From positions 1-32,260 of the forward strand of contig NZ_AUCA01000037.1 in assembly GCF_000429525.1 (NCBI RefSeq): DNA of 32,260 nucleotides, in the 5' to 3' direction. Under the pieces are notes generated by a model that was not told the DNA's origin, did not search any database, and worked only from the letters and a program-made list of their open reading frames with translations. The translations under genes and the position numbers were made by a program. Below, piece by piece: positions 1-32,260 of this stretch (position 1 is its first letter; each line of letters opens with the position of its first letter). This DNA is from Alicyclobacillus contaminans DSM 17975. Its GTDB lineage: Bacteria > Bacillota > Bacilli > Alicyclobacillales > Alicyclobacillaceae.

Positions 1-108
1 TGGGACCGATACCGCTGTCAGCCGTGTCACGAGCGGGTTATGGCAGCAGCGTACGCGAGGGCGTATGTGGAGGAAAGCCGAGACGATATGCGGAGGTGGG
101 CGATGTGA
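1..108 (+). CDS. C-terminal end of an unidentified protein (5' partial)
   Basis: The frame is open from the first base and stops at TGA 106-108, giving about 35 residues with a CxxCH pair near the left edge, then an alanine/arginine-rich helix. CxxCH could be half of a zinc site, but the partner is outside the window. The stop overlaps the GTG of the next gene, the same coupling seen throughout this operon. The function cannot be told from this fragment. Confidence 0.55.
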   Translation, partial: WDRYRCQPCHERVMAAAYARAYVEESRDDMRRWAM

Positions 109-575
109 CGGAGCAGGAGTTTCAAGCGATTCGGGAGCGGTTGAGCAAGGTTGAGACAGACGAATGGCGCTATGTTGGGTCTCATACCGACGAGCACGGA
201 GCTGTTTCGGAATACATCGTGGCTGGTGACTACGCGAACGAAGGGGAACCAGACCTTGTTATACAGGTTTGGGGATCCGAAGATGACCGCGCATACGCAG
301 AGTTCATCGCCCACGTCTGCGAAGATGTACCCCGTCTGCTGGCTGAGATTGAGCGGCTGCGCGAAGCGTTGGAGGAAATCAACAAACACATCGAAACCCG
401 GCTGGAGAGCGTGAGTGACAAGCTTTGCAAAGAGATTGAAACGTACACTGATCACCCTGTCGCTCATAAGCGGAAACGCTCTGTCAGAGTGCAGCATGCG
501 CTCCAAACGGACAAACAAAGCCTGAGACACATCCAAGCGATTGTGGTCAGGGCACTGGACGGTGATTCTGCATGA
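105..575 (+). CDS. Phage accessory protein, C-terminal coiled coil
   Basis: 156 aa from GTG 105. I prefer this start to the ATG-less extension from position 24 because GGAGGTGGG (92-100) sits just ahead of it and it overlaps the previous stop as GTGA. The first half has mixed strands; around residues 65-100 is an acidic stretch followed by a helix of Leu/Glu/Arg heptads (LLAEIERLREALEEI). This arrangement, a short aspartate-rich piece then IPALLAEIERLR-type helix, is common in small early-region phage proteins of unknown role, sometimes compared with Ea22. The basic C-terminus (HKRKRSVR) could touch nucleic acid. No catalytic motif is visible. Confidence 0.7.
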   Translation: MTEQEFQAIRERLSKVETDEWRYVGSHTDEHGAVSEYIVAGDYANEGEPDLVIQVWGSEDDRAYAEFIAHVCEDVPRLLAEIERLREALEEINKHIETRLESVSDKLCKEIETYTDHPVAHKRKRSVRVQHALQTDKQSLRHIQAIVVRALDGDSA

Positions 576-745
576 CAGACTTCCGCGTTGGGCAGCTCGT
601 CCGCATAGGCCCCGGCGCCGACAACGCCGTAGGCAAGATGGGCCGGGTGGTATCGGTTGGCCTCTGCATCTGTGACGTTCGGGTCGAGGACGGTTGGACA
701 GGGGCGTTTTTCAAGGAGCATCTGCAACCAGTGAAGGAGGGTTGA
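572..745 (+). CDS. Small unknown protein, 57 aa
   Basis: It starts at ATG 572, overlapping the previous stop by ATGA, and ends TGA 743-745, just ahead of the recombination genes. The protein is compact and strand-rich (FRVGQLVRIGPG, GKMGRVVSV), which resembles an SH3-like or KOW-like small barrel: an initial hydrophobic strand, a Gly-Pro-Gly turn, then a lysine-glycine turn. Two cysteines (LCIC) sit mid-protein. It is too short for family assignment by eye. The tight coupling on both sides is the main reason to believe it is expressed. Confidence 0.6.
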   Translation: MTDFRVGQLVRIGPGADNAVGKMGRVVSVGLCICDVRVEDGWTGAFFKEHLQPVKEG

Positions 746-750
746 CCACA

Positions 751-1629
751 GTGCACGCCTTGAAGGTGATTCACACAGTTGGAAAAACCATCAGCGACTT
801 GGGAAGTGAGCGCAAAATCACCGGCTCCCGTATTGGCGCCATCGTCGGCCTAAATCCGTACGTGAGTCGCATGGAGGTGTTCGTCGACCTCACGGTGGGG
901 CTTCCGGAGAAACCTGATAACGAGGCGATGTACTGGGGTCGTGAGTTGGAGAATCGGGTGGCCAAGGAGTACACCATCCGCACTGGTCGAAAGATCCGGC
1001 GCGTCAACTACCTCCTGCAGCACCCGCTGTATGAGTGGGCGCAAGGAAACGTTGACCGGTTTGTATACGACAAGGAACTTGGCACCGGCGTCCTGGAGGT
1101 GAAGACGGCCAGCGAGTACGCCAACGGCGACTGGTCGCAGGGTATCGTGCCTCCTCATTATATGGCGCAACTCCAATGGTATCTGTTCGTGACTGGGCTT
1201 TCGTGGGGTGCGTTCGCGGTGCTGGTCGGGGGAAACAAGTTCTACATGTTCCAGGTGGACCGAGACAATCAGATGATAGACGCCATGTTTCAAGAAGCGA
1301 GGCGGTTCTGGTTCGAGCACGTGCTCACGAACACACCGCCCGAAGTGGACCCCTCGGAGTCGTGCAAACGGGCCTTGGCACATCTGTATCCGGAAGCCAA
1401 ACCAGAAAGCGTAATAGAACTCACGGCGGCCGCACAGTTCTGGGCAGACGAGTATCTGGCGGCATGCCAAGACGCGAAGGATGCGGAGCAACGGAAAGAG
1501 CAGGCCGCCAATGAACTGAAAGCGATGCTTGGAGATTACGAAGTTGGCACGTTCAACGGACAGAAGATTGTGACTTGGAAGAACGGGAAACGCGGACGGA
1601 CATTCCGAGTGATAGGAGGGCATGAATGA
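751..1629 (+). CDS. yqaJ: YqaJ-type viral recombinase (lambda-exonuclease-like nuclease)
   Basis: 292 aa. In this family the protein is a 5'-3' double-strand exonuclease of the PD-(D/E)XK fold that makes 3' single strands for the partner annealing protein. Visible motifs from the chosen start are the N-terminal SRIGAIVGLNPY signature (26-37), GRELE (63-67), an Asp at 102 in GNVDRF, and the ExK pair in LEVKTA (E116, K118). The PPHYMAQLQWYLF segment follows. GTG 751 is chosen because AAGGAGG (734-740) lies 10 bases ahead; an earlier in-frame TTG at 742 has no room for a ribosome site. The stop overlaps the ERF gene, so the two are co-translated as in other phage recombination pairs. Confidence 0.93.
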   Translation: MHALKVIHTVGKTISDLGSERKITGSRIGAIVGLNPYVSRMEVFVDLTVGLPEKPDNEAMYWGRELENRVAKEYTIRTGRKIRRVNYLLQHPLYEWAQGNVDRFVYDKELGTGVLEVKTASEYANGDWSQGIVPPHYMAQLQWYLFVTGLSWGAFAVLVGGNKFYMFQVDRDNQMIDAMFQEARRFWFEHVLTNTPPEVDPSESCKRALAHLYPEAKPESVIELTAAAQFWADEYLAACQDAKDAEQRKEQAANELKAMLGDYEVGTFNGQKIVTWKNGKRGRTFRVIGGHE

Positions 1630-2306
1630 TGGCCGGGAACAGTCTGGTGAAAAAGCTGGCGCAAGTGATGAAGCAGGTTCCGTACATCCAGAAGCGGGGA
1701 CGCAATTCATTCCACGGATATAACTACGCGACCGAGGCTGATGTGAACGAGAAAGTTCGAGAAGTTCTGGCCGAACAGAATGTGATTATGCTGCCGAGCA
1801 TGAAGGGTCACGAACTGCGTGAAACGGTGACAGCAAAGGGACAAACCGAGTACATCATTCGCGTGGATATGGACTTCACATTCATCGACGGAGACACAGG
1901 AGAACAACTGACCATATCCATGTCAGGCGAAGGCCAGGATCGCGGTGATAAAGCCATCTACAAGGCGATTTCCGGCGCGCAAAAGTATGCGCTCATGAAG
2001 GTATTCATGATCCCGACCGGAGACGATCCCGAAGGCGATGAGGGTGTAGATGAACGCAACCACGGGAAGGCGACGGAGCAACCTCGCAAGCCAAGCAACG
2101 TGACTGACATCAACGAGCAGCTGAAAGGGACCGCCACTTCCGCGCAACTGAAAGCCGTAGAATCGGCTATCGCAAAAAAGAAGCTCCAACCTGATGAGGT
2201 CGCGGTAGTCCTGCAGAAGTTTGGCGTGGCACGCATTGAGGAACTACAGGCCGGTGACGTTGGGAACGCAGTCAAAGAGATCATGAACTTCAAGGTGGCG
2301 AAGTGA
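1626..2306 (+). CDS. erf: ERF-family single-strand annealing protein
   Basis: 226 aa. ERF proteins coat single-stranded DNA and promote annealing or strand invasion in phage recombination. The core covers roughly residues 5-140, with the recognisable [14 protein letters not shown] segment (about 28-41), a central beta region, and the [19 protein letters not shown] helix (about 105-123) followed by IPTGDDPE, both typical of ERF. The C-terminal third is a linker plus a small helical region. The start is ATG 1626 or the adjacent ATG 1629, overlapping the exonuclease stop. Its neighbours YqaJ and SSB make a complete exonuclease-annealase-SSB set. Confidence 0.92.
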
Positions 2307-2734
2307 TGCTGAACCGAGTGATTCTGATTGGACGGCTGACACAAGACCCAGAACTGCGATATACGCAGTCAGGTACAGCGGTAGCAAGTTTCACCTTAGC
2401 AGTAAACCGTCCGAAGAACGGAGATAAGCAAGAGGCGGACTTCATCAACATCGTGGTGTGGCAAAAACAAGCCGAACTGTGTGCGCAGTATCTGCATAAA
2501 GGACGGCTGGCCGCGGTAGACGGGCGGTTGCAAATTCGCACCTATGAGAACCGGGAAGGCCAGAAGGTTCGTGTCGCAGAGGTGGTCGCAGAAGGCGTCA
2601 GATTTCTGGATCGGGGAGGTGCAGAGGGTGAGAAACATTCTGCTCAGGCAACATCCAGACCGCAAGCAGATACCTTCGATGACCCGTTTGCGGACGATAC
2701 ACCCATCACCACGGATGATGACCTCCCGTTCTAA
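2306..2734 (+). CDS. ssb: Single-stranded DNA-binding protein
   Basis: 142 aa. It binds single-stranded DNA as an OB-fold tetramer during phage replication and recombination. [20 protein letters not shown] at the N-terminus, [29 protein letters not shown] and [18 protein letters not shown] are the classic SSB signatures, covering residues 1 to about 105. A disordered linker follows, then the acidic tip DDDLPF that recruits partner proteins. ATG 2306 shares a base with the ERF stop (TGATG); GTG 2303 is possible but less likely. Confidence 0.96.
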
Positions 2735-2759
2735 GCGCCCCCTGTTGCGGAGGGTCCCC

Positions 2760-3026
2760 GTGCCCTCCGCCCAGGCGGTCGGCTTGGCACTGTGCGTATT
2801 GCTCGGGGGCGTAGCCCTGGCTCAGTACACCACCCATGACCTACATACAGCACGAACGACAACCTACGTGGTGCAGCAGGGTGACAGTCTTTGGTCCATA
2901 GCCACAGCTGCGGATAAGCATCACGATCCGCGGGACGTGGTGGCTGAGATACAGAGCCTGAACGGGCTCACGAACACTGACATACAGCCGGGGCAGACCC
3001 TGGTGATTCCGATGGATGGGAGGTAA
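2760..3026 (+). CDS. Small membrane-anchored LysM protein, YneA-like
   Basis: 88 aa from GTG 2760, which has GGAGGG at 2749-2754; a longer version from ATG 2718, overlapping ssb, lacks a ribosome site. Residues about 5-22 form one hydrophobic segment (VGLALCVLLGGVALA). A short spacer leads to a LysM domain (about 38-85: YVVQQGDSLWSIA ... GQTLVIP). LysM binds peptidoglycan. One N-terminal membrane helix plus one LysM at about 90-105 aa is the architecture of YneA, the SOS-induced division inhibitor of Bacillus. Placement among early genes rather than in a lysis cassette fits delaying host division better than lysis. That role is inferred. Confidence 0.85.
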   Translation: MPSAQAVGLALCVLLGGVALAQYTTHDLHTARTTTYVVQQGDSLWSIATAADKHHDPRDVVAEIQSLNGLTNTDIQPGQTLVIPMDGR

Positions 3027-3031
3027 TCGAT

Positions 3032-3244
3032 ATGAAGGTCTCCATGGAGTCATTTGGTTCCGGTGTATTTGAGGGTCAGTTCGGAGTAGTGGAGATAGAT
3101 GGTCGGCGATATAAGTATGCGTTTGAGTTTGAGATCGGTACTTGGACCGATGCAGAGGATTACCTGGACAATGTCCGGTTGGACTTCGAAATCGAAGCAC
3201 GATCGGGTATTCAGACTAGCGACTTGTTTGAGCAGTTGGTGTGA
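3032..3244 (+). CDS. Unknown protein, 70 aa
   Basis: It starts at ATG 3032, six bases after the LysM stop, with GGGAGGTAA immediately upstream. The protein is acidic and strand-rich, with alternating hydrophobic residues (GVVEIDGRRYKYAFEFEIG), then an Asp/Glu-rich second half (TDAEDYLDNVRLDFEIEA). I do not recognise it. Its stop overlaps a GTG that could start a very small ORF. Between the LysM protein and the replication initiator it probably belongs to the same early transcript. Confidence 0.65.
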   Translation: MKVSMESFGSGVFEGQFGVVEIDGRRYKYAFEFEIGTWTDAEDYLDNVRLDFEIEARSGIQTSDLFEQLV

Positions 3245-3321
3245 GTGTTGCGGCCGCATCCCACAAAAGAGAGGGTATGCGGCCGGGGCGGAGATTATTC
3301 GGTGTACGGGAGGTGAAATGA
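3241..3321 (+). CDS. Possible 26-aa ORF coupled to the previous stop
   Basis: GTG 3241 overlaps the preceding stop as GTGA and the frame closes at TGA 3319-3321, directly against the GTG of the next gene. It would encode a short basic peptide ending in GVREVK. There is no separate ribosome site and the DNA also forms a long hairpin, so it may be only spacer. Its exact fit between two genes is the argument for it. Confidence 0.25.
   Translation: MSVAAASHKREGMRPGRRLFGVREVK
3252..3284 (+). repeat. Inverted repeat / hairpin between two early genes
   Basis: GGCCGCATCCC (3252-3262) pairs with GGG-T-ATGCGGCC (3273-3284), an 11-bp stem with one bulged T and a 10-base A-rich loop. No T-run follows, so it is not a standard terminator. 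It ends about 25 bases before the ribosome site of the replication gene. It could be an mRNA processing or stability element. Confidence 0.5.
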
Positions 3322-4221
3322 GTGGCTTGGATAGAGTCACATCAATCGATTGCTCGGCATCCGAAGACAATTCGTCTATCACGGTTGCTTGGTGTGTCAA
3401 AACCGGCAGCAATCGGATACCTCCATCAGCTTTGGTGGTGGTCACTTGATTACGCGCAGGATGGGGACCTTTCAAGGTACACAGTTGATGAAATAGAAGC
3501 TGGTGCGGAATGGGACGGAGAACCGGGGAAGTTTCTTGAATCCATCCGCAAAGCCGGTTTCGTAGACGAAGATGATCAACTCCACGATTGGTACGACTAC
3601 GCAGGGAAATATATTGAACAACGCGAGAAAGATGCTGAGCGCAAGCGTGAACAAAGAGAGAAAGCAAAGCAGAAAAAGAAAAAGGACGTCCAACCGATGT
3701 CCGGCGGACGTCCGGAGGACATCCAACCGATGTCCGGGTGTACCAACCAACCATACCAACCAACCAACCATACCAACCAACCGCATGGACATGAACCACT
3801 GCCGCCGTTTGGCGACGAATCAGAACTGGACCTTGACACCTACTGCCGAGAAGTCGAAAGCCAGATGATTGCCTGCGGCGCCAATCCCAACTACACAGCG
3901 AAGGGAGAGGCCTACAGGTGGATCAAGCGATTCCACGAATCCAAAGTGCCAATCTCGTTCGTCAGGTCGGGGATAGTACAAGCCTATGCGAAAAAGGCGG
4001 ACATTAGCACCTTCACATACTGCGCGAAAGTGATACAGGACTTGTGGCAGAGGGAACTAGCGAAACGGGAGTCGGTTCAGCCGCTAGAGATATCCGTTTC
4101 TGTGGAATCTCACCGGAGTCGTGAATCGCCCAAGGAAGTAACTGGGGGGCCTTACGTCCCACGGGATCTCCCTCCGGAAGTCGCCGCATTACTACAGGAG
4201 GTCGATGATGGTGCGGGTTGA
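3322..4221 (+). CDS. Phage replication initiation protein (DnaD/O-like)
   Basis: 299 aa. GTG 3322 is preceded by GGGAGGTG. Residues 1 to about 110 look like a winged-helix replication domain (WIESHQSIARHPKTIRLSRLL, GYLHQLWWWSLDYA, then a wing and FVDEDDQLHDWYDYAGKYIE). A very basic helix follows (about 95-122), then a repeat-rich linker. The C-terminal part (about 170-265) is helical. Lying directly ahead of and overlapping the DnaB-type helicase, it most likely binds the phage origin and helps load the helicase, as lambda O/P or DnaD-type proteins do. The repeat tract at 3688-3785 lies inside this gene and might also serve as origin DNA. Confidence 0.8.
   Translation: MAWIESHQSIARHPKTIRLSRLLGVSKPAAIGYLHQLWWWSLDYAQDGDLSRYTVDEIEAGAEWDGEPGKFLESIRKAGFVDEDDQLHDWYDYAGKYIEQREKDAERKREQREKAKQKKKKDVQPMSGGRPEDIQPMSGCTNQPYQPTNHTNQPHGHEPLPPFGDESELDLDTYCREVESQMIACGANPNYTAKGEAYRWIKRFHESKVPISFVRSGIVQAYAKKADISTFTYCAKVIQDLWQRELAKRESVQPLEISVSVESHRSRESPKEVTGGPYVPRDLPPEVAALLQEVDDGAG
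3688..3785 (+). repeat. Tandem repeats in the initiator-gene linker
   Basis: Two copies of TCCAACCGATGTCCGG, 33 bases apart (about 3689-3704 and 3722-3737), are followed by an ACCAACCAACCAT-type tract with three near-copies (about 3742-3781). In protein this gives QPMSG twice and then Asn/Gln/Pro/Thr-rich repeats. Iterated short repeats inside an initiator gene are typical of phage replication origins. Confidence 0.6.
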
Positions 4222-5503
4222 TCCAACGCAAGCAGAGGCAACGCTTTGCGCGACGCTCATCCAGCGCCCTGACCTACTCGACGAAGTCAATCTGAGCCAC
4301 GAGGATTTCCTGGATCCAGACCTCGGGCTGATATTCCGGACGGTGCAATGGCTTGCGGAGCGCGGCAAACCGGTCACCTCATTCGCTATCGTCGAAAAGT
4401 TGGCCAAGCGCGTAGATACGGACAAATTGGCTGACATCACGTCTGGAATCCTCGCCAAGCCTTGGGCTATTCAGGACACTACGAGGATTGTGAAAGATGC
4501 ATCTACTCGGCGTCGTCTGGTACAAACCGCTCACCGGATGATTGAGATGGCAGAGACAGCCGAACGGATTGACGACGATGCACTGTCGGAGATCGAAAAG
4601 TCCTTCGCTGAGGTGTCGTCCAGCGTAGAGGGTGAGACCGGCCCGGTTCATGTGTCGCAGATTGCAGATGAGTACATGACCATGCTGGAGGAACGGGTCA
4701 AAAACAAGGGCCAACTGCCGGGCGTGGACACAGGGTTCAAGCAACTAAACGTTTGGCTGCATGGATGGCGTCCGGGGGACCTGTTCGTGGTCGGCGCCCG
4801 GCCATCCATGGGAAAGACGGCGTTCGCTCTGCAGTCGGCTGCGGCCGGTGCACGTGATAGCTGCGTGGTGGTGTTCAGCATCGAAATGCTGCGGTACACG
4901 CTGATGGACCGGATGGTCTCCGCAGAGTCCATGATACCGATGTTCAACCTGATGAACGGGAACATTCAGGATGACAACTGGTACGGCATCACATCTGCGG
5001 TCAGCGAGATTGGTCAGCGGAACTTATTCATCGACGACAACCCGTACGCCACGGTCCCGTACATCCGGGCCAAGTTGCGACGGATCGCGCGGCAGAACCA
5101 AGGGATGAAGCTCGTTGCCTTCGTGGACTATCTGCAGATTGTGAAAGTTTCCAAGAAGGGGCGAAGTCGGGTTGAGGAGATCGGGCTCATCAGTACAGAG
5201 CTAAAGGCGCTGGCCAAAGAGTTGCAGTGTTCCATCGTCGCACTAGCACAGGTCAATCGCGAGGTAGAGAAACGGGCAGACAAGCGTCCAACGCTATCGG
5301 ACCTACGTGATTCTGGCCAAATCGAGCAGGATGCCGACGTGATCATGTTCCTCTACCGGGATGAGTACTACAACCCGGAGACGCCGACCAAAGGCGTGGT
5401 GGAAATCATCGTTGCGAAGAACCGAAATGGGCCGCAGGGAACGGCCAAAGTAGGGTTCGCCAAAGAGTTTCAGCGGTTCATCGATGTATCGGAGGAGGGC
5501 TGA
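4205..5503 (+). CDS. dnaB: Replicative DNA helicase, DnaB family
   Basis: 432 aa, hexameric 5'-3' replication helicase. The N-terminal helical domain (about 1-120) begins with a QAEATLCATLIQRPD segment. The RecA-like ATPase domain holds Walker A GARPSMGKTAFA (about residues 196-207), FSIEM, Walker B VAFVDYLQIV (about 303-312), and the DLRDSGQIEQDADVIMFLYR and AKNRNGPQG motifs typical of DnaB. AGGAGGT at 4196-4202 suits ATG 4205 or 4208. It overlaps the initiator gene by 17 bases, so the pair is co-translated. All core motifs are present, so it should be active. Confidence 0.96.
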   Translation: MMVRVDPTQAEATLCATLIQRPDLLDEVNLSHEDFLDPDLGLIFRTVQWLAERGKPVTSFAIVEKLAKRVDTDKLADITSGILAKPWAIQDTTRIVKDASTRRRLVQTAHRMIEMAETAERIDDDALSEIEKSFAEVSSSVEGETGPVHVSQIADEYMTMLEERVKNKGQLPGVDTGFKQLNVWLHGWRPGDLFVVGARPSMGKTAFALQSAAAGARDSCVVVFSIEMLRYTLMDRMVSAESMIPMFNLMNGNIQDDNWYGITSAVSEIGQRNLFIDDNPYATVPYIRAKLRRIARQNQGMKLVAFVDYLQIVKVSKKGRSRVEEIGLISTELKALAKELQCSIVALAQVNREVEKRADKRPTLSDLRDSGQIEQDADVIMFLYRDEYYNPETPTKGVVEIIVAKNRNGPQGTAKVGFAKEFQRFIDVSEEG

Positions 5504-5505
5504 AC

Positions 5506-5739
5506 ATGGACAAGCAGTTGGTCAATGACATCGCAAAAGAATGCGTCGCGCACGGCGGGAACATGGCGGCGAAGTTGCACAGAGCCCTGCAACTGCAGAT
5601 GGCCATGCGGCAGGAGGGCATCGACTTTCCGACGCTGGCGGATGCCTTCGCAATCCTGGCGAGTTGGGAAGGACACCGGGTGACTGTCGACTCTATGACA
5701 TGGGTACCGCCGCTGATGCAGGACGGTGAAACGACATGA
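5506..5739 (+). CDS. Unknown helical protein, 77 aa
   Basis: ATG 5506 follows the helicase stop by two bases, with GGAGGAGG at 5491-5498. The protein is mostly helical with a Met/Gln-rich stretch (ALQLQMAMRQEG) and ends near a Trp-Val-Pro-Pro segment. I do not recognise it. A second frame in the same stretch is a shadow. It is coupled by ATGA to the next small gene. Confidence 0.7.
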   Translation: MDKQLVNDIAKECVAHGGNMAAKLHRALQLQMAMRQEGIDFPTLADAFAILASWEGHRVTVDSMTWVPPLMQDGETT

Positions 5740-5942
5740 CAGACCTCGAAACGCAGGACATCTGCCGCGTCCAGATCCCGGCGGTGCCAACGGTAAGCAG
5801 TGTAGTGGCCACGCTGGAGAGCCTAGTCCGGCAGCTACAGCGCTACGACCACACCCGGCGGGTGACGAGGATACGGATGCACCCGGAGGATAGGAGCATC
5901 AGGATCACGCTGGCGCCGGTAAGGGAGGTGGACACGGAATGA
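5736..5942 (+). CDS. Unknown protein, 68 aa
   Basis: It overlaps both neighbours by ATGA. A strand-like N-terminus leads to a helix (VVATLESLVRQLQRY) and then a strand pair (RVTRIRMHPEDRSIRITLAPV). The layout resembles small phage alpha/beta proteins, but no motif identifies it. Confidence 0.7.
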   Translation: MTDLETQDICRVQIPAVPTVSSVVATLESLVRQLQRYDHTRRVTRIRMHPEDRSIRITLAPVREVDTE

Positions 5943-6184
5943 CACGAAGCATCCCAAAGTGGTTCGAAGAGTGGGCGGAGGACGCAGTGGAGCAGTGGAA
6001 GCACGACGGGCGGTGGTACATCATCCGTCACGCGGAAGGAACGAAGTTTGGATGGTGCCTTGACTTCGTGGATTTCGATGGCATGGGTGGTGGCGGAGCA
6101 CCGTTCGCCACGCGCGAGGAGTTGGATGAGTACGTGCGGAGATACCGGCTGCGCCCATATGAGCAGCTGACGCTGGGGATATGA
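5939..6184 (+). CDS. Unknown protein, 81 aa
   Basis: ATG 5939 overlaps the previous stop. An amphipathic Trp/Glu-rich N-terminus (WFEEWAEDAVEQWKHDGRWYIIRH) is followed by a GGGG loop (about residue 52) and a C-terminal helix EELDEYVRRYRL. The aromatic-rich start could mark a protein-protein contact or an anti-host product. No family is recognised. Confidence 0.7.
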   Translation: MTRSIPKWFEEWAEDAVEQWKHDGRWYIIRHAEGTKFGWCLDFVDFDGMGGGGAPFATREELDEYVRRYRLRPYEQLTLGI

Positions 6185-6196
6185 GGGGGATGCGAT

Positions 6197-6667
6197 GTGA
6201 CCTGGCAACTGACTCACAAAGGTAACCGGCAGGCTGTCCAACTTGCGGATCGGCACTACACTCGGCAGAAACCAGGAACATCGCAATTCTGCCGGCCCGG
6301 AAGAAATCTGGTGCTCCTAAGTCGAGACGAACGTGCACTGTGGGTTACGTGGTCCGGGATACGTGATGACGGGTATGACGCATGGGAGTGCACGCTGTTC
6401 CGGAACGAGGGCCACTACCTGAGCAGTCATCTGATAGTCCTGGCGCTAGGGATCACGCAACACCTGTGGGGGACGCCTCCGCCGGACGGGATCCTGACGT
6501 ACGTCGGCAAACACCTGCGCGGAGGATGTTTCTATGCGGCCGGGTTTCGGCGTATCGGGCAAAGCCAGGACGGAAAGCCCCTACTGCAATTGCCATCTGA
6601 TCGGATGCCGCCGCCATTGGAGGCGGCCGAAAGTGGGCTGTGGGCGCATGAGATACGAGTCGTGTGA
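6197..6667 (+). CDS. Conserved phage protein with HYTR / FRNE motifs, unknown role
   Basis: 156 aa from GTG 6197 behind GAGGGGG. It carries LADRHYTRQKPGTSQFCRPG near the N-terminus, a strand LVLLSRDERALWVTW, then YDAWECTLFRNE, LSSHLIVLAL and LTYVGKHLRGGCFYAAGFRRIGQS. From memory, a group of phage and actinobacterial proteins of this length shares the order HY(S/T)xR, GPGxxLxL, W-to-FRNE, and a final CFxxAGWRRCG-like strand. I believe this is that group. It is sometimes compared with acyltransferases, but no function is established here. The Cys and His residues are conserved-looking. It sits next to the DUF5131 gene. Confidence 0.7.
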   Translation: MTWQLTHKGNRQAVQLADRHYTRQKPGTSQFCRPGRNLVLLSRDERALWVTWSGIRDDGYDAWECTLFRNEGHYLSSHLIVLALGITQHLWGTPPPDGILTYVGKHLRGGCFYAAGFRRIGQSQDGKPLLQLPSDRMPPPLEAAESGLWAHEIRVV

Positions 6668-6683
6668 AAGGAGCGGTTGAGTG

Positions 6684-7559
6684 ATGGGTGATAGAAGCGC
6701 GATTGAGTGGACAGACGCCACATGGAACCCGGTTACAGGGTGCTCCAAAGTGAGGTTTGGATTGACTGAAAAGCCGTGGACAGCCCCGAACGCCGCAGTG
6801 AACGTAAAACTGCATCCGGAGCGATTGTATGAACCGTTGAAGTGGAAAAAGCCGCGGAGAGTGTTCGTCAACAGCATGAGTGATTTGTTCCATGAGCAGG
6901 TGCCGGATGAGTTCATCATCCAGGTGTGGGAAACGATGGCGGGTGCTCCGCATCACGTGTTTCAAATTCTCACGAAGCGCCCAGAGCGGATGATGAACTG
7001 GGTCAAGAAGTACGGAACGCACGTCATTACAGGAGAACCTGCACTGAAAAACGTCTGGCTCGGTGTCAGCGTCGAGAACCAGAAGGCCGCAGATGAACGG
7101 ATTCCGCTACTCCTGCAGACGCCAGCGGCGGTGAGGTTTCTGAGCTGCGAGCCGCTACTGGGTCCGGTGGATCTGTCTGCGTACAAGCCATTCGACGGCG
7201 AGTGCTACTGCCAAGACCGGCCGAATGGATGCAAGCCGCGCTTCGCAATTGGATGCCCGGAGACTGCGATTGACTGGGTCATAGTGGGCGGCGAGAGCGG
7301 CCCACATGCGCGTCCCATGCACCCGGACTGGGCGCGGAGCTTGAGGGACCAGTGCCAACAAGCCGGAGTCCCGTTCTTCTTCAAGCAGCACGGAGAATTC
7401 TCGAATCCCAGCGCCTCGGGTATCCATCTGAACGACGTTGGTGACAAACCGCTTTACCAATTCGATGACGGAATCTCAGTGTGGCGTGTGGGCAAGAAGA
7501 AAGCAGGCCGCATGCTCGATGGACGCACATGGGACGAATACCCGGAAAGGAGCGTGTGA
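6684..7559 (+). CDS. Gp37/Gp68-family protein (DUF5131) lacking the Cys motif
   Basis: 291 aa, ATG 6684, with AAGGAG at 6668-6673. Family hallmarks are clear: SAIEWTDATWNPVTGCSKV at residues 5-23, then PRRVFVNSMSDLFHEQVP, FQILTKRPERM, VWLGVSVENQKAADERIPLL, RFLSCEPLLGPVDL, WVIVGGESGPHARPMHPDW and a PFFFKQHGE end. Members I remember have a radical-SAM-like GCxxCYAE stretch straight after TGC(T/S)KV. Here KV runs directly into RFGLTEKPWT, which in relatives comes after that stretch. About 20 residues therefore seem to have been lost in frame. The function of the family is not firmly known; this copy may be inactive or altered. Confidence 0.9.
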   Translation: MGDRSAIEWTDATWNPVTGCSKVRFGLTEKPWTAPNAAVNVKLHPERLYEPLKWKKPRRVFVNSMSDLFHEQVPDEFIIQVWETMAGAPHHVFQILTKRPERMMNWVKKYGTHVITGEPALKNVWLGVSVENQKAADERIPLLLQTPAAVRFLSCEPLLGPVDLSAYKPFDGECYCQDRPNGCKPRFAIGCPETAIDWVIVGGESGPHARPMHPDWARSLRDQCQQAGVPFFFKQHGEFSNPSASGIHLNDVGDKPLYQFDDGISVWRVGKKKAGRMLDGRTWDEYPERSV

Positions 7560-7562
7560 TGG

Positions 7563-7784
7563 ATGGCGAGAGCCGACGAGAACAAAGTCCACCGGATGGA
7601 CTTCACCCGCTTTGAATTGGCGGTTTTGCTGGGCGCGCTTGAAGAGGCGTACACGAGGTGCGAACGGGAGGGCTGCGACGTCTGCTGGAAGCGGCGAGTG
7701 TTGGCCGAGCGCATCGAGCGCAAGTTGCCGCGGAGCATGGTCGCATCACCGGTAGCGCTCTGGCGGCGGCGGGGTGATGCGTGA
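7563..7784 (+). CDS. Small phage protein with Cys pair, 73 aa
   Basis: ATG 7563 with AAAGGAG at 7546-7552. After a short N-terminus, LAVLLGALEEAYTRCEREGCDVCWKRRVLAERIE forms two helices joined by a CxxxxCxxC turn (Cys around residues 32, 37 and 40), which could bind zinc with one more ligand. The C-terminus is basic. It couples to the next gene by TGATG. I know similar short helical Cys-turn proteins only as uncharacterised phage products. Confidence 0.7.
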   Translation: MARADENKVHRMDFTRFELAVLLGALEEAYTRCEREGCDVCWKRRVLAERIERKLPRSMVASPVALWRRRGDA

Positions 7785-8203
7785 TGGACGACGTACGCGG
7801 ACGCGCCGCCGCCATCCTCTCCGGCCACAAGCTGCGGATGCTGGAAGAGGCCGGGCTGACGGTGGTGGAGCAATCGGAACTGGATAGGCTTCGCATGGTT
7901 GAGCAGGCAGCGTACAAGGTGTGGAGCGGGTTCGCGATGGGCAATCCAGGTTACGAGTCTCTGTATGACAACCCGCCCGAGGAGATGCGTCAGATTCACG
8001 ACTTGACTCACGGACGCGAGTGCAATTGGGTCTTGGTGGAGCGCAGCAGGTTGGAGGGGTTGGAACGGATGTATAAGGCAACTAAGCGGCGTGCCGAGGC
8101 CCTACACGGGCACCTCGCGTTTAATGCAGCAGAGGAAGCGTTCTATGCGGCAGAAGACGACATTGAGGCGGTACTCACGGAATTGGAGGCGATGGAGCGA
8201 TGA
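7784..8203 (+). CDS. Unknown helical protein, 139 aa
   Basis: ATG 7784 overlaps the previous stop by one base. The protein is largely helical: SGHKLRMLEEAGLTVVEQSELDRLRMVEQAAY at about 12-43 and a glutamate-rich C-terminus ending ELEAMER. The stretch around VVEQSELDRLR is a common pattern in phage early proteins carrying a linker before a coiled coil. There is no enzyme motif. Its stop overlaps the next gene by ATGA. Confidence 0.7.
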   Translation: MDDVRGRAAAILSGHKLRMLEEAGLTVVEQSELDRLRMVEQAAYKVWSGFAMGNPGYESLYDNPPEEMRQIHDLTHGRECNWVLVERSRLEGLERMYKATKRRAEALHGHLAFNAAEEAFYAAEDDIEAVLTELEAMER

Positions 8204-8565
8204 CTGGGCGCGTGTTGAGCGAGGAAGAGATAGCGGCCATTGAGACGGCGTTGGTGCCCTCCGTTGACCGTCTGCGAATGGGGATTGATTCGTCAGGCGT
8301 TGTGAACTCGAAAACAGCGATACCGAACCTCATCGCCACCATCCGAGATCGCGACAAAACGATAGCGGAGCAAGCGGCAGAACTCAAGGAACTCCGCAAG
8401 AAGGTCCACAACATGAACGGAGCAGGCGCGCACTTGGCGACGGCGGACTTGGAGCAACAAAACACCATCATGCTGGAGGCGTTAAGGGACATATCCGAAG
8501 GTGCAGGGCCTCCGGATGTGATAGCTAGTCGAGCACTCGCCAAAGTGAAGGGAGCGAGTGGCTGA
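8200..8565 (+). CDS. Coiled-coil accessory protein, 121 aa
   Basis: It starts at ATG 8200 inside the previous stop. A helix begins at SEEEIAAIETALVPSVDRLR, a glycine-rich turn (GIDSSGVVNS) follows, then a heptad stretch LIATIRDRDKTIAEQAAELKELRKKV at about 45-70. The C-terminus has MLEALRDISEG. It resembles other small phage coiled-coil proteins in layout. No function is visible. Confidence 0.7.
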   Translation: MTGRVLSEEEIAAIETALVPSVDRLRMGIDSSGVVNSKTAIPNLIATIRDRDKTIAEQAAELKELRKKVHNMNGAGAHLATADLEQQNTIMLEALRDISEGAGPPDVIASRALAKVKGASG

Positions 8566-8666
8566 TGTACTGGATCTGGTGCCCCAGCTGCCGACGCTGG
8601 TGGCTGGGGGATGAGGACGCTGTGCGTAAGGTATGCAGCCGATGCAGGAGGGAGGAGACGGCATGA
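8565..8666 (+). CDS. 33-aa zinc-ribbon-like micro-protein
   Basis: ATG 8565 overlaps the previous TGA and the TGA at 8664-8666 overlaps the next ATG, so it fits exactly between genes. It has CPSC near the N-terminus and CSRC near the C-terminus, about 15 residues apart, with WWLG between: a minimal two-knuckle zinc ribbon. This is short for a gene caller but the coupling on both sides supports it. Such mini-ribbons often bind nucleic acid or RNA polymerase; here that is inference. Confidence 0.6.
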   Translation: MYWIWCPSCRRWWLGDEDAVRKVCSRCRREETA

Positions 8667-8962
8667 AAGTCTACATCAGCGGCCCCATGAGCGGCATCAA
8701 GGACTGGAATTACCCGATGTTCTTCGCGACAGCAGAATTGCTCCGGCGTTTGGGCTTCGATGTCATCAACCCGGCGGAAGGCGTGTCTGAGTTTGACAAG
8801 CCATGGAACTGGTACATGCGACGTGCGCTGCGACTGATGATGGATGCCGACACAATCCTTATGTTGCCTGGGTGGAGCCGTTCCAGGGGAGCGCGTCTGG
8901 AGCGAATGGTCGCTAAGAAGCTAGGAATGCGGGTTGTGGAGCGGTTGGAGGATCTGGATTAA
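8663..8962 (+). CDS. DUF4406 protein (deoxyribosyltransferase-like fold)
   Basis: 99 aa. ATG 8663 is chosen over the ATG at 8633 because GGAGGGAGGAG (8647-8657) precedes it and the protein then begins MKVYISGPMSGIKDWNYPMF, the exact DUF4406 opening. Later FDVINPAEG and MMDADTILMLPGWSRSRGARLE complete the pattern. The fold is related to nucleoside 2-deoxyribosyltransferases, suggesting a nucleotide or base-handling role, but DUF4406 has no proven reaction that I know. It is next to an MT-A70 methyltransferase, as in many phage accessory clusters. Confidence 0.88.
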   Translation: MKVYISGPMSGIKDWNYPMFFATAELLRRLGFDVINPAEGVSEFDKPWNWYMRRALRLMMDADTILMLPGWSRSRGARLERMVAKKLGMRVVERLEDLD

Positions 8963-8982
8963 ACGTGGAGGAGGGAGACGGC

Positions 8983-9546
8983 GTGATTCCATTCCCTGAT
9001 AAGCGGTACAGCGTGATCTACGTAGACCCGCCTTGGCGTTACCGAGACAAGGCCGCGGCCGGAGAGAGGGGCGCCGCCTTTAAGTATTCGGTAATGAGCA
9101 TGGAGGAGATCAAGGGGATGCCTGTTCAGTCCATCGCGGCCGATGACTGCGCGCTGTTCATGTGGGCGACTTATCCGATGTTTCCGGAGGCGCTGAGTGT
9201 GCTGGAAGCCTGGGGCTTTCAGTATCGGACGGTGGCATTCACATGGGTGAAGACTACGAAGCACGGAAAACTCGCGATGGGCATGGGGAACTGGACGCGC
9301 GCGAATGCGGAACCGTGCCTGCTGGCTATCCGAGGGAAGCCAAAGAGAGTGTCAGCCGCAGTTCACTCCGTGATCATGAGTGAGCGGCGGGAACACAGCC
9401 GGAAGCCGGACGAGGTATATGGGCGGATTGAGCAGTTGATGGGCGATCTACCGCGGATTGAGTTGTTCGCCCGGCAGCGGGTTCCCGGATGGGATGCATG
9501 GGGGAATGAAGTACCGCCTGATAGCGGGTCCGAATGTGCCGGATAA
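8983..9546 (+). CDS. MT-A70 family adenine methyltransferase
   Basis: 187 aa. The family transfers a methyl group from SAM to N6 of adenine in DNA or RNA. The catalytic DPPW motif sits at residues about 15-18 (YVDPPWRY). It is followed by MSMEEIKGMPV, ALFMWATYPMFPEAL, the AFTWVKTTKHGKLAMGMGNWTRANAEPCLLA segment that carries SAM-binding residues, and RKPDEVYGRIEQLMG with a C-terminal RIELFAR. GTG 8983 is used because GGAGGAGGGA lies just ahead; GTG 8965 would add six non-family residues. It probably modifies phage DNA against host restriction. Confidence 0.92.
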   Translation: MIPFPDKRYSVIYVDPPWRYRDKAAAGERGAAFKYSVMSMEEIKGMPVQSIAADDCALFMWATYPMFPEALSVLEAWGFQYRTVAFTWVKTTKHGKLAMGMGNWTRANAEPCLLAIRGKPKRVSAAVHSVIMSERREHSRKPDEVYGRIEQLMGDLPRIELFARQRVPGWDAWGNEVPPDSGSECAG

Positions 9547-9613
9547 GGTGTTTATACCTGACTTACGAAAAAACGGCTCCAGCAGCCTGCTAGGGGCCGA
9601 ATCGGAAGGGTGA
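9506..9613 (+). CDS. Possible 35-aa ORF overlapping the methyltransferase end
   Basis: The frame runs ATG 9506 to TGA 9611-9613, just ahead of the recU ribosome site. The peptide (MKYRLIAGPNVPDKVFIPDL...) reads like protein rather than noise, and it fills what would otherwise be a 73-base gap. It overlaps the methyltransferase by 41 bases and has only GGGGG close ahead of the ATG. Evidence is modest. Confidence 0.35.
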   Translation: MKYRLIAGPNVPDKVFIPDLRKNGSSSLLGAESEG

Positions 9614-9619
9614 AGCGAC

Positions 9620-10141
9620 ATGGGAATGGGCAACCGCGGCATGGCGCTGGAGGCCATGATCAACCACACCAACGAAGTCTATCGACAGAGGGGCTGGGCA
9701 GTCGTGCACAAGCGGCCAACGCCGGTCGCCATCGTTCGAACACAGGGCACCCGGATCGTGTCAGCATACCTGGAGTCGAAATCCACAGTGGACTATGAGG
9801 GCGTGTACCGCGGACGGAGCTTGCAATTCGAGGCGAAGTCGACGCGGGAGTCCACCCGGTTTCCGCTAAGCAACTTCCATGAGCACCAGATAACGCATAT
9901 GCGTGCATGTCTGGACCAGGGCGCCATCGTCTTCGCAATCATCGAGTTCGCGCGCGACAACGAGCGGCTGTATGTGCCCGGGAAACTCATTCTGACCGCT
10001 TGGGAACGCTGGAAGGCCGGTGGGAAGGCCAGCATCCCCCGGGAGGACCTAGAGGCGCAGTGCTACCTGATCCGGAGTGGCCGCGGTGTAGCGGTGGACT
10101 ACCTAGCTGTGGTGGACAAGCTGGTCCATCAGACGGCGTGA
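9620..10141 (+). CDS. recU: Holliday junction resolvase RecU
   Basis: 173 aa; host RecU is about 200. RecU cuts four-way DNA junctions left by recombination and helps prepare DNA for packaging. It opens GNRGMALEAMINHTNEVY and keeps the catalytic STVDYEGVYRGR (D58) and FEAK (E71, K73) of the PD-(D/E)XK-like resolvase. RFPLSNFHEHQITHM follows, and the C-terminal VAVDYLAVVDKL region is present. GGAAGGG at 9604-9610 serves ATG 9620. With YqaJ, ERF and SSB this gives the phage a full recombination kit. Confidence 0.94.
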   Translation: MGMGNRGMALEAMINHTNEVYRQRGWAVVHKRPTPVAIVRTQGTRIVSAYLESKSTVDYEGVYRGRSLQFEAKSTRESTRFPLSNFHEHQITHMRACLDQGAIVFAIIEFARDNERLYVPGKLILTAWERWKAGGKASIPREDLEAQCYLIRSGRGVAVDYLAVVDKLVHQTA

Positions 10142-10154
10142 GGGGTGAGTCATC

Positions 10155-10478
10155 GTGAGCCGGGTAGCAAAGACTCAGCAGCCTGGATACATCGCATGCC
10201 AGGACTGGGACTTCTACTGGGAGCCGACAGATCTCCTGGATGTCATATGCATGTGGCAGCATGGAAAGCCGCTGTGGGAGATAGCGGAGTACGTCGGTAG
10301 ACCGCCGCGAGAAGTAACAGTGCTGCTCATGGACCTGGCGGAGACCGACCATATCGGGCCGAGACCGGGCGGAGCGTTCGGGCTAGCGAACGTAAGTTCT
10401 CAACAGGGTGTGCACAAATCTGTGCACAACTCGAAATCTTCAGTGGAGGTGGTCGGATGCACAGGTCAACCATCCTAG
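10155..10478 (+). CDS. Putative HTH-containing phage protein, 107 aa
   Basis: GTG 10155 with GAGGGGTGAG ahead. The centre reads LLDVICMWQHGKPLWEIAEYVGRPPREVTVLLMDLAETDHI, which looks like a helix-turn-helix used in phage proteins that sample DNA (compare terminase-small or repressor-like HTH). The tail (QQGVHKSVHNSKS) appears disordered. It overlaps the next gene by 22 bases. The exact role is unknown. Confidence 0.7.
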   Translation: MSRVAKTQQPGYIACQDWDFYWEPTDLLDVICMWQHGKPLWEIAEYVGRPPREVTVLLMDLAETDHIGPRPGGAFGLANVSSQQGVHKSVHNSKSSVEVVGCTGQPS

Positions 10479-10744
10479 CTGACATCATCGCAGAGCGAAA
10501 ACGACAAGACCGTTTGCATCCGCGCTGGCACGGTGATGCACATGGGCTGGCGGTGCTCGCTGAAGAGTTCGGAGAAGTCGCGAAAGCTCACTACGAGCTG
10601 ACAGAGATACAGCACGAAGAGACGCGACAGACGCTGACACAGGAAGAGTGGCACAGGCTCTACACAGTGCGCTCCGCTGATCTGCGGGAGGAACTGGTGC
10701 AGGTGGCTGCAGTGTGCGTCCGATGGCTTGAGAACATGCCGTGA
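10457..10744 (+). CDS. MazG-like nucleotide pyrophosphohydrolase-family protein
   Basis: 95 aa. The opening ILADIIAERKRQDRLHP and GLAVLAEEFGEVAKAHYEL, then LREELVQVAAVCVRWLE, match the all-alpha NTP pyrophosphatase (MazG-like) pattern with its ExxE metal ligands. Such enzymes hydrolyse nucleoside triphosphates and, in phages, may modify the nucleotide pool or stress alarmones. The single-domain size suits a phage member. GGAGGTGGTC sits before ATG 10457. Confidence 0.82.
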   Translation: MHRSTILADIIAERKRQDRLHPRWHGDAHGLAVLAEEFGEVAKAHYELTEIQHEETRQTLTQEEWHRLYTVRSADLREELVQVAAVCVRWLENMP

Positions 10745-10757
10745 GGGAGGTGGTGCC

Positions 10758-11267
10758 ATGAGTTTCGAGGCAGAGATCACGGTGTCGAAAAGGTCATCCG
10801 GCTTCCGCGCGGCGATGGAACGGTGGAACTGGCTGGACGGAGAGAAACGCCGCCTGGAGCACCAGATCGCTCGACGCCGCGAACGAATCGCCCGGTGGCG
10901 TGCGGACCTCGACAACGCCGGGCAGAAGGCCATCACCTACGACAAGGATCGGGTGCAGGGTGGCCAGCCATACACCATGGAGGACTACGTGGCGGATACG
11001 CTGGAGCGCATCGAGCGGACGGAGCGCGAGATCTCCATGCTCCAGCACCAGTACGACGAGATATGCGACCAGATCCAGGACATCGAGGACATGGTGTCGA
11101 TGCTTCGGCAGGAGCATCAGACGGTGGTCAGGATGTACTACCGTGACCGCGCGCCATGGCACGCTATCGAGGCGCACACGAACTACTCGCGGAGTCGGAT
11201 ATATGAGATCTTGCATGAGTTGACTTCATGGGTGGACGGAACTTTATGGAGCGCGGAAAGGAGGTGA
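10758..11267 (+). CDS. Coiled-coil protein with C-terminal sigma-like HTH (late-type phage regulator)
   Basis: 169 aa. ATG 10758 has GGGAGGTGG ahead; the longer frame from 10728 adds only overlap. Residues about 20-60 are a basic coiled coil (EKRRLEHQIARRRERIARW). A second coiled coil follows (LERIERTEREISMLQHQYDEI), then LRQEHQTVVRMYYRDRAPWHAIEAHTNYSRSRIYEILHE, a helix-turn-helix resembling sigma-70 region 4. Phage regulators of the DUF1492/RinA type have this build. It is the last gene before the early terminator, where such regulators are often found. Its target is unknown. Confidence 0.7.
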   Translation: MSFEAEITVSKRSSGFRAAMERWNWLDGEKRRLEHQIARRRERIARWRADLDNAGQKAITYDKDRVQGGQPYTMEDYVADTLERIERTEREISMLQHQYDEICDQIQDIEDMVSMLRQEHQTVVRMYYRDRAPWHAIEAHTNYSRSRIYEILHELTSWVDGTLWSAERR

Positions 11268-11297
11268 GTTTTAGTCCCGCGTATGTATGGACGATTT

Positions 11298-11325
11298 CCC
11301 CGCCGATGTGCGGGGATATTTTTTT
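11298..11325 (+). terminator. Rho-independent terminator of the early operon
   Basis: CCCCGC (11298-11303) pairs with GCGGGG (11310-11315) around a CGATGT loop, followed by ATATTTTTTT. This closes the run of genes from the start of the window. Confidence 0.9.
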
Positions 11326-11333
11326 CATTCGAC

Positions 11334-11380
11334 TGTTGTAAATTACAACACACCGTGTTATAATGTTGTCAAATACAACA
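11334..11380 (+). promoter_or_regulatory. Strong promoter bracketed by two 17-bp operators
   Basis: TTGTAA (11336-11341) and TATAAT (11359-11364) are 17 bases apart, with TGT ahead of the -10, an extended -10. Operator 1, TGTTGTAAATTACAACA (11334-11350), is a perfect 8-1-8 palindrome and covers the -35. Operator 2, TGTTGTCAAATACAACA (11364-11380), has the same outer half-sites and starts on the last base of the -10. A repressor on either would block polymerase. GGGGGCGG for the next gene follows at 11381. Confidence 0.85.
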
Positions 11381-11393
11381 GGGGGCGGTTAAG

Positions 11394-11957
11394 ATGACGA
11401 AAAAGGAAATCATGCAGCGGGCTCATCAGTTGGCAAAGCAGATGGTCGGTGACTACACAGCGCGGTTCGTCCTCGGTTTGCGGCAGGCGTGGCGTGAAGC
11501 GAAGCGAGGTGCCTGCCCGCATACGGATCGGCACCAACACGCCATGACATTCGCAAGCGGGCACACGTTCGTCGGATGCAGCGAGTGCATCAGGCGCGAG
11601 CGCGCCATAGAGGCCGAAAAGCTCCGTCAGGCGACGGCGGCGCGCTGGGGCATCCAGGTGCAGGCTCTGCAGGGCAGCCCGAAGCAGATTGCATGGGCGG
11701 AGGATATCCGTGCGAAGGCGCTGGAGTGGCTGTCCGCGACATCCGAGAAAGACGTGCAGGCGAGCATCCAGAAGCTCGCTCGCCGCACCGGGATGAGCAC
11801 CGAACAGGCTGCAGCGACCCTGCGCCAGCGGGTAGCCACCCTTCTCGGTACGTCGAGCGCGCGCCACATCATCGACCATCGCAGCATGATGGGGCAGGGG
11901 ATGCTGTACACCATCGTGGTGCAGACGGTGGCGGAGCTGCGGGGTGAGATCGCATGA
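11394..11957 (+). CDS. Unknown protein with Cys-His N-terminus, 187 aa
   Basis: ATG 11394 follows the operator-controlled promoter directly. The start MTKKEIMQRAHQLAKQMVGD and FVLGLRQAWREAKRG is a motif I know from many phage and plasmid proteins whose first 45 residues form a helical module. Cys and His residues (about 42-62: CPHTDRHQH, CSECIRR) could make a zinc site. GSPKQIAWAEDIRAKALEWL (about 95-114) is a second recurring phage motif. The C-terminal half is helical. No enzyme activity can be claimed; as the first gene of a regulated operon it may be an accessory or anti-host protein. Confidence 0.75.
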   Translation: MTKKEIMQRAHQLAKQMVGDYTARFVLGLRQAWREAKRGACPHTDRHQHAMTFASGHTFVGCSECIRRERAIEAEKLRQATAARWGIQVQALQGSPKQIAWAEDIRAKALEWLSATSEKDVQASIQKLARRTGMSTEQAAATLRQRVATLLGTSSARHIIDHRSMMGQGMLYTIVVQTVAELRGEIA

Positions 11958-12400
11958 CATACCACCACATCCCGAAGCTGGCTGGTGTGACGGAAGCCGC
12001 CGCGATCCTCGGCTGGGATCGACGGAAAGTGGCGACATACTGGGGGCGAGGAAAGCTTCCCGTGCCTATCCAGGTGCTCTCCGCCACCCCAGTGTGGACG
12101 GAAGAACAGATCATCCGATATGCGAAGGAGGAACTAGGGATGACAGTGTTCATGGTGGAGAAGCGCATCGAACTCTTTGGAGACGGTGAGTTTGGAGTGA
12201 CACGCGTGACCTGTGAGCCATCAGAGGACGGCCTGGTGTACAGTGCACAGTACCATGGATGGTGGACGCGACCGGACGGACAGCGGGTGCGAGGTGAGAT
12301 CAACGCGCAGTTCATCGAGGCGGTGCAGGCCGACGCGGACGCCGTACTGAACGCAGGCTGGGAGCCCGGCCTGTGGACGGTCGAGGAGGTCGCGGAGTAG
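11954..12400 (+). CDS. MerR-like HTH N-terminus with unknown C-terminal domain, 148 aa
   Basis: It overlaps the previous stop by ATGA. Residues 8-50 (LAGVTEAAAILGWDRRKVATYWGRGKLP, then PVWTEEQIIRYA) are a typical winged HTH of the MerR/excisionase superfamily. The rest (about 65-148) is a beta-rich domain (VTRVTCEPSEDGLVYSAQYHGWW). The combination might act as a DNA-binding regulator or an adaptor for a DNA-processing partner. The stop overlaps the GTG of the next gene. Confidence 0.75.
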   Translation: MTYHHIPKLAGVTEAAAILGWDRRKVATYWGRGKLPVPIQVLSATPVWTEEQIIRYAKEELGMTVFMVEKRIELFGDGEFGVTRVTCEPSEDGLVYSAQYHGWWTRPDGQRVRGEINAQFIEAVQADADAVLNAGWEPGLWTVEEVAE

Positions 12401-13152
12401 TGCCGAAACAAGTCAACAGGGAGCGGCTGGAGGCGTCTCTGGCCGCGCTGCGGGAGTTTGCGGATGAGATGGGATATTGGCCATCCATCCGCGATTGGAA
12501 CGCGTATGCGAAGGACCATGATGTGATGGCAGCCGTTACCATTACACGACGGATGGGCATGAAGTGGACGGATGTCGGAAAGTATCTCGGTTTTGCGCCG
12601 CTGACGGAGCAGGACTGCATCGATGCGTTGCGCGCGGCTGCGGCGGTTTATCCAGGGCTTTCCGTCGGGGACTATGAGAAGTGGCGGGCGAATCATCCAG
12701 ACAGGCCGAACGCCAACGCTATGCTGCTCATGTTTGGAACGTGGAATGCCGCGAAGGAAAAGGCTGGGATAAGTCTTCAGGCGCCACACGTCCACGTCAT
12801 ATCGGATGAAGATATGATTCGTGCGCTGAAACTCTGTGCAGAGGCATGCGGCCCGTCCTTCGGCATGAGGCAGTATCGGGAGTGGAGGAAAGAGCATCCA
12901 GATCAACCGAGTCTCGCCGCCATCTGTATGAGATTCGGCGCGTTCAACGTGGCGAAACAGCGCGCTGGTCTGGTGACGGTGCCGCACGGCGGGGCCCGGA
13001 AAAGTAAAAATCACCGGAAAATGACCGGACTCGCTAGGCGAGATATCCTGCTACACTGGCATCAGTGGAGAGTATCCACCGGGAGTGAAAGCAAGGGTTG
13101 TTCACTGTACGTCAGCGTTCACCGCTGGCGTTGGTGTCTCGCCTGGCCGTAA
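12400..13152 (+). CDS. Protein with three homing-endonuclease-associated repeats, 3' end probably altered
   Basis: 250 aa from GTG 12400 behind GAGGAGGT. Three tandem units of about 60 residues (roughly 10-62, 70-122, 137-190) share a helix, a G-x-P-S or Gly/Pro turn with an aromatic, and an ending like FGTWNAAKEKAGI or FGAFNVAKQRAGL. This is the pattern of the homing-endonuclease-associated repeat, which binds DNA beside HNH or LAGLIDADG nucleases. No nuclease domain is present. After residue about 200 the text turns Trp/Cys-rich and un-protein-like (WHQWRVSTG, VHRWRWCLAWP) over DNA that folds into hairpins, so the true gene end was probably lost. Confidence 0.75.
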   Translation: MPKQVNRERLEASLAALREFADEMGYWPSIRDWNAYAKDHDVMAAVTITRRMGMKWTDVGKYLGFAPLTEQDCIDALRAAAAVYPGLSVGDYEKWRANHPDRPNANAMLLMFGTWNAAKEKAGISLQAPHVHVISDEDMIRALKLCAEACGPSFGMRQYREWRKEHPDQPSLAAICMRFGAFNVAKQRAGLVTVPHGGARKSKNHRKMTGLARRDILLHWHQWRVSTGSESKGCSLYVSVHRWRWCLAWP

Positions 13153-13199
13153 CGCCGGGTTGTCTCGGCGGCTGCCTCGACCGTGGGGTCGAGCAGTCA
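13027..13199 (+). other. Dense hairpin block, possible remnant of a mobile-element end
   Basis: Successive stems are CTCGC-TAG-GCGAG (13030-13042), CACTG-GCAT-CAGTG (13054-13067), CAGCG-TTCAC-CGCTG (13113-13127) and CTCGACC-GTGG-GGTCGAG (13176-13193). The last is extended by CTG/CAG with one bulged C. It ends three bases before TCAA (13197-13200), the sequence at which the intact IS in this window ends. The helicase scrap begins right after. It is possibly the structured right end of a second IS200/IS605-type element that has lost its genes. Confidence 0.5.
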
Positions 13200-13351
13200 A
13201 GCGGTTGTCTGGTTCGATACGATATGGAGCCTGGAAGAGGATGAGCAGGCGAATGCGAGGGTGCACCGTCAGGGACAGACTAGACGCATCGTGGTGATAC
13301 GACTAGTGGCTGAAGGCACGATGGATGAGGAAGCTGTCGCGGCCATGGAAC

Positions 13352-13460
13352 TTGACACTCCGCACGGCTAAAGCCGTGGGATTCTTGGGAGCACTCCCGC
13401 AACCGAGAGTTCTGCCTTGCGGCACCAAGCTATCCCCGTGTGTCCCACGGTTCAGTCCGC
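13352..13460 (-). ncRNA. IS right end with likely omega/reRNA region
   Basis: Between the tnpB stop and the IS boundary lies a structured stretch including the perfect hairpin CACGGCT-AA-AGCCGTG (13363-13378). In IS605-family elements this end is transcribed with tnpB as a guide RNA whose last bases read the flanking DNA. Here the guide would begin GTTCCATGGCCGC (13351 leftward). The assignment is based on position and known biology. Confidence 0.6.
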
Positions 13461-14579
13461 TTAAGCGGACAAATTCAAAAGTCGCAATCCTTCGTGCAGG
13501 ATATTCCTCGCGGCGTTGACATCACGATCGTGGGCCACACCGCACTTCGGGCACGTCCAGTGTCGAACAGACAGGTCTTTCGTCTCGGCGTTTCGGTGCC
13601 CGCAGCAGGAGCAAAGTTGGCTAGAGGGGAAGACAGGGGAAACGGTCGCTACCTGTCTCCCGTACCAGTTCGCTTTGTATTCCAACTGCCGCCGAAATTC
13701 CGACCAGCTGGCATCGGCAATGCTCTTGGACAGTTTGTGATTTTGTTGCATGTTCCGAACACGCAAGTCCTCCAGGCAGATCGCTTGGTTCTCGCGAATC
13801 AGCCTGGTGGACAACTTGTGAAGGAAGTCCAGTCTCGCGTTTCGAACCTTCTCATGAAGCCGGGCCACTTTCAACCGGGCTTTCTCCCGGTTCTTCCCGC
13901 CCAGTTTCCTGCGGGAAAGAATCCGTTGCCAGCGTTTCAGTTTCTTTTCGTGTTTTCGTAGGTGCCGGGGATTCGGGATCGTTTCCCCAGTGCTGAGCAC
14001 GGCGAAGTCCTTTAACCCCAGATCGATGCCAACGGCGTTGAAGTTGGGCTTCAAAGGCTGAATCTCCGTGTCCACCAGGACCGATACAAAGAACTTTCCC
14101 GAAGGAGCCAGACGAACCGTGCCAGAAAGGATACGCCCCTGCACTTCGCGGGATTTGGCGAACTTCACCCATCCTACCTTCGGCAGCCGAATCCGGTTCC
14201 CCTCGATGCGGATAGTCGCTTTGTCATCCTCTTTGCCGTTGCGTTTGGACGTGTAGGATTGCTTCGGATGCTTCTTGCTCTTGAAGCGTGGGTAGCTTTT
14301 CTTCTCACGGAAGAAGCGCTGAAAGGCGTGATCTAAGTCTTCGACTGCCCTTTGCAGTGCAGTCGAATCAACTTCCTGAAGCCAAGGGTGCTGCTGTTTT
14401 AACGCTGGCAACTCTTTCATGCAAGCATATTGGTTCAAAGTTGTTACGTCTCGCTCGTAGGATTCTTTCCGAAGCGCGAGAAAGTGATTGTACACAAATC
14501 GGCAACATCCGATGGTTCGCCGGATTATCTGCTCCTGCTCTTTTGTTGGATAGAGGCGGAAGGAAAAAGCTTTGTGCAT
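13461..14579 (-). CDS. tnpB: TnpB RNA-guided nuclease / accessory of IS605
   Basis: 372 aa from ATG at 14579 ([15 protein letters not shown]); an upstream extension to 14675 has no ribosome support. N-terminal OrfB helix-turn-helix, then RuvC motifs: [13 protein letters not shown] (Asp), [11 protein letters not shown] (Glu) and [11 protein letters not shown] (Asp). Between them is a four-cysteine zinc finger (CSCCGHRN ... CPKCG). All catalytic residues appear intact. TnpB uses the right-end RNA to cut the empty target site and thus retain the element. Five bases separate it from tnpA. Confidence 0.95.
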
Positions 14580-14584
14580 CGTGT

Positions 14585-14983
14585 TCACCCACGCTTCTTC
14601 TGGGCTTCGACATACCGGCGGATCGTATCGCTGGACACGTTTCCTGCCGTACTCACAAAGAAGGAACGTGTCCATAGACTAGGGAGGTGTCTAAGATGCG
14701 CAAACTCTTGACGAAGCCGCCGTGAAGTCGTTCCCTTGATGGTTGCCATGATATTTGATGGCGAATCTGTTGGGAGACAATTGAGAAACAGATGAACATG
14801 ATCAGGCATGACTTCCATCACAAGAATCATCCAATCGTTTTGGGCGCAAATCTCGCTTACCAGTTCTTTGAACCGTGATTCCACTTGACCAACGAGAACT
14901 TTCCGCCGGTATCGAGGGCAGAAAACAAAATGATAGTTGATGAGCGATACGGTTGTTTTCGTATGACGATATTCTTGTCCCAT
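14585..14983 (-). CDS. tnpA: TnpA, Y1 HUH transposase
   Basis: 132 aa. [17 protein letters not shown] opens the IS200-type fold. The HUH pair is in MPDHVHLFL (about 60) and the catalytic tyrosine is in [11 protein letters not shown] near the C-terminus. It cuts and rejoins single-stranded element ends. [14 protein letters not shown] is the usual middle signature. The protein looks complete, so the element may still be mobile. Confidence 0.95.
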
Positions 14984-15028
14984 ACCAATACTGTATCAGT
15001 TCGATGAATGAAGTGCAACGCGCTTCAT

Positions 15029-15048
15029 CCCACCCCTAAAGGAGTGGG
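15029..15048 (-). repeat. IS left-end hairpin
   Basis: CCCACCCC (15029-15036) and GGAGTGGG (15041-15048) pair over TAAA with one G-T wobble, 18 bases inside the left boundary at 15066. TnpA binds such subterminal stems. Confidence 0.75.
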
Positions 15049-15142
15049 CTTTCGCGCGTGATTTCTGTAAAGAGGCGAACCAGGACAGTCTGATGAATGC
15101 GCTGAAAGCCCGCATCGAGCGCGTGGCAAGGGAGGCGGTTGG

Positions 15143-15607
15143 ATGAGCCTGACACCGGAAGAACGCAAGGCGCTGTATAAGATTTTCGCGAACTATCGGG
15201 CCGCCAAGGAGGCCATCGCCAACCGGCGTGTGCCTGTGAAGCGTGGATACGCGTCAGCCATTCACCCGGACCTTATCCGCGCATCGCGGGTTCACCCGTC
15301 AACACCGAAATCGGTAACTGGGTTTTGCATCACGCCTGACTTTAGCGAGGCCAGTTTCCGGCGCTTCATCTGGCGGATTGATTGGCACGTCAGGCGATTG
15401 CGGCCGTACCGGCGAGCCCTTATCCGGAAAAGGTTTTTGGGCCATGAGCCGCTACCAACAGATGCAGTTGTCTATGATGAATTGCGTGAGGAAGGGTGGT
15501 ACGTCAGCAAGAGTTTCTACAACGTCGAAAAAAGAGAGGGATTAGAAGAGTTGTTTAGGTCGCTGAAACTCAGTAGTGGCGCGGAAAACGAGAGAAAAAG
15601 TGTGTAA
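15143..15607 (+). CDS. ArpU/RinA-like late regulator
   Basis: 154 aa, ATG 15143 overlapping the helicase stop. A basic N-terminal half is followed by RLRPYRRALIRKRFLGHEPLP, TDAVVYDELREEGWYVSKSFYNVEKREGLEELF, a sigma-region-4-like HTH as in ArpU-type packaging/lysis activators: the patterns Y..AL, D..VY..L, S..FY...K..A/G are all present. In Bacillota phages such a gene lies immediately before the late promoter and terminase genes, as here. A palindrome 45 bases beyond its stop is a plausible target. Only the class is inferred; no paralogue was compared. Confidence 0.75.
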   Translation: MSLTPEERKALYKIFANYRAAKEAIANRRVPVKRGYASAIHPDLIRASRVHPSTPKSVTGFCITPDFSEASFRRFIWRIDWHVRRLRPYRRALIRKRFLGHEPLPTDAVVYDELREEGWYVSKSFYNVEKREGLEELFRSLKLSSGAENERKSV

Positions 15608-15669
15608 AAAATCATGTAAAAAATCGGCCTTGGGTCTAGTGATTTTCCGTGCAAAACATGATATGTTTT
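15603..15669 (+). promoter_or_regulatory. Direct repeats and a 17-bp palindrome in the late-control region
   Basis: TGTAAAAAATC occurs at 15603-15613 and again at 15615-15625, one base apart. AAAACATGATATGTTTT (15653-15669) is a perfect 7-3-7 palindrome. No good -35/-10 pair is seen, which fits an activator-dependent late promoter driven by the neighbouring ArpU-like protein. The link is inferred. Confidence 0.6.
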
Positions 15670-15692
15670 CTGCGGAGAAAGTATGTCCAGAA

Positions 15693-15857
15693 GGTACCCG
15701 GATCGGGTGCCTTATTCATTGCTTATGACCACGGGCATCAGCTACGGCTGGTGCTCTTTGTATGACACATGCCCTGCAAGGCGGCGACGTTCAGCCGAAC
15801 ACCTCCCGCCGAACCGGAGCGGTGCTGCAGGGCTTCCTCCGGTCATGACATGAGGTG
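15693..15857 (+). ncRNA. Riboswitch-like structured leader with anti-Shine-Dalgarno
   Basis: First stem: GGTACCCG (15693-15700) / CGGGTGCC (15704-15711). Three-way junction without linkers: GGGCAT (15733-15738) / ATGCCC (15769-15774), enclosing CAGC-TACG-GCTG (15739-15750) and a GTGcTC...GACAC arm (15751-15768). Next: GGCGG/CCGCC (15780-15784 / 15806-15810) with GTTC-AGCC-GAAC inside. CCCTGCA (15772-15778) can instead pair with TGCAGGG (15826-15832), competing with ATGCCC. CCGGAG/CTCCGG closes at 15814-15842. CACCTC (15800-15805) is an exact complement of the ribosome site GAGGTG (15852-15857). I saw no gene here. Confidence 0.65.
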
Positions 15858-15862
15858 ATTGG

Positions 15863-16180
15863 ATGCGTTTCTGTTGGGTCTGCAATGAACGTGTTCCGTC
15901 CGGCACGAGGATGTTGGGCTGCGAACTATGCGAAGGGTGGGCGGTGACAGTGGGTGAACACGCGGCGCAGGAAACGTTGCGAAAGCGAGAGATCGCGAAA
16001 CTGAAAACACGCTACGCCAAGGCTGTTACGGCGGCGCAACGGGCAGCTGATGCGCGCAGGGCACTCCCGCCCGGTAGCTCACACTCACGAGTCACAACAG
16101 CCAATGCAAGGTGGGCCGCTGCCGCTGAGTATCGGGATATGCTGGCCGCCCAACTCAGAGAACTGGGTGAGGACGTGTGA
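15863..16180 (+). CDS. Cys-motif protein with coiled coil, 105 aa
   Basis: ATG 15863, six bases after GAGGTG, which may be masked by the leader. The first 22 residues carry CWVC and CELC (FCWVCNERVPSGTRMLGCELCEGW), a zinc-knuckle pair. Residues about 30-65 are a basic helix (RKREIAKLKTRYAKAVTAAQRA), and the rest is Ala-rich helix. It could bind nucleic acid. The function is unknown. Its stop overlaps the next GTG by four bases. Confidence 0.75.
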   Translation: MRFCWVCNERVPSGTRMLGCELCEGWAVTVGEHAAQETLRKREIAKLKTRYAKAVTAAQRAADARRALPPGSSHSRVTTANARWAAAAEYRDMLAAQLRELGEDV

Positions 16181-16341
16181 AGAAGAAACGGCGCTTGAAT
16201 CAGGGAGAAGGCGCGACAGTCACCATCGCGCGCCGTGAGAGGTTGACGTTTCGCGACATCGAACGCCTGATGCAGTCGGCGAACACATATGAGCGCCGCG
16301 GAGGGAAGTTGAAACAGCGCAGGCGTGCGCGGGACATCTAA
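16177..16341 (+). CDS. Small basic protein, 54 aa
   Basis: GTG 16177 overlaps the previous stop (GTGA) and ends at TAA 16339-16341. It is strongly basic at both ends (MKKKRRLN; KLKQRRRARDI), with a middle helix LTFRDIERLMQSANTYERR. Probably DNA- or RNA-binding. The gene is short but its coupling is clean. Confidence 0.65.
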   Translation: MKKKRRLNQGEGATVTIARRERLTFRDIERLMQSANTYERRGGKLKQRRRARDI

Positions 16342-16428
16342 CATGGACCGCCAAGGTATACGCGCGAGCGGCTGAGTGGTTGGCACAGAGGGTGTTACGC
16401 GAGCACCATTCCAAAAAAAGTGGCTCAG
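16342..16428 (+). other. No supported gene; possible degraded coding remnant
   Basis: One + frame reads protein-like text (TAKVYARAAEWLAQRVLREH) to TAG at 16438-16440 but has no usable start codon between its upstream stop and this text. It may be a decayed end of a gene. The following bases begin the structured block. Confidence 0.35.
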
Positions 16429-16620
16429 CAGTCAGGGGATAGCCACGCGAGTCTAAGAAGTCCCTGCAGGGCGCTCGCCCCCTGACTGGTGCGTCACTTT
16501 CAGCGCACCGACTTCCTGAGCGAGGGTTTCGGTGTATGGAACCCCCTTGCGGGCACCCATCGGCTAGCGTACGGGCCGGTGGGTGTAATGTGGAGGCCGC
16601 CAGCTTAGTCTGTGGGCTGG
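16429..16620 (+). ncRNA. Candidate structured RNA, about 190 nt
   Basis: There is a perfect 10-bp outer stem CAGTCAGGGG (16429-16438) / CCCCTGACTG (16479-16488). Inside are GCGAG/CTCGC (16447-16451 / 16474-16478) and the self-pairing CCCTGCAGGG (16462-16471). Then GGTGCG/CGCACC (16488-16493 / 16504-16509), an 11-bp stem CACCCATCGGC (16554-16564) / GCCGGTGGGTG (16575-16585) with one wobble, and CCAGC/GCTGG (16600-16604 / 16616-16620). There is no long ORF. It does not look like tRNA and I do not recognise a known class. TCCCT (16461-16465) could mask AGGGA of the next ribosome site. Confidence 0.65.
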
Positions 16621-16633
16621 AAGTGAGGGAGAA

Positions 16634-16960
16634 ATGCCTGGTGGATATAAAGCGGTATTAGCCAACTATTGTTACATGGTGCAAAGAGGAAAACCTGCGG
16701 CATCGATGGCACTCCAAGAACGCTATATCGAGGAGGCGTCAGACTTCGTTGATGGATACAAACTCAATGCGCATGTGGAAACTTTGTCCGAAGGATGGGT
16801 GACCTTCTGGGTTTACAAGTATGAGCATATCCTCGAAGTTATCAAATCGATGCCGCAGGCACCAAAGACTGCATTCGATCACTGGGTGCTAGGCAAATTG
16901 TTTGGATATGAAGAAGCAGCCATAGCAGAATTTCTGTTTGTTAAACGCGAACATAGTTAG
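16634..16960 (+). CDS. Unknown protein, 108 aa, cargo-like
   Basis: ATG 16634 with GTGAGGGAG ahead. The mixed sequence has GYKAVLANYCYMVQRGKPAAS, an aromatic middle (GWVTFWVYKYEHILEVIKSM) and a helical C-terminus. It is noticeably more A/T-rich than the genes around it, suggesting separate origin. Its 3' end overlaps by 20 bases the end of a minus-strand gene. Function not recognised. Confidence 0.7.
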   Translation: MPGGYKAVLANYCYMVQRGKPAASMALQERYIEEASDFVDGYKLNAHVETLSEGWVTFWVYKYEHILEVIKSMPQAPKTAFDHWVLGKLFGYEEAAIAEFLFVKREHS

Positions 16961-17078
16961 TGCCACTACATTTTGGGCATGGTGGCAACGTGTCGGTAGC
17001 ATCATCCAAATGCACGATTTCACCGCAATTTGTGCATTGGTAATAACCGGAACCTGGCTTTTCTCCTGTCCTTGGCAT
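16941..17078 (-). CDS. Minus-strand 45-aa zinc-ribbon protein
   Basis: On the minus strand ATG at 17078 follows GGGAGGTG and the frame stops at 16941-16943. The protein begins MPRTGEKPGSGYYQCTNCGE and continues to DTLPPCPKCSG, a short CxxC...CxxC ribbon. Proteins of this kind (MPKTGEKPGKGxYxCxNCG..., PPCPKC) recur as small host and phage products. It is the only non-IS minus-strand gene found. Its convergence with the neighbouring gene marks a cassette outside the late operon's logic. Confidence 0.8.
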   Translation of the reverse strand: MPRTGEKPGSGYYQCTNCGEIVHLDDATDTLPPCPKCSGTNYVRV

Positions 17079-17090
17079 GTATAACACCTC

Positions 17091-17122
17091 CCTTCTTTCG
17101 AAGCATTTCGACAGAAAGAAGG
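17091..17122. repeat. 9-bp inverted repeat in the shared upstream region
   Basis: CCTTCTTTC (17091-17099) and GAAAGAAGG (17114-17122) are perfect complements separated by 14 bases. It lies ahead of the minus-strand zinc-ribbon gene and within the 5' region of the next + gene. It could be an operator or an mRNA hairpin. Confidence 0.5.
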
Positions 17123-17161
17123 AAAAACCTTCCGCGCGGAGAATGAGGAAGCGGGAGGGTG

Positions 17162-17551
17162 ATGGAATTGTATCGTGATGTTCTGGTCAGAAGAGTTAGG
17201 GAAAAATACTCAAGCGATGTCTATAATCTTGAATGCCTTAACAAGGCGATGAGTTTCATCTCAAATTATTTTCGGGACATATGCGATGAGATTCGGGACG
17301 TAATGGTCGTAGTTCCTGATGTTAGATTGCGTGATTCGAAGGAAGAAATAGAATTCGCAATCGGTAAATCGTCGTTGAAGTTCACGATGGGAAAACATCA
17401 TGTTGGTGTCTTTTTTGGGAAAGAGGAGATCGATAAGATTGTCCCCGCAACAAATCACACATGCATTACTTATAGCAACGGTGAGGAAGTAGACATGAAG
17501 GCAATGGATAGATATTTAATGCTCGCCTTCAAAGAAGAATTGGAACTGTAG
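17162..17551 (+). CDS. Unknown protein, 129 aa, A/T-rich gene
   Basis: ATG 17162 (or GTG 17159) after GGGAGGG. Helical N-terminus (YRDVLVRRVREKYSSDVYNLECLNKAMSFISNYF), then a strand-rich part (VMVVVPDVRLRDSKEEIEFAIG ... LKFTMGKHHVGVFFG). A terminator follows directly, so it may be a self-contained cargo gene. I do not recognise a family. Codon use looks more A/T-ending than in the structural genes. Confidence 0.75.
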   Translation: MELYRDVLVRRVREKYSSDVYNLECLNKAMSFISNYFRDICDEIRDVMVVVPDVRLRDSKEEIEFAIGKSSLKFTMGKHHVGVFFGKEEIDKIVPATNHTCITYSNGEEVDMKAMDRYLMLAFKEELEL

Positions 17552-17566
17552 AAAATATCGCGCTCT

Positions 17567-17590
17567 CCCGCTTCGGCGGGTTTTTCTTTT
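17567..17590 (+). terminator. Rho-independent terminator
   Basis: CCCGC-TTCG-GCGGG (17567-17580) followed by TTTTTCTTTT. The core CCCGCTTCGGCGGGTTTTT recurs at 18112-18129. Confidence 0.93.
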
Positions 17591-17686
17591 GATATCCGCT
17601 TATGACGCAAGGTAAATGACTTAAACTTGAGCAGTCAAACATGCGTACCCTAACACCACCCATAAGTTTGCGAGGAGGGTGTCAGG

Positions 17687-18100
17687 GTGAACGACGAAGA
17701 ACGCGCCCAAGACGAACACCATGTTTACGGGGTTATTTATGAGAGTGAAGCATCCGACGCGGATACTCATTCTCATGAAATTTTCCTGATTACGTGGGAC
17801 GGAAGGGTACTTCATACCCATGGTTTTTCAGGTATTACTTCCTTCGATGTTGGTCATCGACACCGTTACGTAGGAGTCACCGGACCAGCTCCAAGTGGTG
17901 TCCCACACACCCATACCTACTCCACTGAAACAACATTCAATGACGGACATAGGCACTTCATCAGTGGACGGACAGGTCCTGCAATTCAACTTCCAAGCGG
18001 TGGTCATTACCATTTCTTTGAAGGTGTCACCACGGTAAATGGGAGTATCCCGCATACCCACACCTACAGCGGAAGAACAGGAAACGAAATCCCAGTATAA
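17687..18100 (+). CDS. ymaF: YmaF-family histidine-rich protein
   Basis: 137 aa from GTG 17687, preceded by GAGGAGGGTG. Repeated GHRHRYVGVTGPA / PHTHTYSTETTFNDGHRHF / GGHYHFFEGVTT / PHTHTYSGRTG units are the hallmark of YmaF. Histidines alternate with Gly/Thr, so metal binding is likely. YmaF is common in Bacillota spore-former genomes, its role unclear. Finding it between a late regulator and the terminase with its own terminator suggests a lysogenic-cargo (moron) gene. A promoter is not certain in 17591-17686. Confidence 0.9.
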   Translation: MNDEERAQDEHHVYGVIYESEASDADTHSHEIFLITWDGRVLHTHGFSGITSFDVGHRHRYVGVTGPAPSGVPHTHTYSTETTFNDGHRHFISGRTGPAIQLPSGGHYHFFEGVTTVNGSIPHTHTYSGRTGNEIPV

Positions 18101-18111
18101 ATCGATGCAAT

Positions 18112-18134
18112 CCCGCTTCGGCGGGTTTTTATTT
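18112..18134 (+). terminator. Rho-independent terminator after ymaF
   Basis: CCCGC-TTCG-GCGGG (18112-18125) plus TTTTTATTTT, a near-copy of the one at 17567. Confidence 0.92.
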
Positions 18135-18158
18135 TGCCCACAAAGGGAGGTGTCTATC

Positions 18159-18341
18159 GTGCCAATCGCTATGCACGCATCCATCCCGCAGATTCAGAGC
18201 GCCATCAAATTTGGCGGTGACGGTTCTGCGCGGGTGCAGTTCGATGTTCCTGCGACTGAGTTGCCGGAACTGCTAAAGCTCATGGCATATGCGCCCGGCA
18301 AGGTGCTGCGACTTAGCGTCGAGGTTGTGCCGGATGCCTAG
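18159..18341 (+). CDS. Small phage protein ahead of HNH, 60 aa
   Basis: GTG 18159 after GGGAGGTG (18146-18153); earlier in-frame starts would run through the terminator. PIAMHASIPQIQSAIKFGGDGSARVQFDVPATELPELLKLM and LRLSVEVV look like a compact alpha/beta protein seen just ahead of HNH-terminase modules in other siphophages. Role unknown. The 3' end overlaps the HNH ATG. Confidence 0.75.
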   Translation: MPIAMHASIPQIQSAIKFGGDGSARVQFDVPATELPELLKLMAYAPGKVLRLSVEVVPDA

Positions 18342-18693
18342 CCGACCGTTGAAGCCCTGCGCAGAGCCGGGGTGCAGCGCGCTCACTCGCGAGCGCTACT
18401 GTGACGACCATAAGCAACGTGTAACCGAGTATGACAGGCACCGCGGCAACTCGGCGCAACGAGGATATGACAGCAGGTGGCGCAAAGCACGCTTGGCATA
18501 CCTGCGAGCACACCCGCTATGCGCTGAATGCGAGCGTCACGGTAGGATGACGCCCGCGACAGTGGTGGACCACATTAAGCCGCACAAGGGAGACAAGGCG
18601 CTGTTCTGGGATACGAATAACTGGCAGCCGTTGTGCAAGCCATGTCATGACGCAAAGACGGCGAGGGAGGACGGTGGGTTCGGTAATGCCTGA
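18334..18693 (+). CDS. HNH endonuclease next to cos/terminase
   Basis: 119 aa, ATG 18334. N-terminal Cys-rich piece (CAEPGCSALTRERYCDDHK), then RGYDSRWRKARLAYLRAHPLCAECERHGR, the HNH core VVDHIKPHKGDKALFWD, NNWQPLCKPCHDAKT. The fold binds zinc via the CxxC pairs. In cos phages of Gram-positive hosts an HNH enzyme encoded immediately before TerS is needed with terminase for specific cos cleavage. Its place here fits that role. Confidence 0.93.
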   Translation: MPSRPLKPCAEPGCSALTRERYCDDHKQRVTEYDRHRGNSAQRGYDSRWRKARLAYLRAHPLCAECERHGRMTPATVVDHIKPHKGDKALFWDTNNWQPLCKPCHDAKTAREDGGFGNA

Positions 18694-18740
18694 CGACTTG
18701 GCCGATAGCCTGTGGAACTGATTCCACCATTTGGGAAGCG

Positions 18741-18815
18741 GGCGAGGTAGGGGGGCAAAATCCTTCCGACTTTTAGCGCCGCGACCGCGCGGGCCTATGG
18801 GGCGCACAAAATTCG
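18741..18815 (+). other. Probable cos region between HNH and TerS
   Basis: The region has GGTAGGGGGGCAAAATCC (18747-18764), then a GACCGCGCGGGCC core (18783-18795) and GGGGCGCACAAAATTCG (18799-18815). From memory, G-run/AAATC and GACCGCGCGG patterns in this exact gap occur in HNH-type cos phages. Overhang ends cannot be read from the sequence. Confidence 0.6.
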
Positions 18816-18855
18816 TTTTTTGATGCAAAAGGGGTAAACGACTGGAGGTGAAATA

Positions 18856-19356
18856 ATGGGCAGGCGAGCAATCCCGGCGCATCTGCAGATACTGACAGGC
18901 AACAAGAATCGACTGACGAAGGCCGAACTTGCACAGCGCGTGGAGGCAGAAAAGAAACTCAAGCCGCGCGCCGACAAGATAAAACCTCCGGCCTGGTTGG
19001 ACTCGGTGGCGAAGCGAGAGTTCAAACGTCTTGCGGCTGAACTGCAGGAGCTTGACCTGCTCACCAATGTCGATATAAACGCCCTTGCCGCGTACTGCGA
19101 TGCATACTCGGACTATGTTGAGTGTACGAAGATCATCCGCGAGGAAGGTCTGCTCGTTGAGTACACGAACAAGGCCGCAGAGACGAACAAGGTGCCGCAT
19201 CCGCTGTTGACCAAGAAAAAACAACTGCATGATCAAATGCGTTCCCTGGCGTTGGAGTTTGGTCTGACACCAAGCGCACGCGCAAAGCTGGCGATGCCCA
19301 AGCGAGAAGAGAAGCAGCCCACGGAAGAGGAAAAACTCTTCGGCGATATGCTGTGA
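18856..19356 (+). CDS. terS: Terminase small subunit, P27 family
   Basis: 166 aa, GGAGGTG ahead of ATG 18856. MGRRAIPAHLQILTGNKNR, then PPAWLDSVAKREFKRLAAEL, LTNVDINALAAYCDAYSDYV and LTKKKQLHDQMRSLALEFGLTPSARAKL are all P27-family hallmarks. It recognises the packaging site and guides TerL. The GTGA overlap couples it to the large subunit. Confidence 0.95.
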   Translation: MGRRAIPAHLQILTGNKNRLTKAELAQRVEAEKKLKPRADKIKPPAWLDSVAKREFKRLAAELQELDLLTNVDINALAAYCDAYSDYVECTKIIREEGLLVEYTNKAAETNKVPHPLLTKKKQLHDQMRSLALEFGLTPSARAKLAMPKREEKQPTEEEKLFGDML

Positions 19357-21044
19357 CGCCAGAACAACTGATTGCGAGGGTCGTCGGCTATGCGGAGGAT
19401 GTTGTCGATGGCCGTCAACGGGCCTGCCGAAAGCACATCGCTGCGTGTCGCCGGTTCCTCCAGGATATCGAACGTATCCCAGACGAAGATTACCCGTATA
19501 CGTTCGATGGCAGCGAGTTGTACAAGTTCTACCGCTGGGCCGGGATGTTCAAACATACCAAAGGCGTGCTTGCAGGGCAGTACATCAAACTGACCGACTT
19601 TCAGCTGTTCGTTGCCGGCAACATCTTTTGCTGGAAGAACAAGCAGACGGGCTTGCGCCGGTTTCGCAAGGCGTACATCCAACTCGCGCGGAAGAACGCC
19701 AAGTCTCAGCTTCTGGCCGTCATCACATCATACTCCTGCTTTTTGAGCGACGAGCAAGAGGAATGCTACATCGCTGGATGGGGCCGCGAGCAGTCAAGCA
19801 TCGTGTACAACGAGATTTTGGCACAGATTCGTGCGTGCGATTTGTTGAAGGGAAAGTACACCGACAGCTACGGGCGTATCACTCACCTGAAAAGCGGTTC
19901 TGTCATTCAGCCTCTGTCTAAGGAGTCACGGAAGACTGGAGATGGCAAGAACCCGAGTGTCGCTGTGATCGACGAGTACCACGTCCACGAGACCAGCGAA
20001 ATTTATGATGTGCTTGTCTCCGGTATGGTCGCACGAAAGAACCCGCTCATCGTGATCATCACGACAGCGGGTTTTGATTTGTCGCGGCCGTGCTTCACGG
20101 AGTATCAGTACGTGTCGCAGATCTTGGACGACAGCTCGCCTATCGAGAATGATGAGTACTTCGTCATGGTCTGTGAGTTAGACAAGGACGACGACATCAA
20201 GGACGAATCGGTCTGGATAAAGGCGAACCCCATCGTGGCCACCTACGAGGAAGGCATGAACTTTCTGCGTGGTGAGTTGAAGGCCGCCCTGGACGTTCCA
20301 GAGAAGATGCGCAGTTTTCTCACGAAGAACATGAACCGATGGGTAGACCAGCGGGAGGATGGGTACATGCCCATGGGCAAGTGGCGCTCCTGCGGCACAG
20401 ATGCGCAGATGGACTTGACGCAATATCCGTGCTACGTCGGTGTCGACCTGTCCGCGACAACGGATTTGACGAGCGTTGGCCTGGTGTACGTCCTTGGGGA
20501 CGGCAGATTCTTCGTCCGGCAGCGCTCCTTCATCCCGGAAGACAAGCTAGCGGAGCGTCGGCAGACGGATAAAGTGCCGTATGACCTATGGGTGCAGCAG
20601 GGATGGTTGTACGTTACACCGGGCGCGGTGGTGGACTACAGTTTTGTGGAGTCTTTCATCTGCAAACTGAGGGATGACGGTCATCGGATACAGGAAATCG
20701 ACTTCGACAAGTGGAACGCCACGCATTTTGCGCAGGACATGGAGGCAGAAGGCTTTACAGTGGTCGAGATTCCACAGTCCATCAGGCAACTTTCAGAGCC
20801 AACCAAGCGGTTTCGTGCTGAAGTGTTGCAAGGAAACATCCAGCACGAGCGCGATCCGCTTCTGACGTGGGCAATCGGTAACGCAATCGTCAAAATGGAC
20901 TCTCAGGAGAACATCATGTTGGCCAAAGACCGCTCCCGGAACCGGATCGACCCGATTGCAGCGGTGATCAACGCGTTTTCTCGGGCCACAGTGGCCGAAG
21001 CCAAGACTTCTGTCTACGAAAGAAGGGGGATGAGGCGACTTTGA
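19353..21044 (+). CDS. terL: Terminase large subunit
   Basis: 563 aa. It is the motor and headful/cos nuclease of packaging. The ATPase half has a Walker A-like QLARKNAKSQ (about residue 112), AGWGREQSSIVYNEI, Walker B VAVIDEYH (about 202) and the IIITTAG coupling segment. The nuclease half begins near YVGVDLSATTDLTSVGLVY (about 362) with an acidic metal site, and NRIDPIAAVINAF toward the end supplies another. GTG 19353 overlaps terS. Motifs look complete. Confidence 0.96.
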   Translation: MTPEQLIARVVGYAEDVVDGRQRACRKHIAACRRFLQDIERIPDEDYPYTFDGSELYKFYRWAGMFKHTKGVLAGQYIKLTDFQLFVAGNIFCWKNKQTGLRRFRKAYIQLARKNAKSQLLAVITSYSCFLSDEQEECYIAGWGREQSSIVYNEILAQIRACDLLKGKYTDSYGRITHLKSGSVIQPLSKESRKTGDGKNPSVAVIDEYHVHETSEIYDVLVSGMVARKNPLIVIITTAGFDLSRPCFTEYQYVSQILDDSSPIENDEYFVMVCELDKDDDIKDESVWIKANPIVATYEEGMNFLRGELKAALDVPEKMRSFLTKNMNRWVDQREDGYMPMGKWRSCGTDAQMDLTQYPCYVGVDLSATTDLTSVGLVYVLGDGRFFVRQRSFIPEDKLAERRQTDKVPYDLWVQQGWLYVTPGAVVDYSFVESFICKLRDDGHRIQEIDFDKWNATHFAQDMEAEGFTVVEIPQSIRQLSEPTKRFRAEVLQGNIQHERDPLLTWAIGNAIVKMDSQENIMLAKDRSRNRIDPIAAVINAFSRATVAEAKTSVYERRGMRRL

Positions 21045-21256
21045 GTGCCAAAAAGCGCAGATTTCTCGCGAAAATCGGTGTGTTTTTGCTTGAATATACC
21101 CGTGATGCCTGCCTTTTGGCAGGTTTTTTGATGATCGGATACGGCCTTTGGCGCATCTATCACCCGCTCGCATGGATCATCTGTGGCGCCATGATTCTGT
21201 GGGTTGGCCTTCCACCACGCGCCGAACGTCGCGCGTCCGAAAGGAGGCGTGAATGA
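21041..21256 (+). CDS. Small phage membrane protein between terL and portal, 71 aa
   Basis: TTG 21041 overlaps the terL stop; GAGG lies just ahead. Two hydrophobic segments (DACLLAGFLMIGYGLWRIYH and LAWIICGAMILWVGLP) with a charged N-terminus and a basic C-terminus. The pattern LLAGxxLIGYGLWxIYxPLA is one I recall for tiny membrane proteins in exactly this slot of other siphophages. Function unknown. A terminator-like hairpin lies inside the first segment. Confidence 0.75.
   Translation: MSAKKRRFLAKIGVFLLEYTRDACLLAGFLMIGYGLWRIYHPLAWIICGAMILWVGLPPRAERRASERRRE
21108..21129 (+). terminator. Terminator-like hairpin inside the membrane-protein gene
   Basis: CCTGCC (21108-21113) / GGCAGG (21118-21123) with a TTTT loop and TTTTTT (21124-21129). 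The layout is textbook Rho-independent, yet it is in coding DNA. Confidence 0.65.
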
Positions 21257-22518
21257 TGGGGATTTTGGCGCGATTGGTGGCCAAAAATCAGGCCACAGGG
21301 TACACACCAGATGAGTTTTTCGACCGATTTTGGAGCCGGATAGGCATCTCACACAGCCATTCGGGCGTTGCGGTGACGGAGGAATCGGCACTGCGCTTCA
21401 TCACGGTCTATTCGTGCGTGAGAGTCCTAGCGGAAGCGCTGGCGTCGCTGCCGCTCATCGTATACAGGTCCAGACCAGACGGCGGATCTGACAGGGCGAA
21501 CGACCATCCGGTGTTCGATCTCCTGTACGCAGAGCCGAATGACGAGATGAACACCGTCACTTGGCGCGAACAGCAGATGGGAAACCTCGTGATCTCAGGC
21601 AACTGTTACAGCATCATCACACGTAACGGGCGCGGGCAGGCAATTGACGTGTATCCCGTGCCGTGGGAGCGGTGCTGGCCGTTCCGAGACCCGGCAGACT
21701 GGACCATTAAGTATCGGGTGGAGGACCGCGGCAAATACGAGGTGTTCCCAGCGTCCGAAGTGTTCCATATTCCTGGCCTTGGCTGGGACGGAATCATGGG
21801 ATACAGCCCGATCCGCATGGCCGCTGAGTCCATCGGTGTTGGCATGGCCGCGGCTGAGTTTGCGGCTCGTTTCTATGGCCAGGGCATGAATGCTGGCGGC
21901 ATCGTGGAGCACCCGACGGAACTGAGTGATACTGCCTACGAGCGCCTGAAAAAGGATGTCGAGGAAAACTGGGGTGGCCTCCATAACGCTTGGAAGCCCA
22001 TCATCCTCGAAGGCGGCGCAAAGTACAGCCGTGTCTCCATGCCGATGGCCGACGCGCAGTTTATCGAGACCCGCAAGTTCTCGCGTGATGAGATCTGCGG
22101 GCTTTTTCGTGTGCCTCCGCACATGATAGCCGACCTTGATCGGTCGACGAACAACAACATAGAGCAGCAGAGCCTGGAGTTCGTGATGTACAGTCTCTTG
22201 CCCTACGTCGCGAAATGGGAGAACGCCATCAACTGGAAGCTTTTCTCCAAGCGTGACCGGCAGCAGGGATACTACGCGAAGTTCAACCTGAACGGACTGC
22301 TACGCGGTGACTATCTCAGTCGCCAACAGGGCCTCGCTATTCAGCGGCAAAACGGCGTCATCAACGCCGATGAGTGGCGGGCCTTGGAGGAGATGAACCC
22401 CATCGGAGGGGAGGCAGGTACGGCATACCTAGTCAACGGAAACATGACGCCGGTGTCGCGACAATTGCAGAACCCGCCCGCTCCCACACAGTCTTCGGGC
22501 GGAAAGGGGGTGAGTTGA
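21253..22518 (+). CDS. Portal protein, HK97 family
   Basis: 421 aa; AAGGAGG at 21241-21247 suits ATG 21253 or 21256. Features: TVYSCVRVLAEALASLPLIVYR, NLVISGNCYSII, VYPVPW, VFHIPGLGWDGIMGYSPIRMAAESIGVGMAAAEF, and EICGLFRVPPHMIADL. Portal rings form the entry channel for DNA at one capsid vertex and are bound by terminase. The C-terminal tail is Pro/Gln-rich and disordered. Confidence 0.95.
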   Translation: MMGILARLVAKNQATGYTPDEFFDRFWSRIGISHSHSGVAVTEESALRFITVYSCVRVLAEALASLPLIVYRSRPDGGSDRANDHPVFDLLYAEPNDEMNTVTWREQQMGNLVISGNCYSIITRNGRGQAIDVYPVPWERCWPFRDPADWTIKYRVEDRGKYEVFPASEVFHIPGLGWDGIMGYSPIRMAAESIGVGMAAAEFAARFYGQGMNAGGIVEHPTELSDTAYERLKKDVEENWGGLHNAWKPIILEGGAKYSRVSMPMADAQFIETRKFSRDEICGLFRVPPHMIADLDRSTNNNIEQQSLEFVMYSLLPYVAKWENAINWKLFSKRDRQQGYYAKFNLNGLLRGDYLSRQQGLAIQRQNGVINADEWRALEEMNPIGGEAGTAYLVNGNMTPVSRQLQNPPAPTQSSGGKGVS

Positions 22519-23912
22519 TGGCGAAGCAGAGACGCAAGTTTTGGGACTTCCGTAATGATGCGTCCACCGGGCAGGGCCAACTCTATCTGTATGGTCCTAT
22601 CGACAGCATGACCTGGTGGGGAGACGAGATCACACCGAGTCAATTCCAAGCAGACTTGGACGCTCTCGGTGACATTTCGCAACTGGATGTCTACATCAAC
22701 AGTGACGGAGGGGACGTTTTCGCTGGTCAAGCGATTCACTCCATGCTCAAGCGTCACCCGGCCAACGTTACGGTACACGTGGACGGTCTGGCTGCCAGCA
22801 TCGCGTCCGTCATCGCCATGGCGGGTGACCAGGTGCTCATGCCGCGCAACGCTATGATGATGGTGCACAATCCATGGACCATCGCTATCGGAAATGCAGA
22901 TGACTTCCGCAAATTGGCGGATGACTTGGACCAGATCCGTGAGAGCTTGATTGCGGCGTATCAGGACAAGACTGGCATGGACCGAGACCAGCTGGTTGCG
23001 CTGCTGGATGCAGAGACGTGGCTCACTGCTGATGAGGCAGTGGAGTATGGCTTCGCGGATCAGATCGAGCAGTCGAAACAAGTGGCGGCATCAGTCCGTA
23101 ACGGCCGACTGGTGATAAACGGGCAGGAGATGGACTTGTCCAGGTATAAGCATCCTCCGAAGCTCGTTGCCGCATCCAGGCCGGATATGGAACGCATCGA
23201 GCAAGACCCGGACGGCGCCGAGGACATGGCGCCGCTGTTCACCGTTGGCAGTGATGTGCGCGTCACCATTCCGCCACGCGTCCCTGGACAAGTGACGGGC
23301 GAGGTGCGGGAGGTTGTGCTGACCTACGCATACGGAGTGCTGTTCGACGGCATGGAGGACGACGGGATCTATCACTGGTACCTCGAGTCTGAGTTGGCGC
23401 CCTCGACGGATGACCCCGGGGTGGAGGCGCGACGTGACACTGGAACGCGTGCGGTTCGTGCCGGCGTAGTGCCTCCGGATGTCTCGGACAAGCTAGCTCC
23501 GAAGGACACTCCGTGGGAAGCCCCGACCTTGTCAGACTTCACCGATAAGGCATGGACGGATCTGACGGACGACGAAAAGCGCCACATCGCCGGACACTAT
23601 GCTTGGGCCAAGGAGATGCCGCCGGCATCATTCGGGGATCTGAAGTTGCCACACCACCGACCGTCCGACGGCGCTGTCGTTTGGAATGGCGTGGTGGCAG
23701 CGGCACAAGGTCTCTCTCAGGTGGATATTCCGGAAGGTGATATCCCGAAAGTCCAGGCGGAGTTGGGGCGCCACTACAAGCAGTTCGGCGAGACGCCGCC
23801 GTGGGAGCAAGATGACAATTCCAAAGACAGTCGCAATAAGCGGTCGCCTTCGGCGCCGCTTTCTTTATTGGAGCGACGTCTAAAAAACAACGAAAGAAGG
23901 TTGATGGAGTGA
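22518..23912 (+). CDS. ClpP-like prohead protease with an extra C-terminal region
   Basis: 464 aa, ATG 22518 following GGGGGTGAG. Residues 1 to about 200 are a ClpP-type serine protease: YINSDGGDVFAGQAI, the Ser motif DGLAASIASVIAMAGD (about 90-104), MMMVHNPW with the His (about 117), DAETWLTADEAVEYGFAD. It would cut scaffold and capsid delta domains. After about 245 come a small SH3-like part (TVGSDVRVTIPPRVPGQVTG) and a DUF-like helix-rich part (DEKRHIAGHYAWAKEMPPASFGDLKLPHHRP, then HYKQFGETPPWE). I recall that part from other phage proteases but not its task. The last 30 residues derive from a hairpin. Confidence 0.92.
   Translation: MAKQRRKFWDFRNDASTGQGQLYLYGPIDSMTWWGDEITPSQFQADLDALGDISQLDVYINSDGGDVFAGQAIHSMLKRHPANVTVHVDGLAASIASVIAMAGDQVLMPRNAMMMVHNPWTIAIGNADDFRKLADDLDQIRESLIAAYQDKTGMDRDQLVALLDAETWLTADEAVEYGFADQIEQSKQVAASVRNGRLVINGQEMDLSRYKHPPKLVAASRPDMERIEQDPDGAEDMAPLFTVGSDVRVTIPPRVPGQVTGEVREVVLTYAYGVLFDGMEDDGIYHWYLESELAPSTDDPGVEARRDTGTRAVRAGVVPPDVSDKLAPKDTPWEAPTLSDFTDKAWTDLTDDEKRHIAGHYAWAKEMPPASFGDLKLPHHRPSDGAVVWNGVVAAAQGLSQVDIPEGDIPKVQAELGRHYKQFGETPPWEQDDNSKDSRNKRSPSAPLSLLERRLKNNERRLME
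23830..23877 (+). terminator. Terminator-like hairpin in the 3' end of the protease gene
   Basis: AGCGG-T-CGCC (23839-23848) / GGCG-CCGCT (23852-23860), then TTCTTTATT. Flanking CAATAA/TTATTG and GTCGC (23830-23834) / GCGAC (23873-23877) lengthen the stem. It lies 30 bases ahead of the capsid start. Confidence 0.6.
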
Positions 23913-25267
23913 GCAAACTGCAGCAACTGCTGGAGAGTCGCGCTGAAAAGGTGCAACAGCAACGCGAACTGTTGGATAAGGCGAAGGCAGAAAGTCGAGA
24001 ACTGACACCGCAAGAGGTGGCCGCGTTCGACCAATTGGACGCGGAAATCGAATCCTTGGAAACAGACATCAAGGCAGAACGTGACCGGGAGGAGCGTGAA
24101 AACAAGGTGGCTGCGCGCGAACAAGAGTTGGACAAGCCGCTGAACAAGCCGTTCCGGCCGGCACTGGACCACGTTCAGGCACCGAAGAAGGATGACGGCG
24201 GGTTCAAGAACATCGGTGAATTTGTCGCCGCGGTGCGCTTTGGGGATCCGAAGGGCCGTTTGGACTCGCTGCCAGTTGGCCCGTCGGGTGGCTACGCAGT
24301 GCCGGAGGCCTTCCGCGACCTGCTGTTGCCTCGGGTGCGCAACGAATGGTCCGTCACAGGCACAGAAGGCGATGGAGCGATCCTTGTGCCGCCGCAGTAT
24401 CGGACGGACATCCTCATGCTGCAGCCGGAAACCGCCATTGTGCGGCCGCGGGCTAACGTCGTTCCGGCTGGAGACCCGCCTGATGCCGAGTTGATGGTCC
24501 CGGCGTTGGATCAGAGTGGTACGAACGGCGTCTACGGTGGCGTGGAGGTCCAGTGGATCAAAGAAGGGGATGCCAAGCCGGACACCACCGGGAAACTCCG
24601 TGAAGTGTCACTCACACCATATGAAGTCGCCGCAACAACTGTGGTGACGGACAAACTGCTGCGCAACTATGAGGCGGCACAAGCGTTCATTGGGAACCTG
24701 CTCACCAACGCGATGATGGCCGCTGAAGACATCGCGTTTCTGCGGGGAGACGGTACCGGGAAACCGACCGGGGTGATCAACGCGCCTGGGACCATCGCTG
24801 TGCATCGCGCTACGGCCAACCAGATCTCTTACGAAGACATCGCGCAGATGGCTGCCAAGCTGTACGCAGAGTCGCAGAGTACGGCCGTGTGGGTTGCAAA
24901 CCAGTCTATCCTGCCTCAACTCGTGACGATTCGGGACGCCGTCGGGAACTACATCTTTATCCGCGGCGATGCGACGCGAGGCATTCCGAACACGCTGATG
25001 GGCATGCCGGTGGTCTTCACAGGCCGCACCGCGACGCTCGGCAGCAAGGGGGACCTCATTCTGGCGGACTTCACGAAGTACATCATCAAGGATGGCTCAG
25101 GCCCGTTCATCGCCGCCAGCCCTCATGTCTTGTTCCAGCAGAACAAGACCATGATCAAAGCGTTCTGGAACGTGGACGGTAAACCGTGGGTCAATGGCCC
25201 CATGACACTGGAGGACGGTACAACGACGGTTTCGCCGTACGTCGTTCTGGACGTGCCCTCTGCTTGA
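23909..25267 (+). CDS. Major capsid protein, HK97 fold
   Basis: 452 aa, GTG 23909 overlapping the protease stop. Residues 1 to about 80 are a coiled-coil delta/scaffold domain (KLQQLLESRAEKVQQQRELL), removed by the protease in this family. FKNIGEFVAAVRFG starts the mature region, then GGYAVPEAFRDLLLP, YRTDILMLQPETAIVRPRANVV, VQWIKEGDAKPDT, EDIAFLRGDGTGKPTGVIN and GMPVVFTGRTATLGSKGDLILADF. All are hallmark HK97-type capsid strings. Confidence 0.96.
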   Translation: MSKLQQLLESRAEKVQQQRELLDKAKAESRELTPQEVAAFDQLDAEIESLETDIKAERDREERENKVAAREQELDKPLNKPFRPALDHVQAPKKDDGGFKNIGEFVAAVRFGDPKGRLDSLPVGPSGGYAVPEAFRDLLLPRVRNEWSVTGTEGDGAILVPPQYRTDILMLQPETAIVRPRANVVPAGDPPDAELMVPALDQSGTNGVYGGVEVQWIKEGDAKPDTTGKLREVSLTPYEVAATTVVTDKLLRNYEAAQAFIGNLLTNAMMAAEDIAFLRGDGTGKPTGVINAPGTIAVHRATANQISYEDIAQMAAKLYAESQSTAVWVANQSILPQLVTIRDAVGNYIFIRGDATRGIPNTLMGMPVVFTGRTATLGSKGDLILADFTKYIIKDGSGPFIAASPHVLFQQNKTMIKAFWNVDGKPWVNGPMTLEDGTTTVSPYVVLDVPSA

Positions 25268-25284
25268 TCTCTTAGTCGGTGATG

Positions 25285-25307
25285 GAGGCGGCTGATGATG
25301 CCGCCTC
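25285..25307 (+). repeat. Perfect hairpin after the capsid gene
   Basis: GAGGCGGC (25285-25292) / GCCGCCTC (25300-25307), loop TGATGAT, no T-run. Likely an mRNA stability or processing stem after the most abundant transcript. Confidence 0.6.
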
Positions 25308-25331
25308 GGCTCCGGGAAAGGCGGTGAGCAG

Positions 25332-25517
25332 ATGAACACGTACGACGTGATAGCGGAGTTCGTGGACGCGGAGACCGGCGAGCGAAAGGCTATCGGAGAT
25401 ACCGTGCAAGCAGACGAGGCGAGGGCGCGCAGGCTGATGGAAGCAGGTGTCATTCAGGCACAGGATGCACCTGCGGCGAAAAGGCGGACGAAGGCGAAAG
25501 CTGGTGACGCAGAGTGA
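25332..25517 (+). CDS. Small head-region protein, 61 aa
   Basis: ATG 25332 after GGAAAGGCGG. YDVIAEFVDAETGERKAIGDTV then EARARRLMEAGVI, with a Lys/Ala-rich tail (AAKRRTKAKAGD). Short proteins with this EFVDxETG...A..L..AGV pattern sit between the capsid and connector genes in many siphophages. It may assist head completion; no direct evidence. Confidence 0.8.
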   Translation: MNTYDVIAEFVDAETGERKAIGDTVQADEARARRLMEAGVIQAQDAPAAKRRTKAKAGDAE

Positions 25518-26152
25518 TCCTCCGCGTATTCACACAGCCAACTACTGAGCCGGTCACCCTGGACGAGGCGAAATTGTATTTGCGAGTGGACGGCAGTGAT
25601 GAAGACACGCTTATAAACGCTCTGATCGCAACGGCGCGCGAATACTGCGAGTCGTTTCAGAACAGAGCCTACATCACGCAAACGCTGGAGTTGACTCTGG
25701 ACCAGTTCCCCGGGTACCTCACGGGGCCGCATTCGTCCTGGATGCACGAGGGATACCGGACCAGACACCATCGTCGACACCACGCTGAGATCAGACTGCC
25801 TAGGCCGCCGATCCAATCGGTGGAGTCCGTCACGTACACCGATGATACTGGAACCACCACAACGCTGGACCCCGAAACATACATCGTGGACACGGACTCC
25901 GAGCCCGGCCGCATCGTTCCGGCGTCAGGTCAGTGCTGGCCATGTGTGCGTCTGCAGCCTATCAACGGCGTTCGCATCCGATATGTGGCTGGCTATGGCG
26001 ATACTAATGCGGTACCGAACCGCGTAAAGCAAGCCATACAGCTACTCGTTGGGCACTGGTATCTCAACCGGGAAGCAGTCGGCAACGTCGGCGGAGAAGT
26101 CGAGTTCGCGGTGAAGGCGCTGCTCTCGCAGGAGAGGGTGGTTCCAACATGA
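25514..26152 (+). CDS. Head-tail connector (gp6-like adaptor)
   Basis: 212 aa, GTG 25514 overlapping the previous gene. PTTEPVTLDEAKLYLRVDGSDEDTLINALIATAREYCESF is the classic gp6/gp15-like adaptor start; QTLELTLDQFP, ELRLPRPPIQSVESVTY-like strands and GVRIRYVAGYG, VKQAIQLLVGHWYLNREAVG follow. It forms the ring below the portal. A His/Arg-rich insertion lies at about residues 78-92. Confidence 0.93.
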   Translation: MILRVFTQPTTEPVTLDEAKLYLRVDGSDEDTLINALIATAREYCESFQNRAYITQTLELTLDQFPGYLTGPHSSWMHEGYRTRHHRRHHAEIRLPRPPIQSVESVTYTDDTGTTTTLDPETYIVDTDSEPGRIVPASGQCWPCVRLQPINGVRIRYVAGYGDTNAVPNRVKQAIQLLVGHWYLNREAVGNVGGEVEFAVKALLSQERVVPT

Positions 26153-26487
26153 CGGGGGCCGGGCAGTTTCGATGCCGGGTGACGTTGCAGCAGAAAGGGC
26201 CAGTGGTGGACGACCAAGGGGTTCCGAACCTCGATTCATGGGTCGACGTGGCAACTGTCTGGGCGTCCGTTGAACCACAGACGCTCCGCGCCCGGGAGTT
26301 CGTCGGTTCGGGCGCAAACGAGGTTGAGAAGATCGTGGTTGTCCGTATCCGGTATCGTCCAGACGTGACCGAGCAGAACCGCGTGATGTACAACGGTCAC
26401 GTGTATCGTATCGAGGCCGTGGTGGACGACCATATGCAACACCGCGAGTTGCAACTGTACTGTTCGGAGGTGGCGCCAGGTGGCTAG
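26149..26487 (+). CDS. Head closure protein
   Basis: 112 aa. RCRVTLQQKGPVVDDQGVPNLDSWVDVATVWASVEPQTLRAREF and VVRIRYRPDVTEQNRVMYNGHVYRIEAV are the head-closure (SPP1 gp16/HK97 gp7-like) signature. It completes the connector and plugs the portal. Coupled to both neighbours by overlaps. Confidence 0.93.
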   Translation: MTGAGQFRCRVTLQQKGPVVDDQGVPNLDSWVDVATVWASVEPQTLRAREFVGSGANEVEKIVVVRIRYRPDVTEQNRVMYNGHVYRIEAVVDDHMQHRELQLYCSEVAPGG

Positions 26488-26866
26488 TGGCATGAGCATA
26501 GACGGGATGGAGGCGCTGTTGGCTCGGCTGAACGGGCTGGGCGACAGGGCGGCACGAGTCCAAAACCAAGCGTTGCGTGCCGCGGGCAATCTCGTCGCGG
26601 AAGCCATGCGCGAAAACGTCCCAGTGTCCAACGTCGAACATCTCCACATCCGGGACGACATCCAGGTGAGCCGTGTGAAAGTGTCCGCGGATGGTGTTCG
26701 CTCTGTGGATGTCGGCCCCGGCCCTAAAACGGGATGGCGCGCCAAGTTCCTTGAGTTTGGGACATCAAAAATGCAGGCGCAGCCGTTCGTGGAGCGCTCG
26801 CTCATCGAGAAACGGCGTGACGCGCTGGATGTCATCGCTGAGACAGTGAGGGCGGCGCTCAAATGA
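26480..26866 (+). CDS. HK97 gp10-like tail completion protein
   Basis: 128 aa from GTG 26480, behind GGAGGTG at 26466-26472. IDGMEALLARLNGLGDRAARVQNQALRAAGNLVAEAMRENVP, then VDVGPGPKTGWRAKFLEFGTSKMQAQPFVERSL form the gp10/HK97-gp10 pattern. It joins the tail to the head. Confidence 0.93.
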   Translation: MASGMSIDGMEALLARLNGLGDRAARVQNQALRAAGNLVAEAMRENVPVSNVEHLHIRDDIQVSRVKVSADGVRSVDVGPGPKTGWRAKFLEFGTSKMQAQPFVERSLIEKRRDALDVIAETVRAALK

Positions 26867-27225
26867 TCAACGTCAAGCCAGAGATCAGGAATGCGCTGTT
26901 GGCCAACGCAAACTTGGTTTCGCTGTTGGGAGGCCCAAAGATCTATCAGATCGTGGCTCCTGATGCGTCCGTGTACCCGCGGATCACCTTCTTCGAGTTC
27001 ACGAACGTTGGAGCGGCGTGGACGGATGATGCCGAGACAGCCAGTGAGTTGCACATCCAGATCGACATCTGGTCGAAGTCAAACTTTGACGGCATTGCCG
27101 CAGAGGTGGACAAGACCATGCAGTCGTTACAGTTCGGCCGCACTGGGTCCTATGACCTCTATGAAGAGGACACGGCAGTTTTCCACAAGGTTTTGCGATA
27201 TACCACGTTAAGGAGTGATAGCTAG
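26863..27225 (+). CDS. Tail terminator-like protein (DUF3168)
   Basis: 120 aa. INVKPEIRNALLANANLVSLLGGPKIYQIVAPDASVYPRITFFEF, then HIQIDIWSK, EVDKTMQSLQF and FHKVLRYTT match the DUF3168/gp17 tail-completion family. It caps the tail tube and stops polymerisation. The overlap arrangement continues. Confidence 0.92.
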   Translation: MINVKPEIRNALLANANLVSLLGGPKIYQIVAPDASVYPRITFFEFTNVGAAWTDDAETASELHIQIDIWSKSNFDGIAAEVDKTMQSLQFGRTGSYDLYEEDTAVFHKVLRYTTLRSDS

Positions 27226-27788
27226 TGGCACAAGTAGGGTTGAGAGCGGTGCACTACGCCATCCTGACCAAGGATGACGCGACAGGTGTCACCTATAACA
27301 CGATCAAGCCCATCCCGGGTGTTGTCACGGCCAAGATTCAGCCGAAAAGCAACTCGGCAACACTGTATGCGGATGACGGTCCGGCGGAAACCGCCACGAC
27401 ACTCGGTGAGATCGATGTTGACTTTGAGTTTTCTGACCTGCCGGTCGCCGTCCAAGCAGATCTGCTCGGCCATACCGTGGATGAGAACGGTGTGCTGGTC
27501 AAAAAGACGACCGACGTGGCGCCATATGTGGCCATCGGGTTTGTGTCCCAGAAAAGCTCTGGGAAGGACCTCTATGTGTGGCTACTGAAAGGGATGGCGC
27601 AGATCCCGGAGGCGGACCTAAAAACCAAAGAGGACAAGCCCGACTTCGGGACAACGACCATCAACTTTACGTTCGTACGGCGCGAGTACGACAATGCTTG
27701 GCAGGCTGTTGGCGACGAGGACAATGCTACGTTCACCGGTGGCGCCACATGGTTTGATAAGGTATGGGGCGCTAATACGGGGACTTAA
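27225..27788 (+). CDS. Major tail (tube) protein
   Basis: 187 aa, GTG 27225, AAGGAGTG at about 27210. VGLRAVHYAILTKDD, IPGVVTAKIQPKSNSATLYADDGPAETATTLGEIDVDFEFSDLP and YVAIGFVSQKSSGKDLYVWLLKG are phi13/SPP1-like tube-protein strings. A strong terminator follows. Confidence 0.94.
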   Translation: MAQVGLRAVHYAILTKDDATGVTYNTIKPIPGVVTAKIQPKSNSATLYADDGPAETATTLGEIDVDFEFSDLPVAVQADLLGHTVDENGVLVKKTTDVAPYVAIGFVSQKSSGKDLYVWLLKGMAQIPEADLKTKEDKPDFGTTTINFTFVRREYDNAWQAVGDEDNATFTGGATWFDKVWGANTGT

Positions 27789-27792
27789 TTTT

Positions 27793-27820
27793 GAGAGGGC
27801 TTCGGCCCTCTCTTTTACTT
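27793..27820 (+). terminator. Terminator after the major tail protein
   Basis: GAGAGGGC-TTCG-GCCCTCTC (27793-27812), 8 bp with a tetraloop, then TTTTACTT. Separates the tube protein from the chaperones. Confidence 0.9.
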
Positions 27821-27839
27821 TGACAGGGGGTAATGAACT

Positions 27840-28169
27840 ATGCCAGTGAGTGACGTCCGTGTGAAAGTAGTGCCTGTGACGCTGGACAAGGAACGGACGC
27901 TGAAGTACGACCTCAACGCCTTCGCGGAGATCGAGGATCGGTTTGGGACGTTGCAGAAGGCGTTCGAGGAACTGGAAAAGCGGAAATTGAAGGCGGTGCG
28001 CGCCATACTTTGGGCAGGTCTGCTACATGAGGATCCAAAACTGACAGAGCAGCAAGTCGGCGCCATGTTGTCTTTCGCGGATCTAGCATCCATCTTACCA
28101 GACGTCATGAAGGCCATTATGGCCGCGCTGCCTGATGTCACAGAGGATGATACGGAAAAAAACGAGTAA
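27840..28169 (+). CDS. Tail assembly chaperone (gpG-like)
   Basis: 109 aa. RTLKYDLNAFAEIEDRFGTLQKAFEELEKRKLKAVRAILWAGLLHEDPKLTEQQVGAMLSF is the gpG-type (DUF-like) chaperone pattern; the C-terminus PDVTEDDTEKNE is acidic and ends on a slippery run. It coats the tape measure protein while tail tube forms. GGGGGTAATG upstream provides the start. Confidence 0.92.
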   Translation: MPVSDVRVKVVPVTLDKERTLKYDLNAFAEIEDRFGTLQKAFEELEKRKLKAVRAILWAGLLHEDPKLTEQQVGAMLSFADLASILPDVMKAIMAALPDVTEDDTEKNE

Positions 28170-28411
28170 GCCAGTCCACTCCGCAGGACAAGGGGTGGAA
28201 CTGGCCTTGGCTCAAGTATCTAGGCACGGTCATTCTACGGAAGAGTGAGCGTGCCTTTTGGCGTTCAACACCGAGAGAGTTGGACGCACTCTGGCAAGCG
28301 CATTTGGAGCATCGCGAACTGCTGGGCCCATCGTGCCCATGGTTCTCAGGTGGGGCGAAACGTAAACAGCAACCACAGCTGTCGTTCATCGACGAGGTTT
28401 GGCCGTTATAA
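27840..28411 (+). CDS. gpG-T frameshift fusion chaperone
   Basis: After the slip the reading runs from CGA at 28163 to TAA 28409-28411, adding 82 residues for a total of about 190. The extension reads RVSQSTPQDKGWNWPWLKYL, then SERAFWRSTPRELDALWQAH, with the W...FW..TPREL..L...H pattern of tail chaperone T parts. No separate start with a ribosome site is seen for that part. The T part is thought to bind the tube protein and the G part the tape measure. Confidence 0.88.
28157..28163 (+). promoter_or_regulatory. -1 frameshift slippery site
   Basis: A-AAA-AAC in the gpG frame, six bases before its TAA. This is the canonical X-XXY-YYZ heptamer. A -1 slip passes the stop and continues to 28411. 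Confidence 0.9.
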
Positions 28412-28424
28412 GGGTGGTGAGAAC

Positions 28425-31400
28425 GTGGCGAGTGAAGAGGTCAGCAGTCTAAAAGTCACCGTCAACATGGATACGGTTGGCTTCCAGGATGGAATCTCGA
28501 AGATCAATCGGCAACTGCAGATAGCAAAGTCGGAGTTCGAAGCAGCCTCGGCTTCACTGGGCGACTTCGGCAGCATTACGGACCGTCTCAACGTCAAAAC
28601 CGAGTCACTGACGAAGCAGATTGATCTGCAACGGCAGAAAGTTGACCTGCTGCAAAGAGCAGTAGCCCAGAGCGCTGCAGAGAAGGGTGAAGACAGTAAA
28701 CAGACTGACTTGTTGACCATCAAGCTGAACAAGGCTCAGGCGCAATTGGCTGCCATGCAGAACGAACTGACCCGGACCACGCAAGAGTTGTCTGGCAATG
28801 CGGAAAGCATGAAAGCCGCTGCGGCCGAGGCCGACTCAATTGGTGGCCTCTTCAGTCGCCTCGGTTCTACCATCAAGACGGCTCTCGTATTCACGGGTGT
28901 CTACACGGGCATCGACGCTATAGGCAGTGCGTTCAAGTCCGTCATCACGACCGGCATGGACTTTGAGTCGGAAATGTCCAAGGTCCGCGCGCTGGCAGGC
29001 GGCACGCAAGCTGACTTTGAGCGGTTACGTGCTGCAGCGGTACAGCTAGGGGCCCAATCGGTGTTTTCAGCCAGCCAAGTCGCAGAGGGCATGCAGAACC
29101 TGGCGGCAGCCGGCTTTTCGACCAACCAGATCCTTGCGGCCATGCCTGGTGTGCTGAACGCCGCTGCAGCATCTGGGGAGGACTTCGCGTCCGTCTCTGA
29201 CATCATGGTATCTACCATGTCTGCCTTTGGGATGCAGGCCAGTTCCATGAGTCACATTGCAGACGTTCTGGCGGCCTCCGCCAACGCATCGGCAGTCAGC
29301 ATCGGAGATATCGGTCAGACACTGCAGTATGCGGCTCCGGTCGCCAAGGCGGCCGGCGTCAGCCTTGAGCAGTTGGCCGCTGATATCGCGGTCATGGGCA
29401 ATGCCGGTATCAAAGGCTCGGATGCCGGTACCGCGCTCCGTGCAGCGCTGGTTCGCCTGGCCGATCCCCCGAAGGATGCAGCAACTGCGCTGAAAGCGTT
29501 GGGGGTCTCGGTGACAGACGCGCACGGCAAAATGGTGCCGTTCAATCAACTCATCGAGGAACTACACACCAAGTTCCAAAACCTGAGCCAGGCACAACAA
29601 TTGCAAGCGGCATCTGCCATCTTCGGTCAGGATGCACTGAGCGGGATGATGACGCTCATCCAGGCATCTCCCGCGCAGATCGAGCAGTTTACGAAGGCGT
29701 TCATCAACTCCAATGGCGCCGCTCAAAAGATGGCTGACACGATGAACGACAACCTCAAGGGGTCCCTGCAACAGTTGGGAGGAGCCTTTGAGTCGGCATC
29801 CATAACCATAGAAGGAGCGCTTGAACCCGTACTCAGACGAATCGTCGATGGTATCACTTCAGTAGTCAGCGTGATCTCCGCGAAGAATCCCGGACAGGCA
29901 TTTGCCGCTCTCTTTCCTCCGGCTATCCGGACTGGCGTTGATGCGTTTGCGAACTCAATCAAGGCCGCCATGACGGATATCAAACAAGCGTTTGGAGACC
30001 AATCGATCACAGCGCGAGCCAAGCAGTTTTTCGCCTCGCTCAACATTGGCCCGGCGGTATCGCAAGGTCTCAAGGACATCGGCAAGGACATTCAGGCCAT
30101 TACGGCGCTATTCACAGGGAATACCGGGCAGTTTAGGTCCCTTGCTCAATCCTTGCAGGTGCCTCCGCAAGTCCAGCAACTGTTTGTGAACCTTGCGAAT
30201 ACGATGCGCGACATATATCAGGTGATTGCGCCTGCATTAGTTTCGATATTTCAACAGATTTTTGGATACATCAAACAGAATGGACCAGAGATAGTAGCTG
30301 CTGTCAAGAACATCATAAATGCTGTAGATGCTGTTCTTAATGCCTTTTGGCCTGTAATCAAGGCGCTTGTGATTGATACATTGCAGTCCATCATGGACAC
30401 CATCAAGAACGCCGTGAAGGTGATTGAGGATGTTATCAGCGCTTTTGCGGATCTGTTCACCGGCAACTGGAGCAAACTGTGGAGCGACATTAAGAGTCTT
30501 GCCACGGATGGCTTGAAACTGCTGTGGGATCTGTTCCAGCTGTGGATTGGCTCGAAGATTGGTGCCGTTCTCAAGGGTGTCTCCGGAATCTTTGGAAAGT
30601 ACATCGGTGACGCCATGGGCAAGATGGGGTCTGCCGTGCAGTCGGGATGGGAAGCCATCGTTAAATACTTCTCTGGACGCGCATCCTACTTCGGAGATTT
30701 GGTAAAAAAGGCGTTTGACGTGGTAACGAAGATTCCAGCCGACATGATCAAGGCTGGTAAGGACATCGTGAACGGGCTGTGGCAAGGCATCGCCAATATG
30801 GGGGCGACCCTGAAAGCGAACATCTCAAGTTTCATAGACGAGCACATCCCGAAGGTTGTGCGCGATGTTCTTGGCATCCACTCTCCGTCCCGTGTCATGG
30901 CTGAGGTCGGTACCAACGTGGGGGCGGGTCTGCAGCAAGGCATACAGCAGTCAAGCTCCAAGGTGCAGTCGGCCAGCAAGTCGATGGCGGACAAGGTGAC
31001 TGCAGGTGTGCAGGCGTCCGCCAAAACGTCCAAAACCGTAGTCAAGCAGACGGCTGAGGACATTGTGCAGGCGTTTCTGGACGGGCTCCAGACCAAGATG
31101 GCACCATTGCAGCAGACGCTGGACCAACTCCAAGCGAGATTGCAGTTCCGCAAGGACCAGGGCAACACTGCGGCGGTCACCGAGACGACACAGGAGATAG
31201 TCAATGCTTACAAGCAGCAGCTGACACAGCTTCAAAACGCGATGAACTCCATCAACGCGGAGATCAAGAAGTTCAACCCGAAAACGCAGGCTGATCAGAT
31301 AGCCAAGCTCAAGGATGAGTATAGTCAGTTGGCCGTGCAGTGGTGGAACGACCGGGACGCCCTGACCCAACTGACCGCCCAGGCAGACAAGGCCACTACA

Positions 31401-32260
31401 ACAGTTACCAACCTGCTCAATGCGGCCGACAATGCTACGTCCGCGACGGACAAGCAGATCCAGACGTTGCAGGCGCAAATGCAGGACCTGAAGGACGCCG
31501 GTCAGGACACATCCTCTGTGGCGAAGCAGATTGGGGACGCGTACAACCAGGAGATCAAGTCCATCCAGTCGTCCATAAACAGCCTGCAGACCGAACTGAA
31601 GAAACTGAACCCGAAGACTCAGGCTGACTTGGTGCAACAGGTCAAGGACAAGATCGCTGACCTGAACACCGAGCTTTGGAACACGAAGGACGCACTGGAG
31701 CAAATCAATACCGAAGCGTTCCAGTCCGCTGCCGATACGTTTAAGTCCACCACCGATCAAGATCTGAGCGCGATGCAGACTGCCATGCAAAACGAGTTGT
31801 CTGCTATCCAGCAAGCCCATCAGCAAGCATTAGCCGCGTTCGATGCAGAGACAAAACAGCTGGAAGATCAGATAGATGCACAACTGGCTGCCCTGCAACA
31901 GACTCAGACACAAGATGACAGAGCGAGCCAGCAGCAAAGCTGGGACTCTCAGATGGAAGATCTACAGCATCAGTTGGCCGTGGCTCAGATGATGAACGAT
32001 CCCAGGACGGTTAAACAGGTACAAGACCAGATTGACCAACTCAACCAGCAGATCGCTGCGCAACAGCGGCAGTGGGCTATCCAAGACCAGGAACAGGCGC
32101 TTCAGCAACAGAAGCAGGCGCTCGATGCGCAACGTGAGCAGCAGCGACAAGCCCTCGATCAGGAGTGGCAAGACCGGGAAGCTGCTTTTCAGAAGCAGAT
32201 GGACCAAGAAATGCAACAGTTCCAAGCTTTGCAAACAGCACTTGTGCAGGCCATATCCAC
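28425..32260 (+). CDS. Tail tape measure protein (3' partial)
   Basis: More than 1278 aa; GTG 28425 and open to the end. An N-terminal coiled coil (SSLKVTVNMDTVGFQDGISK ... RLNVKTESLTKQIDLQRQKV) leads into the TP901 core (MDFESEMSKVRALAGGTQAD; FSASQVAEGMQNLAAAGFS; GNAGIKGSDAGTALRAALVRL), membrane-prone segments (LVFTGVYTGIDAIGSAF) and HIPKVVRDVLGIHSPSRVMAEVG. Beyond about residue 880 are helical repeats about 111 residues apart, then a Gln-rich coiled coil. It sets tail length and may form the genome exit channel. Confidence 0.96.
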   Translation, partial: MASEEVSSLKVTVNMDTVGFQDGISKINRQLQIAKSEFEAASASLGDFGSITDRLNVKTESLTKQIDLQRQKVDLLQRAVAQSAAEKGEDSKQTDLLTIKLNKAQAQLAAMQNELTRTTQELSGNAESMKAAAAEADSIGGLFSRLGSTIKTALVFTGVYTGIDAIGSAFKSVITTGMDFESEMSKVRALAGGTQADFERLRAAAVQLGAQSVFSASQVAEGMQNLAAAGFSTNQILAAMPGVLNAAAASGEDFASVSDIMVSTMSAFGMQASSMSHIADVLAASANASAVSIGDIGQTLQYAAPVAKAAGVSLEQLAADIAVMGNAGIKGSDAGTALRAALVRLADPPKDAATALKALGVSVTDAHGKMVPFNQLIEELHTKFQNLSQAQQLQAASAIFGQDALSGMMTLIQASPAQIEQFTKAFINSNGAAQKMADTMNDNLKGSLQQLGGAFESASITIEGALEPVLRRIVDGITSVVSVISAKNPGQAFAALFPPAIRTGVDAFANSIKAAMTDIKQAFGDQSITARAKQFFASLNIGPAVSQGLKDIGKDIQAITALFTGNTGQFRSLAQSLQVPPQVQQLFVNLANTMRDIYQVIAPALVSIFQQIFGYIKQNGPEIVAAVKNIINAVDAVLNAFWPVIKALVIDTLQSIMDTIKNAVKVIEDVISAFADLFTGNWSKLWSDIKSLATDGLKLLWDLFQLWIGSKIGAVLKGVSGIFGKYIGDAMGKMGSAVQSGWEAIVKYFSGRASYFGDLVKKAFDVVTKIPADMIKAGKDIVNGLWQGIANMGATLKANISSFIDEHIPKVVRDVLGIHSPSRVMAEVGTNVGAGLQQGIQQSSSKVQSASKSMADKVTAGVQASAKTSKTVVKQTAEDIVQAFLDGLQTKMAPLQQTLDQLQARLQFRKDQGNTAAVTETTQEIVNAYKQQLTQLQNAMNSINAEIKKFNPKTQADQIAKLKDEYSQLAVQWWNDRDALTQLTAQADKATTTVTNLLNAADNATSATDKQIQTLQAQMQDLKDAGQDTSSVAKQIGDAYNQEIKSIQSSINSLQTELKKLNPKTQADLVQQVKDKIADLNTELWNTKDALEQINTEAFQSAADTFKSTTDQDLSAMQTAMQNELSAIQQAHQQALAAFDAETKQLEDQIDAQLAALQQTQTQDDRASQQQSWDSQMEDLQHQLAVAQMMNDPRTVKQVQDQIDQLNQQIAAQQRQWAIQDQEQALQQQKQALDAQREQQRQALDQEWQDREAAFQKQMDQEMQQFQALQTALVQAIS

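Follow-up and report, generated by a model that had tools for sequence, protein, structure and literature searches.

Few phage translational operators that contain a pseudoknot are known to us. The operator of T4 gene 32 is a pseudoknot bound by a zinc protein and placed 67 nt ahead of the start codon, according to excerpts of PMC3014915. Structured RNAs at the start of a transcription unit are also described for processive antitermination, putRNA being a structured leader of ~70 nt (excerpts of PMC9378689), while the conAn system of Gram-positive plasmids has a protein paired with an RNA at the operon start (excerpts of PMC8955417).

Gene order around the leader

The window that we analyzed is the whole of contig NZ_AUCA01000037.1 (32,260 nt), part of the 3.27 Mb genome of Alicyclobacillus contaminans DSM 17975. 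Its terminase is nearest to those of the Geobacillus phages PK5.1 and E2, followed by that of phi105, whose TerL is 59% identical to the TerL of the window. The genes are ordered as regulator ORF, hairpin B, element, CxxC gene, small genes, HNH, TerS, and TerL, the HNH and TerS genes having been named by eye, from matches to other prophages, and from the phi105 gene order. The earlier note had placed the leader in a phage late region, which is roughly right for the window, although more precisely the element lies between the regulator ORF and the HNH-TerS-TerL module. The features are the following.

15143-15607, + strand: ORF that precedes the leader and probably encodes a phage transcription regulator (phrog_248 "transcriptional activator", E 6.6e-6)
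15733-15756, + strand: terminator-like hairpin B, immediately 5' of the leader; a shared module and not part of the element
15771-15843, + strand: conserved 73-nt fold, P1 enclosing the hairpins P2 and P3, plus a pseudoknot
15771-15778, + strand: P1 5' strand GCCCUGCA, partner 15826-15833
15782-15797, + strand: P2 hairpin CGGC/GCCG, 15782-15785 with 15794-15797
15798-15805, + strand: J2/3 joining strand AACACCUC, which includes CACCTC; not kept as an anti-Shine-Dalgarno in L018 or L240
15806-15822, + strand: P3 hairpin CCGC/GCGG with loop CGAACCGGA, 15806-15809 with 15819-15822
15813-15818, + strand: pseudoknot loop strand ACCGGA, in the P3 loop, partner 15838-15843
15826-15833, + strand: P1 3' strand UGCAGGGC, partner 15771-15778
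15838-15843, + strand: pseudoknot 3' strand UCCGGU, just 3' of P1
15852-15857, + strand: Shine-Dalgarno GAGGTG, 8 nt after the pseudoknot
15863-16180, + strand: CxxC...CxxC protein of 105 aa, its N-terminal part in the MKPCWVC family
16177-16341, + strand: 54-aa ORF with a basic RELER/RRGGKLKQRRR domain (match 16228-16335, E 5.1e-11; ends set by eye)
17567-17580, + strand: terminator-like site between the element and the terminase genes
18112-18125, + strand: terminator-like site with the same stem-loop as 17567-17580

The terminator-like sites at 17567 and 18112 lie among the small genes between CxxC and HNH, and TerS starts at 18856, 3 kb from the element. The two sites (17567-17580 and 18112-18125) are copies of the stem-loop CCCGCTTCGGCGGG plus a T-run, which closes two moron-like single-gene cassettes, 17159-17551 and the YmaF-domain gene at 17687-18100, and which is also found in L064 and L349. 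On the other side of the leader, the − strand carries a pair of IS200/IS605-type genes, TnpA (Y1 transposase) and TnpB (13461-14983), between the regulator ORF and a short fragment at 13183-13371 that was judged helicase-like by eye. A palindrome at 15653-15669, AAAACATGATATGTTTT, which is also present in prophage C42, overlaps a 12-bp hairpin at 15660-15687, and the region 15653-15687 could be an operator or promoter region.

The CxxC gene of the window is also present in the IMG/VR record 2524023143_000005. The family to which it belongs has about 73 aa and a basic C-terminal domain, and across seven members C4, C7, C20, and C23 do not vary; the best Pfam and NCBIfam matches of these seven members are weak (E 0.011 and 0.0029, respectively). 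In relatives the CxxC part and the RELER domain form one protein, while they are separate ORFs in the window and in C52, the start of the 54-aa ORF in the window overlapping the CxxC stop (GTGA). From the motif, the CxxC protein is predicted to bind zinc and presumably RNA. Searches of 50,697 phage records with the CxxC and regulator proteins at E 0.01 gave zero matches. One viral contig (L267, IMG/VR 3300027863_000043) has a protein with the RELER domain only, preceded in the 300 nt upstream of position 3001 by what is, judged by eye, a long leader of another kind that contains a number of inverted repeats.

Relatives of the element and their common fold

Counting the window, homologues of the element occupy six loci, distributed over three genomes of a single family: the window, L003 (C52), and L004 (C24) in the same genome, L018 and L240 in G028, and L026 in G025. 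The DNA search of the own genome gave three further places, C52, C24, and C42 (L002). C52 and C24 have both the leader and the CxxC gene in common with the window, the gene being broken in its second half, while C42 resembles the window only upstream, as far as midway through hairpin B, and diverges from there on. A search of 61 genomes, the own one included, added L018 (G028:C31), and a pattern search of 41 genomes of the family, again including the own one, added L026 (G025:C1). L240 (G028:C52) was reached through a search with the CxxC protein and not through an RNA search; the letters of its leader look unrelated at first sight, yet the fold is the same, and its element sequence is also present in a 51-kb IMG/VR record (L269/L287). 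The CxxC gene directly follows the element in five of the six copies, L026 being the one with no CxxC gene downstream.

The surroundings of these copies are informative. The L240 prophage has a related regulator, a terminator-like hairpin, the element, CxxC, and TerL in this order, and in G025 the helicase and regulator remnants, the element, and the TerL remnants follow one another on one strand. The regulator ORF of the window (15143-15607) has a 94% identical copy in the C42 prophage, and this place of C42 is also matched, on the same strand and in the same frame, by the G028 prophage's regulator (35% over 71 aa). The C42 prophage has the regulator and hairpin B in common with the window and keeps HNH, TerS, and TerL without any match to the element. 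Since C42 has the late module without the element, the latter travels with the CxxC gene and not with that module. No terminase was found in the stretches examined of C52, C24, and G028:C31, whose phage setting is therefore putative. Near the G025 copy, positions 4700-6930 (L060, G025:C1) hold small genes identified by eye in the ORF list as YjcZ-like and spore-coat-like and flanked by phage helicase/regulator remnants and terminase remnants; because they lie between phage remnants, such sporulation-type genes may be prophage cargo. Similar small genes adjoin the element in L061 (G028:C31), a 5.3-kb contig without a terminase.

Filtered covariance searches, run on 398 genomes of the class and 398 of the phylum (sets that overlap in part), returned only the known copies above 30 bits. 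As the filtered searches also missed L240 in G028, this absence of further copies is not strict, and distant copies may have been overlooked. Weaker covariance hits were judged to be noise, those in G022 and G078 resembling a transporter-like motif by eye. The pattern scans of viral contigs gave 6, 43, 27, 34, and 69 stretches, the six being read by eye. A search with R2 of 100 loci (the new loci of the 43-, 27-, and 34-stretch scans plus L020) gave five hits up to E 1, the best of which, L141 (20.8 bits) and L161 (19.7 bits), have letters unlike the family. BLASTN with the leader gave no match in phage records and, among plasmids, short matches in 23 records that cover at most 14% of the query. 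In the same genus, L034 (G001:C11, 10505-10615) has hairpin B and an adjoining gene that is not CxxC. It appears to be a decayed relative of the element; as the 3' strand of its P1 resisted alignment, neither model includes it. L036 and L043 were dropped, as they have hairpin B and some letters in common with the family while the element is not alignable. Rfam 15 at the gathering score has 0 matches in the window, L240, L003, L004, L018, and L026, so the earlier note was right to recognize no known class; at relaxed thresholds, the matches in 15500-16000 are far below the cut-off. No description of the leader RNA was found in the open-licence literature.

Comparison of the copies establishes the P1-P2-P3 fold, as a pattern of predicted pairs, and its place upstream of the CxxC gene. 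In the hand alignment of the six sequences, 121 of 130 cells pair and both sides have changed at 8 of the 22 pairs, and 0 of 5000 column shuffles reach the paired-cell or the double-change count; these counts come from only six copies, three of which are close relatives, and L026 is retained in them despite several broken pairs. Between the window and L240 alone, all 44 cells pair, with 7 double changes. P1 has two double changes in L240 and two pairs broken in L026. P2, whose strand in L004 was read by hand, has double changes at two pairs across the copies and zero broken pairs. In P3 there are double changes at three pairs; L003 and L004 each have an A.C mismatch there, and L026 has lost two of the four pairs. 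The pseudoknot pairs fully (6/6) in the window, L003, and L240, at 5/6 in L004, and partially in L018 and L026, a mismatch being present in each of these last three. The one-sided changes are few and support the + strand as the probable orientation of the element, all three being C-G to U-G on that strand, two of them in L026.

The tool alignment A4, with five copies and without L240, has a gap at the P2 strand of L004 and a different P3 register. It pairs 94.4% of its cells, compared to 23-48% in slid versions, and 3 of its pairs are double-changed, values that 4 of 500 shuffles also attain; the measure of further pair types is matched by 500 of 500 shuffles. Two checks are independent of the hand alignment. 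In one of them, a model built from the other five copies, run with filters off, ranks the L240 leader first in its 3.1-kb locus (20.8 bits, E 1.2e-4 in 17 kb), with P1 aligned as proposed and the inside unaligned, so that the inner helices of L240 were aligned by hand; the score of L141, a viral contig unrelated by letters, is also 20.8 bits with R2 (E 0.0057 in 889 kb). In the other, a pattern lacking the 3' strand of the pseudoknot was run over viral contigs and 398 genomes, resulting in 80 matches in the scanned loci. The full TCCGGT stands behind P1 in 9 of these 80, and the nine are records of three loci only, namely, the window, L003, and L240. L004 and six unrelated stretches have 5/6 of it, and the remaining matches fewer. 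In the scan of 69 viral stretches, the 6/6 strand occurs only in the window's own record and in that of the G028 prophage.

Folding was evaluated as well. The region 15650-15880 of the window folds better than 200 of 200 dinucleotide shuffles (z −3.29), and for L240 alone 9 of 200 shuffles are as good (z −1.81). Of 10000 shuffles, 88 reach the fold score of the window, 60 that of L003, 458 that of L004, and 31 that of L240, and 24 of 990 overlapping window tiles, taken on both strands, hold some such fold; by itself, the fold is thus not rare in GC-rich DNA. L018 does not fit the strict fold descriptor. The predicted probability of P1 is about 0.97 or more in four of five leaders, the fifth being L004, where folding prefers the anti-Shine-Dalgarno pairing over P1 (P1 0.006). 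It is on the comparison of copies, taken together with position, that the case for the element rests.

CxxC genes also precede HNH-TerS-TerL in G062 and G063, with other leaders. None of the eight CxxC leaders examined in G062-G064 aligns with the element; the strict descriptor fits one of them (L232, with other letters) and the loose descriptor five. Three G064 loci (L232, L233, and L235) have, by eye, another type of leader about 120 nt upstream of the CxxC start, with a hairpin CRCCAG-ACTCGTTT-CTGGYG whose loop TCGTT is complementary to an AACGA shortly before the ribosome site and whose stem has one compensatory A-U/G-C change between copies. This hairpin is possibly an independent pseudoknot leader for the CxxC gene family.

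Proposed translational control and competing explanations

The earlier note had read the leader as a translational riboswitch, with a three-way junction closed by GGGCAT and ATGCCC, two mutually exclusive helices that share 15772-15774, and an exact anti-Shine-Dalgarno. The motifs lie exactly where it put them (GGGCAT at 15733-15738, ATGCCC at 15769-15774, CACCTC at 15800-15805, and GAGGTG at 15852-15857), and its broader view of a structured leader by the ribosome site is upheld, covarying relatives having been found. The specific parts fared differently. The junction helix pairs at 6/6 only in the window and is intact in none of the four relatives compared, L003, L004, L018, and L026 having 4, 3, 4, and 4 of the 6 pairs with longest runs of 4, 2, 4, and 3; L240 lacks the upstream hairpin and was not part of this comparison. 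GGGCAT belongs to hairpin B, which is found without the element in C42/L002 and elsewhere, its pattern occurring at 1-5 places per genome in five genomes. Some of these hairpin B sites adjoin YjcZ-like genes, by eye. The two helices sharing 15772-15774 are not a conserved pair, and the junction that is kept is P1-P2-P3. As for the anti-Shine-Dalgarno, the exact match is kept in three of five leaders, all of them from the own genome: the run complementary to GAGGTG is 6 in the window, L003, and L004 and 4 in L018 and L240. In the folding of these five leaders (L026 was left out), the pairing of CACCTC with GAGGTG has a probability of 0.031 in the window, 0.001 in L003, and 0 in L018 and L240, and it dominates only in L004 (0.994). 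By chance, CACCTC occurs in 1180 of 20000 shuffled spans (5.9%). No conserved expression platform that sequesters the Shine-Dalgarno, as in a translational riboswitch, was found among the leaders, and we consider a switch built on these motifs very unlikely. Attenuation through a competition of the junction helix with hairpin B was also considered and was rejected, the helix not being conserved and hairpin B presumably being complete before 15769 is transcribed.

Our preferred reading, a tentative one to which we give slightly less than even odds, is that 15771-15843 is a cis-acting RNA of a temperate phage that controls the translation of the CxxC gene, perhaps in an autoregulatory manner. 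It is the most economical one: the element tracks the CxxC gene and not the late module, only 8 nt separate its end from the ribosome site, and compensatory change keeps the pseudoknot there. A conserved pseudoknot is indeed found just upstream of the ribosome site, as in translational operators of the pseudoknot type, with about 20 nt from its end to the CxxC start codon. In the proposed mechanism, P1 would close a junction with P2 and P3, and the P3 loop would pair with the strand 3' of P1. The pseudoknot strand and the initiation region could then not be used in all ways at once, and something would stabilize one state of the leader. In the window, the free pseudoknot strand 15838-15846 is predicted to be able to pair with 15855-15863 across the ribosome site, and such a competing hairpin appears in the predicted folds of two of five leaders (window and L018); the hairpin and the pseudoknot would be a real either-or. 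The leading candidate for the effector is the encoded zinc-ribbon-like protein with its basic RELER domain, resulting in autogenous control; alternatively, the 30S subunit or another factor could act. T4 gene 32 provides the analogy for autogenous binding by this product as the leading mechanism; the translational action of the leader, its ligand, and the zinc are all inferred.

The place of the element raises the question of antitermination, in which the RNA alone (put-like) or together with the CxxC/RELER protein (conAn-like) would give read-through before the terminase genes. The element lies upstream of late-side genes in the window and in the G028 prophage, T-run terminator-like sites occur between it and the terminase in the window (two) and downstream of it in C52, and putRNA and conAn, as introduced above, offer precedents for a structured leader and for a protein-RNA pair, respectively. 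However, C42 has HNH, TerS, and TerL but no element, the CxxC genes upstream of HNH-TerS-TerL in G062 and G063 have different leaders, and the counts of terminator-like sites are not clearly above chance (window 7 vs 4.2, sd 2.2; C52 4 vs 2.6, sd 1.5; G028 7 vs 3.2, sd 1.8). Such sites are found both upstream and downstream of the element, and the terminator-like hairpin immediately upstream is where antitermination could be of no help. The fold is also unlike put as described, which has two stem-loops, and the word pseudoknot is absent from the text of PMC9378689. We therefore find antitermination unlikely. A wider version of it is speculative and hardly more probable, namely, that in prophages of spore-formers the leader RNA bound by the CxxC/RELER protein forms a two-part late-control module, conAn-like but unrelated, in which the complex would either license RNA polymerase past the pre-terminase terminators or throttle its own synthesis, timing late expression. 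It is improbable, too, that the element merely is a structured mRNA 5' end that protects or stabilizes the transcript or marks a processing site, with no regulated switching. The strong predicted P1 in four of five leaders would suit such a role, but a pseudoknot a few nucleotides from the ribosome site would exceed what a stabilizing hairpin needs.

The compact junction with a pseudoknot near the ribosome site and the absence of an Rfam match would also be expected of a new class of small-molecule riboswitch acting on the CxxC gene. This we regard as quite unlikely, considering that the element is present only in three genomes of one family, that R2 found none further above 30 bits in the 398 class and 398 phylum genomes (filtered searches, which missed L240), that the joining strands and loops vary among the window, L018, and L240 (of six copies only), and that the CxxC gene is not metabolic-looking. 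The inverted repeats upstream of the terminase module could in principle be a phage cos/packaging site or a DNA operator with dyad symmetry. In phi105, however, cos occupies bases 1-7, about 50 nt before the TerS start at 60, while here TerS lies 3 kb from the element, and the changes keep pairing rather than sequence, making this explanation highly improbable. A leader peptide through P1-P3 is unlikely as well: the frame of the window is open in five of six copies up to the ribosome-site region, but there is an early stop in L026 and a frame shift in L018, and in L004 and L240 the open stretch upstream of P1 has no ATG, GTG, or TTG.

Returning to translational control of the CxxC gene, the leader and the CxxC/RELER protein would constitute a defined RNA-protein pair, and the leader a handle on the timing of gene expression in little-studied prophages. 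As a second independent covarying candidate from a prophage, it would suggest that the pseudoknot-operator device is more general.

Comparison with described systems

With pLS20 conAn, compared by description, the locus has in common a protein plus an RNA at the start of a terminator-containing operon (excerpts of PMC8955417). HK022 putRNA is likewise a structured RNA of ~70 nt located close to the beginning of a phage transcription unit; put, however, consists of two stem-loops downstream of early promoters (excerpts of PMC9378689), whereas the element has a junction and a pseudoknot adjoining the ribosome site, with a terminator-like hairpin upstream. The rpsO (S15) operator also has a pseudoknot in the translational operator of the controlled gene (excerpts of PMC3014915), which is another gene, and its topology may differ; for the present element, autogenous control is a proposal. 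As in gene 32 of T4, T2, and RB69, a phage leader pseudoknot stands upstream of the ribosome site of a gene for a zinc protein, here a putative one (excerpts of PMC3014915). According to the same excerpts, the T4 pseudoknot lies 67 nt before the start codon, with an A+U-rich stretch after it, whereas the present element combines P1-P2-P3 with a pseudoknot from loop to 3' flank, is GC-rich, and precedes the gene of an unrelated protein.
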